Positions 1-64,000 of a DNA stretch of 64,000 nt are shown piece after piece. Source of the stretch: Lewinellaceae bacterium (GTDB lineage: Bacteria > Bacteroidota > Bacteroidia > Chitinophagales > Saprospiraceae); the NCBI GenBank assembly GCA_024644235.1, contig JAHELJ010000013.1:1-64000 (forward strand). Reading direction: 5' to 3'. The notes below the pieces were generated by a model. That model was given only the letters and a program-made list of their open reading frames with translations, searched no databases and was not told where the DNA came from. A program made the translations under genes and the position numbers. Positions within the stretch are counted from its first letter, which is position 1. Each line of letters opens with the position of its first letter.

Positions 1-3000
1 CCAATCGAGCTAAGGCTGCCGCTCCTCCTTTTTCATTTAGTCCGTTTAATCTCAATTCATTGATCCAGACTTCGGTACATAGATCAAGGCCGTCATCAGC
101 TTTGTTCCGTACACCCACCATAATGCCCTTGACCAGACCTATGTTTGGATTACCGATGATTCGTACCCGGTTGTTCGGATTTTCCGGATCAGCGACTTCA
201 TATGGTGCCGAAAGGGGTGCTCCAGAATTGTTGCGAGCGATTTTCGCATTTCGGAATAGTTCAAGAGGAAAATCAACCTCATTTTCTTGCTTCCAAATCT
301 CATCCGGATTTCGAAAAGCATCTGGGCTGGCTTCAAGATTAGACATGGACAGCGGTATTTCGTATTCATAGTAGTTACGGGTGTAATCGCTTCCCATCCT
401 GATGAATAGCGATACGGCGCCATCCCGTATCTGATCTTCCTGCTTGGTCTCCGCATGTACGAACATTTTCAGCCGTTCGTAATTCCGGAAATCTTCATTT
501 AGGATTTTGTAAATAGCGGCTGCATTTCCATCTCCCAGGTTACAGATATTGAGGGCAAGTGATTGTTCATTTCGGAGTAGATTGGCATAGGTACCTACTG
601 CACGCTCTCTTTTGATTCCCCTGGGCAGGACATAATTGAAAGGGAATTTCTCACTATTTTCTTCAATGTTGACTGAGCTGATATCGAACTCCAGATTGCC
701 TCTGGTATTGTCGGGTTCTGCTATTCCCGGAGCGTTGAGATTACGAGAAAATTTTCGCCATTGATTTCGTACCAGGTCAAACTTTGCAAAACGTAGCGTC
801 ACCTGTTCGGAAAAATCGGTGAGATACATGCGAATGAACCGGATAGATCGAAAGTCCTGAATACTTCCCACTATATCATTGTATTGTTCGACGGGGACCT
901 GAAAGCGATACCATAGGTTACCAGTTGCTGCGCTACGGAGCGTATCGGTGATAAACTCATTTACAGCCACCCCTCCGACACCATCATAGGCAAGTGGTAT
1001 TTCATACTGATAGTAGGCCTCGGACTCATTGAGCGTATTATCATCATTCATGTCCTCTTTGTCGGGGAAGTTTGTGCTTGATTCCAATCGATTGCCCGAA
1101 GAGGCCTTAGAGTTGCCTTCTACATTGTTAAACCTGGCATACCGGGTAAAGACACCTGCGTCCTCCGAGTAGTCCCTGTAATGCTGAAAATTGTCGTTGG
1201 AGGGGTCTGCTTCTATACTTTGCCTGGCTTCGTTGTTCAGACTCTGTATTTGTTGCAGGTAATCTGTGTGAAAGATTCGCTCAAGCGAATCGTTGAGTCC
1301 ATCATAGCCGATGTCTTGAGTAACACGCTCCTGTTCATTAATACTGAAAGACCCGGTTATATCTTCTACCACCGGAATGCGACCCCAAGCCGTGGTATCG
1401 ACCGGAGCAGCAGATGTCGCTGTGGGCAGTCCATTCTCATAAGACAAACGTGAGTCTCGCAAAATATCTTCTGAAATATTTCCCAGGTTTAGGAATAACT
1501 TACCGTCATCTCGCAGCTGGGTGCCATCTCCACGGGTCTGATATGGGTTAAGCAACCAGAATTCAATGTATTCTATATTTGAGGCTTCAAAATCGGTATT
1601 GCGAAGATTTCGCATAATCCCAGCCCACCTGCTCTCTGGCTCCCGTAGTCTTCCCTCCACATCAATACCTGCGCTATAGGCAGTACCACCAGGAACATCG
1701 AAATTATATGGTCCTCTTTCTGTAGGATTATAATTTACATCGAATGTTTGAATATTGTTATTGATCCCAAATTGGCGCGAACGATTTGGAAAGACATCAT
1801 TCTGATCGATTCTCTGTGCGTATGGATCCCGTCTGTCCTGATCAGTTCGGACATTAGTCTCGATCCGGTACCAGTTGATCCGTGCCCGGTTTATGCCTGA
1901 TCTCATATCGTTGTTCAATTCTGCTTCAGGAAACCGGGGATTGTTATTCAAATTGTCATTCTGGGGTATGCTGGCGTGGATCCACTCTGTGGTTGGAGTA
2001 CGCAGATCGATCCCTATCGAACTTCCTTCAAAATCGTCGATATAAAGTGAACCCCCTTTATCGTCTCCCTGGTTTATCGCTTTCGAATGACCGGGTTTCA
2101 GCACTGCACCTTCCGCTGAAAAGGTAATGTTAGATTTCTCTTTCGTATCGATCAATGGAATGGCATCGACCAGCCTTGTTAGCCATGGGGCTTCCTTACT
2201 GTAATTCAAGTCAAGACCGATGATTTTATTATTGATTGGATCCTCACCAATGTTTACTTTTTCAGTGTATGGCCTTTCAAATAGATGCAGGTAGGTAAGT
2301 CCGACGTTAATGTGTTTGCTCACTTCGTAGTCGGCGCGTAACCCAAGCATTGTCTTCCGGTTGAAACTGAACAACGCGTTGTCCTCAAATGACACGCTGA
2401 TCGGAATACTCGAGTTAATATAGGCCTCATTGATAATTCGAACCTTACCAAGGTTGTAGTCTACATCATAATCCTGACCTTCTACGAGAAGTTGTCCACC
2501 GGCCGTGACCCTCACTGATCCCTCCGGAACATTAAAAGCTCCTAGCGAATACTCATTCGATACACTGGATTTGAATCTTGCCTTTATTCGAAAGCGGTTA
2601 AGATCAGGGTATTCTCTCGCGGTTGTGATTGTACTATCGTATAACTGAGGGAAGGTGAACTGGGCTGCTTCAGCGGGATCATCAAACTGGGCAGCCAATG
2701 ATGAACCGAAAGGTTCTAACACCGGAAACATGATTTTACCAGTATTGAGAAATATCGTAATGCCTGGTACAAAGTCGAATGCACCATCAGGTTGGGGATC
2801 TCCCAATTCGTTTAGATTGTCGAGGTTGAAAACACTGAGCAGAGGCCGGCTCGCCAGACTCCCGGATGGCAAGAAACGTTTCTCCCCCTTACCGGGATCT
2901 TCATAGAAAACATCGAGATAGAAATCTTCCCTGCTTACCTGAAAAGCCTGAATCGAATAGATGTTTTTCATCATTAAATCCCAGGCAGGTACGTCTACTC

Positions 3001-4570
3001 GTTGGGTGGTGCTCTTCAGCATTTTCACAAAGAGTACAGATTCATCTTCGGTCTCTGAAGGGAAGTCAGTTGATAATTCACCTACTTGAAATTTCTTACC
3101 GTTGTAAGTGTATTCATAAGCTACTGCCAGTACCTGATCAGGCTGCAGACTGGTGTTGATACTTAAGAAGCCAAGCTCAGGATGTAAGGTGTATTCTGAT
3201 TGACGCAGCTTTCTGGCTCTTACTTTTTCAAAATCTCTTGAGGATACAAACTGAAAGCTGGAGGACCTCAATGTTGATACAGAGGTGACCACATCTCTTA
3301 CCATTGGATCATCAAGAAGAGCTCGATATATGCGGTTTGATGTATTATCTGGCAGTTCTCTGCGACCTGAGATATCGGGATTGATCGGCATCGCTGGTGT
3401 TTGAAAATTGGGATTTTCATTGGTGATGCGCTGATATTCACCGAGATCTGCCAGGGCCACGATGTTTCGAGTATTCTCAGTTTCCCGGCGCTCGTTGGTT
3501 ACCCATACTTCGATATTAGTGATTTTAAAGAGGCTGCTGATTTGGGGAAGGTTGGCTAGGGAAGGCTCGAAGAGTTCGCGGTTGTAATGCGAGAGGAAGA
3601 AGTGGCGGTTTTCGTCATATTCTTCCGAACCAATCAGGAATTCCTGAAGCTGGGCACCCTTCTCTATCGAAATGTTCTTTTGCTCCGAGTTTTGCTGAGA
3701 TAGAACAGTAGTGAGACGTAATCTTCCAAATTGCATATCAGTTTTCAACCCAAACAAACTTTGACTACCCTGAATCAGTGAACTCTTTAGGGGCAGGCTG
3801 ACATTTCCAGCCTCTATTTTCTTAAGTATTTCGTCTTCGCTAAAGGCCTCACTATCATATTGTAATTTCAGCTGCCGGTCGAAATCAAAGGTTGCCTGGG
3901 TGTTATAGTTGGCATTCAACTTTAGTTTCTCTCCGATTTGACCATCCATATTCATCCGAATGGCCATGTCGAAATCAAAACCTCCATTGCGCTGTTGCCT
4001 TTCAAGTAGAACCGGATTTTGAACATTCTGATGATCAAATCCAAAAGTGAGATCGATATTTCCCTTGGGATCGAGATCTACGGTGGAGCCTCCAAAAAGC
4101 CGGTCAATCATGCTGTTGGAGATATCAAATTTCTTTATAGGGTCAATATCACTCCCTGCTTCCCCTCCGGCAGAGAGTACTCCAGATAGTCTTTGGAAAT
4201 AAACTCTTTCCTGCTCTTTCGCTTTCCACTCAAGATAATCGTCGAAAGACATGTAGGTTGGTGTACGGAAGTAATCATCACCTATTCGCTCTGATATAAA
4301 GTACCCACCGTTTTCCGGATCATATTCGATTTCGCGATCGACAATAGAGGGGTCATTAAGATCAAATGGATTTTTTTCTTGTCCATCAGCAAATGATCCA
4401 TAACGATCCTTCAGTACAGGTACCGTATCTGCAAGTACTGACGAATCTGCTGAAAACTTTACTACTATATAAGGATCGGATAAATTAAACTGCTTCAGCG
4501 TACCGGCTCTTGCAAAGCAAAGAGATAACACTCCAAACAACAAAAAGACAACGGTTCCGCTTCGAATCAT
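1..4570 (-). CDS. sprA: SprA/Sov, T9SS outer-membrane translocon (3' end outside window)
   Basis: SprA (Sov in Porphyromonas) is the very large outer-membrane barrel through which type IX secretion cargo leaves the cell. The frame is open from the ATG at 4570 to the left edge, so about 1,523 codons are present; family members usually exceed 2,000 residues. The protein opens with a signal peptide (MIRSGTVVFLLFGVLSLCFA). Family-typical stretches follow: NPFDLNDPS, EIEYDPENGGYF, TPTYMSFDDYL and, at the left edge, INELRLNGLNEKGGAAA. ruvA lies 108 bp upstream on the same strand; I recall ruvA-sprA as a common order in the phylum. The SprB-repeat protein at 54187-55944 is a plausible cargo. The stop codon lies outside the window. 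Confidence 0.95.
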   Translation of the reverse strand, partial: MIRSGTVVFLLFGVLSLCFARAGTLKQFNLSDPYIVVKFSADSSVLADTVPVLKDRYGSFADGQEKNPFDLNDPSIVDREIEYDPENGGYFISERIGDDYFRTPTYMSFDDYLEWKAKEQERVYFQRLSGVLSAGGEAGSDIDPIKKFDISNSMIDRLFGGSTVDLDPKGNIDLTFGFDHQNVQNPVLLERQQRNGGFDFDMAIRMNMDGQIGEKLKLNANYNTQATFDFDRQLKLQYDSEAFSEDEILKKIEAGNVSLPLKSSLIQGSQSLFGLKTDMQFGRLRLTTVLSQQNSEQKNISIEKGAQLQEFLIGSEEYDENRHFFLSHYNRELFEPSLANLPQISSLFKITNIEVWVTNERRETENTRNIVALADLGEYQRITNENPNFQTPAMPINPDISGRRELPDNTSNRIYRALLDDPMVRDVVTSVSTLRSSSFQFVSSRDFEKVRARKLRQSEYTLHPELGFLSINTSLQPDQVLAVAYEYTYNGKKFQVGELSTDFPSETEDESVLFVKMLKSTTQRVDVPAWDLMMKNIYSIQAFQVSREDFYLDVFYEDPGKGEKRFLPSGSLASRPLLSVFNLDNLNELGDPQPDGAFDFVPGITIFLNTGKIMFPVLEPFGSSLAAQFDDPAEAAQFTFPQLYDSTITTAREYPDLNRFRIKARFKSSVSNEYSLGAFNVPEGSVRVTAGGQLLVEGQDYDVDYNLGKVRIINEAYINSSIPISVSFEDNALFSFNRKTMLGLRADYEVSKHINVGLTYLHLFERPYTEKVNIGEDPINNKIIGLDLNYSKEAPWLTRLVDAIPLIDTKEKSNITFSAEGAVLKPGHSKAINQGDDKGGSLYIDDFEGSSIGIDLRTPTTEWIHASIPQNDNLNNNPRFPEAELNNDMRSGINRARINWYRIETNVRTDQDRRDPYAQRIDQNDVFPNRSRQFGINNNIQTFDVNYNPTERGPYNFDVPGGTAYSAGIDVEGRLREPESRWAGIMRNLRNTDFEASNIEYIEFWLLNPYQTRGDGTQLRDDGKLFLNLGNISEDILRDSRLSYENGLPTATSAAPVDTTAWGRIPVVEDITGSFSINEQERVTQDIGYDGLNDSLERIFHTDYLQQIQSLNNEARQSIEADPSNDNFQHYRDYSEDAGVFTRYARFNNVEGNSKASSGNRLESSTNFPDKEDMNDDNTLNESEAYYQYEIPLAYDGVGGVAVNEFITDTLRSAATGNLWYRFQVPVEQYNDIVGSIQDFRSIRFIRMYLTDFSEQVTLRFAKFDLVRNQWRKFSRNLNAPGIAEPDNTRGNLEFDISSVNIEENSEKFPFNYVLPRGIKRERAVGTYANLLRNEQSLALNICNLGDGNAAAIYKILNEDFRNYERLKMFVHAETKQEDQIRDGAVSLFIRMGSDYTRNYYEYEIPLSMSNLEASPDAFRNPDEIWKQENEVDFPLELFRNAKIARNNSGAPLSAPYEVADPENPNNRVRIIGNPNIGLVKGIMVGVRNKADDGLDLCTEVWINELRLNGLNEKGGAAALARL

Positions 4571-4678
4571 CTTCAGACAGTAGGTGGTACTAGCTATATG
4601 CGTGTTCAATTATGGTCATTAAACGTATCAGTTCTCTATTTTCTTTCCCTGCTAAAATCACTTTTAACGTTCCAGATA

Positions 4679-5269
4679 TCAGGATGAAAGTTGTTGTAAG
4701 GATGCCTTAATCAGTGCTTCGACTTGATTGATTTCGGGGTTCTTCTGATATACCTTCTGAATGACACTGATCACCCTGTTTTTATTAAAACCCAGGGCTA
4801 ACAATGCAGATAACGCCTCCTGCTGCAAAGTATTGTCCCTCACTGGTGGCGCAAAGTCCTCACCGCTTCCCTTAGCTACTTTATTTTTCAAATCAAGAAT
4901 TATTTGCTTGGATGTTTTTGCACCGATTCCCTTCACCTTCTTGAACGCCAATTCATCTTCCGACAATATTGCCCGCTTGACTTCTTCGGGTGTCATGGAA
5001 GACAAGAGAATCCTTGCCGTGTTTGGGCCCACGCCAGACACTGATAATAGATGCACGAATAATTCTCTTTCATCAACTTCATAAAAGCCGAACAGGGTAT
5101 GACTATCTTCTTTCACTACCATGTGAGTCAACAACTTTACGTTTTCCGCCTTTTCGATTTGTGAGTAAGTGTTTAGGCTGATATTCACATGGTACCCGAC
5201 ACCCCCAGTCTCTACGTACACGTAGGTGGGATTCTTGTATGTAATGGACCCTTTTATATATGCTATCAT
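4679..5269 (-). CDS. ruvA: Holliday junction branch migration protein RuvA
   Basis: RuvA binds four-way DNA junctions and loads the RuvB motor during recombinational repair. The 196-residue product has the usual length. It starts with the OB-fold segment (MIAYIKGSITYKNPTYVYVE), continues with two helix-hairpin-helix motifs (SVSGVGPNTA and VKGIGAKTSK), and ends with the small C-terminal domain that contacts RuvB (EALSALLALGFNKN). It lies upstream of sprA on the same strand and diverges from purD across about 200 bp. ruvB and ruvC are not in the window. Confidence 0.97.
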   Translation of the reverse strand: MIAYIKGSITYKNPTYVYVETGGVGYHVNISLNTYSQIEKAENVKLLTHMVVKEDSHTLFGFYEVDERELFVHLLSVSGVGPNTARILLSSMTPEEVKRAILSEDELAFKKVKGIGAKTSKQIILDLKNKVAKGSGEDFAPPVRDNTLQQEALSALLALGFNKNRVISVIQKVYQKNPEINQVEALIKASLQQLSS

Positions 5270-5466
5270 ATGCTGATGATGCTATCTGCAATCAACTCCA
5301 CCTCCCAGAGATCAAATTTCATACCAATTATGATTATTCATAATTTTTAAATCTCTGATAATAGGTGATTTGTATATTATAATGATCTACAATTTAAAAC
5401 GTGTTCTTATGTATACGGCATATCACATGCCATTCCTGCTATCTTTAAGTGCGCAAAAATAATCAT

Positions 5467-6729
5467 ATGAATGTCTTATTAATAGGAAGTGGGGGAAGAG
5501 AGCATGCATTTGCGTGGAAACTGAGTCAGAGCCCACTACTTGATAAACTTTTTATCGCTCCGGGAAATGCCGGAACGGAGGCTTATGGCGAGAATTTGAG
5601 TATTGACCCTCTTGACTTTGATGCCTTAAAACAAGCTGTTGCAAAGAATGGAATTGAATTAGTCATCGTTGGTCCCGAGGTGCCTTTGGTTAAAGGATTA
5701 AAAGATGAACTGAGTTCATCTTTACCGGATGTTCATGTGATCGGACCGGGGTCCTCAGGTGCTCAACTGGAAGGCTCCAAGGCGTATGCGAAGGAATTTA
5801 TGGGCCGGCATGGTATTCCGACGGCTGCATACCGCGAGTTTAGCAGCGGCCAATTGAAAGCAGCTCACACTTATATACGTGCCCAATCACTACCGATCGT
5901 GTTGAAGGCAGATGGCCTTGCGGCAGGCAAAGGAGTGATCATCTGCAACAGTCATGATGAAGCGATCAAAGAAATCGGTGAAATGCTGAGTGGTAAATTT
6001 GGCAGTGCAAGTGCAAAGGTGGTGATCGAAGAGTTTTTGAATGGTATTGAATTTTCTGTTTTTGCTGTGACTGATGGCCGAAGTTATCAGCTTCTTCCTA
6101 TCGCCAAAGATTACAAGCGGATTGGTGAAGGTGATACAGGGCTTAATACAGGAGGGATGGGTTCGATTTCACCAGTGCCTTTTGTCGACAAGCAACTTAT
6201 GCAAAAAGTCGAAGAAAGAATCGTGCAACCGACCATCCAAGGAATCAGTAATGAAGGACTTGATTATAGGGGGTTCTTGTTTTTCGGATTGATCCAAGTC
6301 AACGGTGATCCCTATGTCATCGAATACAACTGCCGGATGGGAGATCCGGAGACTCAATCTGTTCTTCCACGAATTCAGACAGATATGATGGAGATCTGTT
6401 TGGCAGTCGCCCAGGGGAAGGTCAAAAATCTCAAGATCACTTTCGATTCACGAACTGTTGCCAGCGTGGTAATGGTGAGTGGAGGATATCCGGGCCGCTA
6501 TGAAAAGGGGAAGGAAATTATGGGAATAAATGGAGTAAGCGATAGTTTAGTTTTTTATGCCGGTGTCAAAAAAGAGGGTCAGAAATTGCTGACCTCTGGT
6601 GGAAGAGTGCTGGCGGTAACGTCATTTGGGAGTGATATGTCCCAAGCAATTCAAACTTCATATCAACAGATCCAACAGATCTCTTTTGATGGAGCTTATT
6701 ATCGAGAAGATATAGGTTTTGATCTCTGA
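5467..6729 (+). CDS. purD: Phosphoribosylamine-glycine ligase
   Basis: PurD is the ATP-grasp enzyme that joins glycine to phosphoribosylamine, the second step of de novo purine synthesis in the cytosol. Visible signatures are GSGGREHAFAW at the N-terminus, VGPEVPLVKGL, the ATP-grasp lysine segment VLKADGLAAGKGV, DTGLNTGGMGSISP, and the metal-binding segment YNCRMGDPETQ. The frame could open at a GTG at 5449, but the ATG at 5467 puts the conserved MNVLLIGSGG at the N-terminus and gives the usual 420 residues, so it is preferred. murF-alr begins 14 bp downstream, suggesting cotranscription. The purF gene lies at 31874-33766. Confidence 0.97.
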   Translation: MNVLLIGSGGREHAFAWKLSQSPLLDKLFIAPGNAGTEAYGENLSIDPLDFDALKQAVAKNGIELVIVGPEVPLVKGLKDELSSSLPDVHVIGPGSSGAQLEGSKAYAKEFMGRHGIPTAAYREFSSGQLKAAHTYIRAQSLPIVLKADGLAAGKGVIICNSHDEAIKEIGEMLSGKFGSASAKVVIEEFLNGIEFSVFAVTDGRSYQLLPIAKDYKRIGEGDTGLNTGGMGSISPVPFVDKQLMQKVEERIVQPTIQGISNEGLDYRGFLFFGLIQVNGDPYVIEYNCRMGDPETQSVLPRIQTDMMEICLAVAQGKVKNLKITFDSRTVASVVMVSGGYPGRYEKGKEIMGINGVSDSLVFYAGVKKEGQKLLTSGGRVLAVTSFGSDMSQAIQTSYQQIQQISFDGAYYREDIGFDL

Positions 6730-6743
6730 CTATAACTTGAAGG

Positions 6744-9209
6744 GTGATTAACTATTCGATAAAGCAAATGACGGAGGCAACAGGTGGCAGACTACTTCAA
6801 GTGGCCGACTCCTCAGCTGTTATTGAAAGGGTACTTATCGATAGCCGTCAGGTATCCATTGCTGAAAATGCTGTGTTCTTTGCGATTGAAGGTGATCGTA
6901 AGGATGGACACTCATTCATTCCTGATCTTTATCATCGAGGGGTAAGAAACTTCGTAGTTTCAAAGACTGCAGGCCTAGACCAATTGCCTAAAGGAAATTT
7001 TGTGGCGGTAGAATCGGTAGTGGAAGCACTGCAGAAATGGTCAAGGATACATCGCCAAAAATTTGATATACCAGTGATTGGTATAACTGGCAGCAATGGT
7101 AAGACCATCGTCAAAGAATGGCTTTCGCAATTACTGGCAACTGATATTCTGGTCACCAAGAGTCCAAAGAGCTATAATTCTCAATTGGGTGTTCCCCTAT
7201 CTGTATTGCAGCTGGACAAGGCGACAGAACTAGGAATTTTTGAAGCGGGTATATCCATGCCAGGTGAAATGAATCGGTTGCAACGTATCATTATGCCCCA
7301 GCTGGGAATCTTCACCAACATCGGGAGTGCCCATGACCGGGGGTTTGATTCCTGGGAGGTCAAAGCCCGGGAGAAGGCCCAATTATTCCGTGAAGCTACC
7401 GTGGTAGTTTGTTGTCATGATCACCGGATGGTATTGGCAGCTCTGCAAGACTTGGATATCCCGGTTTTTACCTGGTCAATGACAAGTGCTGATGCCGATC
7501 TGTTCGTAGAGGAAGTTAATTTAAGTGCAAACAGGGCCAAGTTGTCTTATGTGACAGGCAAGCAAAGAGAACAGATTGAGCTTCCCTTCACAGCAGCAAT
7601 CTCACTCGAAAATGCATTGCATTGTCTCTGCATGCTGCACTTGCTGGAGGTTCCTTCTTCTAAGTTTGTAGACAGATTTAAGTCACTGCAGCCGGTGGCG
7701 ATGCGATTGGAATCATTGAAAGGAACCAATGGCTGTCAAATCATCAATGATGTCTATAATGCTGATTTGGAATCGATTCAGGGGGCATTGGCATTTGCTG
7801 AGCAGCAGACAGATCTTGAGAAGAGGACAATCATTCTTTCTGATTTACAGCAAATGTCTGGAGATGTGGATGCGATCTACCGGCAGGTAGCGGGAATGCT
7901 TGAGGCGAAAGGATTTAGCAGGCTTATTGGAATAGGGGCCGATGTCGAATTGATTAGAAACTACCTCCCGGCGGAGATCCAAACTCGGTTTTTCACCAGC
8001 ACAAACGACCTCCTGAATCACCTTACCACTCTGAGCTTTGATCATGAACTCATCCTGGTTAAAGGGGCTCGATCATTTCATTTGGAAGAGCTCACCAAAC
8101 GTTTGAGCGCACAGAGGCACAGTACGGTTTTAGAGATCAACCTTTCGGCTCTTGCCCGTAATCTTAAACGGATAGAGGGATTTCTCAACCCCGAAACCAA
8201 AATGATGGTAATGGTCAAGGCAGCTGCTTATGGAAGTGGGGCAGTTGAAGTGAGCAGATTACTATCCTCCAGGGGTGTAGATTATCTTGCGGTTGCTTAT
8301 CCGGATGAAGGATTGCAACTAAGGCTTGCTGGGATCGACTTACCAATTCTTGTTCTTAATCCAGAGATGGATAACCTCCCCCTATTAGTGGAGCAGCGAC
8401 TGGAACCAGAGATCTTCAGCCTGGATGATCTATCCCATGCGACGGAATGGGTCAACGAGAGTGATCTCACTTTAGAGATTCATCTAAAGCTTGACAGCGG
8501 TATGCATCGACAAGGAATCCAATCACAAGAACTGGACGAGGTCATAGAGATTCTGCAAGGTCAGGACAAACTAATAGTGAAGTCAGTCTTCTCCCACCTG
8601 GCAGCAAGCGAAGATGCTGAGCAGGATGAATTCACCTCTCAGCAATGTGAACGTTTCTTGGCAATGAGTGAAAAAATTTCCCAGCAACTCGATTACAAGA
8701 TTCCCCGTCACATCCTCAATTCCAATGGAATCGTAAGATTTCCCCAATGGCAATTAGAAATGGTACGGCTTGGAATCGGTGCCTATGGAATCGGGATGCC
8801 AAATGAAGTTGGACTTGAACCAGTGCATACACTTAAAACAAATATCGCCCAGATCAAAGAAGTAAAGAAAGGCTCTTCGGTAGGTTATGGGAGAGCTGAA
8901 TATGCGTTAGCAGATATGCGAATTGGAATTGTCAGGGTCGGTTATGCAGATGGACTGATACGAAAGGCCGGAAATCGCCGTTATGCATTAATGGTTAGGG
9001 GCAAGTTGGCTCCTATCGTGGGACAGATTTGTATGGATGTGACTATGATCGATCTCACCGGCTTGCATGATGTGATGGTTGGAGATCAGGTGATAGTTTT
9101 CGGAGAGCAGCCAGGATTATATGAGCTAGCCCAAGCTGCAGACACTATACCTTATGAGGTCTTTACCAATATTTCGGAGCGAGTCAAAAGGATCTACATC
9201 TATGATTAA
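6744..9209 (+). CDS. Bifunctional MurF ligase / alanine racemase
   Basis: This 821-residue fusion would make D-alanine and also attach D-Ala-D-Ala to UDP-MurNAc-tripeptide, two linked steps of peptidoglycan precursor synthesis. The MurF part covers roughly residues 1-450, with the ATP loop GITGSNGKT at 113-121, NDVYNAD and a Mur-ligase C-terminal domain ending at VKGARSFHLE. The PLP-dependent racemase follows, with catalytic Lys492 in MVKAAAYGSG and the Tyr265-equivalent Tyr715 in VGYGRAEY. The start is GTG, with a purine-rich GAAGG just upstream; no closer ATG preserves the MurF N-terminus. MurF-Alr fusions are known in Bacteroidota. Confidence 0.95.
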   Translation: MINYSIKQMTEATGGRLLQVADSSAVIERVLIDSRQVSIAENAVFFAIEGDRKDGHSFIPDLYHRGVRNFVVSKTAGLDQLPKGNFVAVESVVEALQKWSRIHRQKFDIPVIGITGSNGKTIVKEWLSQLLATDILVTKSPKSYNSQLGVPLSVLQLDKATELGIFEAGISMPGEMNRLQRIIMPQLGIFTNIGSAHDRGFDSWEVKAREKAQLFREATVVVCCHDHRMVLAALQDLDIPVFTWSMTSADADLFVEEVNLSANRAKLSYVTGKQREQIELPFTAAISLENALHCLCMLHLLEVPSSKFVDRFKSLQPVAMRLESLKGTNGCQIINDVYNADLESIQGALAFAEQQTDLEKRTIILSDLQQMSGDVDAIYRQVAGMLEAKGFSRLIGIGADVELIRNYLPAEIQTRFFTSTNDLLNHLTTLSFDHELILVKGARSFHLEELTKRLSAQRHSTVLEINLSALARNLKRIEGFLNPETKMMVMVKAAAYGSGAVEVSRLLSSRGVDYLAVAYPDEGLQLRLAGIDLPILVLNPEMDNLPLLVEQRLEPEIFSLDDLSHATEWVNESDLTLEIHLKLDSGMHRQGIQSQELDEVIEILQGQDKLIVKSVFSHLAASEDAEQDEFTSQQCERFLAMSEKISQQLDYKIPRHILNSNGIVRFPQWQLEMVRLGIGAYGIGMPNEVGLEPVHTLKTNIAQIKEVKKGSSVGYGRAEYALADMRIGIVRVGYADGLIRKAGNRRYALMVRGKLAPIVGQICMDVTMIDLTGLHDVMVGDQVIVFGEQPGLYELAQAADTIPYEVFTNISERVKRIYIYD

Positions 9210-9234
9210 TCTACAGAATGACAGGTCAAAATCG

Positions 9235-9242
9235 TATCTTTG
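9235..9242 (+). promoter_or_regulatory. Bacteroidota -7 promoter element (TATCTTTG)
   Basis: TATCTTTG matches the TAnnTTTG -7 consensus of the Bacteroidota primary sigma factor. It sits between murF-alr and the chaperone genes, 31 bp before the ATG at 9273. No TTTG is found 19-21 bp upstream, so only half the promoter is visible. Its position argues against the TTG at 9240 being the start of the next gene. Confidence 0.4.
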
Positions 9243-9272
9243 CACCTCGAAAAAACAGCCACTGCTGAGCAA

Positions 9273-11222
9273 ATGAAGTTATCTGATCACCTCCTTCTTA
9301 TTTTAGCCTTGTGTTTTACGTTTATCGTGGCTCATGGGCAGGAAAAGATACTCTTTAAGGTAGAGGACACACCAGTTACCGTAGATGAATTTCTCTACAT
9401 CTATGAGAAGACAAATCGCGACAAAGCTGACTATTCAAGCGCCTCGATTGAAGAGTATCTGGATCTCTATCAAAAGTTCAAATTGAAGGTGCATAAAGCC
9501 AGGGAAATGAGGCTCGATACCATCGTTGCCTTACAAAACGAACTGGCAGGTTATCGAAAGCAGCTGGCCAGCTCTTATCTATCGGATAAGGAAGTGTTGG
9601 CAACGCTCACCAAAGAGGCTTTTGACCGTATGCAGGAAGATGTGAGTTTTAGTCACATCCTGTTCCGGATTCCTCAAAATGCCAGCCGGGAAGATTCTAC
9701 CCGTATTTATGAAAAAGCGCTATCGGCCCTTGATCGACTCAGAGAGGGTGAAGAATTTACCAAGCTGGCATTGGAACTAAGTGAGGATGAGACCGTACGT
9801 GAGAATCAGGGTAGAGTAGGCTATGTTACCGCAATGCTACCAGATGGATTTTACGATCTGGAAACGACCTTGTACACTTTGCCTCTGAATCGATACTCGC
9901 GGCCAGTACTTAGTAGACTGGGATACCACATCGTGATGCGACATGATAAGAGGCCCGCCCGGGGTGAAATCGAAGTATCCCATATATTGATCCGTAACGA
10001 GCGGGGTAGGAGTGCCAAGTCATTGGTTGATTCATTACACCAGATGCTAGTGGATGGAGCCGACTTTGCCGACCTTGCATCTAGATACTCTGAAGATAAG
10101 CTCACTGCATCCAAAGGAGGATATTTAGGGTTTTTTGGTATCAATAAATACGAAAGTATTTTTGAGAACACAGCTTTTCGATTGAAAGAGGATGGAGACA
10201 TTTCTGTCCCGATTAAGACCTCGATAGGCTGGCATATCATCAAAAGAATAAGCCTCAAGCCAAAACAGTCTTATGAGCAGATTCGGAGGTTGCTTGAGAC
10301 GAAGGTGAAGAATGATAGCCGTTTTGCTATCGCCGAGAAAGCTATGCTGACCAAGATCAAGGACGAGAATAATTTTGAATTGCATGACTGGAATGAGGAC
10401 TTGTTTTTACAAGAGGTTGGAGAAAATTTCCTGACTTATCAATGGAAGACACCAGATGTGCTTACCAGGCAAGTGATATTCAGCTTGGGTGGTGAGGAAA
10501 TGACCACTCGGGATTTCTCGAATTTCCTGGTGAGAAATACCGCTTCCCGATTGAGAGTAAATAGACTGGCAGATCGCAAAAGAGCCTTACAGTCGCTTCT
10601 TCAGGAATTTATGGATCAAAGTCTCGTCGACTTTGAAGAAGGTCGCTTGGAGGAAAAGTACCCTGAATTCAAGGCCCTTATGAGAGAATACTCCGAAGGA
10701 ATTTTGCTTTTTGAAGCCACAAAGATTAAAGTTTGGGATAAGGCTTCTCAAGATTCTACCGGGCTGCGATCTTTTTATAACAAAAACAAGCAACAATATA
10801 AATGGCCAGAGCGGGCTGAGGTGGAGTCGATTGCAATTCACACATCCGATATGAAAATGGTAGACAAGGTGAAGAAGCAAATGACGAAGCGGTCGGGTGA
10901 CAAACTCCTCAAGAAATTTAATAAGAAAAGTGAATTGGTAACGATCCATTCTTCGCTGGTAGAAAGGGAAGAATTGCCGGAGGACCTGACTTGGTCTCGA
11001 AACTCAACAGCTCAGCCAGCTACTGACGAGTCTTCAGGTGCCTATACCATCAAGCGTGTTGCCGATATCATCCAGCCTCAGGTGAAAAACCTTGATGAGG
11101 CAAGGGGATATGTCATAGCAGATTATCAGGACTACCTGGAAAAAGAATGGGTGGAGGAGCTAAAATCCCAATATAAGGTGACCCTATATGAGGATGTGCT
11201 CAACTCAATCATAAAAGATTAA
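9273..11222 (+). CDS. PPIC-type peptidyl-prolyl isomerase, periplasmic, two rotamase domains
   Basis: This is a predicted periplasmic foldase/chaperone of the SurA/PrsA/parvulin class. The ATG at 9273 gives a clear signal peptide (MKLSDHLLLILALCFTFIVAHG) and 649 residues; a TTG at 9240 overlaps the promoter box and is disfavoured. A SurA-type N-terminal helical region is followed by two parvulin domains, recognisable by DVSFSHILFR and EIEVSHILIR, each ending in a GYHIV or GWHII segment. The long C-terminal region is charged and helical, and I cannot name it. It is the first of three consecutive envelope chaperone genes. The likely role is folding of outer-membrane or secreted proteins; the exact clients are unknown. 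Confidence 0.85.
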   Translation: MKLSDHLLLILALCFTFIVAHGQEKILFKVEDTPVTVDEFLYIYEKTNRDKADYSSASIEEYLDLYQKFKLKVHKAREMRLDTIVALQNELAGYRKQLASSYLSDKEVLATLTKEAFDRMQEDVSFSHILFRIPQNASREDSTRIYEKALSALDRLREGEEFTKLALELSEDETVRENQGRVGYVTAMLPDGFYDLETTLYTLPLNRYSRPVLSRLGYHIVMRHDKRPARGEIEVSHILIRNERGRSAKSLVDSLHQMLVDGADFADLASRYSEDKLTASKGGYLGFFGINKYESIFENTAFRLKEDGDISVPIKTSIGWHIIKRISLKPKQSYEQIRRLLETKVKNDSRFAIAEKAMLTKIKDENNFELHDWNEDLFLQEVGENFLTYQWKTPDVLTRQVIFSLGGEEMTTRDFSNFLVRNTASRLRVNRLADRKRALQSLLQEFMDQSLVDFEEGRLEEKYPEFKALMREYSEGILLFEATKIKVWDKASQDSTGLRSFYNKNKQQYKWPERAEVESIAIHTSDMKMVDKVKKQMTKRSGDKLLKKFNKKSELVTIHSSLVEREELPEDLTWSRNSTAQPATDESSGAYTIKRVADIIQPQVKNLDEARGYVIADYQDYLEKEWVEELKSQYKVTLYEDVLNSIIKD

Positions 11223-11251
11223 TAGAATTAGAATTGTTTCAAAAGTTCTAC

Positions 11252-12103
11252 ATGCGGCATGTGTTTGCCATTGGATGTTTGTGCGCAGCTTTATTTATTT
11301 GTTCCTGTCAGATTCAGACTATCGAAGGAGACCAGGTGTTGGCAGAAGTGGTAGATAAGAAGCTATACTTATCAGAAGTAGAACCAATGATACCAGAGAA
11401 TAGCACTGCCGAAGACAGCATCTTGTTTCAGAATGCCTATATCGAAAGATGGATTCGGGAGAGCTTGTTGATGCGAGAGGCGGAGAAAAATTTACCGCCC
11501 GATTTGGAGCTGGAAAAGCTAGTGAGCAACTATCGCTCATCACTGGTGCTACATCAATACGAAAAATCGCTGGTGGAGAATTTGCTAGACACGGTGATTG
11601 GAGATGAGGAATTGATGAGTTACTACGAAGCGAATAAGAACCAATATTTACTGGAGACTGTCATTGTTCGTTGTATGCTGGTAAAACTACCCAAAGTTGT
11701 CGGCGAAGAGATTTACAACCAATTTCGCACCTACTGGAGAAAGCCCAATGAAGATAGGGAGCAAATGATCCAATATTCAAATGAATTTGCTGAAGTCTTC
11801 TATCTGAACGACAGTGTATGGCATCCTTTATCTATTATTCAGAAGGAAATGCCAAATGGGGCTGTCAATGATAGAGTGATTCGAAGCAACAAGGACTTTC
11901 AGCTGACCAATGAAGATTATTATTATTTTCTTAAAATCCTGGAGATCAAGGATGAAAAAGAAATTGCTCCGTTAACTTACATTCAAGAACAGGCCACTCA
12001 GGTGATTCTACATCAGCGAAAGATTGCTCTATTGGAGAAAATCCGGGAGGATTTGTACGATAGAGCTGTTTCTCGAAACCTGATAAAAATATTTGTGGAA
12101 TGA
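11252..12103 (+). CDS. SurA-N-like lipoprotein, putative envelope chaperone
   Basis: The ATG at 11252 gives a lipoprotein signal (MRHVFAIGCLCAALFICSC) with the lipid-bearing cysteine in the ICSC lipobox. The TTG at 11234 would only add six residues before the signal. The 283-residue product resembles the helical N-terminal part of SurA/PpiC chaperones: VLAEVVDKKLYLSEVEPMI, then YIERWIRESLLMREAEKN. I see no complete parvulin domain, so it is probably a chaperone or partner without isomerase activity. Its TGA overlaps the start of the next gene by 4 bp (ATGA), indicating translational coupling. The three-gene arrangement suggests a shared role in outer-membrane protein handling; that is inference. 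Confidence 0.75.
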   Translation: MRHVFAIGCLCAALFICSCQIQTIEGDQVLAEVVDKKLYLSEVEPMIPENSTAEDSILFQNAYIERWIRESLLMREAEKNLPPDLELEKLVSNYRSSLVLHQYEKSLVENLLDTVIGDEELMSYYEANKNQYLLETVIVRCMLVKLPKVVGEEIYNQFRTYWRKPNEDREQMIQYSNEFAEVFYLNDSVWHPLSIIQKEMPNGAVNDRVIRSNKDFQLTNEDYYYFLKILEIKDEKEIAPLTYIQEQATQVILHQRKIALLEKIREDLYDRAVSRNLIKIFVE

Positions 12104-13458
12104 GAGGATTTACGTTATTCATCTTTGCCTTAATGTGTACCACTGTATTGGCACAAGAGGGTCTGGTTATCGATAAAGTTATCGCCACTGTAGGTGATGA
12201 AATCATTCTGCTCTCGGAGATCGAAGAGCAGTATGCTTTCGAATCTCAGCGACGGGGCATCATGCCAGATGATGCAAGATGTTACATTCTGGAACAGATC
12301 ATGGTGCAGAAACTGCTGGTGAATCAGGCCAAGCTGGATAGCATTATTGTAGATGACAGTGAGGTGGAGCAGCAATTGAATTCACGGGTTGATTACATTC
12401 TTGGCCTGATGAACAACGATATCTCTCAATTTGAAGAATACTACGGAAAAAGTGTAGCTGAAGTAAGAAACGATATGCGGGAAGAGTTGAAAAATCAGAT
12501 TACGGCTCAGCGTATGCAAGGAACTGTGATTGAAGGAGCGACCATAACTCCCTCGGAAGTAAAGGCATATTTTGAGAAAATACCGGTAGATAGCTTACCT
12601 TATTTCTCTTCAGAAGTAGAGGTGGGTGAGATCGTATATCTTCCAAAAGTGAGTGCAGAGGAGAGAAAGGCGGCATTGGATCAACTGCAAAGTATCCGTG
12701 AACAGATCCTGGCCGGAACTTCCTTTGCCGAACTAGCAGGAAAGTTTTCTGATGATGCCGGATCTGCCAGAGTAGGAGGTGATTTAGGCCTTCAGCGACG
12801 GGGTACCTTTGTTCCCGAGTTTGAAGCGGCAGCTTATAATCTGGAGGAAGGAGAACTCTCTGAAATTGTAGAGACGCAATTTGGCTTTCATTTAATTGAG
12901 CTTTTGGAGAGAAGAGGTAATTTAATTCACACGAGACATATATTGATCAAGCCCAATATTACGAGCGAGGACCTGGACAAAGCCGAGATCGAATTGGATT
13001 CCATCAGAGAAGTGATATTACGAGATAGTGTTCCATTTGAAGAAGCTGTGAAACGTTACTCAGACGAAAACCAGCAGAGCTACAATAACGGGGGTAGGAT
13101 GATCAATCCTACTTCAGGGAATACCTTTTTTGAAATCTCTGAATTGGATCCGGATATTTTCTTTGCACTTGACACAATGGAAGTCGGAGAGTTGTCGCAT
13201 CCTATTGAATTCACCATGGACTCGGGTGAGAGGGCTTTTCGGCTGGTCCTATTGCAATCGCGCACAGATCCCCACCGGGCAAATCTCAAACAGGATTATA
13301 CCAAAATAAAAAATGCAGCCATTGAAGAGCGTAAATCCGAATATCTTAACCGGTGGCTAGATGACAAGATTGAAAGTACATTCGTTCAGCTAGATCCCAG
13401 TTTCCTGGAAGCCTGCGATATTCTGCAGCGCTGGGCCGTGAATTTAGTAAAGCAGTAA
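12100..13458 (+). CDS. SurA-like peptidyl-prolyl isomerase
   Basis: This is a periplasmic SurA-type chaperone of 452 residues. It has a signal peptide (MRGFTLFIFALMCTTVLAQ), a SurA N-terminal domain beginning VIDKVIATVGDEIILLSEIE, and two parvulin domains (EVEVGEIVYLP through FGFHLIELLERR, then IHTRHILIKP onward). SurA escorts unfolded outer-membrane proteins to the BAM machinery. The gene overlaps the preceding lipoprotein gene by 4 bp. It converges with clpB, whose stop codon lies only 3 bp away, so any terminator for either gene must lie inside coding sequence. Length and domain order match SurA, but with three relatives side by side I do not assign the name firmly. Confidence 0.88.
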   Translation: MRGFTLFIFALMCTTVLAQEGLVIDKVIATVGDEIILLSEIEEQYAFESQRRGIMPDDARCYILEQIMVQKLLVNQAKLDSIIVDDSEVEQQLNSRVDYILGLMNNDISQFEEYYGKSVAEVRNDMREELKNQITAQRMQGTVIEGATITPSEVKAYFEKIPVDSLPYFSSEVEVGEIVYLPKVSAEERKAALDQLQSIREQILAGTSFAELAGKFSDDAGSARVGGDLGLQRRGTFVPEFEAAAYNLEEGELSEIVETQFGFHLIELLERRGNLIHTRHILIKPNITSEDLDKAEIELDSIREVILRDSVPFEEAVKRYSDENQQSYNNGGRMINPTSGNTFFEISELDPDIFFALDTMEVGELSHPIEFTMDSGERAFRLVLLQSRTDPHRANLKQDYTKIKNAAIEERKSEYLNRWLDDKIESTFVQLDPSFLEACDILQRWAVNLVKQ

Positions 13459-13461
13459 AAC

Positions 13462-16266
13462 CTATTTGGTTTTAGCACCACTTTCAGGCTTTTTCCCCTT
13501 TAGGTCTTCCATGGCAGTCACGACATCCTTAGTTGCCTTTTGAAGCTCTTCCAGATTCTTCTGTCGTTCACCTGATTTTTTATTCTCTTGTGAAGGGCTC
13601 TCTTTTTTTGTCTTTTCCTTTGTGTTCTCCATAGGTTCTGCAGATGCGGATCCCTCTTCGAAACCTGATTCGCTGAAGGTCAGTTTGCCCCTAGCCACTC
13701 CAATGGATATCGTTTCACCAGCTGAAAAAGTTCCTGAAAGTACTTGTTTGGATAACTCGTTGACGAGCTCTTTTTGAATTACACGCTGGAGTGGTCGTGC
13801 TCCAAATTGAGGATCGTAGCCCAAATTGGCCAGATGATCCAAGGCTGCATCATTTAATTCAATCTTTAGCTCCTGATAAGAAAGGTTCTTCTCTACCTTT
13901 CTCAGCATAAGCTTGGCTATCTTCTTGATTTCCTCCTGGGTGAGAGGAAGAAACATGATCTTTTCATCTATCCTGTTTAGAAACTCGGGGCGAAGTTGTT
14001 CCTTCAGTAGATTAAACACTTCTTCTTTGGTGGTCTCAATGATCTCCAGGCGATGGTCATCACCCACTGCCTGCAAATCTTCAAAGTTTTCCAGGATGAC
14101 CTCTGCCCCCATATTGGAGGTCATGATAATAATGGTGTTTTTGAAGTTTGCTTCCCTTCCCCGGTTGTCGGTTAGGCGGCCATCATCTAAAACTTGGAGT
14201 AACACATTGAATGTGTCTGGATGTGCCTTTTCAATTTCATCGAGGAGGATGATACTATATGGTCTTCGTCGAACGGCTTCAGTAAGTTGCCCCCCTTCGT
14301 CATATCCGACATAACCCGGAGGGGCTCCGACCAGTCGCGAGACAGAATGCCGTTCCTGATACTCACTCATATCGATCCGAGTAATGGCCTTTTCGTCATC
14401 AAACAAGACTTCCGCTAATGTTTTAGCAAGCTCGGTTTTTCCTACTCCAGTAGGGCCTAAAAAGATAAACGATCCAATAGGTCGTTTGGGATCTTGCAAT
14501 CCGGCACGACTGCGTCGTACTGCATCAGAAACAGCGGTGACAGCTTCATGTTGTCCAATTAACCGTTTTCCAATTTCATCCTCTAAGTGGAGCAGTTTAT
14601 CTTTTTCACTCTGCATCATCTTCTGGACGGGAATACCCGTCCATCGTGATACTACTTCAGCGATATCATTAGCGGTGACTTCTTCATTAGTGAAACGATG
14701 TTCTTCGGGGAGTTTTTCGAGGTCGGCTTCGGCTTGCTCTAATAATTTCTCCTGCTCTTTGATTTGACCATAGCGAATCTTGGCCACGGTTTCATAGTCG
14801 CTTTCTCGCTCCGCCTTAGATGCCTCATGCTCTAGTTCCTCAATTACAGTTTTTATGCTTTGCACTTTCTCGACCAGTTCCTTCTCGTTTTGCCATGCTG
14901 CTCTAAGACCGTCTAAATTTTCTTTGGCATTGGCAATAGTCTCCGCGATCTCCTTCAATTTTTTTGCATCGCCTTCTCTTTTGATAGCCTCCCGCTCGAT
15001 TTCCAGTTGCATAACACGCCGTTCCCATTCATCCACTTCTTCCGGAACACTATCAAGCTCAAGTCTCAACCGGGCGGCAGATTCGTCAATGAGATCGATA
15101 GCTTTATCCGGCAAATGTCTTTCTGTGATGTACCGGTGGGATAATTCTGCCGCCGCAATAAGCGCCTGATCCAAGATGTCGATTTTGTGGTACACTTCAT
15201 ACTTTTCCTGGATGCCTCGCAAAATCGAGATGGTCTCTTCCACAGTGGGCTCATCAATATATACAGTCTGAAACCGGCGGACCAATGCCTTATCTTTTTC
15301 AAAATACTTTTGATATTCATCGGGGGTAGTTGCACCTATCGTACGTAGTTCACCTCTTGCCAGAGCCGGTTTTAAGATGTTTGCCGCATCCATAGCTCCC
15401 TGGCCTCCACCTGCGCCAATCAGGGTATGGATTTCATCAATGAATAGAATGACTTGTCCTTCGGATGCACGGACTTCTTTGATCACCGCCTTGAGGCGTT
15501 CTTCGAATTCACCCTTGTACTTAGCACCAGCCACTAAAGCAGCTAAATCTAGTACGTAAATCCTTTTAGATTGGAGATTTTCAGGTACATCTTGCTTAAC
15601 AATTCGCCAGGCAATTCCCTCCACTATTGCGGTTTTTCCCACACCGGCATCACCCACTAGGATCGGATTATTTTTCTTCCGGCGCGAAAGGATGTGCATT
15701 ATTCGTCTGATCTCTTCATCCCTGCCAATGATAGGATCCAGTTTTCCGTTTTCAGCCCTTTCATTCAGATTGATGGCATACTTTTTCAGAGCATTGTACT
15801 CATTATCACTCTGTTGATCAGTGATCTTTCTGCCCTTTCGGAGTTCCTTAATGGCTGCTTTTAAATCACCGCCATTGCCTCCCATGTCCTTAAGCATGGT
15901 CGCTCCCCGACTTTTTTCAGACAGTATTCCCAATAAAATCAGCTCAACAGAGATATAGTCATCTCCGAATTCCTTAAGAGCCTTCTTGGCAAAAGCAAGT
16001 GCTTGATTGGCTTCCTTTGTGAGAAACTGTTTTTCGGTACCTTCTACTTTGGGATACTTTCTAACCTCTTCAGCCAATTTTGCCTTAAGTAAAGTGGTAT
16101 CGATCCCGATCTTCTTTAGAAGGAAGTCAGCAACTTGTTCATCAGTTTGTAGTATGGAGAGGAGCAAGTGTGTGGTATCTACCTGCTGTTGCTCCAGACT
16201 ACCAGCAATCTGCTGTGCCTTGTAGATTGCCTCTTGAGCTCTTATCGTGAAATTCTCGTATGTCAT
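13462..16266 (-). CDS. clpB: ATP-dependent disaggregase ClpB
   Basis: ClpB is a cytosolic Hsp100 AAA+ hexamer that extracts proteins from aggregates together with DnaK. The ATG at 16266 ([13 protein letters not shown]) gives 934 residues; an upstream start at 16314 would add an unusual leader and overlap the promoter box. Domains in order: Clp N-domain, first AAA+ module (Walker A GDAGVGKT at 205-212), the long coiled-coil M-domain that separates ClpB from ClpA, second AAA+ module (GPTGVGKT at 604-611), and the D2 small domain with FGARPLQR. After the usual end there is a charged, lysine- and glutamate-rich tail of about 60 residues, making the protein longer than typical. Confidence 0.95.
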
Positions 16267-16311
16267 GATTAAAAATCTTTGGCCAGTGAGATAACTACTG
16301 GTTGAATTGGT

Positions 16312-16319
16312 CAAAGATA
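16312..16319 (-). promoter_or_regulatory. -7 promoter element for clpB (TATCTTTG)
   Basis: On the minus strand TATCTTTG matches the Bacteroidota TAnnTTTG consensus, about 46 bp before the clpB ATG. A TTG lies only 11 bp further upstream, too close for the normal -33 element, so the call rests on the -7 box and position. No CIRCE inverted repeat was seen. Confidence 0.4.
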
Positions 16320-16603
16320 AGGAATGGACACAATGTGACTTCGCTACGTTAAGACTAGGTTAAAAGTAGCATTAGTGCAATTGATAACAGGGAAGAGTAT
16401 AAACACTTGCTGTATCAAGATGTTACAAATTGAGCCGGTTAAGATACAGTCATACTGGCTCAGGGTACAGGCACATAAGCAATTGATAGTGAGGGTGCTG
16501 GAATTGCCGAGGCCGATCGCGCATTTAAGAATGTTTTAACTGCTGCCTCATATTTTTTTTAACTTGATTTATGTTATAATCAGTGCATCAAATCCAAAAT
16601 AAG
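16320..16603. other. Intergenic region between clpB and a divergent envelope protein gene
   Basis: These 284 bp separate two divergent genes and must hold the promoter of the downstream plus-strand gene. I see an AT-rich stretch near 16551-16580 (a run of T, then TTATAAT) but no convincing TAnnTTTG box for the plus strand, no RNA gene and no long ORF. Confidence 0.4.
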
Positions 16604-19600
16604 ATGATTCGACGTAGCGTTGCGGTGGGTTTTCTGATCTGTTTTGTGTCATTGCCGATATTGACAGCTCAGTATTTTGGCAAAAACAAACCCCGCTATA
16701 CCAATTTTGACTTCAAAGTGGTTCAAACGCCGCATTTTGAGGTTTACCACTATTTGGACGATCGCGAAGAGCTGAAAAAGATTGTGCAGTGGTCTGAGTT
16801 GTGGTATGACCTTCATGAGCACGTCCTGCAAGACACTTTTCGCCACAAAAACCCATTGGTCTTTTACAACAACCATGCTGATTTCCAGCAGACGAGTGCC
16901 ATCTCCGGCAACATTGGGGTATCAACAGGTGGGGTGACGGAAGGCTTGAAGAACCGGGTAGTCATGCCTATTGCTATGTCTAACCAGCAGACATTTCACG
17001 TGCTGGGCCACGAGATGGTTCATGCTTTTCAATTTCATATGTTACTTACCGGTGATTCCACCGGATTGAAGTCTCTGGGTAACCTCCCGTTATGGATTGT
17101 GGAGGGGATGGCTGAGTACATGAGTCTGGGCCGGATTGACGCACATACTGCCATGTGGATGCGGAATGCTGTGTTAAATGATGATGTCCCGACTTTGAAG
17201 GAGATGACGGTAAATCCTAGGTATTTTCCGTATCGCTACGGTCAGGCCTTTTGGTCATTTCTCACGGGTTTATACGGTGACGAGGTAATCAGACCCCTCT
17301 TTATTGCAACAGCGAAATTTGGAATTGAGGCAGCTGTGCCAATCGTGCTGGGCATCAGTCTGGAGGACTTATCGGAGATGTGGCAGTCAGCAATCACCAA
17401 TTATTACAAGCCACTAATGGATGATGGAAAGGATGATCCTGAAGGAAGGAAATTCTTTTCTGAAGAAAACGCAGGAGCTTTGAATATTGCCCCTTCAGTT
17501 AGTCCAAATGGACGATACGTGATTTTTTTGTCGGAGAAAAGCTTGTTTACTACAGATTTATATCTAGCTGATGTGAGGACTGGTAAGATCGTTCGGAAAG
17601 TGGTGAGTAAGAGTCAGCATGGCAACATAGATCATTTGCACTATCTGGAGTCGGCAGGGGCATGGTCGCCCGATAGTAAGCAATTTGCATTTGTGGTCTT
17701 TAGTAAGGGGCGAAACCGATTGGTCATTATGGAAGCGGAATCTGGTAAACACATTGATGAAATATCTCTCAAAGATGTCCCATCATTCAGCAATCCAACC
17801 TGGTCGCCGGATGGGCGGACGATAGTGGTTAATGGATTGGTACAGGGTCAACCTGATCTATTTGCTATTCAGATCCGAAACCATGAAGTCACCCAACTTA
17901 CGAATGATGACTACGCTGAAATCCAACCAACTTTCAGCTACGACGGATCAAAAATTGCTTTTGCAACAGATCGTGTAAGTATGGATAAAGGCCGGATTCA
18001 TGGAGCCTGGAAATACAACCTGGCATGGATGAATGTGGAGAACGGTACGATTGAAAATCTTGATGTTTTTGAAGGCGCCAACAATATGAATCCACAATGG
18101 GACGATTCAGGGAATCTTTATTTCTTGTCTGATCGGGATGGCTTTAGAAATATCTACAGGTTGAACGCAGATAGCAACACCGTTGATCAACTCACAAATG
18201 TTTTAACAGGTGTTAGCGGTATCACGCCGTATTCTCCCGCTGTGACTGTGTCCAAGTCGGGAACCACCATGCTTTACACACATTACTTTGGTTCGGCATA
18301 TAATATTTACCGGGCACGACCCGAGTCGATTAAGGCACGCAGGGTAGGAAAGAACGACATCGATTATACCGCCGCAGTATTGCCTCCCGGCACAACCGAC
18401 CAGACCGATATTGTAAATCCGGCCCTCCATGGGTTGGATGAGTACGATCTGGTTGAATCGGATGAGATTGCCGATCAAAAGTATCAGGCCAAGTTTAAGC
18501 TGGATTACATTGGAGGGGGTGGTGGAATTGGAGTTGGTACCAGTTCCACATTTGGCACTCGCACCGGTCTGGTAGGTGGAGTGGATATGTTGTTCAGTGA
18601 CGTGCTTGGTAACAACAAGATCTTCTCATCACTGGCATTAAACGGGGAGATTTACGATTTCGGCGGTCAGCTAATGTATCTCAATACTAAGCAGAGAGTA
18701 GGATACGGGCTGTCGCTTTCACACATCCCTTATCGGTTTGGGCAGTCCACATATCTGGGATTGGATACGCTATTTTTTCAAGGAGGTGGAGGAATCCTGG
18801 TCGATAATATTGAGATTGATATTTTCCGGATCTTCCAGGACCAAGCCATGTTCTTCACTCAACTTCCGTTTTCCCAAGCCACCCGGGTAGAGGCTGGAAT
18901 CGGGTATACCAGATACAGTTCAAGAACAGATGTCTTCAATAACTACTACGATGGATTTGGAAGACTGGTACAACAGGAGAAATCAAAAGGTCCGAAGCTA
19001 TTTCCTGGATTTAACCTATACAATGTGCAAGCGGCCTATGTTGGAGACAATTCATCTTTTGGCTTAACCTCCCCACTTCAAGGTTATAGATACCGGATTG
19101 GGGTGCACAAGTATATTGGTGAATTTTCCTATCACACTTTCCTTGTTGATGCACGCAAATACTTTTGGTTTGACAAATTCAACGTGAGTGTAAGGGGTAT
19201 CCATTATGCCAGATATGGAACGGACGCCAACAACACGTTTATTGGAGCTATCTATAGCATTGATCCAACCTTGGTACGTGGTTACAATAATTTTTCACTT
19301 GATGAATTGAACAACGTGTATGGCTTGTCTCTTGAGCAGATTCAAGGTTCGAAATTACTCGTTGGAAATTTGGAATTCAGGCTTCCATTCACTGGTCCGG
19401 AGCGGCTTGCCCTGATTAAATCAGGTCTCTTATTTACGGACTTGTCTGCATTCCTGGATGTGGGTATGACCTGGAGAGACAACGACCAGTTTGGAGAAGG
19501 GGGTGATGTTGAACCCAAACCGGTTGCAAGTACCGGACTATCGCTGAGGGTAAATCTATTTGGAGCCTTTATCATTGAACCATACTACGCAAAGCCATTA

Positions 19601-19651
19601 CGATCGGAGGCTCCCTGGGTGTTTGGAATCAACTTTGTACCAGGCTGGTAA
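16604..19651 (+). CDS. Envelope protein: peptidase-like domain, TolB-like propeller, BamA-like barrel
   Basis: The ATG at 16604 gives a signal peptide (MIRRSVAVGFLICFVSLPILTA) and 1,015 residues. Three parts can be seen. Residues about 30-280 carry a zinc-peptidase-like motif HEMVH (His136, Glu137, His140) with a downstream EGMAEY (Glu167) as a possible third ligand. Residues about 290-560 contain TolB/WD40-like propeller blades (APSVSPNGRYVIFLS, SWSPDSKQFAF, PTWSPDGRTIVV, PTFSYDGSKIAF). The last 400 residues are rich in aromatic and glycine beta strands and resemble a BamA/D15 surface-antigen barrel, ending in a terminal aromatic (FVPGW). It is probably an outer-membrane protein with a periplasmic protease or binding module; substrate unknown. 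Confidence 0.8.
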   Translation: MIRRSVAVGFLICFVSLPILTAQYFGKNKPRYTNFDFKVVQTPHFEVYHYLDDREELKKIVQWSELWYDLHEHVLQDTFRHKNPLVFYNNHADFQQTSAISGNIGVSTGGVTEGLKNRVVMPIAMSNQQTFHVLGHEMVHAFQFHMLLTGDSTGLKSLGNLPLWIVEGMAEYMSLGRIDAHTAMWMRNAVLNDDVPTLKEMTVNPRYFPYRYGQAFWSFLTGLYGDEVIRPLFIATAKFGIEAAVPIVLGISLEDLSEMWQSAITNYYKPLMDDGKDDPEGRKFFSEENAGALNIAPSVSPNGRYVIFLSEKSLFTTDLYLADVRTGKIVRKVVSKSQHGNIDHLHYLESAGAWSPDSKQFAFVVFSKGRNRLVIMEAESGKHIDEISLKDVPSFSNPTWSPDGRTIVVNGLVQGQPDLFAIQIRNHEVTQLTNDDYAEIQPTFSYDGSKIAFATDRVSMDKGRIHGAWKYNLAWMNVENGTIENLDVFEGANNMNPQWDDSGNLYFLSDRDGFRNIYRLNADSNTVDQLTNVLTGVSGITPYSPAVTVSKSGTTMLYTHYFGSAYNIYRARPESIKARRVGKNDIDYTAAVLPPGTTDQTDIVNPALHGLDEYDLVESDEIADQKYQAKFKLDYIGGGGGIGVGTSSTFGTRTGLVGGVDMLFSDVLGNNKIFSSLALNGEIYDFGGQLMYLNTKQRVGYGLSLSHIPYRFGQSTYLGLDTLFFQGGGGILVDNIEIDIFRIFQDQAMFFTQLPFSQATRVEAGIGYTRYSSRTDVFNNYYDGFGRLVQQEKSKGPKLFPGFNLYNVQAAYVGDNSSFGLTSPLQGYRYRIGVHKYIGEFSYHTFLVDARKYFWFDKFNVSVRGIHYARYGTDANNTFIGAIYSIDPTLVRGYNNFSLDELNNVYGLSLEQIQGSKLLVGNLEFRLPFTGPERLALIKSGLLFTDLSAFLDVGMTWRDNDQFGEGGDVEPKPVASTGLSLRVNLFGAFIIEPYYAKPLRSEAPWVFGINFVPGW

Positions 19652-19679
19652 TAGAGAGGGTCTCGATTAGCATGCTAGG

Positions 19680-20921
19680 TTATTCATAACGAAGTGCTTC
19701 AATAGGATCAAGCCTTGCAGCTTTAAGAGCTGGGTACAAGCCGGAGATCAAGCCAACCACAGTGCAGATAAAAATGCCCAATAGCATCCAGCCCCATGGG
19801 ATCAGAAAATTACCTCCAATGAGTATGGTCACAATATTTCCGACAGCAATGCCAAGGAGCACGCCTACAACACCGCCCACCTGACAGATGAGGACTGCTT
19901 CAGTGAGAAATTGGACCATGATGTTGCGCCGGTTTGCGCCTATCGCTTTTCTTATGCCGATTTCCTTAGTGCGCTCGGTTACAGACACCAACATAATATT
20001 CATCAGTCCGATCGCTGCTCCCAACAACGTAATGAAACCGATAGCGATAGTGGCCATGCGCAGGTAAAAAGTGTTTTCCTTAAGAATATCCAGGAGACCG
20101 TCACTTTTAAAAATCTCGAAATCGTTGTCTTGCCCCACGCGTAGGCTACGCACATTCCGAAAGATTCCAATGCTGCTGGCAATAGCATCCTCCATATCCG
20201 TTGCATTAGACAGTCCCACCTTGATGTCATAATTCGAGCGGGCAGTGCCATAGTATCGTTTCACATTCACGATCGGGACGAGTACTTGTCGATCTGTGCT
20301 CTGATCCATATTCGAACCACGGGAGGCAATGACGCCGATCACCTTATACTTGATATTACCTACAGCAAAGACTTTGTCCAAAGCGGACTCGTCATTCTCA
20401 TTAAATAGGAGATTGACTACATCTTTACCGATAATAGCATTGTGATTCCCATCTTCAGCCTCTGAACGGGTAAAATTCCGGCCCACAGACAAATCAAGGC
20501 CAGAAACCTCGAGGTAATTTTCATCCACACCTCTAAGGGTTACATTTGGATTTGATTTTTCGTCATCAAATTTCACAACGGCATTTGATGTGCCACGCAT
20601 CGAAACGGCAACTCTGGCTGGGAAATCAAAACTCTCCTTAAACTTTAAGGCTTGCCTAAAAGAAATAGGTTCTCCCCGTTTTCTCATACGCCCATGCCGC
20701 GTCTGGATGGTACTACTCTTGGGCCTTATCTCATAGGCGTTTGCACCAAGACCGGAAAAACTATCAGTCATAGAAAACAGAATGCTATCGATAGCGGTGA
20801 GTATGCCAACCAACGCCATGATTCCGAATGCAATGATTAGCAAAGTAAGTACAGATCGTAACAGATTAGATCTGACCGATCTGAATGCTATTCGGATCAG
20901 TTCTATTGCACGTATTCCCAT
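19680..20921 (-). CDS. MacB/FtsX-type ABC transporter permease
   Basis: This is an inner-membrane permease subunit of the MacB/LolC family. The ATG at 20921 ([19 protein letters not shown]) gives 413 residues; a GTG at 20957 would only add a non-conserved leader. It has one N-terminal transmembrane helix ([19 protein letters not shown]), a large periplasmic MacB-type domain and three C-terminal helices of the FtsX domain, including [20 protein letters not shown] and the closing [20 protein letters not shown], which are highly typical. No ATPase gene is adjacent, so its partner is encoded elsewhere. Such proteins act as mechanotransmission transporters for lipoproteins, peptides or macrolides; the substrate here is unknown. 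Confidence 0.92.
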
Positions 20922-21038
20922 TGTGGAGTCAAAGTTAAACCAGATCTTGAATACCACCTTGCAACATAGATGAAATTCACCTGCAAGCCGATGGGCGTGA
21001 AGTCTGCCACGATTTCGATATTCTCAATAGTAATTGTT

Positions 21039-21848
21039 CTAGAAGTTTTGGGGCATATATTCATTGATGATCCCTTTCATTCGATGGAAGATTGTGGGAG
21101 AGGATCCAATGATTGAGTTGCCTGTCTCCCAACCATCAGTATCATAGAAGCCTTCCACTAATCCCCCGGCCTCCTTGATAAGCAGTCCACCTGCTGATAT
21201 ATCCCAGGGGTTGAGGTTGAATTCGTAGAAGCCGTCAAATCTTCCTGCAGCAACGAACGCCAGATCTAAAGCAGCTGATCCCAATCTACGTACTCCCCGC
21301 GCATTTTTCACAAAGGAACGAAACACGTTTATATATGCATCCAATTGATTCAGATCCTGATAAGGGAAGCCTGTGGCAATCACTGCTTCTTCAAATGAGC
21401 GATTTGAGGATACGTGAATAGATTGATGGTTGAGAAATGCACCGCCACCTTTCCAACAATAAAAGAGCTCTTCCCGGGTCACTTCTAATACAATGCCAAT
21501 CACCAACTCACCTTGCGACTGCAACGCTACACTCACCGAGTAGAAAGGAAGGTTGTGCAGAAAATTTGTTGTACCATCTAGTGGGTCGATGATCCATACT
21601 AATGAAGAGTCTGTGTTGTCAACGGTATCTTCCTCTGTAAGGAAGGTAGCATCTGGCAGAATTGCACCAAGGCCTTCAACAAGAATTTCTTCAGCTGAGC
21701 GATCAACATAGCTCACTAAGCTATTAAGTGCCTTGGCTTCAATCTGCTCAGTACTTACTGTGCCTGCTTGCGAACGAATGAAATCAGCTGCTTTCCTGAC
21801 CACAGGGATGGTCGCAGAGGTCATAGCTTCTAATTGATCCTTTGTCAT
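21039..21848 (-). CDS. Inositol monophosphatase family protein
   Basis: This is a metal-dependent sugar-phosphate phosphatase of the IMPase/SuhB/CysQ superfamily, 269 residues long. The three metal-site segments are present: FLTEEDT, WIIDPLDGTTNFLH and NPWDISAGGLLIKEAGG. In bacteria such enzymes hydrolyse inositol phosphates or 3'-phosphoadenosine phosphates, and SuhB also acts in rRNA transcription; the sequence alone does not separate these roles. It stands alone, upstream of the permease gene on the same strand, and is separated from nfu by a terminator-like hairpin. Confidence 0.9.
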   Translation of the reverse strand: MTKDQLEAMTSATIPVVRKAADFIRSQAGTVSTEQIEAKALNSLVSYVDRSAEEILVEGLGAILPDATFLTEEDTVDNTDSSLVWIIDPLDGTTNFLHNLPFYSVSVALQSQGELVIGIVLEVTREELFYCWKGGGAFLNHQSIHVSSNRSFEEAVIATGFPYQDLNQLDAYINVFRSFVKNARGVRRLGSAALDLAFVAAGRFDGFYEFNLNPWDISAGGLLIKEAGGLVEGFYDTDGWETGNSIIGSSPTIFHRMKGIINEYMPQNF

Positions 21849-21909
21849 GATCTTATGATAACAAACAATATCAGATAAGTGATTGCAAAAGAGAGGTCTC
21901 TAAATCAAA

Positions 21910-21944
21910 ACGGCAGCCACTTCCAATGATGAAAGCGCTGCCGT
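21910..21944 (-). terminator. Terminator-like hairpin downstream of nfu
   Basis: An 8-bp perfect stem (ACGGCAGC / GCTGCCGT) encloses a 19-nt loop. Read on the minus strand it is followed by TTTGATTT, so it could end transcripts coming from nfu. The loop is long and the T-tract is interrupted, so it may be weak. Confidence 0.55.
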
Positions 21945-21976
21945 AAAATACACCCAAAACCCAATTCTTGGTGCTC

Positions 21977-22585
21977 TTATCCCATTTCCGAGATGACTTC
22001 CGTCACCTCTGGGATCATTCTTTTCAGCATTCCTTCAATGCCGGATTTTAAAGTTACGGTTGAGGATGGACAGCCACTGCATGAGCCCTGCAAGATAACG
22101 GTAACTTTTCCACTATCAAAAGACTTGAATTCAATATTACCACCATCCATTTCAACAGCAGGCTTCACGTAAGTATCTATCAGTTCTTTGATTTTTTGTA
22201 CCAATTCGGCCTCATCACCAGTGTATTGCTCCCCAACTGAAGTTGATTCCCTCCTAATCTTTTCTTCTTCAAAACCCTCTTTGATAATGATCTTATCTTC
22301 ATCAATATAATTCTTGATGAATTCCTTCAACTTAAGCATGATGTCTTCCCAGGCATAAGAGAACTCTTTTGTGACAGTCACAAAATTGTTGCACACATAT
22401 ACACCTTTGACATAGGGAAATTCAAACAAGGCTGACGCCAGGGGACTCCATTCCCTTGCGCCTTCAGCTTCACGAAAATCTGCAGTACCCCGGTATAGCA
22501 TCCGATTAGTCACAAATTTGAGTGACTCAGGATTTGGTGTTTGCTCGGTGTAGAGCATAACGGGGCTCTTGGACAATGTTTCCAT
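21977..22585 (-). CDS. NifU-type Fe-S cluster scaffold/carrier (Nfu)
   Basis: Nfu proteins carry assembled [4Fe-4S] clusters to target enzymes. The 202-residue product has an N-terminal Nfu_N domain (YTEQTPNPESLKFVTNRML, with ALFEFPYVKGVYVCNNFVTVTK) and a C-terminal NifU-like domain with the cluster-binding CSGCPSS motif. The architecture matches the Nfu1/mitochondrial-type proteins common in Bacteroidota. It lies 54 bp downstream of a ferredoxin-reductase-like gene on the same strand, a reasonable functional neighbour though not proof of a shared pathway. A minus-strand TAATTTTG box at 22608-22615 could serve as its promoter. Confidence 0.93.
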   Translation of the reverse strand: METLSKSPVMLYTEQTPNPESLKFVTNRMLYRGTADFREAEGAREWSPLASALFEFPYVKGVYVCNNFVTVTKEFSYAWEDIMLKLKEFIKNYIDEDKIIIKEGFEEEKIRRESTSVGEQYTGDEAELVQKIKELIDTYVKPAVEMDGGNIEFKSFDSGKVTVILQGSCSGCPSSTVTLKSGIEGMLKRMIPEVTEVISEMG

Positions 22586-22639
22586 AACTCGGACGATTAC
22601 AAAGTAACAAAATTAGATGATAAATCGGAAACAAACGGG

Positions 22640-23365
22640 TCAGCCATAAAGTTCATATTTTATTTGTGATCTCTCGTATCCGAGTTCTTGCCAAAGGTTA
22701 TTTACAGCTTCATCGATCATCATAGACCATCCGCACAGATAAAAAATCCGATTAGGCTGAGGGGATGAATATGCAGACAGGTAGATCTGATGTACATAGC
22801 CTTTCCATCCCGCCCAGTCTTTTTCCCGCGATAAGGCGATACTGTAAGTAAAGTTCTTTTCTTCTTTTGCTAGATTCTCAAATTCCTCCCGGTACAAAAT
22901 ATTCTCTCGATTGCGTGTGCCGAAGATTAGGTGCACCGGTTGTGCGAATTCTCCACGTCTTTTTAGATCGAGCAACATACTTCGAAAAGGTGCCACGCCG
23001 GTACCCGTACACACCATGATGGTTTCAGATTGGAGTTTCTCTGGTAACACGAAAGTGCCAGAGGGTCCTTTGAATCGGATGGATGAACCCAACCTGACTT
23101 CGTTGAAGAGATATTCAGATGCGAGTCCACCTTCAAGATATACGACGCAGAGTTCTATGATTCTGGAGCCATCAGGGGGATTTGCAATAGAGTAGCTACG
23201 CCACCGTCTCAGCCTTTTTTCGTGTATTGGCAGATCAGCTGTAATGAATTGTCCGGCGGTAAAAGTCCAAGGTTCTTTTCCCCCGATCTCCAGTCGGAAA
23301 ACCTTAGTCTGTGGACCGATTTGTTCAATATCGATCAATGTACTATCGTACCATTTCCAAGGCAT
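22640..23365 (-). CDS. FAD/NAD(P)-binding oxidoreductase, ferredoxin reductase family
   Basis: This 241-residue flavoprotein would move electrons between NAD(P)H and a partner. The FAD-binding RWRSYSIANPP motif (RxYS), a PSGTFVLPE loop and the nucleotide-binding GTGVAPFRSML motif are all present, and the C-terminus (FYLCGWSMMIDEAV) is typical of the family. It has no fused 2Fe-2S domain, so it needs an external ferredoxin or other acceptor. It lies 20 bp downstream of the GHMP kinase gene on the same strand and may be cotranscribed with the mevalonate-pathway genes; a link to IPP isomerase, which needs reduced flavin, is conceivable but is only inference. Confidence 0.88.
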   Translation of the reverse strand: MPWKWYDSTLIDIEQIGPQTKVFRLEIGGKEPWTFTAGQFITADLPIHEKRLRRWRSYSIANPPDGSRIIELCVVYLEGGLASEYLFNEVRLGSSIRFKGPSGTFVLPEKLQSETIMVCTGTGVAPFRSMLLDLKRRGEFAQPVHLIFGTRNRENILYREEFENLAKEEKNFTYSIALSREKDWAGWKGYVHQIYLSAYSSPQPNRIFYLCGWSMMIDEAVNNLWQELGYERSQIKYELYG

Positions 23366-23385
23366 ACTAACTATGTAAGTGGAAG

Positions 23386-24330
23386 CTATACGGAGGAAGG
23401 TACTGAGCTAGCTTCCAACACCAGCTCGCTATACTTATAGATGACGTCGTATCCACGATCGCAAAAATAGGACTTAGTTTCCTCCATTGGCCGATCGCTC
23501 GTGACTAAAATGAAGTCACCTCCCCAAGCACCCAAAGATTTGATTTCTCCCCAAAAATCCGAAAAATGTTGATCTCTGATCCTTGTTTGCTTAATCACTT
23601 TACCTACAATGTTTTCATGTTCTTTGATCAGTGATTCGAAATCATCCAAAGAAGCAGTATCGCAAAATGCCCGGCTGATGCTCGAAATTTCATCGATGAG
23701 CGCTGCATCGACAGACCCATTATATCCGGCAATCGCCTCCGCAGTTATTTGCTTATGCCCCAAATAGATGAAATAGAGTTGCTCATGGAAATTGGGTGCA
23801 AACTCTGCCGTTTCGATTTCAATTTCTTCTTCCGTTACCCTGTAAAAAATAGGTCCCGAAGCTTTCGCACAGGCTACGTCATAGCCCGATCCACCCATGG
23901 TATACTGCAGCAAATCATAAGCATCTACATCGGCCCACTCAGCCAGACAACTGATCAACGTCGAACTGCTTCCTAAACCCCATTCAGGATCAAAATCCAG
24001 ATAAGTACCTACGGTATATTTCTTCCATTTCGACAAAAAATCTGAATTCAATCGGACTGCCGCTTCAAACAAAGACTTTAAGAACTCAGCGGTTGCTTCG
24101 TTGCTTGTCTTAATTGGGTCGAAAGTAAAGAGATCAAATTTACCCTTAAACCAGGTCTCTCCACTAGGTAGATGACTTTCCCAAATGATTTCAGATCCTG
24201 AGGATTCTTTCACTTTCATCGACTGTCCCAGGGAAAGGGGGAGACCTAGGGCTAACGCTCCATCCATCACGAGGTATTCGCCGCTGATTAGCAATTTTCC
24301 GTTTGCCCGGTAGAGATGATTAGCAGGCAC
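23386..24330 (-). CDS. GHMP-family kinase (mevalonate pathway-like)
   Basis: This is a 314-residue small-molecule kinase of the galactokinase/homoserine/mevalonate/phosphomevalonate kinase superfamily. It has the N-terminal ANGKLLISGEYLVMDG segment, the ATP loop WGLGSSST at 117-124, and GGSGYDVACA near 145-155, which matches the GYDIA-type subgroup seen in Bacteroidota. The neighbouring HMG-CoA reductase and type 2 IPP isomerase genes suggest mevalonate or phosphomevalonate as substrate, but the motif set does not decide between them. A 167-bp gap separates it from the HMG-CoA reductase gene, so it may have its own promoter. Confidence 0.85.
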   Translation of the reverse strand: MPANHLYRANGKLLISGEYLVMDGALALGLPLSLGQSMKVKESSGSEIIWESHLPSGETWFKGKFDLFTFDPIKTSNEATAEFLKSLFEAAVRLNSDFLSKWKKYTVGTYLDFDPEWGLGSSSTLISCLAEWADVDAYDLLQYTMGGSGYDVACAKASGPIFYRVTEEEIEIETAEFAPNFHEQLYFIYLGHKQITAEAIAGYNGSVDAALIDEISSISRAFCDTASLDDFESLIKEHENIVGKVIKQTRIRDQHFSDFWGEIKSLGAWGGDFILVTSDRPMEETKSYFCDRGYDVIYKYSELVLEASSVPSSV

Positions 24331-24497
24331 TGGCGCGGTTTGATTCGAGGCTCAAAATACAAATTTCGATCAAGCTCGTATTAAAAAAAATTTTTATTTC
24401 TAAACATAACATTGGCCCAAGGATTATCAGTCTTCACGTTCAGCAAGAATTCATCTCACAAAATTTTTCATAAATATTTCTGAATGAGCGTCAGCTA

Positions 24498-25841
24498 CTA
24501 TGTAGGTATAGCCACTGCATCCTCGGTTTGAGCTTCTGACCTCAGCTGAGCAAGGTAATCGCGCACTGCAGCAAAGGACACTTGCTTCTCTTTGAAAAAT
24601 AAAATGGCTGCCTTCATTTCTGACTCGGTGGCTTCCAGTCGATTGAGGATGTTGATCAGATGCATCCGCATGTGTCCATGCTGTATGCCAGTGGTTACCA
24701 GTGATCTTATGGCAGCAAAATTTTGAGCCAGCCCTATAGAAGCCACTATCATCATCAGGGTGCTTGCATCTGGGTGCCCCAGCAGTTCCAGAGACCTCTT
24801 CGCCATAGGATGCAATGATGTCAGACCTCCCGTAGTGCCGATAGCCAACGGAATTTCAATCCAAAATTTAAAGAGCCCGTCTTCGATCTTACAATCGGTA
24901 AGGCTTCGATATTTACCGTCCCGCGCTGCATAGGCATGGCCACAAGCTTCTACTGCACGAAAGTCGTTTGCTGTGGCCAACACGACTGCATCTATACCAT
25001 TGAAGATTCCTTTGTTGTGAGTTGTAGCCCTGTAGGGGTCGATGTGGGCAATTCGAACCGCCTTTTGAAAGCGACGGGCAAACTCATGTGCATTGAGTGA
25101 TCCCTTTTGCTCCCCAAGCTCGTCAACCCTACATGACACTGCGGCTCTCACCAGGCATTCGGGAGTGTAGTTGGATAAAATGGACATGATGATTTCAACG
25201 CCATTAGAATCGATATGTTCCTGCACATATTTGTTGAAAACTTCCGACAACTCTTCGAGTACCGAGTTGATGAAATTAGCCCCCATTGAGTCGACTGTCT
25301 CGAATTTAATATGTAGTTGATAACATTCCGGTTCTTGATTGGAAAAATCAAGAAGTGCAATTTCGACAATGCCTCCCCCTCGCATTCGCATGTTATGGGT
25401 AAGGTTGGAGGTCCGGTTCAACATAACTTCTTTCATCCGATCCAGATGATCGTAAAGAAGTTGATCATTACCACTCCAACAAAAGTGGATTTGACCGACC
25501 TTATGCGTCGATAATACCTCAGCTTGAAATCCTCCTCTGCTCAACCAGAATTTCGCCGCACTGGATGCAGCTGCCACCACCGAGCTCTCCTCGATCACCA
25601 TGGGCACACAATAGGTATGTCCATTAATTAGGAAATTTGGGGCAACACCATACGGTAGATAAAAATTGCTAATGGTATTCTCACTAAAGCCGTCAATAAT
25701 TTTCTGCTTTTCCTCGTCGTGCAGCCAGTAACTCATTAGGTCTTTCATCACCCTTTCGGGGTCTTTAAAGAAGTTCTCTACCAGCCACTTGAGCTTGCCT
25801 AGTTTCGAAAGCTTCGAAAACCCGCTGATCGACTTTTTCAT
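24498..25841 (-). CDS. mvaA: Hydroxymethylglutaryl-CoA reductase, class II (degradative type)
   Basis: This enzyme interconverts HMG-CoA and mevalonate with NAD(P)H. Class II features are clear over 447 residues: the catalytic glutamate region PMVIEESSVVAAAS (Glu84/85), the lysine in THNKGIFNGID (Lys277), the aspartate in ATANDFRA (Asp293) and the late catalytic histidine in IQHGHMRMH (His390). Although this class is called degradative after Pseudomonas mevalonii, in Bacteroidota and Gram-positive bacteria it is generally thought to serve isoprenoid synthesis. Its start overlaps the end of fni by 4 bp, showing tight coupling with an isoprenoid-making enzyme and supporting a biosynthetic role here. 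Confidence 0.95.
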   Translation of the reverse strand: MKKSISGFSKLSKLGKLKWLVENFFKDPERVMKDLMSYWLHDEEKQKIIDGFSENTISNFYLPYGVAPNFLINGHTYCVPMVIEESSVVAAASSAAKFWLSRGGFQAEVLSTHKVGQIHFCWSGNDQLLYDHLDRMKEVMLNRTSNLTHNMRMRGGGIVEIALLDFSNQEPECYQLHIKFETVDSMGANFINSVLEELSEVFNKYVQEHIDSNGVEIIMSILSNYTPECLVRAAVSCRVDELGEQKGSLNAHEFARRFQKAVRIAHIDPYRATTHNKGIFNGIDAVVLATANDFRAVEACGHAYAARDGKYRSLTDCKIEDGLFKFWIEIPLAIGTTGGLTSLHPMAKRSLELLGHPDASTLMMIVASIGLAQNFAAIRSLVTTGIQHGHMRMHLINILNRLEATESEMKAAILFFKEKQVSFAAVRDYLAQLRSEAQTEDAVAIPT

Positions 25842-26860
25842 CGTTTTTCTTTCAATGTTAGATAAGCTTTGGCTAGTACTAGACCTTTGGCTTGGTAAGA
25901 TACATAGTCGTGCAGGGATTGATAATCCTCAAGGGCGTATTTCAGAAAAGATGAAGCCTGACCGTATATACTATTGAGGTTCAGCTTATTTATAAGGTAG
26001 TAACCATCTAGAAAGTCAACTATACCTCCTGATATAATCACCTCCTTGCATAACATCTTTTCACCTAATTCGAGAATTATACTATTAACCATTTCTACCA
26101 TTTCAACAGCAGTATGACCCACATGAGCCAGCGGCTTAAGTGCCGTTCTCATTATGGGCTGAGCTCTTAATAGCTCCAACAACGCAAAGTTAGTTCCTCC
26201 ACTGGCTCCAAAAGATACGGCAGCTAAAGGCAATTGAAAGAGCGATCGTAAAGTTGTTGGACCCATACCCTGACCCACCTCTTTGGCAATAACCGGAAAA
26301 TCAACAGATCCAAGAAATGCTTCCAGAGTCTCAAGAGGTGGAACCATTATCTGATCACCTTCAGGCTGTAAAGCCTCCTGCAATGGATTAAGATGAACGA
26401 TCAAGCCATCGAGTTGCAGGCTTTCAACTAATTCACATACCCGGTGCAACTCATCTCCATGCAACATCTGCTCAATCTGGGCGATACCGAGATTTCCGTA
26501 TAAGGGTAGATCGAATCCAATGATAGGCCTGACATTGAAATCCTGGAAATGGACAGGATCCTTCAAAACAGGTCTGCAGGAACCCAGTCCCATACCCAGC
26601 CCGAAATCAGCACAAGCCCTGGCAAGGTTTTCATTGATTTTGCGGCCTTTTTCAGTGCCGCCGGTCATGCTGGATACCCAAAGAGGTAGCCGCAGATTCT
26701 TGCCAAGGAATGTAATTGGATACTCAGCGATATCAGGATGGGCGCTAAGAGCAGGTTCATAGCTAAAGCGGTTATCAATTTCATTCTGACTGACCCTTGA
26801 ATCAAAAGCAAGATCAATATGATCCTTCTTGCGATCTATCAGCTGGCTTTCTTTCTTCAT
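25838..26860 (-). CDS. fni: Isopentenyl-diphosphate delta-isomerase, type 2
   Basis: Type 2 isomerase interconverts IPP and DMAPP using reduced FMN, Mg2+ and NAD(P)H. The 340-residue protein carries family segments: RKKDHIDLAF near the N-terminus, SSMTGGTEKGRKINENLA, GLGSCRPVL, the Mg-binding stretch HLNPLQEALQPEGD, and ASGGTNFALLE at the flavin site. It is the first gene of a minus-strand unit with mvaA (4-bp overlap). Other enzymes needed for a complete mevalonate route (HMG-CoA synthase, further kinases, diphosphomevalonate decarboxylase) are not in the window. Confidence 0.95.
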   Translation of the reverse strand: MKKESQLIDRKKDHIDLAFDSRVSQNEIDNRFSYEPALSAHPDIAEYPITFLGKNLRLPLWVSSMTGGTEKGRKINENLARACADFGLGMGLGSCRPVLKDPVHFQDFNVRPIIGFDLPLYGNLGIAQIEQMLHGDELHRVCELVESLQLDGLIVHLNPLQEALQPEGDQIMVPPLETLEAFLGSVDFPVIAKEVGQGMGPTTLRSLFQLPLAAVSFGASGGTNFALLELLRAQPIMRTALKPLAHVGHTAVEMVEMVNSIILELGEKMLCKEVIISGGIVDFLDGYYLINKLNLNSIYGQASSFLKYALEDYQSLHDYVSYQAKGLVLAKAYLTLKEKR

Positions 26861-26862
26861 TT

Positions 26863-26887
26863 TGACACACTAAAATAGTGATTGTCA
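26863..26887 (-). promoter_or_regulatory. Operator-like dyad over a possible -7 box upstream of fni
   Basis: Directly before the fni start codon, an inner inverted repeat CACTA-aaa-TAGTG (26868-26880) is flanked by TGACA (26863-26867) and TGTCA (26883-26887). Read on the minus strand the inner dyad contains TATTTTAG, one base off TAnnTTTG, with a TTG 18 bp upstream at 26896-26898. It could be a repressor site covering the promoter of the mevalonate unit. The inner and outer arms do not share exactly the same centre, so this is a candidate only. Confidence 0.3.
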
Positions 26888-27094
26888 CTGGCTCTCAAGG
26901 TGGTATACTTCGAAGTGCATTTCAAAATCAACCATCCAGATGCCAAATAGTTCGTTTTTTTCCCGTATCTTTAGTGTAAGATTTACTTGGTACGTCTTTC
27001 AAGCGCACTCCTCTGATAATCTTCCATAGTTAATAAGTCCGGTCGCAAATGGCACTCTATTTGAGTGTATTTCATTGATTTCATAATTGAGACC

Positions 27095-28429
27095 ATGAGA
27101 TTGCTACGAAACACTATCGCCCTGTGCGGCTTATTTTTCTCTTGTACGTTCAGCGCTTTTGCAGCTGATCCCGCTGACGATTATTTCTCAGCAGGCTTTA
27201 ATTACTTTCAAAACAGACAATTCGATCGGGCCATTGAAGCCTATTCAAAGGCTATCGAGTTACGACCTGAATTTGTAAAGGCGTACTACAACCGGGCCAT
27301 GGCAGAGCTCAATTTGAAGCTTTATGACCAGGCAGTTAAGGACTTCACAGTAGTCATTATGCAAGAGCCATACCATCTGAAAGCCCACCTGTACCGCGGG
27401 TTTGCATATCTGAAAAGCAACAAAATGGAGTTGGGACTGGCTGATTTCAATTCTGTATTGGCAGAAGATCCTTCTCAGAAAGATGCATTGTTTAACCGTG
27501 GTGTGGTATTGATGAAGCGCAGTAAATGGATAGAAGCTATCCATGATTTCGGTGAAGTTATTAAGCTACAGCCTGCGCACAAGGCTGCCTATTTCAATCG
27601 TGGCTACTGCCATGCAGCTTTAGGCGATGACGATGCTGCACTGATGGATTACAATACTCAGATCAGCATGAATCCATCTAGCCGGGATGTACATGTTAAT
27701 AAAGGGAATTCTGAAATGCGCCTGGAACTATATGAAGAAGCAGTGAAATCCTATAGCCAGGCGATCCAAATCAAGCCAGACCATTTGGAAGCTTACTACG
27801 GTCGGGCACTGGCCTTTTTCCAGTTGAGGCACTATGATTCTGCCCTCGAGAATTTCAATATCACCTTGCGCCTGGACCCGCAATTTGTGAGTGCATACAA
27901 AAATCGAGCGCTGGTCCTGAAGGAGGGTGGTCATTATGGGCCCGCCTTGAAAGATCTAAATGTTTTCCTTAAGTATCAGCCATTAGATCACGAGGCACTT
28001 TTAGTGAAGGCAGAATTGCTTAATCAACTTGAGATGTATCAGCAGGTGATCGATCTGTTGACTCCAATCGAAGAATTGCCAGACAGTGATGAAAGAACAG
28101 CGTTGCAAATGGGTCATGCTTTTGCCCAACTGGGTCACACTAGAAAAGCCATACGATCTTATGGAAAAGCGATTGCAGCGAAGCCAGATGATTTCCTTGC
28201 ACTCTTTAATAGAGGTAATCTGTACTTTGATTCTGAGCATTTTGAAGAAGCCATCGAAGACTTCAACCGGTGTACCCAACTCGACCCCACCCATGCTGAG
28301 ACTTTTCTGATGCGAGCTAAGTCGCTCTTCCAGTCGGGTCAATCAGATGAAGCATGCCGCGATCTCAAGCGAGCAGAAACACTTGGTGCCGATAAGGCCA
28401 AGAAGCTGAAGTTGATGATGTGCCGGTAA
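27095..28429 (+). CDS. Exported tetratricopeptide repeat protein
   Basis: The ATG at 27095 gives a signal peptide (MRLLRNTIALCGLFFSCTFS, ending near AFA) and 444 residues made almost entirely of about ten TPR units of 34 residues (for example AYYNRAMAELNLKLYDQAVK, AYFNRGYCHAALGDDDAALM and LFNRGNLYFDSEHFEEAIE). TPR arrays form a right-handed solenoid for protein-protein contacts. The signal peptide places it in the periplasm or on the outer membrane. No enzymatic domain is present and the partner is unknown. It stands alone, with divergent mevalonate genes upstream and the ribosomal operon downstream. A GTG at 27065 is an alternative start but would bury the signal. Confidence 0.88.
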   Translation: MRLLRNTIALCGLFFSCTFSAFAADPADDYFSAGFNYFQNRQFDRAIEAYSKAIELRPEFVKAYYNRAMAELNLKLYDQAVKDFTVVIMQEPYHLKAHLYRGFAYLKSNKMELGLADFNSVLAEDPSQKDALFNRGVVLMKRSKWIEAIHDFGEVIKLQPAHKAAYFNRGYCHAALGDDDAALMDYNTQISMNPSSRDVHVNKGNSEMRLELYEEAVKSYSQAIQIKPDHLEAYYGRALAFFQLRHYDSALENFNITLRLDPQFVSAYKNRALVLKEGGHYGPALKDLNVFLKYQPLDHEALLVKAELLNQLEMYQQVIDLLTPIEELPDSDERTALQMGHAFAQLGHTRKAIRSYGKAIAAKPDDFLALFNRGNLYFDSEHFEEAIEDFNRCTQLDPTHAETFLMRAKSLFQSGQSDEACRDLKRAETLGADKAKKLKLMMCR

Positions 28430-28553
28430 CCCGACTGAAGGCATTTGCCTCTACTATCGAGGAATATTTCATTCCCATCCAAAAGATTGGGCGAAATTTT
28501 AACTGATTTTCAGATGTTTAGCTAATTCTAGCCATCGATTTTTTGCTATTTTC

Positions 28554-28585
28554 TTTGACTATTGATCTAAAGAAGACTACATTTG
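28554..28585 (+). promoter_or_regulatory. Promoter of the rplM-rpsI-rpsB-tsf operon
   Basis: TTTG (28554-28557) and TACATTTG (28578-28585) are separated by exactly 20 bp, matching the Bacteroidota -33/-7 consensus TTTG-N19-20-TAnnTTTG. The rplM start codon lies 45 bp downstream. The same two-part arrangement, with the same spacing, precedes tRNA-Val at 41291-41322. Confidence 0.72.
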
Positions 28586-28630
28586 CCCACTCTTTTTTCA
28601 AGGCACATTAAATCAGTTAAAGATTAAGCT

Positions 28631-29074
28631 GTGGATACACCGAGTTATAAAACTAAATCCCTTCGCAAAGAAGATGTCGACCGGTCATGGTACGTTGTCG
28701 ATGCGGATGGACTGAAGGTAGGACGGATTGCTTCTAAGATAGCCCATGTGCTAAGAGGCAAACATAAGCCCTCCTACACTCCTCATGTGGACAATGGCGA
28801 CTTTGTCATTGTGATCAACGCTGATAAGGTTCGATTCAGCGGAAAGAAAATGCAGCAAAAAATCTATCTGAGTTACTCGGGTTATCCGGGTGGCCAGAAG
28901 GAAATTGTGGCCAACGAACTACTCGCTAAGAAGCCTGAACAGATTTTGGAAAAAGCTGTGAAAGGCATGCTGCCAAAGAATCGATTGGGAAGAAAAATGT
29001 TTCATAAACTCTTCGTGTATGCTAGTCCGGATCATCCGCATCAGGCGCAGCAGCCGAAACCATTTAATTTCTAA
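28631..29074 (+). CDS. rplM: 50S ribosomal protein L13
   Basis: L13 is an early-assembling protein of the large ribosomal subunit. The 147-residue product has the family core [20 protein letters not shown], the [18 protein letters not shown] segment and the [12 protein letters not shown] block. The start is [13 protein letters not shown] matches the N-terminus usual for Bacteroidota L13, and there is no in-frame ATG nearby. rpsI follows after 2 bp, the conserved L13-S9 pair. Confidence 0.97.
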
Positions 29075-29076
29075 TT

Positions 29077-29463
29077 ATGGAAATCGTTAATGCAGTAGGA
29101 CGTAGAAAGGGAGCAATTGCCCGTGCATATGCAAGAAGTGGAAAGGGCAATGTGACCATCAATGGTAAGGAGTTGAAAGATTACTTCGGCCAGCCTCATA
29201 TCAGCAACAACGTTCTGGCGCCATTTAAAGCCATTGAAGCAGACAATGTTTATGACTGGAACATTAATGTAGTGGGTGGCGGCTTCAAAGGACAGTCAGA
29301 GGCAATTCGTATGGCGATCTCGAGAGTGTTGGTCAAGATCAATGAAGATTTCCGCAAGCCTTTGAAAGAAAGAAAATATCTCACCCGGGATGCCCGGATT
29401 GTTGAACGGAAGAAATACGGTAAGCCCAAGGCAAGAAAGAGCTTCCAGTTCAGTAAGCGATAG
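29077..29463 (+). CDS. rpsI: 30S ribosomal protein S9
   Basis: S9 is a small-subunit protein whose C-terminal tail reaches the P-site tRNA. The 128-residue product starts MEIVNAVGRRKGAIARAYAR and ends with the conserved basic tail KARKSFQFSKR. The gene starts 2 bp after rplM and is followed by rpsB after 30 bp, so the four-gene unit is probably transcribed together. Confidence 0.97.
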   Translation: MEIVNAVGRRKGAIARAYARSGKGNVTINGKELKDYFGQPHISNNVLAPFKAIEADNVYDWNINVVGGGFKGQSEAIRMAISRVLVKINEDFRKPLKERKYLTRDARIVERKKYGKPKARKSFQFSKR

Positions 29464-29493
29464 AAATTTGGATGCAACTCTAATCAGATACTA

Positions 29494-30213
29494 ATGAAAA
29501 AACCCTCATATCAGGATATGTTGGATGCAGGTGTTCACTTTGGACACTTGAAGAGAAAATGGAATCCCAAGATGCAGCCATACATTTTTATGGAGCGTAA
29601 AGGGATTCACATCATCGATCTCAATCGGACGGCAGAGTGTATGGACCGTGCTGGTAGGGCATTGAAACAGATGGCCAAGTCAGGGCGCAAGATCCTATTC
29701 GTTGCTACTAAAAAACAAGGTAAAGATATCGTCCACAAAGCTGCTCTTTCGGTGGGAATGCCTTTCGTGACGGAGCGATGGTTGGGAGGTATGATGACTA
29801 ATTTTTCAACCATACGCCGGTCTGTCAAGAAGATGAATAATATTGATCGCATGCTGGCTGACGGAACTTTGACCAGTATGACCAAAAAGGAAAGGTTGAC
29901 CCTGACTAGAGAGAGAGACAAATTAGAGAAAGTGCTGGGGGGAGTGGCAGGACTTAATCGCTTGCCTCACGGAGTATTCATGGTAGATATCATCCATGAG
30001 CACATCGCCTTGGCTGAGGCACGCAAACTAGGTCTAAAGACCTTTGCTATGGTCGACACAAATTCCGATCCCAACCTGATCGACTTTCCAATTCCGGCGA
30101 ATGACGATGCTTCCAAGTCCATAAAGATTGTCACCCAATTTGTAACGGATTGTATCAAGGAAGGATTGGAGGAAAGAAGGCAGGCAAAGGAAGCTGCTCA
30201 GAGCGCGCAGTAA
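29494..30213 (+). CDS. rpsB: 30S ribosomal protein S2
   Basis: S2 binds at the head-body junction of the small subunit, late in assembly. The 239-residue product has the family start (YQDMLDAGVHFGHLKRKWNPKM), the RKGIHIIDLNRT and VTERWLGGMMTNF blocks, and MVDTNSDPNLIDFPIPANDD. The pairing rpsB-tsf is nearly universal in bacteria. No S2 leader structure could be recognised in the 30 bp upstream. Confidence 0.97.
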   Translation: MKKPSYQDMLDAGVHFGHLKRKWNPKMQPYIFMERKGIHIIDLNRTAECMDRAGRALKQMAKSGRKILFVATKKQGKDIVHKAALSVGMPFVTERWLGGMMTNFSTIRRSVKKMNNIDRMLADGTLTSMTKKERLTLTRERDKLEKVLGGVAGLNRLPHGVFMVDIIHEHIALAEARKLGLKTFAMVDTNSDPNLIDFPIPANDDASKSIKIVTQFVTDCIKEGLEERRQAKEAAQSAQ

Positions 30214-30251
30214 ATCAACCCAATTTTTTTTTAACCATATAGATGTAAATA

Positions 30252-31088
30252 ATGAGTGAAGTGAAGATATCAGCAGCAGATGTAAAGCAGTTGAGAGATC
30301 AGACAGGAGCCGGCATGCTCGATTGTAAAAAGGCTTTGGCAGAAGCAGAGGGAGATTTCGAGAAAGCAATTGAAATACTGAGAAAGAAGGGCCAAAAATT
30401 GTCGTTGAAAAGAGCCGAACGTGAAGCCAAAGAAGGAGTGGTGTATGCACTTGTTTCAGATGACAGTAAAAGAGGAGTGCTAGTTAAACTAAGCTGCGAA
30501 ACAGACTTTGTGGCCAAGAACGCAGAGTTTGTCGATTTGGTGAAGAGAATCGCGAAGATTGCTCTTGATGCGTTTCCGGAAGATAAAGAAGCCTTAATGA
30601 GTCTGACTATCGATGGTATCACTATCGGAGAGAAAGTGATCGAGCAAGTTGGCGTAATTGGCGAAAAGATTGAGCTGGCAGAATATGAAAAACTGGAAGC
30701 TCCGCAAGTAGTATCTTACATACATATGGGATACAAAGCTGGAGTTATCGTTGGTTTGAACAAGGGAGATGATAGCTTTGCCGATGCTGGCAGAGACGTG
30801 GCCATGCAGATCGCTGCCATGAAGCCCATCGCTGTGGATAAAGATGGAGTTGATCAGGGAGTGATAGATAAAGAGATTGAGATTGGCAGAGAGCAAGCGC
30901 TCATGGAAGGCAAACCTGAAGCGATTGTAGAAAAGATTGCTATGGGCAAGCTCAACAAATTTTTTAAAGAGAGTACATTGCTGAATCAGGATTTTGTCAA
31001 AGACAATAAACAGACGGTTGATCAATACCTCAAAAGCCTTGATGGGGATCTAACTGTGAAGGACTTTCGGCATGTTCAGCTAGGCTAA
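30252..31088 (+). CDS. tsf: Elongation factor Ts
   Basis: EF-Ts is the nucleotide exchange factor that recycles EF-Tu. The 278-residue product has the N-terminal UBA-like domain (VKQLRDQTGAGMLDCKKALAEAEGD), the KGVVYALV-type core region including LSCETDFVAKN, and the coiled region near the C-terminus. A strong intrinsic terminator follows 11 bp after the stop codon, which ends the operon before pyrH. Confidence 0.97.
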   Translation: MSEVKISAADVKQLRDQTGAGMLDCKKALAEAEGDFEKAIEILRKKGQKLSLKRAEREAKEGVVYALVSDDSKRGVLVKLSCETDFVAKNAEFVDLVKRIAKIALDAFPEDKEALMSLTIDGITIGEKVIEQVGVIGEKIELAEYEKLEAPQVVSYIHMGYKAGVIVGLNKGDDSFADAGRDVAMQIAAMKPIAVDKDGVDQGVIDKEIEIGREQALMEGKPEAIVEKIAMGKLNKFFKESTLLNQDFVKDNKQTVDQYLKSLDGDLTVKDFRHVQLG

Positions 31089-31099
31089 TAAAAATTTGA

Positions 31100-31133
31100 A
31101 GAGCGAATCTACCAGCAGATTCGCTCTTTTTTT
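31100..31133 (+). terminator. Intrinsic terminator after tsf
   Basis: An 11-bp perfect stem (AGAGCGAATCT / AGATTCGCTCT) with a 6-nt loop is followed by a run of T to 31133. This is a textbook Rho-independent terminator and separates the ribosomal operon from pyrH, which starts only 13 bp later. Confidence 0.92.
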
Positions 31134-31145
31134 ACCTTCCACTTT

Positions 31146-31865
31146 ATGACTCCACAATATCAACGTGTCCTTCTGAAGCTCAGTGGTGAATCGCTAATGG
31201 GTCAGCAACCATTCGGAATCGATTCTTCGATGCTGTTGCACTACGCCGAGCAAATTAAGGAGATACGCGACCTGGGAATACAGATTGCTATTGTCATCGG
31301 TGGAGGTAATATCTTTCGAGGACTGCAGGCAGAAGGATCCGGTATCGAGCGGGTGCAAGGAGATTACATGGGAATGCTTGCTACCGTCATCAATGGCATG
31401 GCATTGCAAAGCATGTTGGAAAGCTTGGGTGTGTTTACCCGCCTGATCAGTGCTATAGAAATGAAGGAAGTAGCTGAGCCCTATATCCGCCGGAGAGCCA
31501 TTCGACATTTAGAGAAGGGGAGGGTAGTGATTTTCTCGGCGGGAACCGGCAGCCCCTATTTTACAACAGACTCGGCAGCGGCTTTACGCGCCAATGAAAT
31601 CAGTGCGGATGTGATCCTGAAAGGCACCAGGGTGGATGGGATCTATTCAGCCGATCCCGAAAGAGATCCTGAAGCAACCAAATTCGATGCCCTAACCTTC
31701 GATGATGTGATCTCTAAGGGACTCCGGGTTATGGATATGACCGCATTTACACTTTGCCAGGAAAACGATTTGCCCATTATCGTCTTCGATGTAGGTATCA
31801 GCGGGAATTTGCGAAAGGTCGTGACCGGTGATATGGTTGGCACGATCGTTAAAAAGGTGACCTGA
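31146..31865 (+). CDS. pyrH: UMP kinase
   Basis: PyrH phosphorylates UMP to UDP in pyrimidine nucleotide synthesis; bacterial enzymes are hexamers of the amino-acid kinase fold. The 239-residue protein shows [11 protein letters not shown] at the N-terminus, [11 protein letters not shown], the [16 protein letters not shown] block, and [17 protein letters not shown]. It begins 13 bp after the terminator poly-T, so its expression depends on read-through or on a promoter hidden in the tsf end. It converges with purF, 8 bp away. Confidence 0.97.
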
Positions 31866-31873
31866 AAAAGGTC

Positions 31874-33766
31874 CTAGTAAGCTCTCACCTCGCTACGGTC
31901 CATATAATTGACGAATGAACGGTTCACTACCCGCATACCACCGGGGGTGGGATAATCGCCGCTAAAAAACCAGTCGCCGGAGTGATTTGGAACAGCTCGG
32001 TGAAGGCCTTCCAGGGTCTGATAAATGATTTTTACCCCTGCGTCAATATTCTTTGGAGTGACGATTTCAGAGATCTTATTGGAAATCTCTTCGTACTCAA
32101 ATTGATCATACAGTGCTTTAACCTGATTGCTAACCTCTTCTTTTGGAAGCTCTTGCTGGTAATGACATTTCTGATAAACCTCTTCAAGCATTTCTTCTTT
32201 TCCACGTTCCTTGAGCAATGCCACCATGGCTTGAAAGGCTACAAAGTGACCCATGATTGACATATCTATTCCATAGCAATCCGGATAGCGGATCTGGGGG
32301 GCGGATGAAACGAAAATGATCCTCTTCGGGTGCAGTCTATCGACCATGCGAATGATACTGTCGCGTAAGGTAGTACCCCGAACAATGCTGTCGTCCATCA
32401 GCACGAGAGTGTCAATATTGTTCCGTACGATACCGTAAGTTACATCGTAGACATACGACACGAGATCGCCTCTTTCTTCGGTATCTGCTATGAAGGTGCG
32501 CATCTTTGCATCCTTCACCACGATTTTTTCGAACCTCGGCTTGATCGAAAGAATTTTATCGATGGCCTCGTCAGAAGCATCGGTCCCCAATGCACGGATC
32601 CTATCACGCTTTATGCCGTTTAGCTCTTTCTCAATGCCTTCCATCAGACCGAAGAACGCAGTCTCGGCAGTATTGGGTACATAGGAAAATACGGTGTTTG
32701 CGAAATCATAGTCAATGGCTTCCAGCACCTGCTCGGTCAATTGTTCGCCCAATCGTTTGCGCTCCAGGTAGATATCTCGGTCAGTGCCGCGGCTAAAATA
32801 GATACGCTCAAAGGAACATGCCCTTTTGGGCTGAGGATCGATAAAAGGTAGTTCACTGACCTGTCCTCCCTTTTTTATTATCAATGCATGCCCGGGTTGG
32901 AGCTCCTTAATGTATCGGTGTCGGATCTTGAAGGCAGTTTGAATGGCGGGTCGCTCAGATGCTGCAACTACTACCTCGTTATCATGGTAGTAAAAAGCAG
33001 GACGGATCCCATTGGGATCGCGCATCATGAAGGCATCTCCATGGCCGATCATTCCGGCCATCACATAGCCACCATCGAATCGCTTACTTGCCCGGCGCAG
33101 CAGACGTTGAATGTCAAGGTGTTCGATGATAAGATCATTAATCTCCCGGTTTGTATAACCATCCGGTTTAAACCAGGTGAACAAGCGCTGGATTTCATCA
33201 TCAAGGAAATGACCGATCTTTTCCAATACAGTAACCGTGTCTGAACGCTCTTTGGGATATTGCCCCAGTTCGAGAAGTTCTTCAAAGAGCTCGTCGACAT
33301 TGGTGAGATTGAAATTGCCGGCCAGTACCAAATTGCGATTGATCCAGTTGTTCTGTCGTAGAAAGGGATGACAGGTTTCGATAGTATTGAGTCCATGGGT
33401 GCCGTATCGCAGGTGTCCCAGCAATACTTCCCCGGTGAAGGGTTTATTGACTTTTAACCACTCCGGATCATGTAGCTGATCACTACTTACATCCTTGAAG
33501 TGATCATACACCAGTTGAAAAAGGTGACGTAAGTATTGCGGATTGTTACTGCGCTTGCGGCTGATATAGCGTGTGCCAGGAGCGGGATCAAGCTTAATAG
33601 TAGCGATGCCGGCACCATCTTGCCCTCGATTTCTTTGCTTCTGCAGGATGAGCTGGAGCTTACGCAATCCATACAAGGAGGTCCCGTACTTCTCTTCGAA
33701 ATAAGACAGCGGCTGCAAAAGGCGGATCAAGGCAATTCCACACTCATGTTTGATTTGCTCACTCAT
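31874..33766 (-). CDS. purF: Amidophosphoribosyltransferase, long variant
   Basis: This enzyme transfers the amide nitrogen of glutamine to PRPP, the committed step of purine synthesis. The N-terminal glutamine amidohydrolase domain has the presumed nucleophile Cys9 in HECGIA, plus QRNRGQDGAGIATI and GHLRYGTHG. The phosphoribosyltransferase domain has the PRPP-binding loop VLMDDSIVRGTTLRDSI. At 630 residues it is longer than the classical enzyme of about 470-500, because of insertions, for example around residues 70-110 and 180-230; I recall similar long forms in other Bacteroidota. Eight residues precede Cys9, which would have to be removed if Cys9 acts as an N-terminal nucleophile. Confidence 0.88.
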   Translation of the reverse strand: MSEQIKHECGIALIRLLQPLSYFEEKYGTSLYGLRKLQLILQKQRNRGQDGAGIATIKLDPAPGTRYISRKRSNNPQYLRHLFQLVYDHFKDVSSDQLHDPEWLKVNKPFTGEVLLGHLRYGTHGLNTIETCHPFLRQNNWINRNLVLAGNFNLTNVDELFEELLELGQYPKERSDTVTVLEKIGHFLDDEIQRLFTWFKPDGYTNREINDLIIEHLDIQRLLRRASKRFDGGYVMAGMIGHGDAFMMRDPNGIRPAFYYHDNEVVVAASERPAIQTAFKIRHRYIKELQPGHALIIKKGGQVSELPFIDPQPKRACSFERIYFSRGTDRDIYLERKRLGEQLTEQVLEAIDYDFANTVFSYVPNTAETAFFGLMEGIEKELNGIKRDRIRALGTDASDEAIDKILSIKPRFEKIVVKDAKMRTFIADTEERGDLVSYVYDVTYGIVRNNIDTLVLMDDSIVRGTTLRDSIIRMVDRLHPKRIIFVSSAPQIRYPDCYGIDMSIMGHFVAFQAMVALLKERGKEEMLEEVYQKCHYQQELPKEEVSNQVKALYDQFEYEEISNKISEIVTPKNIDAGVKIIYQTLEGLHRAVPNHSGDWFFSGDYPTPGGMRVVNRSFVNYMDRSEVRAY

Positions 33767-33788
33767 CCTTTGATTAAAGATTGTCTCG

Positions 33789-33796
33789 CAAATTTA
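33789..33796 (-). promoter_or_regulatory. -7 promoter element for purF (TAAATTTG)
   Basis: On the minus strand TAAATTTG matches TAnnTTTG and lies 22 bp before the purF start codon. No TTTG is seen at the expected distance upstream. No PurR-like dyad was recognised. Confidence 0.35.
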
Positions 33797-33912
33797 CTTG
33801 GATTTTTAACAGCACCCCGATCCGTCTGCTTTTTTGTTTACACAGCCTGTTAGTATGTGCAATTGCGGGGAAAGAATTTTACTTTAGTATGTAATCAAGT
33901 GGAATAAAAGGA

Positions 33913-34230
33913 ATGGCTTTCTTTAGTTTCTTCAAGACACCTCGTCATCAGAAGTTTAAATATGTGCCCCGCTATTACGATCCTCAAAAAGAACAGCTGG
34001 ATAAAATCGTTGCACAGGCGAAGGGAGAAGGCCTGTCAGACACCGAACTTGCCAAAGCCAGGATTTCCAGTGCATTTCGAAAGCGAGGAGGTGGCAGCAA
34101 TGAATACGCAAGGAGAATGACTAGGCGTTCCAATCGGTTGCTGATCATCATTCTGATCGTCCTCTTCGGACTAACCTATCTTTTGCTTACTGTATATTTG
34201 CCGAGATTTATGCAATTGTTTGAAGGCTAA
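33913..34230 (+). CDS. Small single-pass membrane protein of unknown function
   Basis: This is a 105-residue protein with a basic, cytosolic-looking N-terminal region (RHQKFKYVPRYYDPQKEQ), an amphipathic charged middle, and one transmembrane helix near the C-terminus (LLIIILIVLFGLTYLLLTVY). I do not recognise a characterised family; similar short proteins are, as I recall, often found just before mutL in Bacteroidota. It ends 8 bp before mutL and so heads a likely operon of seven genes. Confidence 0.75.
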   Translation: MAFFSFFKTPRHQKFKYVPRYYDPQKEQLDKIVAQAKGEGLSDTELAKARISSAFRKRGGGSNEYARRMTRRSNRLLIIILIVLFGLTYLLLTVYLPRFMQLFEG

Positions 34231-34238
34231 AAAATCTT

Positions 34239-36014
34239 ATGGCTGATATCATCCAGCTGCTTCCCGACAGCATAGCCAATCAGATTGCCGCCGGTGAAGT
34301 AGTTCAGCGGCCGGCCTCGGTCGTAAAAGAGCTTTTGGAAAATGCAATTGATGCCGGAGGCAGTCGCATCCGACTGATCCTTAAAGAATCTGGTAAGCAA
34401 CTGATCCAAGTTATCGATGACGGGTGTGGGATGAGTGAGACAGATGCTCGCATGAGCTTCGAGCGGCACGCTACTTCTAAGATCTCACGTTCGGAAGATC
34501 TCTACGCCATTCGTACTCTTGGATTCCGCGGAGAGGCTCTTGCCTCGATTGCAGCAGTGTCACAAGTGGAACTAAAAACACGCAAGCATGACAATGACAC
34601 CGGGACCCAGATCGTCATCGAAGGCTCCCGGCTGATCAAACAGGAGCCCTGCGAGACTGCAGCAGGGACAAACATGATCGTTAAGAATCTATTCTTCAAC
34701 GTTCCAGCACGCCGTAAGTTTCTCAAATCAAATACGGTAGAACTAAGACACATCCTTGATGAGTTTCAACGAATTGCCGTTGCTAATCCTTCAATCCACT
34801 TCGAAGTTTTTCATAACGACACCGAGTTGTATCATCTCCCAGCAGCCCAGCTTCGGAAGCGCATTATCGCTCTGTTTGGCAAATCCATCAATGATAAGCT
34901 GGTACCACTTACTGAAGAGGCCGATATATGCAAATTGAAAGGATTTATCGGGAAGCCGAACGCTTCTAAACGAACCAAGGGAGAGCAATACCTCATTGTG
35001 AACGGACGCTTTATCAAGAGTCCATATGTTCATCATGCGATTGCCTCGGCTTATCAGAAAATACTAGCTCCCGGCACGCATCCATTCTACGTACTGAAGC
35101 TCTCGATCGATCAGGATCGTATCGATGTGAATGTACACCCTACCAAACAAGAGATTAAATTTGAGGATGAAAGGATCATTTATAATATCACTCAGGCCAG
35201 TGTGCGAAGAGCACTGAGCCAAAACAACATTACTCCCTCACTCGACTTCGATCAAAACCCAGCTCTCGCACAGATGGCCCCACGTCTACAACCGGAAAGA
35301 GAAAAGGTGATAATCCCCTCAAGTTTTTCGAAAGAGCGGAGAGACGATCTGCAAAACTGGCAGGATTTATATGAAGGTTTGGAATCAAGGGAGGGGTCAG
35401 TGGTAGAAGCCCACTTTGCCGAACAGGTAACGATTGGAGAAGACGAAACCGATCGAAAGGAACCATATCAGGTCCATCGTATGTATATAATCAGTCAGAT
35501 TAAATCTGGTTTCCTCTTGATCGATCAACAATATGCACACGAACGCATCTTGTACGAGCAATACCTCCTGAATCTGAAGTCACAACCTGCTGCCACCCAG
35601 AAATTACTTTTTCCGCAGAATATTCACCTATCACCACAGGAGAGTACCATTCTGGCGCAACTGCTGGAGGGGATTCAGAATCTTGGTTTTGAAATTGAGC
35701 ATTTCGGTAAGGATTCGTACATCTTGCACGGGATCCCAGCTCATTTGTCGAATATTGGAGAGGAAGTGTCTTTGATTCGCGAAATGCTCGAACATTTTCG
35801 TGAAAATGTAGACTTGGAATGGACTGAAGAGCAAAGGTTGGCATGGTCATTGGCGAAATCGGCAAGTCTAAAGAGAGGTACCCAACTTACCCGAATAGAA
35901 ATGGAATCACTTATCGATCAACTATTTGCCTGCGAGGTGCCGTTTCAGAGCCCGGCAGGGCACAAGTGTTTTATCACCATAGACCTGGGTGACCTAGAGT
36001 CGAAATTCAGATAA
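34239..36014 (+). CDS. mutL: DNA mismatch repair protein MutL
   Basis: MutL links mismatch recognition by MutS to downstream repair. The 591-residue protein has a complete N-terminal GHKL ATPase: IANQIAAGEVVQRPASVVKE, ENAIDAGG, IDDGCGM, RHATSKI and TLGFRGEALASI. The C-terminal dimerisation domain is present, but its metal-binding endonuclease motif reads DQQYAHE (429-435) instead of DQHAxxE, and the late CPHGRP-type motif reads SPAGHK (571-576). The histidine and cysteine ligands therefore appear lost. The ATPase half is intact and the gene is full length, so this is not a pseudogene. Confidence 0.95.
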   Translation: MADIIQLLPDSIANQIAAGEVVQRPASVVKELLENAIDAGGSRIRLILKESGKQLIQVIDDGCGMSETDARMSFERHATSKISRSEDLYAIRTLGFRGEALASIAAVSQVELKTRKHDNDTGTQIVIEGSRLIKQEPCETAAGTNMIVKNLFFNVPARRKFLKSNTVELRHILDEFQRIAVANPSIHFEVFHNDTELYHLPAAQLRKRIIALFGKSINDKLVPLTEEADICKLKGFIGKPNASKRTKGEQYLIVNGRFIKSPYVHHAIASAYQKILAPGTHPFYVLKLSIDQDRIDVNVHPTKQEIKFEDERIIYNITQASVRRALSQNNITPSLDFDQNPALAQMAPRLQPEREKVIIPSSFSKERRDDLQNWQDLYEGLESREGSVVEAHFAEQVTIGEDETDRKEPYQVHRMYIISQIKSGFLLIDQQYAHERILYEQYLLNLKSQPAATQKLLFPQNIHLSPQESTILAQLLEGIQNLGFEIEHFGKDSYILHGIPAHLSNIGEEVSLIREMLEHFRENVDLEWTEEQRLAWSLAKSASLKRGTQLTRIEMESLIDQLFACEVPFQSPAGHKCFITIDLGDLESKFR

Positions 36015-36024
36015 TCACAGCACG

Positions 36025-36648
36025 ATGCCAAGAATTACGGAAGTTGTAAAAAAATTGTTGATAATTAACATCCTGCTCTTTGTGGGTACAAGCTTTGTAC
36101 TGCCCGAATTTAAAGCCAGCTTGGCTATGTATTGGCCGGCAAGTTCGTTTTTCCGGCCGTGGCAACTGGTTACCCATATGTTCATGCATGCCGATTTCAA
36201 TCACTTGCTTTTTAACATGTTTGCCTTATACATGTTTGGCTCAGCATTGGAATCCTATTGGGGGCCTAAGAAATTTTTAACCTTTTATCTTTTGTGCGGT
36301 TTTGGCGCACTCGCTTTGTACCTGATTGTGTGGTGGGGAGAGATCAGTGCCTTGGAAGCAATCGATTACGAACGCTTCCTTCAAACACCTTACCGGATGA
36401 TGGGAGCATCGGGAGCGGTCTTTGGACTGCTCGCAGGATACGGGATGATGTTCCCAAACAGCCAGATCATGTTACTGATACCACCTATACCGATGAAAGC
36501 AAAATACTTTGTGTTGATTTATGCCGCAATCGAGTTCTTCTTTGGGATCAGTAAACTCAATCCGGGAGTAGCCCACTTCGCTCACCTGGGTGGTGCCTTA
36601 TGTGGAGTATTGATAATTTTGTATTGGAGAAAAACGGGTAAACTCTGA
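36025..36648 (+). CDS. Rhomboid family intramembrane serine protease
   Basis: Rhomboids cut transmembrane segments within the membrane. The 207-residue protein has six hydrophobic segments, the loop motif QLVTHMFMHADFNHLLFNM, the catalytic serine Ser129 in GASGAVFG, and the catalytic histidine His187 in AHFAHLGGA. All elements expected of an active protease are present. It starts 10 bp after mutL, and its TGA overlaps the ATG of the next rhomboid by one base. Its substrate cannot be told from the sequence. Confidence 0.92.
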   Translation: MPRITEVVKKLLIINILLFVGTSFVLPEFKASLAMYWPASSFFRPWQLVTHMFMHADFNHLLFNMFALYMFGSALESYWGPKKFLTFYLLCGFGALALYLIVWWGEISALEAIDYERFLQTPYRMMGASGAVFGLLAGYGMMFPNSQIMLLIPPIPMKAKYFVLIYAAIEFFFGISKLNPGVAHFAHLGGALCGVLIILYWRKTGKL

Positions 36649-37565
36649 TGTTTCAATCGATCTTGGCAGATATCCGCAAAGAGTTTTCGACCGGCAATAT
36701 GATTAGCCGGTTGATCATCATCAATGTGGGCGTATTCATCTTGATCAATATGGTCCGCTTGATTCTCCATTTTAGCAATGGAGGAGTAACACCCGGAGTT
36801 TACTATGATATCGTACATTTTTTCTCTATTTCATCCAGCATATTTCATAACCTAACTCATCCGTGGGTATTCATCACTAGTATATTCCTCCATGAAGGAT
36901 TTTGGCATATCCTGTGGAACATGCTGTTCCTCTATTGGTTTGGTCGAATCGTCGCCGACCTGATCGGAGAGAGTAAAATATTCCCGATCTATCTCCTGGG
37001 AGGGGTCATTGGATGCCTGGTCTTCTGGATGAGTGCCCAGTTACTTCCCTACGGGGGAACACGACCTATTTATGCTTTAGGAGCTTCCGCCGGAGTGATG
37101 GCGATTGTAATGACCTCAGGTATGATCGCACCGGATTATGTTTTACGCTTATTTCTCCTCGGTGATGTCAAGTTGAAATATGTGGTTGCGGTGCTCATCC
37201 TCCTCGACCTTTTTGGGTTGGCTGGCAATTACAACACTGGTGGTCATTTCGCTCATCTGGGAGGAGTCTTTATGGGTTGGTTTTATGTGCAACAGTTGCG
37301 AACTGGAAATGACTGGGGCGAAGGAGTCAATGGCATCCTGAGGAAGGTCGAACAGTTCTTTACTCAGGATCCACCCCGGAAATCGAAGGCTAAGCAGACC
37401 AAGTTGGTGGTGAAACACCGATACCGGAAAAGCAAACGTGAAGAAGACTTGCCGGATACTCAGGAGCGAATTGATTTTATCCTGGATAAGATTAAAGCGC
37501 ATGGTTACAACAGCCTAACTCAGGAGGAAAAGGATTTCCTTCGGGAGGCAAGTGAAGACTCATGA
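36648..37565 (+). CDS. Rhomboid family protease with charged C-terminal tail
   Basis: This second rhomboid has 305 residues. It has the N-terminal loop FLHEGFWHILWNMLFLYWFG, catalytic Ser147 in GASAGVMAIV and catalytic His203 in GGHFAHLGG. About 90 cytosolic residues follow the last helix, rich in Lys and Arg and then in Glu (KSKAKQTKLVVKHRYRKSKR), ending LTQEEKDFLREASEDS; this tail resembles the end of many Bacteroidota rhomboids. The start overlaps the previous stop by one base and the stop overlaps the next start by 4 bp, so all three are translationally coupled. Confidence 0.92.
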   Translation: MFQSILADIRKEFSTGNMISRLIIINVGVFILINMVRLILHFSNGGVTPGVYYDIVHFFSISSSIFHNLTHPWVFITSIFLHEGFWHILWNMLFLYWFGRIVADLIGESKIFPIYLLGGVIGCLVFWMSAQLLPYGGTRPIYALGASAGVMAIVMTSGMIAPDYVLRLFLLGDVKLKYVVAVLILLDLFGLAGNYNTGGHFAHLGGVFMGWFYVQQLRTGNDWGEGVNGILRKVEQFFTQDPPRKSKAKQTKLVVKHRYRKSKREEDLPDTQERIDFILDKIKAHGYNSLTQEEKDFLREASEDS

Positions 37566-38569
37566 AGATTTTTCTGCGCACCGTTTTCATTGTTAACATT
37601 CTTGTTGTGGCACTTGCCTTGCTGGGCTATGCAGGATCCTACCTTGACCCCCGGAAGTTTGGTATCGCACAGAGTACCGGATTGATCCTTCCATGGACTT
37701 TGCTTTTTCTTGTAGTCTTTGCCAGTTTTTGGCTGGTACTGAAAGATAAGCGGGCATGGGTTTCAGTGATTTGCCTACTACTCGGGTTCGGTCATATCGG
37801 CCGGTTTGTCGGATTCTCATTCAGGCAAGCTCCTGAAGAGGGGAACGTGTCTTTACTTACCTACAATAGCCAGAGTTATAACAAGTCTAATCAGATCAGT
37901 CAATTCCTTACAGATGGCAATCTGCCGTCAACACTGAAGATCATCTGCCTGCAGGAGGTCTCGGATGAATATATAGAGGAAATCCGCAACCAGATAAACA
38001 TGTCAAATGCGTTTTTTCATAAAGGCAAAATGATTCTCACTCAATATCCTGTGAAAGCTCAAGGTAAGATCCAGTTTGACGAATCAGTCAACGGATGCAT
38101 CTGGGCTGATCTGGAAGTTGAGCAACAAATTGTGCGCATATTTAATGTGCACTTTCGCAGCAATCGCATCCCGGGGCAAAAAGAATCGGTGTTGACTCAG
38201 GTGGCTTCTAGCCAGGGCCGGCAAAACATCGCTGAGATGTTGGTTAGCTACCGGCTTGCCAGCAAAGAACGGGTCTCTCAAGCCGAACGCATCGCCAAAG
38301 AGATCAGGAATTGCCCTCATCCAGTGCTCCTGGCGGGTGATTTCAACGACACCCCTTTTTCCTACACTTACCAGATTATTGCAAATGAACTAACGGATCA
38401 ATTTCGGTCTAAAGGCCTGGGTCTGGGCTCCACTTATGCGGGTGCTCTACCAGGTTTGAAAATAGATTATATTTTTGCGGATGAAAATTTCGAAGGGGTG
38501 AGTCATCGGATACTACGAACCCAATTCTCAGATCATTTTCCGGTGATCAGCCATCTTATACTAGATTAA
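37562..38569 (+). CDS. Endonuclease/exonuclease/phosphatase-family protein, membrane-anchored
   Basis: The 335-residue protein has three hydrophobic N-terminal segments (about residues 5-85), then an EEP-fold domain: LLTYNSQSYN, ICLQEVSDEY (metal-binding Glu), FNVHFRSN, LLAGDFNDTPFS and the closing TQFSDHFPVISHL with the catalytic Asp-His. The active-site residues appear complete. The fold serves DNases, sphingomyelinases and inositol phosphatases, and the membrane anchor suggests an envelope substrate. It overlaps the rhomboid gene by 4 bp; cysS begins 7 bp downstream. Confidence 0.88.
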   Translation: MKIFLRTVFIVNILVVALALLGYAGSYLDPRKFGIAQSTGLILPWTLLFLVVFASFWLVLKDKRAWVSVICLLLGFGHIGRFVGFSFRQAPEEGNVSLLTYNSQSYNKSNQISQFLTDGNLPSTLKIICLQEVSDEYIEEIRNQINMSNAFFHKGKMILTQYPVKAQGKIQFDESVNGCIWADLEVEQQIVRIFNVHFRSNRIPGQKESVLTQVASSQGRQNIAEMLVSYRLASKERVSQAERIAKEIRNCPHPVLLAGDFNDTPFSYTYQIIANELTDQFRSKGLGLGSTYAGALPGLKIDYIFADENFEGVSHRILRTQFSDHFPVISHLILD

Positions 38570-38576
38570 TTATCAG

Positions 38577-40076
38577 ATGCATAAATTGCAGGTATTCAAT
38601 AGCCTAAGTAAAGCCAAGGAAGACTTCAAACCGCTGCACAGTGACCATGTCGGCATGTACGTGTGTGGACCGACCGTATATAGCGATGTTCATCTCGGCA
38701 ATTGCCGCACATTTGTCAGCTTCGATGTGATCTACCGCTACCTGATGCACTTGGGTTACAAAGTCAGATATGTAAGGAACATCACAGATGTGGGTCACCT
38801 GGAAGGAGATGTTGACATAGGGGGCGAAGATAAGATAGCCAAGAAAGCACGGTTAGAACAGCTGGAACCTATGGAGGTCGTGCAAAAGTATGTCAATGGT
38901 TTCCATCAGATGATGGACATCTTCAACACATTACCTCCCAGTATTGAACCTCGTGCTACCGGCCACATAATGGAACAGATCGAGATGATTAAGGACATAC
39001 TTGATCGAGGACTTGCTTATGAGAAGAACGGATCGGTCTACTTCAATACACCTAAATACATAGAGAAAGGATATAACTATGGCATTCTGTCTGGACGCGT
39101 GGTAGAAGATCTGGTCCAGGAGAGTCGCGATGATCTGAAGAAACAAGGGGAGAAGGAACATCCTTCAGACTTTGCCCTTTGGATCAAGGCCGAACCCAGT
39201 CATTTGATGCGATGGCGGTCACCCTGGTCCATAGGCTTTCCTGGCTGGCACTTGGAATGCTCTAGCATGAGTACAAAATACCTAGGCGAACACTTCGATA
39301 TCCACGGAGGTGGGCAAGATCTGAAGTTTCCGCATCATGAAAACGAGATCGCCCAAAATCAGGGGGCCTGTGGAACCGCACCAGCACGATACTGGCTGCA
39401 TGCCAACATGCTCTTGATGAACGGCCGGAAGATGGCCAAGAGTGACGGCAATACGATCACACCTCAGGAACTTTTCTCGGGAAATAGCTCCCATATCAGT
39501 AAGGGGTATTCGCCCATGGTAGTGCGCTTCTTTATGTTACAAGCGCATTATCGCAGTACGCTGGATCTAACTGACGAGGCTTTGCAGGCAGCCGAGAAAG
39601 GATACAACCGTCTGATGGAAACCTATAAGATACTGTCGGGCCTGGAAAGCACCGCTGCAGCAGGGACTGCTGATGCGGAGTTGACCAAACTGATCGAACA
39701 GCTCGACATCGACATGTGTGACGATTTCAGTACACCAAAAGCCTTAGCCACACTCTTTGAATTATCCAGCAAGGCCAATGCCTACAAAGGTGGTCAGCTG
39801 TCAGCCGATTCCATCTCCTCAGAAGTATTGCAAAAGTTGAAAGACACCTTCAAGGTTTTTCTCTTCGATGTGTTTGGTCTGAAGGAAGAGTATGGTGAGG
39901 GCGCTCAAGGTAGTAATGGCTTGTTAGACGGGCTGATGAATTTGATCATCGATATCCGGAAAAGTGCGAGAGACAACAAAGACTGGACCACAGCCGATAA
40001 GATAAGAGATACCCTGGCTGAGCTCTCTGTACAGCTGAAAGATGGTAAAGACGGTACCTCATGGACCAAAAGCTAA
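38577..40076 (+). CDS. cysS: Cysteinyl-tRNA synthetase
   Basis: CysS charges tRNA-Cys. The 499-residue class I synthetase shows the zinc ligand region [19 protein letters not shown] (HIGH-type motif as HLGN), [12 protein letters not shown] and [17 protein letters not shown] for the remaining zinc ligands, and the KMAKSDGN loop (KMSKS). It is the fifth gene of the operon after mutL, two rhomboids and an EEP protein. Its last 16 bp overlap the start of the M28 lipoprotein gene in another frame. Confidence 0.97.
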
Positions 40077-41071
40077 GAAGACCCCATCGCATCCCCCGCG
40101 GGATGTTTATCGTACTGGCTTTTCTGCTCTTGATAGGCTTAGTGGGTTGCAAGTCCGACCCGAACTCATCCGCTCCCGGCACACCCACTGTGGAAGTGCA
40201 GGTGCCCGCATTCAACCGCGATTCGGCATTCTATTATGTGGAACAGCAGGTATCTTTCGGCCCTCGGTATGTGGGTAGCGAAGGCCATCAGGCAGCCCTT
40301 GAATGGAAGGTAAACAAGTTGGAGAGCTGGGGCGTGGATGTGATCCGGCAGGAATTCGAGGCCAATCTCTACACCGGAGAAAAGCCTACAGCCACCAATA
40401 TAATCGCTGTGTTCAATCCCGATCAGAAAAGGCGTATTGTGCTGGCAGCCCACTGGGATACCCGACACATCGCTGAGAAAGATCCCGACCCGGAAAAGCG
40501 TGATGATCCCATCTTGGGAGCTGACGACGGAGCTACCGGCACCGCTGCATTGCTGGAAATAGCCCGGGTGCTCAGCAATTACCCGGTGGAGATTGGAGTA
40601 GACCTGGTCTTCTTTGACGCCGAAGATCATGGACAAAACGGTGGTGCAGATGATACCTGGTGCCTCGGATCGCAGCATTGGGCGCGGAATCTCCATGGCC
40701 TTGCCAAGCCACAGTACGGTGTCCTGCTGGATATGATAGGATCGAAGGGGGCGGTATTCCGAAAGGAAGGTGCCTCGCTGCACTATGCCCGCAACATCGT
40801 CGACAAAGTGTGGAATCTGGCGCACTCCATGGGCTACAGCCATTTGTTTTCCAATGAGAGCCTTCCACCGATTACTGACGATCACCTCTTCGTTAATCAG
40901 ATTGCCGGCATCCCAATGATCGACATTATCTACCAGACCAGCCAGGGCCGTTTCGGTGCTTTCCACCACACCCATGACGACAACCTCTCCATCATCGACA
41001 AGAACACGATGGGAGCCGTAGGACAGGTGATGCTCGCGCTGTTGTTTCACGAATCGGCTGGCTCGATCTAG
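40061..41071 (+). CDS. M28 family glutaminyl-peptide cyclotransferase-like lipoprotein
   Basis: The 336-residue product carries a lipoprotein signal, with a basic start and then LAFLLLIGLVGC, where the cysteine is the lipidation site. The rest is an M28 zinc-peptidase fold with metal ligands visible in AAHWDTRH, GADDGATGTAALLE, FDAEDHG and FHHTHDDNLSII. The sequence most resembles glutaminyl cyclases, which form N-terminal pyroglutamate on exported proteins; an aminopeptidase role cannot be excluded. Pyroglutamate formation is known to be widespread on Bacteroidota exported proteins. The gene starts inside the end of cysS and closes the operon. Confidence 0.87.
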   Translation: MDQKLRRPHRIPRGMFIVLAFLLLIGLVGCKSDPNSSAPGTPTVEVQVPAFNRDSAFYYVEQQVSFGPRYVGSEGHQAALEWKVNKLESWGVDVIRQEFEANLYTGEKPTATNIIAVFNPDQKRRIVLAAHWDTRHIAEKDPDPEKRDDPILGADDGATGTAALLEIARVLSNYPVEIGVDLVFFDAEDHGQNGGADDTWCLGSQHWARNLHGLAKPQYGVLLDMIGSKGAVFRKEGASLHYARNIVDKVWNLAHSMGYSHLFSNESLPPITDDHLFVNQIAGIPMIDIIYQTSQGRFGAFHHTHDDNLSIIDKNTMGAVGQVMLALLFHESAGSI

Positions 41072-41290
41072 AGCATCATGAAGGTAGATCGGTTGACGGA
41101 TCTATTTGGGGTTTGTGGATATGTGATAATCAAATTTGGTTGGTTACCAAGTAGATCATATGTTTTCTTGCCCTTTGCAGGTGAAACATTAGAAAATCAG
41201 GTAAGCGAATCTGAAGAAGCATCATAGGAGTCGTTCTTTTCCGCATGTATTCAGGGAAGCAAAAGAGCAACAAAATCTTTCTCAGAAAGA

Positions 41291-41322
41291 TTTGGCAGAT
41301 GTACGCTATGATTCTATCTTTG
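41291..41322 (+). promoter_or_regulatory. Promoter of tRNA-Val
   Basis: TTTG (41291-41294), 20 bp, then TATCTTTG (41315-41322) is a full match to the Bacteroidota -33/-7 promoter. Transcription would start about 6-8 bp after the -7 box, leaving a leader of roughly 15 nt before the mature tRNA. Confidence 0.8.
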
Positions 41323-41324
41323 CT

Positions 41325-41348
41325 GCCCGCGAAAGCGAAAGCGCGGGC
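41325..41348 (+). repeat. Inverted repeat overlapping the tRNA-Val 5' end
   Basis: GCCCGCG (41325-41331) and CGCGGGC (41342-41348) are perfect inverted copies around a 10-nt spacer. The right arm includes the first four bases of the tRNA acceptor stem. Whether both arms are transcribed depends on the exact start site. Confidence 0.6.
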
Positions 41349-41419
41349 GCTTAGCTCAGTTGGTTCAGAGCGCTTGGTTTACACCCAAGAGGTCGGGAGT
41401 TCGAATCTCTCAGCGCCCA
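41345..41419 (+). tRNA. tRNA-Val (anticodon UAC)
   Basis: The 75-nt cloverleaf folds fully: acceptor stem GGGCGCT with AGCGCCC and discriminator A; D-arm GCTCAGTTGGTTCAGAGC; anticodon stem CTTGG/CCAAG with loop TTTACAC (anticodon TAC at the central position); T-arm with GTTCGAATC. The CCA end is not encoded. It reads GUA and, through wobble, other valine codons. It stands alone, with a strong promoter just upstream. Confidence 0.96.
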
Positions 41420-41430
41420 CGAGCAGTAAA

Positions 41431-41470
41431 AGGAGTCAGGACAGGTTTGTTTTGGCTCCTATTTCTTTTA
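41431..41470 (+). terminator. Possible terminator after tRNA-Val
   Basis: AGGAG (41431-41435) can pair with CTCCT (41456-41460) around a 20-nt loop, followed by ATTTCTTTTA. The stem is short and the loop long, so this is a weak candidate, but it is the only hairpin with a T-rich tail in the expected place. Confidence 0.4.
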
Positions 41471-41771
41471 GTACAAAGGTTTTTCCCTTCTAGTCATTGA
41501 AATCAGAGGTGAGGAAGTCTAAAGCGCCTCCGGCCGTAAGCTTTCCTCATTTTAGTCCTCCTCCCCTTAGATAAGGTACAGAAAAACAGAATGTTATACT
41601 CAATATAAGAAGGGCATTTTCTTTCTATATAAGGCCGGTTAAGGTACCTGAAAATTGCATTCCAGAGGTGGAGGAGAGTCAAAAATCAGTTCGACTTCAT
41701 GAAGTCGGTCGCTTCTTGAGAATAAACACTTCAATTTAGCTTTCCATATGAAAACTAAATCAAAATAGATT
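41471..41771. other. Intergenic region with a 16-bp perfect palindrome
   Basis: No gene is seen. The notable element is CGACTTCATGAAGTCG at 41692-41707, a perfect 16-bp palindrome 64 bp before the GTG start of the Lnt-like gene. It could be an operator for that gene. The left part is purine- and pyrimidine-rich without recognisable structure. Confidence 0.45.
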
Positions 41772-43427
41772 GTGAAAAGACTAATATCAAAGCTGACATC
41801 CGCAGATGGGAAAACAAACTTCATTTTACTATTAACACTCTTTTTCTCCTTATTGCTGGCTTCACCAAAGTGGAATGTTGCTTTCATCTCCTTTTTTGCT
41901 GTATTTGTGAACCTGAGGTATTTTAGAAATGTAAGCTTTTGGAAGGCTTCTCTATTTACGTTTTTTGTCTTCTTTTCCGCTTCATTTATTGCCAACCAGG
42001 GAGTGCTGCCGTTCCCTCCCCCCATAATGATCAGCATTTTGTTTTTCCTCAGCATTGTCCATTTGATTCCCTTCATCCTGGACAAATGGTTGTATAGGAG
42101 ACTACCCGGATTGTTAGCCATCTGGGTGTTCCCGACGGCTTCACTTATTGTTGGATCATTTATTGCGAATAGCCCCAATGGTACATTCGGACATATAGCC
42201 TATAACTTGGTGGATAGCCAGTCCTTGATGCAGCTCACTTCTGTCACCGGGATATGGGGAATCGCGCTCCTAATTTATTTGTTTGCGTCTGTGGCAAACC
42301 ATATTATGGAGAATGCGGAGAATCCCAGCGTTGTCAGATCATTTTCCATTGGCTATGGAACCTTGTTTCTTGTGGTTTTGATTTTTGGCTTTACCAGGGT
42401 TCAAAGGGGATCAAAAGCCATAAAAAATGCCGATACAATCAGGCTCGGATCGGTCACCTCCAAAGATATGGACTGGTCAAAGGCTATTCACAAAATAGTC
42501 ACAGGAGAAACGATCCACTTTCCCAAGAAGATAGACCAGACCTCTCCCGAGCTGCAGGAATTTCAAGAATCTCTCAAAGTATTTATTGAAGACCATGACA
42601 ACCCCAAATTTGACCCGGTATATAGTGCACTGGAGAACTACTACGATGAAATATTTGCTAGCAGTCAAAAAGCAGTGGACGCAGGGGCAAAAGCTATTTT
42701 ATTGTCAGAAGGCGAAATAGTCACCGTTGAAGACCGGGAAGATGGGATCATTGAGAGAGCCCAGAACTTCGCCAGGGAAAATAATATTTATTTCTTCTTT
42801 GCGATGGGCACCATATATCCGGAAAGGATGAAAGAAAACCAGCCATTTATTGGGAATAAAGTCTTATCAATAGATGCGAATGGAGATATAAGGGATATTT
42901 ATTACAAGAATGTACCGGTTGCGCAAATAGATCCATCCATCCCGGGTGATGGAATAATCGATGTAATCGAAACTCCGATCGCAAATTTTTCACCCATCAT
43001 TTGTTATGATGCAGATTTTCCACCGATGATGCGGCAAACCGGGAACAGTAATTCTGATCTGATTCTAGTTGCCACGGGTGACTGGTACTCCATATCACCC
43101 TATCACTCGAAGATTGGAGCAGTGCGCTCGATAGAAAATGGTATCCCGATGCTGAAAACAGTAAGTAACGGGCTATCGATATCCGTGGATCCTTATGGCA
43201 ATGTGTTATCTGAAGATGACTTCTTTGCAGACGACGACCATGTCATGATCACGGACATACCCCTTCATAGAACAAAAACAATGTACGCCTCAGTAGGAGA
43301 CGTGCTCATTTATCTTTCATACATTTATCTTGGAGTCGTAGTCCTGTATCTTTTAGTTTTATCAATCATGAAAAGAATCGGGTCTTCCCCCGCAAAGAGT
43401 GATGCAAACAAAATCCTACCCACGTGA
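41772..43427 (+). CDS. Membrane-bound nitrilase-fold protein, apolipoprotein N-acyltransferase-like
   Basis: The 551-residue protein has an N-terminal membrane domain of about six helices (residues 15-210), a periplasmic carbon-nitrogen hydrolase domain and one last helix (LSYIYLGVVVLYLLVLSIM). The catalytic triad of the superfamily can be placed at Glu313 (LLSEGEI), Lys379 (YYKNVPV) and Cys411 (ICYDADFP). This is the layout of Lnt, which N-acylates lipoproteins, but the sequence is divergent and about 90 residues around 220-305 are unlike typical Lnt. It may acylate another substrate. The start is GTG with no ATG nearby. An AraC-type regulator gene follows after 83 bp. Confidence 0.75.
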   Translation: MKRLISKLTSADGKTNFILLLTLFFSLLLASPKWNVAFISFFAVFVNLRYFRNVSFWKASLFTFFVFFSASFIANQGVLPFPPPIMISILFFLSIVHLIPFILDKWLYRRLPGLLAIWVFPTASLIVGSFIANSPNGTFGHIAYNLVDSQSLMQLTSVTGIWGIALLIYLFASVANHIMENAENPSVVRSFSIGYGTLFLVVLIFGFTRVQRGSKAIKNADTIRLGSVTSKDMDWSKAIHKIVTGETIHFPKKIDQTSPELQEFQESLKVFIEDHDNPKFDPVYSALENYYDEIFASSQKAVDAGAKAILLSEGEIVTVEDREDGIIERAQNFARENNIYFFFAMGTIYPERMKENQPFIGNKVLSIDANGDIRDIYYKNVPVAQIDPSIPGDGIIDVIETPIANFSPIICYDADFPPMMRQTGNSNSDLILVATGDWYSISPYHSKIGAVRSIENGIPMLKTVSNGLSISVDPYGNVLSEDDFFADDDHVMITDIPLHRTKTMYASVGDVLIYLSYIYLGVVVLYLLVLSIMKRIGSSPAKSDANKILPT

Positions 43428-43510
43428 CGAAGAAAAATATCATGTGAAATCTCTGTGGAGAAGATTGTATTGAACTTCCATTTATTTGTTAAAAAAAAAG
43501 CTAGTCCGCG

Positions 43511-44641
43511 TTGGAGTTTCTTCAGACCCCTATATTTATTGTAATATTTCTTTTTCTGTTTGTTAGCCTGTTCCTATTCACAAACAATAAGGGAAAAAAT
43601 ATCAGCAACAAACTCCTGGGTTTTGTTTTTCTATGTTTTGGGCTGTGGGTGTGGGATGTCTATGCCACACTGTTTTTGTATGATACATTTCCTCACCTTG
43701 CTAATATCTTTAACAATTTATTATGGTTGATTGGGCCATGCCTGCTGCTCTACACCTACTCGGTGATCTTTGAGGACTTTGCCCTGAGAAAAAAGCATTT
43801 ACTGCATCTGATCCCTTGCATTTTAGTGGTAATAATAACCCTATTTGTCTACCATATAAAACCCCTTGATTATAAGCGTAATTACCTGGAACACGCCATG
43901 AGCGACAGGAGTATACTGATTTGGGGCAGCAGTGCGTTGATTATTACCCATGTATTAGTCTATATTATTGTGTCATTGCGGTCTATAGGAAATTATCAGA
44001 ATATTATATCCAACATGGTTTCGAACGCAGACAAAATCAGACTTTCCTGGTTGAGGTTTATGCTCCTCGGCTCGTTCATAATATTCTTCAGTCTGATCTC
44101 ATTTGTCGTCAATCAATATTTCAGATGGACTGATAATTTGCCCATTTCGTTGATATATATTTATGTAATCCTCCTATTTATTTTTATCACCACCACGTTG
44201 TTTAGATCCTTAAAACAACCAGAAATATTTTCGGGAATATCGTCTGAAGAGGTCAGGAATATACCGAAGTATGCAAGATCCGGTCTAACCGATGCGGATA
44301 GCACCGCCTATACCGCATTGCTAGAAGAATACATGAAATCAGAAAGACCCTATCTCGATCCAAATCTCACCATTTCAGATCTTGCAGCAAGACTCAATTT
44401 AACCAACCGGGTAATATCACAGGTCATTAATAATACTCTAGGTTTCCGGTTTTTTGATTATATAAATAGATATCGGGTGGATGAAGCCGTGAAGATGATT
44501 CAAAATCCGCCGGACCCGAAGATGACCATCTTGGAAATCATGTATGAAACAGGGTTCAATTCCAAGTCATCCTTTAACACTGCCTTCAAGAAATTTACCG
44601 GTAAGACACCTTCTGAGATAAAAAGACACGCCAAGAAATAG
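43511..44641 (+). CDS. AraC-family regulator with N-terminal membrane domain
   Basis: The 376-residue protein joins about seven hydrophobic segments (residues 5-240) to a C-terminal AraC/XylS helix-turn-helix domain (TISDLAARLNLTNRVISQVI, then TILEIMYETGFNSKSSFNTA and FKKFTGKTPSEIKRH). Such proteins are common in Bacteroidota and probably sense a signal in the membrane while bound to DNA. The only start compatible with the first helix is TTG at 43511; an in-frame TAG lies just before it at 43502, so the start cannot be further upstream. A run of nine A at 43491-43499 lies before the gene. It probably regulates the Lnt-like neighbour or itself. Confidence 0.85.
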   Translation: MEFLQTPIFIVIFLFLFVSLFLFTNNKGKNISNKLLGFVFLCFGLWVWDVYATLFLYDTFPHLANIFNNLLWLIGPCLLLYTYSVIFEDFALRKKHLLHLIPCILVVIITLFVYHIKPLDYKRNYLEHAMSDRSILIWGSSALIITHVLVYIIVSLRSIGNYQNIISNMVSNADKIRLSWLRFMLLGSFIIFFSLISFVVNQYFRWTDNLPISLIYIYVILLFIFITTTLFRSLKQPEIFSGISSEEVRNIPKYARSGLTDADSTAYTALLEEYMKSERPYLDPNLTISDLAARLNLTNRVISQVINNTLGFRFFDYINRYRVDEAVKMIQNPPDPKMTILEIMYETGFNSKSSFNTAFKKFTGKTPSEIKRHAKK

Positions 44642-44989
44642 TATTAGCCATTAACCTGTTATCAAAAGAAAGCCACCCGTTAGGGACGGTATACAGTGTT
44701 GTTCCAGAGGGAATAATACTAAGGTAGGGCGAATTTTGACCGATCAAATCGTATGAGGAGGTTAGGATCTTGACTATCTGGTTATTCCAAAATATTCCTT
44801 TGCTATTTAAAAGCATGTACGATGCAAGGTGAGAAACCTATGAGGCAGTTCAGTTTCTGCCAGGTCTCATGCACACGCTTCAATGTTCTGAGGAGTTAGA
44901 TAATTATTGATTGCGAGTTCTATGAGAATAATTCAAAGGCTAATCTCTAGCTATTCCATGGCCTCTTTGTTCAGGTATGGACGTAATTC
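44642..44989. other. Convergent intergenic region with a bulged hairpin
   Basis: This lies between the ends of the AraC-type gene and the DnaE-type gene; no gene is seen. At 44831-44868 there is a 12-bp stem made of GAG/CTC, ACCT/AGGT and GGCAG/CTGCC, closed by an 8-nt loop, with two bulges (AA and ATGA) on the left side only. It lacks a T-tract on either strand, so it is not a standard terminator. Confidence 0.4.
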
Positions 44990-47953
44990 TTACCACTTTC
45001 GATCGAACAACGCCAACGGCCACTCCTCCAAGCCATCTAACTTGCTTGCTAATTGCCGCATCTGCTTGATTTCCAGCAAGGGGTAACCGTCGTCCAGCTC
45101 GACTTTTCCCGAAAGAAGATAGAAACCGCTGCCAGTGAAGGGAAACCGTTCCAGCTCAAGTGGGAAATGTACCGAATCAAAGTATTCTCCGTCTTGATCG
45201 ATCCAGGTAGCAAAACACATGTGCCGATTATTTTCCGTGGTGACTGGTTTTCGGATGACGAAGTAGCCTGTGATCTGTACCGATTTGCCTGCCATGGATG
45301 ATAACTCACGGGCACGGATGCCGTAGACCGGTCCCTCCAACAGGTGGAAAGGATCGGACAAGGTAAAACCCAGCAGCTCCAGCTCATCGAGAGGTTGCTG
45401 TTCTAGAATCTCCTTTCCATGGGGAGGCATCCACGTGTTGATGCGACCGGACCAGGGCATACAGAGCTGTCTGTCACCACCAGGCTTGTGACTTAGCCAT
45501 CGCAGAAGCACATCCCGTTTTGAGCAGCCGGTGAAGCGCGCCCCGCCGACCCGCACCGCAATCAACATCTGAGCTCTGGACAACGATAGTCGCTCGACCA
45601 GGTCCGTTAGGTCGCCGAATAATCCACCGGTCCTACGGGTATTTTCTAGTGAGGCATAGGCATTTCTGCGGAAGCCCTTCACATGCTTCCATCCCAGGAT
45701 AAGCTTGTTGACCTGTACTGACGTATCATATCTGCCATGTTGCAGGCAAGGTGGTTCCACCGCTATCCCCATCCGCCGAGCTTCGTGGACGTATACTTCC
45801 GTAGAGTAGAAGCCACCTTCGTTGTTGATTACGGCGGTGATAAACTCCAAAGGGTGATGCGCCTTTAAGTAGAGTGATTGCATGCTCTCCGCCGCATAGC
45901 TTGCCGAATGTGCTTTACAAAACGAATAGCCGCTGAAACTGGCAATCTGCCGCCACAACTCCTCGATAGTATCGGCCGGCATCCCCTTGGTTTGGCATCC
46001 CTCCTGGAATCGCGTGCGCAATTGTTGCAGCACTTCCAACGACTTTTCTTTGCCGGTCATCAAGCGTCGCAGCAGATCGGCATGACTGGCATCAAAGCCG
46101 GCAAGCACAGTCACCACCTTCATTACGTCTTCCTGGTAGACCATCACCCCGTAGGTGCCGGACAGCGCTTCTTGCAAGTCGGGATGGAGATACCGGGTAG
46201 ACTCAGTCCCCTGTCTTCTACGCAGGAAAGATCTCATCATTCCCGACTTGGCCACACCTGGCCGGATGATGGAAGTGGCAGCGACCAGGTCAAGATAGGA
46301 GCGGCACCGCATCTTTTGTAATAGACCACGCATGGCCGGAGATTCGATGTAGAAGCACCCAATGCATTCTCCCTGTGCCAGCAGGTTCAGGGTGGGCTTG
46401 TCTCGTTTCAAAGCATGCATATCGTGGATTTTCAGTTTGTGGCCACGGCGGTGCTCCACGAGCTGCACCGCCTCTTCGATATGTCCTAGCCCTCGCTGGC
46501 TCAATACATCAAACTTGTGAAAGCCCATCATCTCCGCATGATGCATGTCGCACTGTGAGATTGGGAGACCCTTCGGCATCATCTGTCGGGCGGTATAGCC
46601 ATCGATCGAATGAGAGGAAATAATCACTCCCCCACTGTGTATCGAGAGGTAGTTGGGCATCCCCTGCAGGTGTCTACCGTACCGAAAAATGAGTTGTGCA
46701 TCGGGATGAAGATTATCTTTCACGGGGTGTTGCACGATCTGATCGATTTCGCCTTTCGTTAACCCGAATACCTTGCCCAGTTCTCGTACGATCGACTTGC
46801 CTTTGAACGTGTTGTAGCTGGCAAGTAGGGCAGTGTGCTCCAGCCCATGTCGCTCAAAGAGATAGGCCAGTACTTTGTCACGGTGCTGCCAGCTGAAATC
46901 GATGTCAAAGTCGGGTGGTGCCGCCCTCTGGGGATTGAGGAATCGCTCGAAATGTAACCCCAGTTCCAGCGGCTCTACGTTAGTGATTCCCAGGCAGTAT
47001 GCTGCGAGAGAGTTGGCCCCACTGCCCCTGCCCACAAAAGGAAAACCTTGTGATCTGGCGTATCGCAGCATGTCCCAGGTGACCAGGTAGTAGGGAGCCA
47101 TACGGAGATCAGCGATGATCGCCAGCTCATGATCCAATCGCTGACTGGCTTCTCCTTGTTTCATGGCAGAATATCGATTCTTGAGTCCTGCCCGGCACAG
47201 CTGGTGAAGCATTTCTATATCCGACCGACTCGATTCGCTGAAGCTGGCTAGATTGGGATGACCACCTTTGGGCAATGCAGCCTCACAGCGATCCAGGAGC
47301 TTCCCGGTATTGGCAATTAATGGTGCGTAGTTGATCTTGAGCATTTCAATGGTGTCTTCCTCTAGCCAGGTAGAAGATGGACTTGCAAGCTGATCCCGTT
47401 GAAGCCGGGATAGAACGATCCCTTCGTCGATGCAGCGTAGCAGGCGATGGGTATGCCAGGAATGTCTGCCGGAGTGATTGATCGTGTGTAGGATGACCAC
47501 TTTGCTCAACTGAGAGGTATTCAATCTCTGGATGCGAGTAGGCAGGTCAGGTAAGCCAAATCCAACAAATTCGTGAGGCAGCAATTCCTCTAGGGGACAG
47601 GGGAGTTCGGGATAGATCGCAAAAATGTCCGGCAAGGCACTGAGCCTTTCGGGTAGGATGGCGCCACGGACGAGATGCCCACTAAGCAGTCGGTTGAGAC
47701 TTTCAAACCCGTTCGCGTTCCGACTCAGCCCTATGTATATCAATCTGCTTTTGGTCCTGAACTCGATTCCCAACACCGGCCGGATCCCCTGGCTCAAACA
47801 TAGCCTGGTGAATTCAGCTGAACAACTGGTGTTGTTGATGTCTGTCAAAGGTAGCACCTGTACGCCCCGGGCAGCTGCTTCAGTGACCAGCTGAATGGGA
47901 GAAAGGGTACCGTAGCGGAGGCTGAAGTGGGTATGCGTATTCAGATAAATCAT
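44990..47953 (-). CDS. DnaE-type DNA polymerase III alpha subunit, accessory (error-prone) class
   Basis: The 987-residue protein is a C-family polymerase, shorter than replicative DnaE (about 1,160 or more). In order: an N-terminal PHP domain (LNTHTHFSLRYG, LPLTDINN); the palm with VGRGSGANSLAAYCLGI and PPDFDIDF, holding catalytic Asp348 and Asp350; the fingers with the GEC-IGCFYIES-type segment; the helix-hairpin-helix region; and an OB fold near the C-terminus (GKSVQITGYFVIRKP). Length and the non-canonical PHP motif place it with the ImuC/DnaE2-like accessory polymerases used in translesion synthesis. It is divergent from an S24-type repressor gene with a palindromic operator between. imuA and imuB are not adjacent. 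Confidence 0.88.
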   Translation of the reverse strand: MIYLNTHTHFSLRYGTLSPIQLVTEAAARGVQVLPLTDINNTSCSAEFTRLCLSQGIRPVLGIEFRTKSRLIYIGLSRNANGFESLNRLLSGHLVRGAILPERLSALPDIFAIYPELPCPLEELLPHEFVGFGLPDLPTRIQRLNTSQLSKVVILHTINHSGRHSWHTHRLLRCIDEGIVLSRLQRDQLASPSSTWLEEDTIEMLKINYAPLIANTGKLLDRCEAALPKGGHPNLASFSESSRSDIEMLHQLCRAGLKNRYSAMKQGEASQRLDHELAIIADLRMAPYYLVTWDMLRYARSQGFPFVGRGSGANSLAAYCLGITNVEPLELGLHFERFLNPQRAAPPDFDIDFSWQHRDKVLAYLFERHGLEHTALLASYNTFKGKSIVRELGKVFGLTKGEIDQIVQHPVKDNLHPDAQLIFRYGRHLQGMPNYLSIHSGGVIISSHSIDGYTARQMMPKGLPISQCDMHHAEMMGFHKFDVLSQRGLGHIEEAVQLVEHRRGHKLKIHDMHALKRDKPTLNLLAQGECIGCFYIESPAMRGLLQKMRCRSYLDLVAATSIIRPGVAKSGMMRSFLRRRQGTESTRYLHPDLQEALSGTYGVMVYQEDVMKVVTVLAGFDASHADLLRRLMTGKEKSLEVLQQLRTRFQEGCQTKGMPADTIEELWRQIASFSGYSFCKAHSASYAAESMQSLYLKAHHPLEFITAVINNEGGFYSTEVYVHEARRMGIAVEPPCLQHGRYDTSVQVNKLILGWKHVKGFRRNAYASLENTRRTGGLFGDLTDLVERLSLSRAQMLIAVRVGGARFTGCSKRDVLLRWLSHKPGGDRQLCMPWSGRINTWMPPHGKEILEQQPLDELELLGFTLSDPFHLLEGPVYGIRARELSSMAGKSVQITGYFVIRKPVTTENNRHMCFATWIDQDGEYFDSVHFPLELERFPFTGSGFYLLSGKVELDDGYPLLEIKQMRQLASKLDGLEEWPLALFDRKW

Positions 47954-48011
47954 GTGCGTAATGAACGGTGAACAGCAAGTCCCGGCCCTTTTGAAGCAAA
48001 TGACGAAAATA

Positions 48012-48029
48012 TCGTCTAAATTTAGACGA
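48012..48029. promoter_or_regulatory. 18-bp perfect palindrome, predicted operator of the S24 repressor
   Basis: TCGTCTAAATTTAGACGA is a perfect palindrome lying 59 bp before the DnaE-type start and 71 bp before the repressor start. A third copy of the half-site, GACGA, lies at 48002-48006, in inverted orientation relative to TCGTC at 48012-48016. The placement in a divergent promoter beside a LexA-like gene suggests autoregulation and control of the polymerase. Confidence 0.65.
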
Positions 48030-48048
48030 AAAAGTTGACAATTTTACT

Positions 48049-48056
48049 TAAATTTG
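48049..48056 (+). promoter_or_regulatory. -7 promoter element for the S24 repressor gene
   Basis: TAAATTTG matches TAnnTTTG and lies 44 bp before the ATG at 48100 and 20 bp after the palindrome. No TTTG is at the right spacing. A TTGACA-N16-TATATT pattern at 48035-48062 resembles the sigma-70 consensus of other phyla but is not the usual form here. Confidence 0.35.
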
Positions 48057-48099
48057 TATATTGAAGGGAACATTTCTGGATTTAACTCAATTGAATGTC

Positions 48100-48855
48100 A
48101 TGTTTGCAGAAAACCTGAAATACTTACGGAAGCAGGAGGGATTGTCTCAGCAGGAACTGGCCGATGAACTGCAGATACCCAGGTCGACGCTGGGCGATTA
48201 CGAGCGGTCGCATACAGAGCCTAACATGGAGATGCTGCGCAAACTGGCAACTCGTTTTGAGGTAACTCTGGACCAATTGCTAATCCATCGGCTCAGCGAT
48301 CAGGAGTTGGAGATCGTTCGCTCTGATGATCTGCGAGTGCTGGCGATATCAGTAGATAGCGAGAACCGGCAGAATATTGAGTTGGTGGAATCCAAGGCAG
48401 CAGCGGGATATCTTACCAGTTTTGGTGATCCGGAATTTATTAAGGAGCTGCCCAAACTCTATTTCCCAAATATTCCTCAGGGGACCTACCGGGCATTTGA
48501 GATTCAGGGCGATAGTATGTTGCCCATGCCTCCTGGATCTATCGTGATCTGCTCCTACGTTGAGCGGCTGGAGGATCTCAAAAATGATCGAAGCTATGTA
48601 ATAGCCACTCAGGTGGACGGTATCGTCTATAAACGGATACTGCTTAATCCTGATGGCCAGTCACTCACGGCGGTTTCGGACAACCCGGTATATCCGCCAT
48701 TCCGGATCCCCTATGGGGAGCTAGCCGAAATCTGGGAATACTATGCACATCTCAGCTTCACAGATGTTAAGGCTTCGGCTGCCGATGCACTAGAGGATAA
48801 GATTAATGATATTCAACAGAAGGTCAATCACCTTCATCGGCGAATGACAGCTTGA
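48100..48855 (+). CDS. XRE-family LexA-like repressor with S24 autoprotease domain
   Basis: The ATG at 48100 (MFAENLKYLRKQEGLSQQEL) gives 251 residues; an upstream TTG at 48061 overlaps the promoter region. The N-terminal XRE helix-turn-helix (LSQQELADELQIPRSTLGDYE) is followed by an S24/LexA peptidase domain. A probable self-cleavage bond is Ala102-Gly103 in KAAAGYL, with the serine nucleophile Ser139 in GDSMLPM and the lysine Lys178 in GIVYKRIL. By analogy with LexA and phage repressors, activated RecA would trigger cleavage and derepress the target genes. The likely targets are this gene and the divergent DnaE-type polymerase. The C-terminal end is a short coiled coil. Confidence 0.9.
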   Translation: MFAENLKYLRKQEGLSQQELADELQIPRSTLGDYERSHTEPNMEMLRKLATRFEVTLDQLLIHRLSDQELEIVRSDDLRVLAISVDSENRQNIELVESKAAAGYLTSFGDPEFIKELPKLYFPNIPQGTYRAFEIQGDSMLPMPPGSIVICSYVERLEDLKNDRSYVIATQVDGIVYKRILLNPDGQSLTAVSDNPVYPPFRIPYGELAEIWEYYAHLSFTDVKASAADALEDKINDIQQKVNHLHRRMTA

Positions 48856-48880
48856 TTTACAACCCACAAAAATTCATAAG

Positions 48881-49246
48881 ATGACCTACTTGCAAAAAGC
48901 AATGGACCTGCAACGTATGATCGGAGAGGGAAAGCTCATGGATGCCTTCGAAAAGTACTATGATGATAACGTAGTTGTGGTAGAAGCCACCGGAGACACC
49001 CGCACAGGAAAAGATGTGCAGCGCAAAGCCATCCAAGATTGGATGGGCATGATCAAGGAAGCCCATGGAGGTGGAGTAGGAGCTATCACTTCCAATGAAG
49101 CGGCAGGGGTAACCTGTGCTGAATCTTGGGTGGATATCACCTTTCAGGATGGCAACAGGGTGAAGATGGAAGAGGTGGCTGTACAAAAATGGGAAGGGGA
49201 CAAGATCGTACACGAAAGATTTTATTACAACATGCCTGGGACCTGA
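48881..49246 (+). CDS. SnoaL-like / NTF2-fold protein
   Basis: This small 121-residue protein resembles the SnoaL-like polyketide-cyclase fold family: an N-terminal helix (AMDLQRMIGEGKLMDAFEKYY), then DDNVVVVEATGDTRTGK and the closing strand VAVQKWEGDKIVHERFYYN. Members bind or isomerise small molecules, but most have no known function. It starts 25 bp after the S24 repressor gene on the same strand and may be cotranscribed with it; no link to DNA repair is evident. Confidence 0.75.
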   Translation: MTYLQKAMDLQRMIGEGKLMDAFEKYYDDNVVVVEATGDTRTGKDVQRKAIQDWMGMIKEAHGGGVGAITSNEAAGVTCAESWVDITFQDGNRVKMEEVAVQKWEGDKIVHERFYYNMPGT

Positions 49247-49304
49247 CCGGCAATATTACGTTCCGGACTAGCGTGATCAGGTGCTCAATCTATTCAAATG
49301 GCTC

Positions 49305-50717
49305 TTAAGGAACCCGGACTAGGATCCAGCCATCTGCAAAAGAGGCTACCGTATCCGTCTTGATGTGAGATTGAATGTGATTCCAGTTTAGCATCACAGG
49401 AGAGGCATTCCATTGGCTGCTGAATTGTTGAGGATTGAATAAGATGAGAGATTCCGCAGGGTAAGTTTCGTAAAACTGGTGATGCAGCGAGTGAACTTCA
49501 TGATGGCTTTCCAAACCAATGAGTGCTTGCTGGATGCCAAAGGTGTAGATTGCTGTCGAAGTCATCTTTTCTAAGGTTTGGAAAATGGATTTTTCCAACC
49601 GATGAAGATGAAAGGGTGTTGAGAATGCTCTGATTGACAATGCAAATTGGATCGGGACCAGAGCAGCTATGATAAGGAAGCGCCAGCGAATTTTGGCTAA
49701 CCGAACAAGTTTAGAAAACCCAGGGTAGCTGATCAAGACGGAAAGTGGAAGTAAAGGCATCAGGTATCTAAGATTCTGTTCCGGGGTACCAGCAAGGAAG
49801 AGGGCATATAAAAGGATAGATGTGGACACTATCTTGTTGAAGCCCGACCGGAAAAGGTGAGGAGTTGCTAGTAGAGCAATACCAATCCACCAACAGAAAC
49901 CCGGGTGCCATAGCCAAGCAGTGACGTGAATGAAGTTTGGTAGAGAATAGTTCAAAATACCGTTGGCAGATTCAAAGCTGCTACGAAATAAATTGGCAAT
50001 ACTCCAGTCTGATAGAAAATGATGATCAGTCAGCCCAAACCGGAAATCGGTTTTGAAGATCATAGTAGGCAAGGCTCCCAGGATTAAACCTAAAAGTAGG
50101 TATGAAGTGGAGTAAACATTTTTCTTTTTGAGTAATTCAAAGAGAGGCAGAAAGCAGAAGGGAATGATCAAAAAGGCGTATCCATAGCGGGTGAAGACCG
50201 CCAGAGAGAAAGAGAAGGCCGCTAGAAACAAATGGCGTCTTTGCAAAGTGGATCTACCCAGGAGGCTGTAGTAGATGCCTATAGAAAATAAGCTCATCGC
50301 CAGTAAATCAGACATCGCCAGGGTAGAAGCACGAATCATCCAAGCACTAAGGGTTATCGACAGTACCACGAACAACCCAGAAATGTGTGCTTTGGGTAGA
50401 AGCAGCCGTATTGATTTACAGATGAAAACGCCAGTGGCGATGAGTGACGCCGCTGAAGCCAACTGCAGAGAAAAGCTGATATCATGAATCACGAAATCCA
50501 TCAAGGCAGCGAGCAACGGATAGTTTACGGGCCAAAAAAAAGTGCCGGCATCCGCTCCCCTAATAATGGCGTCTTTAACAGAGTTGGTATAGCGGAGGTA
50601 TTCGTAGGCATCCTGGCCGTATAATCCGTTGAATCCGAAGCCAAGTCGGACAACTCCCAAATACAAAAGTGGAAGTAGCCAAAGACAGTACCGGGCTATT
50701 TTCTCAACACGATCCAT
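49305..50717 (-). CDS. GT-C type membrane glycosyltransferase-like protein
   Basis: The 470-residue protein is highly hydrophobic, with about ten membrane helices. Its first loop, YGQDAYEYLRYTNSV, has the acidic residue after helix 1 that is typical of ArnT/PMT-type GT-C glycosyltransferases using polyprenyl-phosphate sugars. I see no other family-defining motif, so donor and acceptor are unknown. It overlaps the methyltransferase gene by 22 bp and is the last gene of a three-gene minus-strand unit with a radical SAM protein at its head. Confidence 0.68.
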   Translation of the reverse strand: MDRVEKIARYCLWLLPLLYLGVVRLGFGFNGLYGQDAYEYLRYTNSVKDAIIRGADAGTFFWPVNYPLLAALMDFVIHDISFSLQLASAASLIATGVFICKSIRLLLPKAHISGLFVVLSITLSAWMIRASTLAMSDLLAMSLFSIGIYYSLLGRSTLQRRHLFLAAFSFSLAVFTRYGYAFLIIPFCFLPLFELLKKKNVYSTSYLLLGLILGALPTMIFKTDFRFGLTDHHFLSDWSIANLFRSSFESANGILNYSLPNFIHVTAWLWHPGFCWWIGIALLATPHLFRSGFNKIVSTSILLYALFLAGTPEQNLRYLMPLLPLSVLISYPGFSKLVRLAKIRWRFLIIAALVPIQFALSIRAFSTPFHLHRLEKSIFQTLEKMTSTAIYTFGIQQALIGLESHHEVHSLHHQFYETYPAESLILFNPQQFSSQWNASPVMLNWNHIQSHIKTDTVASFADGWILVRVP

Positions 50718-51475
50718 GGAAATCTGAAAGCCGGTTTCCGTCTGAAAAGGGAGCTAAAAAAGGAAATCTTATCTGGTGGACTCAAGATACTCAGCTGGTA
50801 TTGCTCCAACTCTGCCAAGTGGTGGTGAAAGTAAAGTGGTATCATCTCCGGTGCAAACTCCCGGTAATAATTCGTTGTCCGCTCGGATGCTTCCCTGGCG
50901 GCCTCAGCATCAGGATAGATTGGGGAATCAATGATATGAACTTCACCATCCGCCGATAAAAGATGCCATAGTTTGTCCAGGAGTGATTTGAGATCGGCAA
51001 AATACTGTATACTACTCGCAAATAGTATCAGGTCAAATTGAAAAGGTGGTGACCAGTCCAGGTTTACAATATTACCTGAGACGAAGATAGGATCTTCAAA
51101 CAACCGGGATGCCTGATGCAGTTCGTGAAGATTGACGTCTAGACCCACTACGGTTGCCAAACAACTTATTTGGTTGGTCAACCAGCCGTTGCCACAGCCA
51201 ATATCTAAAATCAGGGGAGCTGGCAAATGGGATATGTGCTCCAAAAGACGTAATGTGCTGGCCTTACGCACTTGCCATTCCTTTTCCAGCGGATGGCCAG
51301 TTGGGACATCGGGCAGCTGAGTGACTACATCATCCTCATAGACCCGGCCCTCATGACTTCTGGTGTTGATGTATGTGTTTTCAAAGGTGCCGTTTACCGG
51401 TCCAATACGGAAGACACCCATGTCGATGGGAAATGAACTGAACCATTCCCTTATGTTAGCCTTGTCTTTTCCCAT
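50696..51475 (-). CDS. Class I SAM-dependent methyltransferase
   Basis: The 259-residue protein has the SAM-binding motif I ILDIGCGNGWLTNQIS, an acidic residue at the end of strand 2 (VVGLDVN), and the motif FDLILFASSIQYFADLKSLL, where a catalytic-site loop usually lies. Methyltransferases of this type act on small molecules, lipids or sugars. It is sandwiched, with overlaps of 22-25 bp on both sides, between a GT-C membrane protein and a B12-type radical SAM protein, so the three products probably work on the same glycan or lipid. Confidence 0.88.
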   Translation of the reverse strand: MGKDKANIREWFSSFPIDMGVFRIGPVNGTFENTYINTRSHEGRVYEDDVVTQLPDVPTGHPLEKEWQVRKASTLRLLEHISHLPAPLILDIGCGNGWLTNQISCLATVVGLDVNLHELHQASRLFEDPIFVSGNIVNLDWSPPFQFDLILFASSIQYFADLKSLLDKLWHLLSADGEVHIIDSPIYPDAEAAREASERTTNYYREFAPEMIPLYFHHHLAELEQYQLSILSPPDKISFFSSLFRRKPAFRFPWIVLRK

Positions 51476-52839
51476 TGCATCCCTATTCTAGCCAAAAAAG
51501 ATATTGATAGGTGCCACCACCAGCGATAATGCACCCAAGGGGTATATTTACCACACTCAACTGCATGAACGACGTATCGAACTGCATGATCGTAATAATT
51601 ACGCGAATAAGCTCTCTCAAATGATATCTCCCTATCAGTTTCCTCTTCCCACTGAGCCTGTGGTCTTTCTTCCCTGACGACTTCACGGTGCATCGCAGTG
51701 CCATTAATAGGATACGCTATGGTAATGGTGAAGTGATTTGGATTAGAATTGCGGAGGTATTCAACAGTCTGAAGGATATCACCCTCGGTTTCACCAGGAT
51801 AACCCAGCATGATGAAAGTACCAGCCTCAACGCCATGTGCCCTGGTGGATCGAATCATCTCCGAAACATGCTGCACATTCACCCTTCGATCCATCAGATC
51901 GATCACTTTCTGTGAACCGCTCTCCGCCCCTATCCAAATTCTAAAGCATCCCATTTTCTTCAATTGCCGTATAACATCTTCATTCAAACGATCAGCCCGG
52001 GTGATACATTCAAATTGAATAGTTACAGACTGTCGCTGCAGCTCCTCTTCAAAAGTGTCAAGCCATTTGTGACTGATCGAAAAGACATCGTCCACAAACC
52101 AAAAACGATTTACCTCGTATGTGTCGATCAATGATTTTAACTCATTCACTACTGACTTACCTGATCTGCGGCGGTAGCTTTGCCCATATACTGCCGTGCT
52201 GCACCACTTGCAGGTGTATGGGCAACCCCTCTGGGTACTCACAGAAATAGAAGCATAACCGTGATGCATTCTCCAACTGTCCAGGTAGAGGTTGAGATTA
52301 ATACCCTCCCGATTGGGTACTGGCAAGGAGTCCAAATCTTTGATCTTCGATCGGCCTGGGCTTTTGCACAGCGTGCCATTGGCATCTAACCAGGCAATAC
52401 CTTTGATGTTTTGGAGATCTTTTGTTTCAAGTTTAAGTAGAGCTTTAGAGAGCTCGAACATTGTGATTTCACCTTCGCCAAGCACGACAAAGTGAGCACC
52501 TGATTGAAGGTATCGATTGATATTGTAGGTTGTGTCCGGCCCACCGATGACAATTTTTGCATGTGGAAGATTCTTGCGAATCCACTTGATCATTTGCACG
52601 ATTCTGATCTTGGTCATCAGATTGGAATAAAGACCAATAACGTTTGGGGAATTGGTGATCAAAAAGTTTTTCCATGCCTGATAGGATGCAAAGGTGGTAT
52701 CAAAGACTTGGTTGGATATCCCGTTGGATTGCAGGTAGGCAGAGATATATAGTAGACCCAAGGGAGGGTACGGTCGCATTATCTTCTGCTCTTTGGAGTC
52801 TTCCTCGAGAAAATAGCCATGCGACAGTACGATCTGCAT
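51451..52839 (-). CDS. B12-binding-type radical SAM protein (first copy)
   Basis: The 462-residue protein has the class B layout: an N-terminal Rossmann-like cobalamin-type domain (residues about 1-140; IVIGGPDTTYNINRYLQSGA and VVLGEGEI) and a radical SAM core with the [4Fe-4S] ligands Cys206, Cys210 and Cys213 in GCPYTCKWCS, then FWFVDDVF and IWIGAESGSQKVIDLM. The base-on cobalamin motif DxHxxG is not seen. Members perform methylations and rearrangements on unreactive carbons. A related protein is encoded at 58843-60258. Only 26 bp separate its start from that of the divergent O-antigen-ligase-like gene. Confidence 0.88.
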   Translation of the reverse strand: MQIVLSHGYFLEEDSKEQKIMRPYPPLGLLYISAYLQSNGISNQVFDTTFASYQAWKNFLITNSPNVIGLYSNLMTKIRIVQMIKWIRKNLPHAKIVIGGPDTTYNINRYLQSGAHFVVLGEGEITMFELSKALLKLETKDLQNIKGIAWLDANGTLCKSPGRSKIKDLDSLPVPNREGINLNLYLDSWRMHHGYASISVSTQRGCPYTCKWCSTAVYGQSYRRRSGKSVVNELKSLIDTYEVNRFWFVDDVFSISHKWLDTFEEELQRQSVTIQFECITRADRLNEDVIRQLKKMGCFRIWIGAESGSQKVIDLMDRRVNVQHVSEMIRSTRAHGVEAGTFIMLGYPGETEGDILQTVEYLRNSNPNHFTITIAYPINGTAMHREVVREERPQAQWEEETDREISFERAYSRNYYDHAVRYVVHAVECGKYTPWVHYRWWWHLSISFLARIGMQWEKTRLT

Positions 52840-52865
52840 AATTCAAATTATTCCTTTTGGAGCGG

Positions 52866-54215
52866 ATGAGAAAACTTTTCTCTTTAATTTCAGACAAGTC
52901 CAAATTAGGGGATACGGAGCGTATGGTTCAACGAGCATTATTTCCAATCCTTCTTCTCACTTCAATTTCTTTGCCCTTTGCCATCGAGGTCGGTCTGGCT
53001 GCTCATAGGATTACCGTGCCACTAGAACTGCTGCTCGCTCTAGCATCCATTAGCATTGGGGTTGCCACCCTGAAATCTTATAAGAAGTTGTGGACTTCTA
53101 TTGACAGGCCTTTGTTTTTGATTTGTCTTTCATTGGTTCTGTGGCTTGTGGTTACGAGCCTGACATCTGTGCGTCCAGGCATCTCGCTCAAATCGACCCT
53201 TGTAGAGGTTGTGCATTGGTGGGTGTTTTATATTGGCATCTTTCTGATTTTCATGACGCGAAATAGAAAAGGGGTGTTTCAACTGCTCTCGGCTCTGTCG
53301 ATCTCAATGGGAATTGTTGTCATCTATACCTGGTTCCATCACAGTATGCATGGATTCCGGCCCAACACGGCGCAGATCGCCGCTCTGCCGTTTCTGAAAG
53401 ACCATACTCTTTACGGAGCATGTTTTGCCATGATGGTACCCTGGAATATCTGGCTGGCTTTTTATTGGCGGCACAGAAATAGAACGCTCTTCCAAGGCTA
53501 TATCATTTTCACAATTGTATTGTTAATAGCTGTCTTTCTATCGTTCTCCCGGGTAGCCTGGATTGGTCTGATCGGAGCGTCAATCATTCTATCGTTGTTT
53601 AGTCAAAAATGGAAGCTTGCCATCATGGGATTGGTGATCCTAGGAGGGTTGTTATTGATGTTAGCCAACTCGGGAGATTATCGATCTACACGGGCAGATG
53701 GTATACTGCCCTTTATGGCCGGGATGTCTTCCTTCGATAAGGACGTAAGTGTAAGAGAGCGATTAAACCGGTATAAGTCGGCTATTAGAATGAGTCAGGT
53801 CCGTCCCTGGTTTGGATTTGGTCCGGGTACCTATCAATTTGAATATCATACCTATCAAAAGAAGGAAGAAATGACTCGCATCAGCTCTACTGAACCAGTT
53901 CATGATATTTCTGGTAGAGGGGGTAGTACACACTCCGAATATCTAAAAGCACTCGCTGAAACCGGATTTCCGGGAATGATCATTTGGATTGCCATATTGG
54001 CATTTGGTCTATTACGATCCCGATCATCTCGGAATGAGCATGCCGAACATAAAACTCTGATGTTAGCCTGTCGTACGAGTCTATTGATCTATTTAGTCAT
54101 AAGCATTTTCAACAACTTCATCCACGAAGGCATAATGGCCTTCTTCTTCTGGCTCCCTCTTGCTTTGATCACCCTGTTGCAACCGGTCACTCACGAAGGA
54201 CGAGCAGCCGGGTGA
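52866..54215 (+). CDS. O-antigen ligase-like membrane protein
   Basis: The 449-residue protein has about eleven membrane helices and a long periplasmic loop between late helices (residues about 290-370), where WFGFGPGTYQFEYH and STHSEYLKALAETGFPGM match the Wzy_C/WaaL family. Such proteins join a polysaccharide to lipid A-core or to a protein, or polymerise repeat units. The ATG at 52866 is preferred over a TTG at 52857. Its end overlaps the end of the convergent SprB-repeat gene by 29 bp. A second member is encoded at 56003-57802. Confidence 0.85.
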   Translation: MRKLFSLISDKSKLGDTERMVQRALFPILLLTSISLPFAIEVGLAAHRITVPLELLLALASISIGVATLKSYKKLWTSIDRPLFLICLSLVLWLVVTSLTSVRPGISLKSTLVEVVHWWVFYIGIFLIFMTRNRKGVFQLLSALSISMGIVVIYTWFHHSMHGFRPNTAQIAALPFLKDHTLYGACFAMMVPWNIWLAFYWRHRNRTLFQGYIIFTIVLLIAVFLSFSRVAWIGLIGASIILSLFSQKWKLAIMGLVILGGLLLMLANSGDYRSTRADGILPFMAGMSSFDKDVSVRERLNRYKSAIRMSQVRPWFGFGPGTYQFEYHTYQKKEEMTRISSTEPVHDISGRGGSTHSEYLKALAETGFPGMIIWIAILAFGLLRSRSSRNEHAEHKTLMLACRTSLLIYLVISIFNNFIHEGIMAFFFWLPLALITLLQPVTHEGRAAG

Positions 54216-55944
54216 AATAGTACTTGGTGTCAACTTGCAGTTTTATCAGATATAGACCTGCAGGCAGATCGTTCACGTTGACCTGATCGTTTTCGAGCAC
54301 CCTTCTAAATAAGGATTGTCCATCGATATTGTAGAATTCGATGTGTTCGCCCAAAACATAATTGGTCCTGGTTTGAATGGTTATATATTGGCTGGCAGGA
54401 TTTGGAAAAACCTGCACTGCGGTTCCTAGAGCAGTCTCCAAAATATCAACAACCATGAGGATTTCAATGCTGTCAGTTGTCAGGGTGCAGTTCTCAGCGT
54501 CGGTCACGGTAACATTATATTTTCCCGAAAGCGCCCCCACAAGATCTTCAGCAATATTCCCATTACTCCAGGCAAAGCTGTAAGGGGCTGTTCCACCGCT
54601 TACGGTGATTTGTACTTCACCGGTGCCATTGCCTTGATCACCAATCACTGTATCAACCGTGACAACGAGCATGTCCGGCTGGCTAATGACCACAGAATCC
54701 GAAACCGAGCAATTGGCTCCGTCGGTCACAGTATACTGATAGGTGCCGGCGGCCAGATTATCGACCATGGCACCATTGGCGCCAGTAGACCAGGCGACGG
54801 TCACCGGATCGTTGCCATTCTCGACGGTTACCATTGCCTGTCCCGTGGAGTCACCGTGACAAGCAACGTCCTGAGTCGATGAAGTTGCTGATAAGGCACA
54901 ACCAAATTCATCGACCACGTAGGTATCCTGAATCTGGCATCCATTGGCATCTGTCACATCCACTGTATAAGAACCGGGTGCCAGATCCATTATCGTTGGA
55001 GTATTTCCTCCGTTGCTCCAAGCGTAAGTGTAGGGCCCAGTCCCTCCCATTACGGTGGTTGTAATGCTTCCATCCATAGCGTCGTTGGCCGTCTCGTGCT
55101 GAATTGCGGCGTCAATCATTAGGGCTGCAGGTTCGGTGATATCTAATTCACACTGGACAACACAACCATTATCATCTACCACATCGACCGTATGTGACCC
55201 GGCAGGAAGATCGTTTGTACTGGAGCCCATCGCGTTGGCATTATGGCTCCAGTCATAACTGTATGGCATGGTACCACCAATGGCATTTATTGTGGCAGCA
55301 CCATCTGATCCTCCGCTGCAACTTGCGTCTTGATCGATTACGACGTTACATGCTAGTGCATCGGGTTGGGTGATCATTACCTGATCAGTTAAGGTGCATC
55401 CATTGGCATCGGTGACGGTCACCGTGGTGGTACCCGGAGGCAAATCTGAAACCGAAGCCATCGAGGCCGAAGGACTGTGGCTCCAGCTAAACGTATAATT
55501 TCCATTTCCTCCAGAGGGATCGATCATGGCAGATCCATCGGAGGCCCCGTTACACGAAATATCTCCCAACTTCTCTATAGAACCAGCGAGCGGAGGTGGT
55601 TCAGTAACCGTAACAGTCTCCATGGCCTCAAAGTTATCATCGTCTGTGACGGTGACAGAATATTGTCCAGGTGCTAAATTGGCAATGGTGGCAGTGGTTT
55701 CATTATTCGACCATTCATAGACATAAGGAGCCGTTCCATCGGCATTCACCGTGATCGACCCGTCGTTAGCACCATTGCAGCTCACATTTGTGACATCAAG
55801 TGTAATGGTAACAGTAGCTTGCTCGTACATGAAAGCATCTCCGGACAGTACCGGCCCAAAGTCGGTTAGGGGATCACTGGCAGAACTGGAGTATGTCTGA
55901 AGGATGAATGCCAGAGTTAGAATAGCTAGGGCTAATTTCTTCAT
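54187..55944 (-). CDS. SprB-repeat protein with T9SS type A sorting domain
   Basis: This secreted surface protein of 585 residues has a signal peptide (MKKLALAILTLAFILQTYSS) and six degenerate SprB-like repeats of about 70-75 residues, each with VxCxGxxDG, a PYxYxWSN core and VTVTDxxGC. The type A C-terminal sorting domain follows from about residue 501 (VFPNPASQYITIQ, ending LPAGLYLIKLQVDTKYYFTR). The domain sends it through the type IX system whose SprA subunit is encoded at the left edge. The full SprB adhesin is far longer; this is a short relative. Repeats resemble Ig-like beta-sandwiches and the cysteines may form disulfides. Confidence 0.93.
   Translation of the reverse strand: MKKLALAILTLAFILQTYSSSASDPLTDFGPVLSGDAFMYEQATVTITLDVTNVSCNGANDGSITVNADGTAPYVYEWSNNETTATIANLAPGQYSVTVTDDDNFEAMETVTVTEPPPLAGSIEKLGDISCNGASDGSAMIDPSGGNGNYTFSWSHSPSASMASVSDLPPGTTTVTVTDANGCTLTDQVMITQPDALACNVVIDQDASCSGGSDGAATINAIGGTMPYSYDWSHNANAMGSSTNDLPAGSHTVDVVDDNGCVVQCELDITEPAALMIDAAIQHETANDAMDGSITTTVMGGTGPYTYAWSNGGNTPTIMDLAPGSYTVDVTDANGCQIQDTYVVDEFGCALSATSSTQDVACHGDSTGQAMVTVENGNDPVTVAWSTGANGAMVDNLAAGTYQYTVTDGANCSVSDSVVISQPDMLVVTVDTVIGDQGNGTGEVQITVSGGTAPYSFAWSNGNIAEDLVGALSGKYNVTVTDAENCTLTTDSIEILMVVDILETALGTAVQVFPNPASQYITIQTRTNYVLGEHIEFYNIDGQSLFRRVLENDQVNVNDLPAGLYLIKLQVDTKYYFTRLLVLRE
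54460..55797 (-). repeat. Six SprB-type protein repeats
   Basis: The coding sequence holds six tandem units of about 70-75 codons. Units 1-3 share SC(N/S)G and DG(S/A), unit 4 has lost the cysteine of the opening motif, and units 5-6 are shorter and more diverged. The divergence between copies shows an old expansion rather than a recent one. Confidence 0.8.
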
Positions 55945-56002
55945 TGCTACAAGTATTTATTCATCTCTGGCCCCAAAAAGATAGATTGTTTTTATTACTT
56001 AT

Positions 56003-57802
56003 TCAATTATTTGAATTCATTTCAATCGCTTTTGATATTTCTAATATGAATTGGCGCTTCCTCTCTGACTCTTGTGGCACCTGCATCACTTTTTCTAATG
56101 CCGCCTCATACCGGCCCAAAGTATGCAAACAATATGCACTGTTAAACAATGCTTCATCAAAAAGTGAATTCAACTCGAGCGCACGATCAAGTAGGATCAG
56201 TGCTTCCGGGCAACGTTGCTGACGGATGTATACCGTAGCCAGGTTATTGATGACATGAAAGTTATATGGCGATTCATCCAGAGCACTCTTAAATGTTTCC
56301 TCGGCTTCATCCAGACTATCGAGGTTGTAATAGGCTATTCCCTGGTAGAATCGAAGCGGCATCGATGAAGGGTCTAATGAATAAAGAGGCGAGTGTATCT
56401 CTTCAATTTTTGTAATTATCTTGTTCCAGTTTTCTGCCCTGCGTTCAAGAAGCACCGATCTCATGCCTATTTCGGCACGATAGCGTACTGCCCCTACATA
56501 AATATTCAAGGCCATTAGGATTAGTATGACAACTGCTAACCCTGTTGACTGCAGGAACAGTAGAGGTCGCGTCGACTTGGTCATCTTTATTTGAGATGTC
56601 ATACTCAAAACAAAGGCGAGCAAGATCAGCATTTCGATCCTTTCCTTGGGAAAATCAAAAAATGAAACGATGATAAAGGCAAAAAGGCTTCCGGATAGCA
56701 GATGTGATTTCCAAGGATTTCTCTTTCGAAAAGAAAGGGCAAGAAAAAGAGGGAACAAGAGCATTCCCAGATAAAGCAGAATTCCCGGAACACCGAGCTC
56801 AGCAGCTGTTTCTAAAAAGTCATTGTGGGCCCTGGTAAACACGACATCCTGGTACTGCATGCGGTAAACTCTTTCCACACCATGCTGCGGAAATTGCAGT
56901 TTCCAATTGCCCGAACCTACGCCCTTTGCCAGATGGTCCATTGTCAAATCCCAGGTTCGGCTCCAAACTACTTTCCGTTCATATGCCGTTTGTGAACCTG
57001 AATAATTTAGTGGATTGAGCCTGTCTCTTAACTCAGTGTTGATTGATAGTACACCACCTAGCACCAGCACTACAAAGACTGTGGAGTAACGGAAAGGGCG
57101 GGATTTCCAGAATGCCCCATCGTAACTACTGATAAAGTACCAGATCATTACGCAAGCGAAAGAAAACGAAGCCAAATAGATTGCTCTGCTTTGAAGCAAT
57201 AGGATCATTAGCATTTGTAGCGTAATCAGAATGAGAAGCAATTGGCGCCTTGAGCCCTTGGTCGAATGCCATTGAAGGAGATTGAACGGAACAAGCAATA
57301 GTAAAAAGGCGGAAGTGACCGATTTGTGACCAAAGATTAATTTTATTTCATACAGATTTCTTGTGGTGTAGCCCTCATCCATTACTAGCTGGACTAAAGC
57401 CAGATATAGTGCACACAACAATACCGCGGTTGCCAAAACACTTATTCGAGATATGAATTTGAATACCACATCTTGGTCATGATTCAATATGATGCGTAAT
57501 AGAAAATAACAACTGGCGAACAAGATCCATCGACCGGTTGTGAACACAGCTTCACCAAAATTCAAAGCCCAGCCTATAGATATTGCATTCCAAGCAACAA
57601 AGCTCAGGATGAGTAAATCCGGAAGAATAATGCGCATCCTAATAGCTCCCTTTCGGGTGATCAAGAAGATGGCAAAGACAGCACCTATCAGAGATGCCAC
57701 CAGAAATCTACTTCCTAGGTAGTAATCCAATAATGCTGGACTAAAGACCACCGTACTGACCACAAATAGTGCAGCTATATATAGTTGTCCAGCCAACCTC
57801 AT
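56003..57802 (-). CDS. O-antigen ligase-like protein with C-terminal TPR repeats
   Basis: The 599-residue protein has about eleven membrane helices (residues 5-440), with the Wzy_C-type loop carrying TRAHNDFLETAAELGVPGILLYLG, then a soluble tail of TPR units (SMPLRFYQGIAYYNLDSLDEAE, FHVINNLATVYIRQQRCPEA and DEALFNSAYCLHTLGRYEAA). The TPR tail is a common variation in Bacteroidota. It lies 58 bp downstream of the SprB-repeat gene on the same strand. The TPR tail could bind a partner, for example a T9SS component or another glycan enzyme; this is inference. Confidence 0.85.
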   Translation of the reverse strand: MRLAGQLYIAALFVVSTVVFSPALLDYYLGSRFLVASLIGAVFAIFLITRKGAIRMRIILPDLLILSFVAWNAISIGWALNFGEAVFTTGRWILFASCYFLLRIILNHDQDVVFKFISRISVLATAVLLCALYLALVQLVMDEGYTTRNLYEIKLIFGHKSVTSAFLLLLVPFNLLQWHSTKGSRRQLLLILITLQMLMILLLQSRAIYLASFSFACVMIWYFISSYDGAFWKSRPFRYSTVFVVLVLGGVLSINTELRDRLNPLNYSGSQTAYERKVVWSRTWDLTMDHLAKGVGSGNWKLQFPQHGVERVYRMQYQDVVFTRAHNDFLETAAELGVPGILLYLGMLLFPLFLALSFRKRNPWKSHLLSGSLFAFIIVSFFDFPKERIEMLILLAFVLSMTSQIKMTKSTRPLLFLQSTGLAVVILILMALNIYVGAVRYRAEIGMRSVLLERRAENWNKIITKIEEIHSPLYSLDPSSMPLRFYQGIAYYNLDSLDEAEETFKSALDESPYNFHVINNLATVYIRQQRCPEALILLDRALELNSLFDEALFNSAYCLHTLGRYEAALEKVMQVPQESERKRQFILEISKAIEMNSNN

Positions 57803-57871
57803 TTATTTCACCTTTATCCAGATTTCAGTAAATTACTAATATAGCGATGTGCATAGCTACATTGTCCATAA

Positions 57872-58846
57872 ATGACTGCGTTCATAAAAGACCATCACGT
57901 TCCATCTGTCAAAGTACCCCTTGACACAGTATCTCAACGTTTGATCCTCACCACCTTATACTTCGAAATTTTTTCCTATCCGTTAACAATCGTAGAGCTT
58001 AAGAGATTTGTCAATTACCCGAATCTTAAAGAAGGGGAATTTCAACACGCGGTTGATCAGCTATGCAGTTTAGGTATCCTAAAGGAACAGGAGGGATACT
58101 TCATGATTAAGAAAAGGCCCGATTGGGTAAAATTGCGACACGAACGGGAAGCCCGAGCTCGACGAGTCAAAAGGAGAGCGGAAAGGCGTGCACGCCTAAT
58201 CAGCAGGTTCCCATTTATACGTGCTGTGTTTTTCAGCGGGACTTACGCCAAGGGACTTGTACCCTTGGGAGGAGATATAGATTTCTTTATTGTCACCAGA
58301 CCTGGGCGTCTATGGGTGGGACGAACTATGCTGATTTTTTTTAAGAAGATTTTTCTCCTCAACTCGAGGAGATACTTCTGTGTGAATTACTTCGTAGATG
58401 AAGAACATCTGGAGATTGAAGAAAAAAATCTATTCACGGCTACCGAAATTGCCACTTTAGCACCTGCTTTTGGTCCCAAAGTTTTCTCAGATTTTATGGC
58501 AGCAAACGCCTGGATAAGAGCCTATTATCCCAACATTAATCAAGATAGAACTGACATTCAAAAGGTTGAATCCAGTCTGATCTCCCGAGCGATCGAACAA
58601 TGCTTATCCGGCAGCATTGGAGATAAACTGGATGTGGCTTTTTATCGATTGACTTCGAGATATTGGACAAGGAAGTTTGAACATATGGATCAGGCCACTT
58701 TTGACATTGCTCTGAAATCTCAACCATATATTTCCAAACATCATCCAAACAATTTCCAAGACCGGGTGCTTTCAAAACACAACTACGCCATTGAAGAATT
58801 TGAAAAATTGTACGATGTTCGACTGAGATGGCTGTCTGTGGCATGA
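57872..58846 (+). CDS. Nucleotidyltransferase-fold protein with winged-helix-like N-terminus, unknown function
   Basis: The 324-residue product has a region at about 20-85 that looks like a winged helix (LILTTLYFEIFSYPLTIVEL, LCSLGILKEQEGYFMIKKR), then a basic helix, then the motif FFSGTYAKGLVPLGGDIDFF, which fits the G(S/T)x...DxD pattern of nucleotidyltransferases of the Pol-beta superfamily. The remaining half is helical without a motif I recognise. It could transfer a nucleotide or sugar-nucleotide group, or act as a regulator. Its stop overlaps the start of the second radical SAM gene by 4 bp, showing tight coupling. I do not know a characterised homolog. Confidence 0.65.
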   Translation: MTAFIKDHHVPSVKVPLDTVSQRLILTTLYFEIFSYPLTIVELKRFVNYPNLKEGEFQHAVDQLCSLGILKEQEGYFMIKKRPDWVKLRHEREARARRVKRRAERRARLISRFPFIRAVFFSGTYAKGLVPLGGDIDFFIVTRPGRLWVGRTMLIFFKKIFLLNSRRYFCVNYFVDEEHLEIEEKNLFTATEIATLAPAFGPKVFSDFMAANAWIRAYYPNINQDRTDIQKVESSLISRAIEQCLSGSIGDKLDVAFYRLTSRYWTRKFEHMDQATFDIALKSQPYISKHHPNNFQDRVLSKHNYAIEEFEKLYDVRLRWLSVA

Positions 58847-60258
58847 ACTCAGTAATTATCACCAATACTTACTTCTACCGTCTGGATCCAAAGCAATGGA
58901 GAACCGGTCAGCCCTACCCACCTTATGCTACTCTCATCGCAGCCGCTGCACTGCAGGAAAAATATGAGGTCATATTTCATGATAATTGCCTCGAGCCATC
59001 CCCTACTGCTCTGATTGAAAAGCTGGATGTTGTGCGACCAGATTACCTGGTCATCTTCGATGATGGATTCAATTATCTGACTAAGATGTGTCTCACAGTT
59101 ATGCGTGAAGCCGCATTTGAGATGATTCGGGCTGCTAAATCGAGAGGAATTACAACATTAATATCGAGTTCGGATTCAACTGATCACTTCGACCGATATC
59201 TCTCTGAAGGAGCCGATTATGTTCTGTTGGGTGAAGCTGAAGTGACATTGAGGGAAACACTGGATCGTTTGACAAGTAATGAATCAACGGATGACGTTAA
59301 AGGTTTGGCATGGCGAAAGGATAATCAGATCTTAAAGTCTGATCGGCGACCGGTAGTTACCAACCTCGATACGTTGCCTGATCCCGCGTGGTCGCTGGTG
59401 GATCTTGAACCTTATCGAGAAATCTGGCACAGAAAGAATGGTTACTTTTCGCTCAACCTGGCCACCACTCGTGGCTGTCCGTTTAAATGCAACTGGTGTG
59501 CTAAGCCGATCTATGGAAATCGATACAACGTGCGATCTCCTCAGAAAGTGGTTAACGAGATCGAGTATTTACAGGCACATTTTGGGGTAGATCACTTTTG
59601 GTTTTGCGATGATATTTTTGGCCTGAAACCAGGATGGGTGCAGACATTCAAAGATCTCATCCATACCAAGAGCATTTGCATCAAGTACAAGATCCAGTCC
59701 AGAGTTGATTTGCTGTTAAAGGAGAATACCATTGATGCACTTGTTGATTCAGGTGCGACCACAATCTGGGTAGGGGCCGAATCAGGTTCTCAAAAGGTAT
59801 TGGATGCTATGGATAAGGGCACGACCATTGAGCAAATCCACCATGCCACCCGTCTGTTAAAGAGAAAAGGAGTAGAGGTTTGCTTTTTCCTGCAATTCGG
59901 TTATCTGCAAGAGACAAAAGAAGATATTCTAAAAACGCTGGAATTGGTTGGCGAATTGATGCCCGATGACATTGGCGTTTCCATTTCATATCCGTTGCCT
60001 GGCACCAGGTTTCACGACAAAGTCAAATCCCTAATGACGGAAAAGCAAAACTGGCGGGATAGTGACGATCTTGCAATGATGTATCGCAGTACCTTTAGTC
60101 CCGCCTATTACAGAAGACTTCATCGCTATGTGCATAAATTTTTCCAGACTCGGAAAATCTTATCCACCCCTCTTAATGAAACCGGATTGCTGAGGGCCAT
60201 GCTCTTATTTTATTATGCACCCATGGCTTTGGTAGACCGACTACGGCTTAAGCTTTAG
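58843..60258 (+). CDS. B12-binding-type radical SAM protein (second copy)
   Basis: The 471-residue protein is a class B radical SAM enzyme. Its N-terminal Rossmann-like domain has LISSSDSTDHFDRYLSEGAD and VLLGEAEVT, and the radical SAM core has the [4Fe-4S] ligands Cys212, Cys216 and Cys219 in GCPFKCNWCA, then FWFCDDIFGL and WVGAESGSQKVLDAMDKG. It resembles the protein at 51451-52839 (shared AESGSQKV, the YG-RY-RSPQKVVNE-type segment and C-terminal layout). The ATG at 58843 overlaps the previous stop and is preferred over a TTG-type start at 58828. A methyltransferase gene follows after 38 bp. Confidence 0.88.
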   Translation: MNSVIITNTYFYRLDPKQWRTGQPYPPYATLIAAAALQEKYEVIFHDNCLEPSPTALIEKLDVVRPDYLVIFDDGFNYLTKMCLTVMREAAFEMIRAAKSRGITTLISSSDSTDHFDRYLSEGADYVLLGEAEVTLRETLDRLTSNESTDDVKGLAWRKDNQILKSDRRPVVTNLDTLPDPAWSLVDLEPYREIWHRKNGYFSLNLATTRGCPFKCNWCAKPIYGNRYNVRSPQKVVNEIEYLQAHFGVDHFWFCDDIFGLKPGWVQTFKDLIHTKSICIKYKIQSRVDLLLKENTIDALVDSGATTIWVGAESGSQKVLDAMDKGTTIEQIHHATRLLKRKGVEVCFFLQFGYLQETKEDILKTLELVGELMPDDIGVSISYPLPGTRFHDKVKSLMTEKQNWRDSDDLAMMYRSTFSPAYYRRLHRYVHKFFQTRKILSTPLNETGLLRAMLLFYYAPMALVDRLRLKL

Positions 60259-60296
60259 AATTGGCTGCCTAGATTTCATTTAAGACCTTCAAAGGT

Positions 60297-61109
60297 GTGA
60301 AGAAGAAAAATTTCGATCTACTGGCTGAGCACTACGATCGGGATTTCGTAGATGCATCAATCGGTTCAGCTCAAAGAAGTCTGGTCTATCATTGCCTTGA
60401 GCCCCTTGTACGCATACCTGACGAAAACCTCCGGATCCTGGATCTAGGTTGTGGTACAGGTCAAGACGTTATTTTCTTGGCTGAGCTTGGCCACCATATC
60501 GTCGGGATTGACTCGTCGCAGGAGATGATCTTAAAATCTACGGAGAAAGTGGAGAAGCTTAAATTAACGGGACACGTGGAATTGAAGCAGCTGGAAATCA
60601 TCCACTTTCTCACCTCCGTCACTCAGGATACAGACTTCGATATGATCTTCAGCAATTTTGGCGCTTTGAACGTACTACCGCGCGATGAATGGGATAAAAT
60701 CGTTGCAAATGTTAATCAAAAGTCATCCGAAGGAAGCTACCTGGTATTGGTAATGCTCAATGCTTTCTGCATTTGGGAAACTTTCTATTTCCTGCTCACT
60801 GGTAGATGGAAGCAGGCCGTGAGACGCTGGTCCCGGAAGGGAGTCTCTTTTACATTTGAGAAAGGATCTATGGAAAGGATTTATTATTACACTCCTGGAA
60901 AGCTCACCTCCTTTTTTAAGCCATTGTACAAGGTGAAGAAAGTGATGCCGATAGGATGTTTTGTTCCACCAAGTTATCTACAACCTTTCTTTAATTCGCG
61001 CAAGGGTCTTTTAAACATTTTATTCCGGTTGGACACCCTTGCATTGAGATTGCCACCGTTAGCTTATCTGGCAGACCATTTTATGATCATCATGCAGAAA
61101 AATGACTAA
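60297..61109 (+). CDS. Class I SAM-dependent methyltransferase
   Basis: The 270-residue protein has motif I ILDLGCGTGQDVIFLAELG, motif II IVGIDSSQEMI and FDMIFSNFGALNVL. A C-terminal cap (residues about 160-260) with hydrophobic stretches (FCIWETFYFLLTGRW) suggests a lipid or membrane-bound substrate. The start is GTG at 60297, directly before MKKKNFDLLAEHYD, which is typical of the family. It follows the second radical SAM gene by 38 bp and overlaps ftcD by 8 bp. Confidence 0.86.
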   Translation: MKKKNFDLLAEHYDRDFVDASIGSAQRSLVYHCLEPLVRIPDENLRILDLGCGTGQDVIFLAELGHHIVGIDSSQEMILKSTEKVEKLKLTGHVELKQLEIIHFLTSVTQDTDFDMIFSNFGALNVLPRDEWDKIVANVNQKSSEGSYLVLVMLNAFCIWETFYFLLTGRWKQAVRRWSRKGVSFTFEKGSMERIYYYTPGKLTSFFKPLYKVKKVMPIGCFVPPSYLQPFFNSRKGLLNILFRLDTLALRLPPLAYLADHFMIIMQKND

Positions 61110-62103
61110 AGATCTAATTGAATGCATACCAAATATTTCTGTTGCGGAAGATGAGCCACTGCTATCGGAGATCATAGAGACTCTGGAAAACGTGCCAGGA
61201 CTTTATCTCCTTCATGTAGATAGCAGCAAAAGCATCAAGCGAACTGTCTTGACCTTGGTTGGTAATTGGACAGCGGTTTCAACAGCTATTCGCCAACTTA
61301 CTCGCCTGCTTCTTTCTGGAGCGGATCTCAAATACTATGAAAGTCCACATCCTCATGTCGGACTCCTGGATGTATGTCCGTTTGTGCCAGTGAGAGGAGT
61401 CAACGAGCAGCAATGTATCGAGTTGGTAGAAAGGCTGGCTGTCTCCATCAATGATGAATTCGGAGTGCCAGTTTACTTCTACGAAAAATCAGCCAAGAGC
61501 CCAGATCGTCAGCATCTTGAGTTCATTAGAAAGGGTGGTAAAGAAAATCTAAAGGTCAGGATTCGTCATGGATTTAGGCCTGATGTGGGAGAGCAGCTTC
61601 ATATTACTGCTGGGGCTATCGTCATGGGGGTTAGAGATTATTTAGTGGCATACAATATCAGTCTGAATTCTGCAGACGCCACAGCTGCGGATAGTATCGC
61701 GCGTTATTTACGCAAGCTTACCCAAGATTCGGTTCTTCATGGAGTAAAGGCAATTGGTTGGTACAACGCAGACTACAGATCATGCCAGGTATCTATAAAC
61801 CTTACCGACCCTGGCACCACCGGCATGTTTACCGTTTTTGACCAAGTTTCCCGTCAGGCCTCTACTTTGGGTTTGCATGTGGTGGGATCCGAACTGATTG
61901 GCATGGTCACCAACCGTCAAATAGTGTTGTCAGGATTGCAGGCCCTAATGACCAACGAGAAGAACTCAGTTTGGAGCTACAAAAGGTGTCTGGAGGCAGC
62001 GATATCTTATTTGGGGCTTGACCGGGTAAGACCCTTTGTGCCGGAATATCAAATTCTTGACCAACGTTTTACTCAACTGAGCCGGGAAGCAGTCATTTTT
62101 TAG
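61102..62103 (+). CDS. ftcD: Glutamate formimidoyltransferase
   Basis: FtcD moves the formimino group from formiminoglutamate to tetrahydrofolate, the last step of one histidine degradation route. The 333-residue product covers the transferase domain only: LIECIPNISVAEDEPLLSEI, ESPHPHVGLLDVCPFVPVRG, RHGFRPDVGE and MFTVFDQVSR; the cyclodeaminase half of the mammalian enzyme is absent, as in other bacteria. No hutH, hutU or hutI is nearby; the gene overlaps a methyltransferase gene by 8 bp, so its expression is tied to the glycan-like cluster rather than to histidine use. Confidence 0.93.
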   Translation: MTKDLIECIPNISVAEDEPLLSEIIETLENVPGLYLLHVDSSKSIKRTVLTLVGNWTAVSTAIRQLTRLLLSGADLKYYESPHPHVGLLDVCPFVPVRGVNEQQCIELVERLAVSINDEFGVPVYFYEKSAKSPDRQHLEFIRKGGKENLKVRIRHGFRPDVGEQLHITAGAIVMGVRDYLVAYNISLNSADATAADSIARYLRKLTQDSVLHGVKAIGWYNADYRSCQVSINLTDPGTTGMFTVFDQVSRQASTLGLHVVGSELIGMVTNRQIVLSGLQALMTNEKNSVWSYKRCLEAAISYLGLDRVRPFVPEYQILDQRFTQLSREAVIF

Positions 62104-62150
62104 ACTATTATGAATGCTTAGGATCATCATGAATATTTGATAGTTTTCTT

Positions 62151-62158
62151 TATTTTTG
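62151..62158 (+). promoter_or_regulatory. -7 promoter element before the OmpA-family gene
   Basis: TATTTTTG matches TAnnTTTG and is 26 bp before the ATG at 62185. No correctly spaced TTTG is present upstream. Confidence 0.3.
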
Positions 62159-62184
62159 GGGCTCATAGAAAAACATAAGTTCCA

Positions 62185-62967
62185 ATGAATTTTAGCAGAT
62201 TTTCTTTAGGAATACTCCTATTATCCATCCTCATGGCTTCCTGTGTGAGCAATAAGAAATTCACCGAATTGGAGTCAGAAAGAAATGCCCTGGCCGAGTC
62301 TCTCAGCAATCTTGAAGAGAAAGTAGAAATGCTTGAGACAGACAAAAATCAGCTTTCATCCTCTAACGACGAGATGACAGAGAAACTGGCTTCTGTAGAG
62401 GGTAAGCTCCAAGAGACTGAGCAAAAATTCAATCAGGTCAATTCCCGAATGGATGACAACCAATCTGAATTGAATATGTTGCGTCAAGAGATTCAGTCTG
62501 CCTTCAGTGACGTTGAAAAGGCTGTTTCAGAAAGCGGTCAAAGGATTACCGAAATCGAGGACATGCTATACCTTGATTTGGAAAATCCAATTAACTTCAG
62601 CACTGGGTCATCAAGGCTCAACCGCGAAGATGATGAAACTCTGGCGGAATTGGCAGATATGCTGAAGAAGAATCCGGGATTGAGCCTGATCATCGAAGGT
62701 CACACTGACGATCGACCAATCAATAATGCTCGATTTAGTGACAATTGGGATCTTAGTGTTGCCCGATCAGTAGCCATTGTCAGAAAATTGATTTCCTTGG
62801 GAGTTGATCCTAAACAGTTGACAGCTGCTGGAAAAGCAGAATTTCATCCTACAGTCACGGATGATCCAAAATCCACGGCAACACAGGCTGCTAACCGACG
62901 ATCGGAAGTCATCTTGGTACCTCAAATTGGCAGACTATACAAGCTTAATAAGAATCAAGGCACATAA
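62185..62967 (+). CDS. OmpA-family lipoprotein with coiled coil
   Basis: The 260-residue protein has a lipoprotein signal (MNFSRFSLGILLLSILMASC, lipidated Cys20), a coiled-coil region of about 100 residues (ESERNALAESLSNLEEKVEM), and a C-terminal OmpA-like domain that binds peptidoglycan (IIEGHTDDRP, NWDLSVARS, AANRRSEVIL). It would tether the outer membrane to the cell wall, similar to Pal. No tol genes are adjacent. An intrinsic terminator follows. Confidence 0.93.
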   Translation: MNFSRFSLGILLLSILMASCVSNKKFTELESERNALAESLSNLEEKVEMLETDKNQLSSSNDEMTEKLASVEGKLQETEQKFNQVNSRMDDNQSELNMLRQEIQSAFSDVEKAVSESGQRITEIEDMLYLDLENPINFSTGSSRLNREDDETLAELADMLKKNPGLSLIIEGHTDDRPINNARFSDNWDLSVARSVAIVRKLISLGVDPKQLTAAGKAEFHPTVTDDPKSTATQAANRRSEVILVPQIGRLYKLNKNQGT

Positions 62968-62997
62968 TAAATCCGTATTATAGAATTTATGTGTCCG

Positions 62998-63026
62998 GCC
63001 AGTAGCGATCGCTGCTGGCCTTTTTA
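62998..63026 (+). terminator. Intrinsic terminator after the OmpA-family gene
   Basis: GGCCAG-t-AGCGATCGCT-g-CTGGCC forms a hairpin with one mismatch, followed by TTTTT and further T-rich sequence. It lies 31 bp after the stop codon and touches the stop of the minus-strand cupin gene. Confidence 0.85.
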
Positions 63027-63377
63027 TTAGGCCTCTACTTTCACGCCAAAAGGAAGATAAGCTTTGCGAGGAGGTTGAAAAACATCCAATGCCAGACAAT
63101 CAGTGCGTGGGGTGACTGTATGAGGTGTATTGGAGGGAATAATAATCACATCTCCAGCCTTACAGGTCTTGGTGAAATCACCAACCGTTACCTCCATTTC
63201 TCCCTCTAGCAGATTGAGTGCTTGGACTTCCGGGTGATGATGGAGTGGCAGCACGGCACCTTTCTTGCAATTTACAAACGAAAGAGTCATTCCACTTGTG
63301 TGAATAAGTCGAGAAGTATATCCGGGATACAACTCCTTCTCCTCAATATCAGTAAGTCGATGATATAGATCTTTCAT
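63027..63377 (-). CDS. Cupin-domain protein
   Basis: The single-domain cupin of 116 residues has the first metal motif in LPLHHHPEVQALNLLEGEM and the second in GDVIIIPSNTPHTV. Small cupins bind metals and act as sugar isomerases, dioxygenases or sensors; no specific substrate can be given. It lies 4 bp downstream of the aspartoacylase-family gene and is probably cotranscribed. Confidence 0.86.
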   Translation of the reverse strand: MKDLYHRLTDIEEKELYPGYTSRLIHTSGMTLSFVNCKKGAVLPLHHHPEVQALNLLEGEMEVTVGDFTKTCKAGDVIIIPSNTPHTVTPRTDCLALDVFQPPRKAYLPFGVKVEA

Positions 63378-63381
63378 AGAA

Positions 63382-64000
63382 TTAGTTTTGTATTGGTTCT
63401 ACAATGAAATACCCATCTTCTCCCTGGTCCTGGTAGAGTGGCATGAGGATCATTCCATCAAACTGAGCATGAACGAGGCCAAGTTTATCCTCGGCTAATT
63501 CTTCACCTTGGCTTATAGGTTGAAAATTCTTATAGCCGTTCTTCATTTGAAATTGGTCCCCAGGTAGGATGGAATGCCGGTAAAGCAGTCGTGCAACTTT
63601 AGGCAACCCCCTGGAATACTCCACAAGAAGCTGATTATGCCTGTTTTCGATATGAGCCAGGTCGACACAGCCTATTGTACCCATGCAGTTGATAACGGCT
63701 GCAATACATCGATTGACCGATAAGGGGTCATCATGCTGGCCACCTTCAAAGACCAAACCGGTGACTGCGTCATTATACTTTTCGGAATAATAACGTATAC
63801 AAGTGCCATCTAAACCTTCAATTACCCCTTTGATCACAGGAGCATGCATGGTCTCGGCGATCCTCAGACTTTCGGGTTGATTGGTAGGGAGAGTAAATAT
63901 TCCTCCGGCGGCAGTGGTGGTATGAAGATCAAGCAGAATAATTTGTCTGTGACCGTTCTGCCGGATTTCCTTGTCGATTATTCCCTTTAGCATCTTGAGT
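63382..64000 (-). CDS. Succinylglutamate desuccinylase/aspartoacylase family protein (5' end outside window)
   Basis: The frame is open to the right edge, so this is the C-terminal 205 codons or so. The first visible Met (63993) is internal. The sequence LLDLHTTTAAGG has the third zinc ligand (His) of the M14-like AstE/AspA fold, and FEGGQHDDPLSVNRCIAAVI has the catalytic glutamate. The first two zinc ligands lie beyond the window. Members remove acyl groups from N-acyl amino acids. The last visible residues form the usual beta-strand tail (GYFIVEPI). Confidence 0.85.
   Translation of the reverse strand, partial: LKMLKGIIDKEIRQNGHRQIILLDLHTTTAAGGIFTLPTNQPESLRIAETMHAPVIKGVIEGLDGTCIRYYSEKYNDAVTGLVFEGGQHDDPLSVNRCIAAVINCMGTIGCVDLAHIENRHNQLLVEYSRGLPKVARLLYRHSILPGDQFQMKNGYKNFQPISQGEELAEDKLGLVHAQFDGMILMPLYQDQGEDGYFIVEPIQN

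Follow-up and report, generated by a model that had tools for sequence, protein, structure and literature searches.

A LexA-like repressor and a PolY-less DnaE2 diverge from predicted tandem operators in a candidate small SOS regulon of a Saprospiraceae bacterium

Results

We analyzed a 64,000-nucleotide stretch of the Lewinellaceae bacterium assembly GCA_024644235.1 (contig JAHELJ010000013.1, positions 1 to 64,000; hereafter the window), in which genes for a DnaE-type polymerase and a LexA-like repressor diverge from a common intergenic region (Table 1). The polymerase, which an earlier note on this DNA had called an accessory-type DnaE, matches DNA_pol3_alpha (7e-61) and the finger domain (1.8e-43) in Pfam, as well as HHH_6 and PHP, in keeping with that assignment. 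The ORF listing likewise upholds the claim that polymerase and repressor share one regulatory region without ImuA or ImuB beside them: neither imuA nor imuB is among the listed neighbors of the pair, and the neighboring ORFs listed include no polY adjoining dnaE2. A SnoaL-like ORF follows lexA directly here and in L096, L098 and L099 (L098 by Pfam, the others by eye), and is possibly an operon member with lexA. A PDDEXK_3 protein is also encoded among the neighbors.

Table 1. Features of the dnaE2-lexA locus (positions in the window)
Feature	Position	Strand	Remarks
dnaE2, accessory C-family DNA polymerase without linked polY	44990..47953	-	987 aa; PDFDID motif intact
Divergent regulatory region common to dnaE2 and lexA	47954..48099	.	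146 bp
Predicted operator O1, GACGA-AAATA-TCGTC	48002..48016	.	Exact GNCGA-N5-TCGNC; starts 48 bp from dnaE2 start
Perfect palindrome TCGTCTAAATTTAGACGA	48012..48029	.	Interpreted here as O1's inner half-site plus that of O2
Linker, O1 to O2	48017..48024	.	8 bp; centre-to-centre 23 bp
Predicted operator O2, GACGA-AAAAG-TTGAC	48025..48039	.	Ends 60 bp before lexA start
TAAATTTG	48049..48056	+	Matches the Bacteroidetes -7 promoter box TAnnTTTG; presumably a promoter
lexA-like repressor gene	48100..48855 (from ATG)	+	251 aa; CI-type HTH_3 and S24; Ala102-Gly103, Ser139/Lys178
SnoaL-like small protein gene	48881..49246	+	25 bp 3' of lexA

Pfam assigns the repressor an HTH_3 domain (1.8e-16) and a Peptidase_S24 domain (2.7e-6). 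Together with the alignments, this confirms its description in the earlier note as an XRE/S24 protein with a probable cleavage bond and a Ser/Lys dyad, since Ala102-Gly103, Ser139 and Lys178 are invariant in sets of 12 and of 39 aligned sequences, the window's included. The N-terminal HTH_3 domain is CI-like and not a winged helix. Foldseek searches with the AF2 model of the repressor place lambda-type repressors first (7jvt, 3bdn) and LexA (3k2z) fifth, and return many HTH_3 domains, with whole-chain TM-scores that are low (0.2-0.4) for a model whose linker, residues 70-120, lies below pLDDT 50. The model also has an extra C-terminal helix at residues 223-250 (mean pLDDT 71.3; 51-76 in the helix). 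The repressor fits the non-canonical LexA SOS regulators of Bacteroidetes, as these are described in the accessible part of PMC8565304.

The intergenic region contains the perfect palindrome given in the earlier note, with an extra half-site, GACGA, at 48002-48006, and this palindrome is the sole match in the window at up to three mismatches (chance expectation 0.01). The earlier note expected further copies near repair genes. The exact 18-mer occurs only once in the genome and the palindrome thus fails this literal test; at up to three mismatches it is found at 3 places, compared with 9 for the reversed control, and we rejected it as a genome-wide operator. A better reading makes the palindrome the junction between two operators of the predicted form GNCGA-N5-TCGNC that lie in tandem.

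This operator was predicted from 65 upstream regions, in which it often stands in tandem, 22-23 bp apart; a candidate dyad-N5-dyad operator with a fixed spacer is present upstream of the repressor's own gene. GNCGA sites are also present in two named strains, Portibacter marinus and Portibacter lacus. At least seven of the eight operator bases occur in 25 of the 57 upstream regions from orthologues 47-60% identical (40 shuffles: mean 3.05, maximum 7). Half-sites five nucleotides apart give 45 matches, against 7 at spacer 4, none at spacer 6 and 15 at spacer 16, the next best between 0 and 20. Depending on the threshold, 31-36 tandem pairs are centered 23 bp apart and 10-17 are centered 22 bp apart, as counted with a PWM trained on the same regions that it scored. 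Pattern scoring of the 65 regions at up to four mismatches finds an 8-bp linker in 21 and a 7-bp linker in 6, with linkers of 5, 6, 9 and 10 bp in 1, 0, 0 and 0.

Within the motif comparison, which used 79 of 81 regions (L147 and L158 were dropped, the gene start being missing), exact CTAA-N5-TTAG or GGA-N5-TCC sites are absent from all 8 regions of the window and its orthologues of at least 60% identity, and both were rejected as the operator here. Exact CTAA-N5-TTAG appears in 1 of the 57 regions at 47-60% identity and in 12 of 14 below 47%. As a proxy for clustering with the two tested non-canonical LexA proteins, WP_025606010.1 and WP_075324850.1, the repressor was compared with Sphingobacteriaceae regulators having the CTAA motif, to which it is 41-48% identical. 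HTH residues follow the operator type, with Asp33/Arg36 accompanying GNCGA and Ala33/Glu36 accompanying CTAA. Because these residues change along with the operator, repressor-operator co-evolution is testable by a few substitutions. The repressor would bind an operator that appears to be of a new type, without counterpart in the literature searched; the earlier note's proposal of a separate operator type stands, the motif being distinct from the two published main ones.

Alternatively, the operator might be the earlier note's even palindrome of 18 bp itself, TCGNC-N8-GNCGA, bound by one dimer. The 18-bp palindrome has the joint longest perfect arm in the 260 bp before lexA, its pattern is enriched (23 matches at spacer 8 versus 2-6 at spacers 0-7, with 16 matches at spacer 17 and 17 at spacer 20), and EM seeded with it converges (IC 10.3). 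However, its linker is 7 or 8 bp, whereas the N5 spacer hardly varies; the 17-bp unit has an IC of 11.4 and stands singly in several promoters; and sister repressors use 4-N5-4 dyads (CTAA-N5-TTAG, both in the regions analyzed here and in the accessible text of PMC8565304). Together with the uniqueness of the exact 18-mer, these observations make an 18-bp operator quite improbable, and we retain the tandem GNCGA-N5-TCGNC arrangement.

Whole-genome tandem searches, which covered the 8-bp linker, recovered two sites in the genome and none for the reversed control. The second site lies 8 bp before a gene for a PA0069-family radical-SAM (SplB-type) protein (rSAM_PA0069, 456.5 bits; cut-off 360). 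With this splB-like gene holding the only other 8-bp-linker tandem operator, the "two-gene module" proposed in the earlier note proves too narrow. The pattern with a 7-bp linker has no match in about 213 kb of the genome. The 413 bp available upstream of recA are devoid of an operator site, and recA was rejected as a target; the promoters of a polY-dnaE2 cassette on C90 and of dinB on C178 likewise have no site. The single 15-mer at up to one mismatch matches 97 places, little above the control (76), and the single 17-mer at up to two mismatches matches 195, well above the 77 of its reversed control, an excess that makes more single-operator targets possible. Among the 30 single-site loci listed (15 from each search), only the window and splB sites are intergenic, and we added no targets from this set. 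The remaining listed loci fall in mechanically called ORFs with a 100-aa minimum, two of these ORFs measuring just 110 and 123 aa. The genome's one further exact single operator, C29:11716, sits within an aminotransferase-like ORF.

Across 150 genomes of the family, we found 42 tandem sites in 31 genomes (control, 14), with none in the other 119 at the stringency used (8-bp linker). Promoters of lexA, dnaE2, polY or splB-like genes account for 26 of the 42, and the 16 at other genes are about the number that the control predicts. Four related genomes, the bacterium's own included (G000, G320, G364 and G386), have exactly two sites each, at lexA(-dnaE2) and at the splB-like gene. The repressor could instead be a domesticated or remnant phage or mobile regulator, with the polymerase its neighbor by chance and no SOS regulon; its CI-like HTH and S24 domains are compatible with this, as is its top NCBIfam match, the phage RstR repressor family, which scores below cut-off. 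Such an origin is nevertheless highly improbable: repressor and PolY-less DnaE2 occur together in 4 relatives, in supported clades (the LexA tree was built by a quick method), the operator is found at dnaE2, polY and splB-like genes apart from lexA, and the surrounding listed ORFs look chromosomal by eye.

The genome also carries a second, complete repressor/polY-dnaE2 cassette, on C90, in which a polY with intact-looking active-site motifs precedes dnaE2; the window therefore holds a PolY-less paralogue. The Y-family partner that the earlier note placed elsewhere, or considered absent, thus has candidates in the Y-family polymerases on C90 and C178. The genome, 97% complete, has one PF00154 match (recA) and two PF00817 proteins whose active-site motifs look intact by eye, in a search that a reduced ImuA or ImuB could escape. 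The gap between the C90 repressor and polY contains the candidate operator CTAT-N5-ATAG; a 7-N5-7 palindrome upstream of that repressor was dropped as an operator because it falls in the polY start.

PolY-less DnaE2s form one clade, which persists without L098, L125 and L217; the first tree omitted L090 and L091, whose longest ORF is not DnaE2, and L098 is partial. Both DnaE2 trees are quick and long-branched, so attraction is possible. Between G000 and G364, the PolY-less DnaE2s are 43.9% identical and the PolY-linked ones 75.3%, with hidden paralogy of the pair possible. This low identity and the long branches would fit a redundant copy that is decaying under relaxed constraint while still joined to its repressor. 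Against decay, the frames are open (L098 ends at the contig end), PDFD(I/L)D is kept in 5 of 5, and the window DnaE2 keeps 176 of the 200 positions invariant in 29 others, which is no worse than 200 of 233 for the C90 copy, itself left out. Relaxed and diversifying selection are both compatible with the fast divergence; we consider decay unlikely.

Discussion

The computed domains and cleavage residues, the operator with its tandem phasing, the second promoter at the splB-like gene and the recurrence in relatives together point to an SOS regulon that is small, uses a new operator and is probably inducible by DNA damage. We assign a probability of roughly 0.8 to the reading that this Saprospiraceae-type bacterium has such a regulon, comprising the repressor, dnaE2 as its target under tandem-operator control and the splB-like gene. 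As we picture it from the sequence, dimers of the non-canonical LexA would bind, perhaps cooperatively, the two operators centered 23 bp apart between the divergent genes and keep dnaE2 as well as their own gene, lexA, repressed, and the tandem operator elsewhere would let LexA repress the PA0069-family gene. Upon damage, RecA filaments would trigger cleavage of Ala102-Gly103 by Ser139/Lys178, and the genes so induced may serve error-prone synthesis, with mutagenesis, and enzymatic lesion repair by the radical-SAM protein.

More tentatively, the clade may run two insulated SOS circuits under paralogous phage-type LexAs with orthogonal operators: CTAT-N5-ATAG for an ordinary PolY-DnaE2 mutasome that evolves slowly, and tandem GNCGA-N5-TCGNC for a fast-evolving DnaE2 freed from PolY and for a lesion-repair radical-SAM protein. 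If true, the second circuit would be a DnaE2 mutator working without a dedicated PolY or ImuB. A DnaE2 lineage that has no linked PolY and retains its repressor directly raises the question of whether DnaE2 can be mutagenic in the absence of a Y-family partner, and the candidate operator offers a ready regulon test for a large, little-studied Bacteroidota family.

The earlier note took the lexA-imuA-imuB-dnaE2 cassette as its reference. Both systems link an SOS repressor to a DnaE2-type polymerase, but the window pair has no imuA or imuB neighbor and its repressor is no canonical winged-helix LexA; Bacteroidetes non-canonical LexA and PolY-DnaE2, going by the accessible parts of PMC8565304, PMC6511836 and PMC12926913, fit better. 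The minimal HdiR and UmuDAb regulons outlined in PMC8565304 resemble the window in pairing an S24 repressor with a small polymerase-centered regulon; they belong to other bacterial families, whereas the candidate regulon here has a C-family DnaE2 as its polymerase and also takes in a splB-like gene. The DnaE2B-PolY-RecA systems, as far as PMC6511836 and PMC12926913 were accessible, likewise have DnaE2 without ImuA/ImuB, and the C90 cassette has the same layout; in contrast, the window DnaE2 lacks an adjoining PolY, lies next to a repressor of its own and shows much faster divergence.

Non-canonical LexA of Bacteroidetes (Sanchez-Osuna 2021; PMC8565304, accessible text) combines a CI-like HTH_3 domain with S24, an Ala-Gly bond, a Ser-Lys dyad and an extra C-terminal helix, recognizes a dyad-N5-dyad operator and controls error-prone polymerase and SplB genes. 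The accessible main text does not name Saprospiraceae; for Elizabethkingia anophelis it does describe an operator that has diverged, TTAC-AAATT-GTAA, along with an error-prone polymerase gene in divergent orientation. The window is alike in each of these protein features, in the dyad-N5-dyad form of its predicted operator and in the predicted control of error-prone polymerase and SplB-type genes. It differs in that two promoters were seen to carry the site and the 413 bp upstream of recA have none, and in the operator itself, which is neither CTAA-N5-TTAG nor GGA-N5-TCC but GNCGA-N5-TCGNC, in tandem at 22-23 bp.

A divergent repressor-polymerase pair and its predicted tandem operator

Sequence, ORF and pattern checks placed the divergent gene pair, its 146-bp gap and an 18-bp palindrome exactly where an earlier note had put them, and the Ala102-Gly103 cleavage bond and Ser139/Lys178 dyad that it proposed for the repressor are exact with the start at ATG 48100 and do not vary across alignments of 12 and of 39 sequences. 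The repressor bears HTH_3 and S24 domains (Pfam). Its predicted structure (mean pLDDT 71.3, below 50 in the linker 70–120) drew lambda-type repressors as Foldseek matches 1–4 and a LexA as match 5, in a list whose whole-chain TM-scores are low and which also includes unrelated HTH enzymes. The polymerase is a C-family enzyme of 987 aa that retains PDFDID.

Positions of the features discussed
Location	Position	Strand	Feature
Window	34239-36014		MutL-like ORF, ~9 kb from the cassette
Window	44990-47953	-	dnaE2
Window	47954-48099		Gap
Window	48002-48016		Operator site O1
Window	48012-48029		18-bp palindrome
Window	48017-48024		8-bp linker
Window	48025-48039		Operator site O2
Window	48100-48855	+	LexA-like repressor
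Window	48881-49246		SnoaL-like ORF
C21	49686-49723		Second tandem site of the genome
C51	73.8 kb		DnaE gene, 1206-aa frame
C90 (L011)	8517-13711		Complete cassette of a paralogous S24/HTH_3 repressor, polY in divergent orientation and dnaE2, in that order
C90	9341-9355		TCTAT-N5-ATAGA, in the repressor/polY gap
L246	2070-2768		ORF resembling SOS-response-associated peptidase (by eye)

Among the matches listed, the nearest named relatives of the repressor are Saprospiraceae, and we fetched the best 80 of 341 named loci (L numbers). Seven of these 80 encode repressors of at least 60% identity: four (L097, L098, L099 and L137) have a divergent dnaE2, with polY absent from the fetched flank; L100 has polY 1.1 kb upstream of the repressor; and neither gene occurs in the short upstream sequence of L095 (560 bp) or L096 (1394 bp). 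At 47–60% identity, again among the best 80, polY is in the flank of 20 of 59 loci. A PDDEXK_3 (GxxExxY-type) ORF lies between the operators and lexA, in the same direction as lexA, in L095, L097, L099 and L137 (assigned by eye in L095, by Pfam in the other three), and the SnoaL-like ORF directly 3' of lexA recurs in L096, L098 and L099.

At a threshold of at least 7 of 8 bases, 25 of 57 regions of 47–60% orthologues have GNCGA-N5-TCGNC, where 40 shuffles averaged 3.05 and peaked at 7. The closest group (60% or more, counting the window) has it in 3 of 8 regions, against a shuffle average of 0.72 and a peak of 3, and the orthologues below 47% have it in 2 of 14, against an average of 0.65. Four further regions of the closest group have sites 500–600 bp up, ahead of the PDDEXK_3 ORF. 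Exact CTAA-N5-TTAG occurs in 12 of 14 regions below 47%, in 1 of 57 at 47–60% and in none of the 8 closest. EM seeded with CTAA-N5-TTAG likewise converged on the GNCGA motif, which reaches 6 bits or more in 58 of 65 regions, the regions scored being the training regions. The half-site spacer is sharply 5 (45 matches; 7 at spacer 4, 0 at 6), and inter-site spacing peaks at 23 bp (31–36 pairs) and 22 bp (10–17 pairs). TCGNC-N8-GNCGA is enriched (23 matches; 6 at spacer 7), and the tandem pattern with at most 4 mismatches has linker 8 in 21 of the 65 regions, linker 7 in 6, and linkers 5, 6, 9 and 10 in 1, 0, 0 and 0. The window operator reads GACGA-AAATA-TCGTC, TAAATTTA, GACGA-AAAAG-TTGAC; the palindrome of the earlier note is present, and we read it instead as the inner half-sites of this tandem pair.

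Predicted regulon

With linker 8 and at most 3 mismatches, the tandem pattern occurs at two places in the window's own genome (G000; reversed control, 0): in the window, and on contig C21, 8 bp upstream of a radical-SAM gene (353 aa) that scores 456.5 bits as rSAM_PA0069 (cut-off 360). We take this gene to belong to the COG1533/SplB group, spore-photoproduct-lyase matches being sub-cut-off only. That group is named as an SOS target (PMC8565304). The 17-mer TGNCGAWWWWWTCGNCA (at most 2 mismatches) occurs at 195 places genome-wide versus 77 for its reversed control, an excess that base-context bias or additional single operators could explain.

Of 150 family genomes, 31 contain the tandem pattern, at 42 sites in all (14 for the control), and we inspected each of the 42 for neighbouring genes. 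Nine are promoters lying no more than 150 bp from lexA, some of them common to polY or dnaE2; 2 more stand at polY or dnaE2 with lexA at a distance of ~500 bp; lexA is absent from the flank of 5 sites at dnaE2 and 4 at polY; 6 sites are at splB-like genes and 16 elsewhere. G000 and the family genomes G320, G364 and G386 have exactly two tandem sites apiece, at lexA(-dnaE2) and at a splB-like gene. In G386 the first is at lexA, with no dnaE2 seen within 1.4 kb upstream of lexA, and the second is 1 bp from splB; in G364 a PDDEXK_3 ORF separates operator and lexA.

The tandem operator lies 0–34 bp before the dnaE2 start in L226, L229, L233, L217 and L240, where repressor and polY are both absent from the fetched flank (1.5–3.5 kb). 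The peptidase-like ORF of L246 (genome G382) ends just upstream of lexA's operator, and a MutL-like ORF (by eye) lies ~600 bp from polY's operator in L223 (G374).

A second cassette in the same genome

The G000 assembly (5.63 Mb, 249 contigs, 97% complete) has three DnaE genes, in the window, on C90 and on C51, the last taken as the replicative copy. It also has two S24 proteins (window and C90) and one RecA-family match. Two Y-family polymerases are encoded, on C90 and C178; the earlier note had expected a Y-family partner elsewhere if at all. C90 carries a full repressor/polY/dnaE2 cassette, and the window therefore holds a second, PolY-less one. The two repressors are 34–35% identical. TCTAT-N5-ATAGA occupies the C90-type repressor/polY gap in G000 and G364, and the corresponding position in G320 has a weaker version. 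Near the starts of C90 polY-dnaE2 and C178 dinB, no GNCGA site reaches 9 bits. From these motifs we infer that one cell would use two operator specificities, the GNCGA type and the C90 type.

A quick LexA tree places the window repressor among 7 sequences in one clade (SH-aLRT 95), each with the label GNCGA; the C90 repressor is labelled neither GNCGA nor CTAA. The 98 rows comprise 49 GNCGA, 19 CTAA and 30 neither. Labels are clustered (GNCGA, 14 changes versus a shuffled mean of 32.9), and GNCGA repressors do not form a single clade. HTH residue 33 is Asp in 46/49 GNCGA-type versus Ala in 19/19 CTAA-type repressors, and residue 36 is Arg in 45/49 versus Glu in 19/19, these rows being related rather than independent; both residues would lie within the recognition helix.

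Divergence of the PolY-less DnaE2

PolY-less, repressor-linked DnaE2s form one clade (support 99; 100 without a partial row) with long branches. Between G000 and G364, identity is 43.9% for the window-type DnaE2 and 75.3% for the PolY-linked C90 type, beside 61.2% for the window repressor, 60.6% for the C90-type repressor and 78.2% for PolY. By these comparisons the PolY-less lineage (window, L097, L098, L099 and L137) is apparently fast-diverging. Mean identity within four PolY-less DnaE2s versus 29 others is 0.30 versus 0.54 at residues 731–820, 0.26 versus 0.43 at 111–250 and 0.47 versus 0.51 at 1–110. In an M. tuberculosis model, the ImuB contacts are the PHP and (HhH)2 regions (PMC12926913). 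The (HhH)2 identity would be consistent with a lost partner surface; that at the start of PHP is not.

Relation to known systems

In the main text of PMC8565304 and in the openly available main texts searched, we came across neither a Saprospiraceae LexA nor a GNCGA-N5-TCGNC operator. Two of the texts searched contain both Saprospiraceae and LexA, and judged by title and the opening of the abstract both deal with other subjects. The repressor kind, a non-canonical LexA, is already described (PMC8565304), as is Bacteroidetes DnaE2 without ImuA/ImuB (PMC6511836, PMC12926913), and two DnaE2 genes are listed alongside DnaE1 in Bacteroidetes (PMC3919608). In species with relatives in clades where the regulator is missing or has diverged, small regulons are described, as are operators that have diverged yet retain the dyad-spacer form (PMC8565304).
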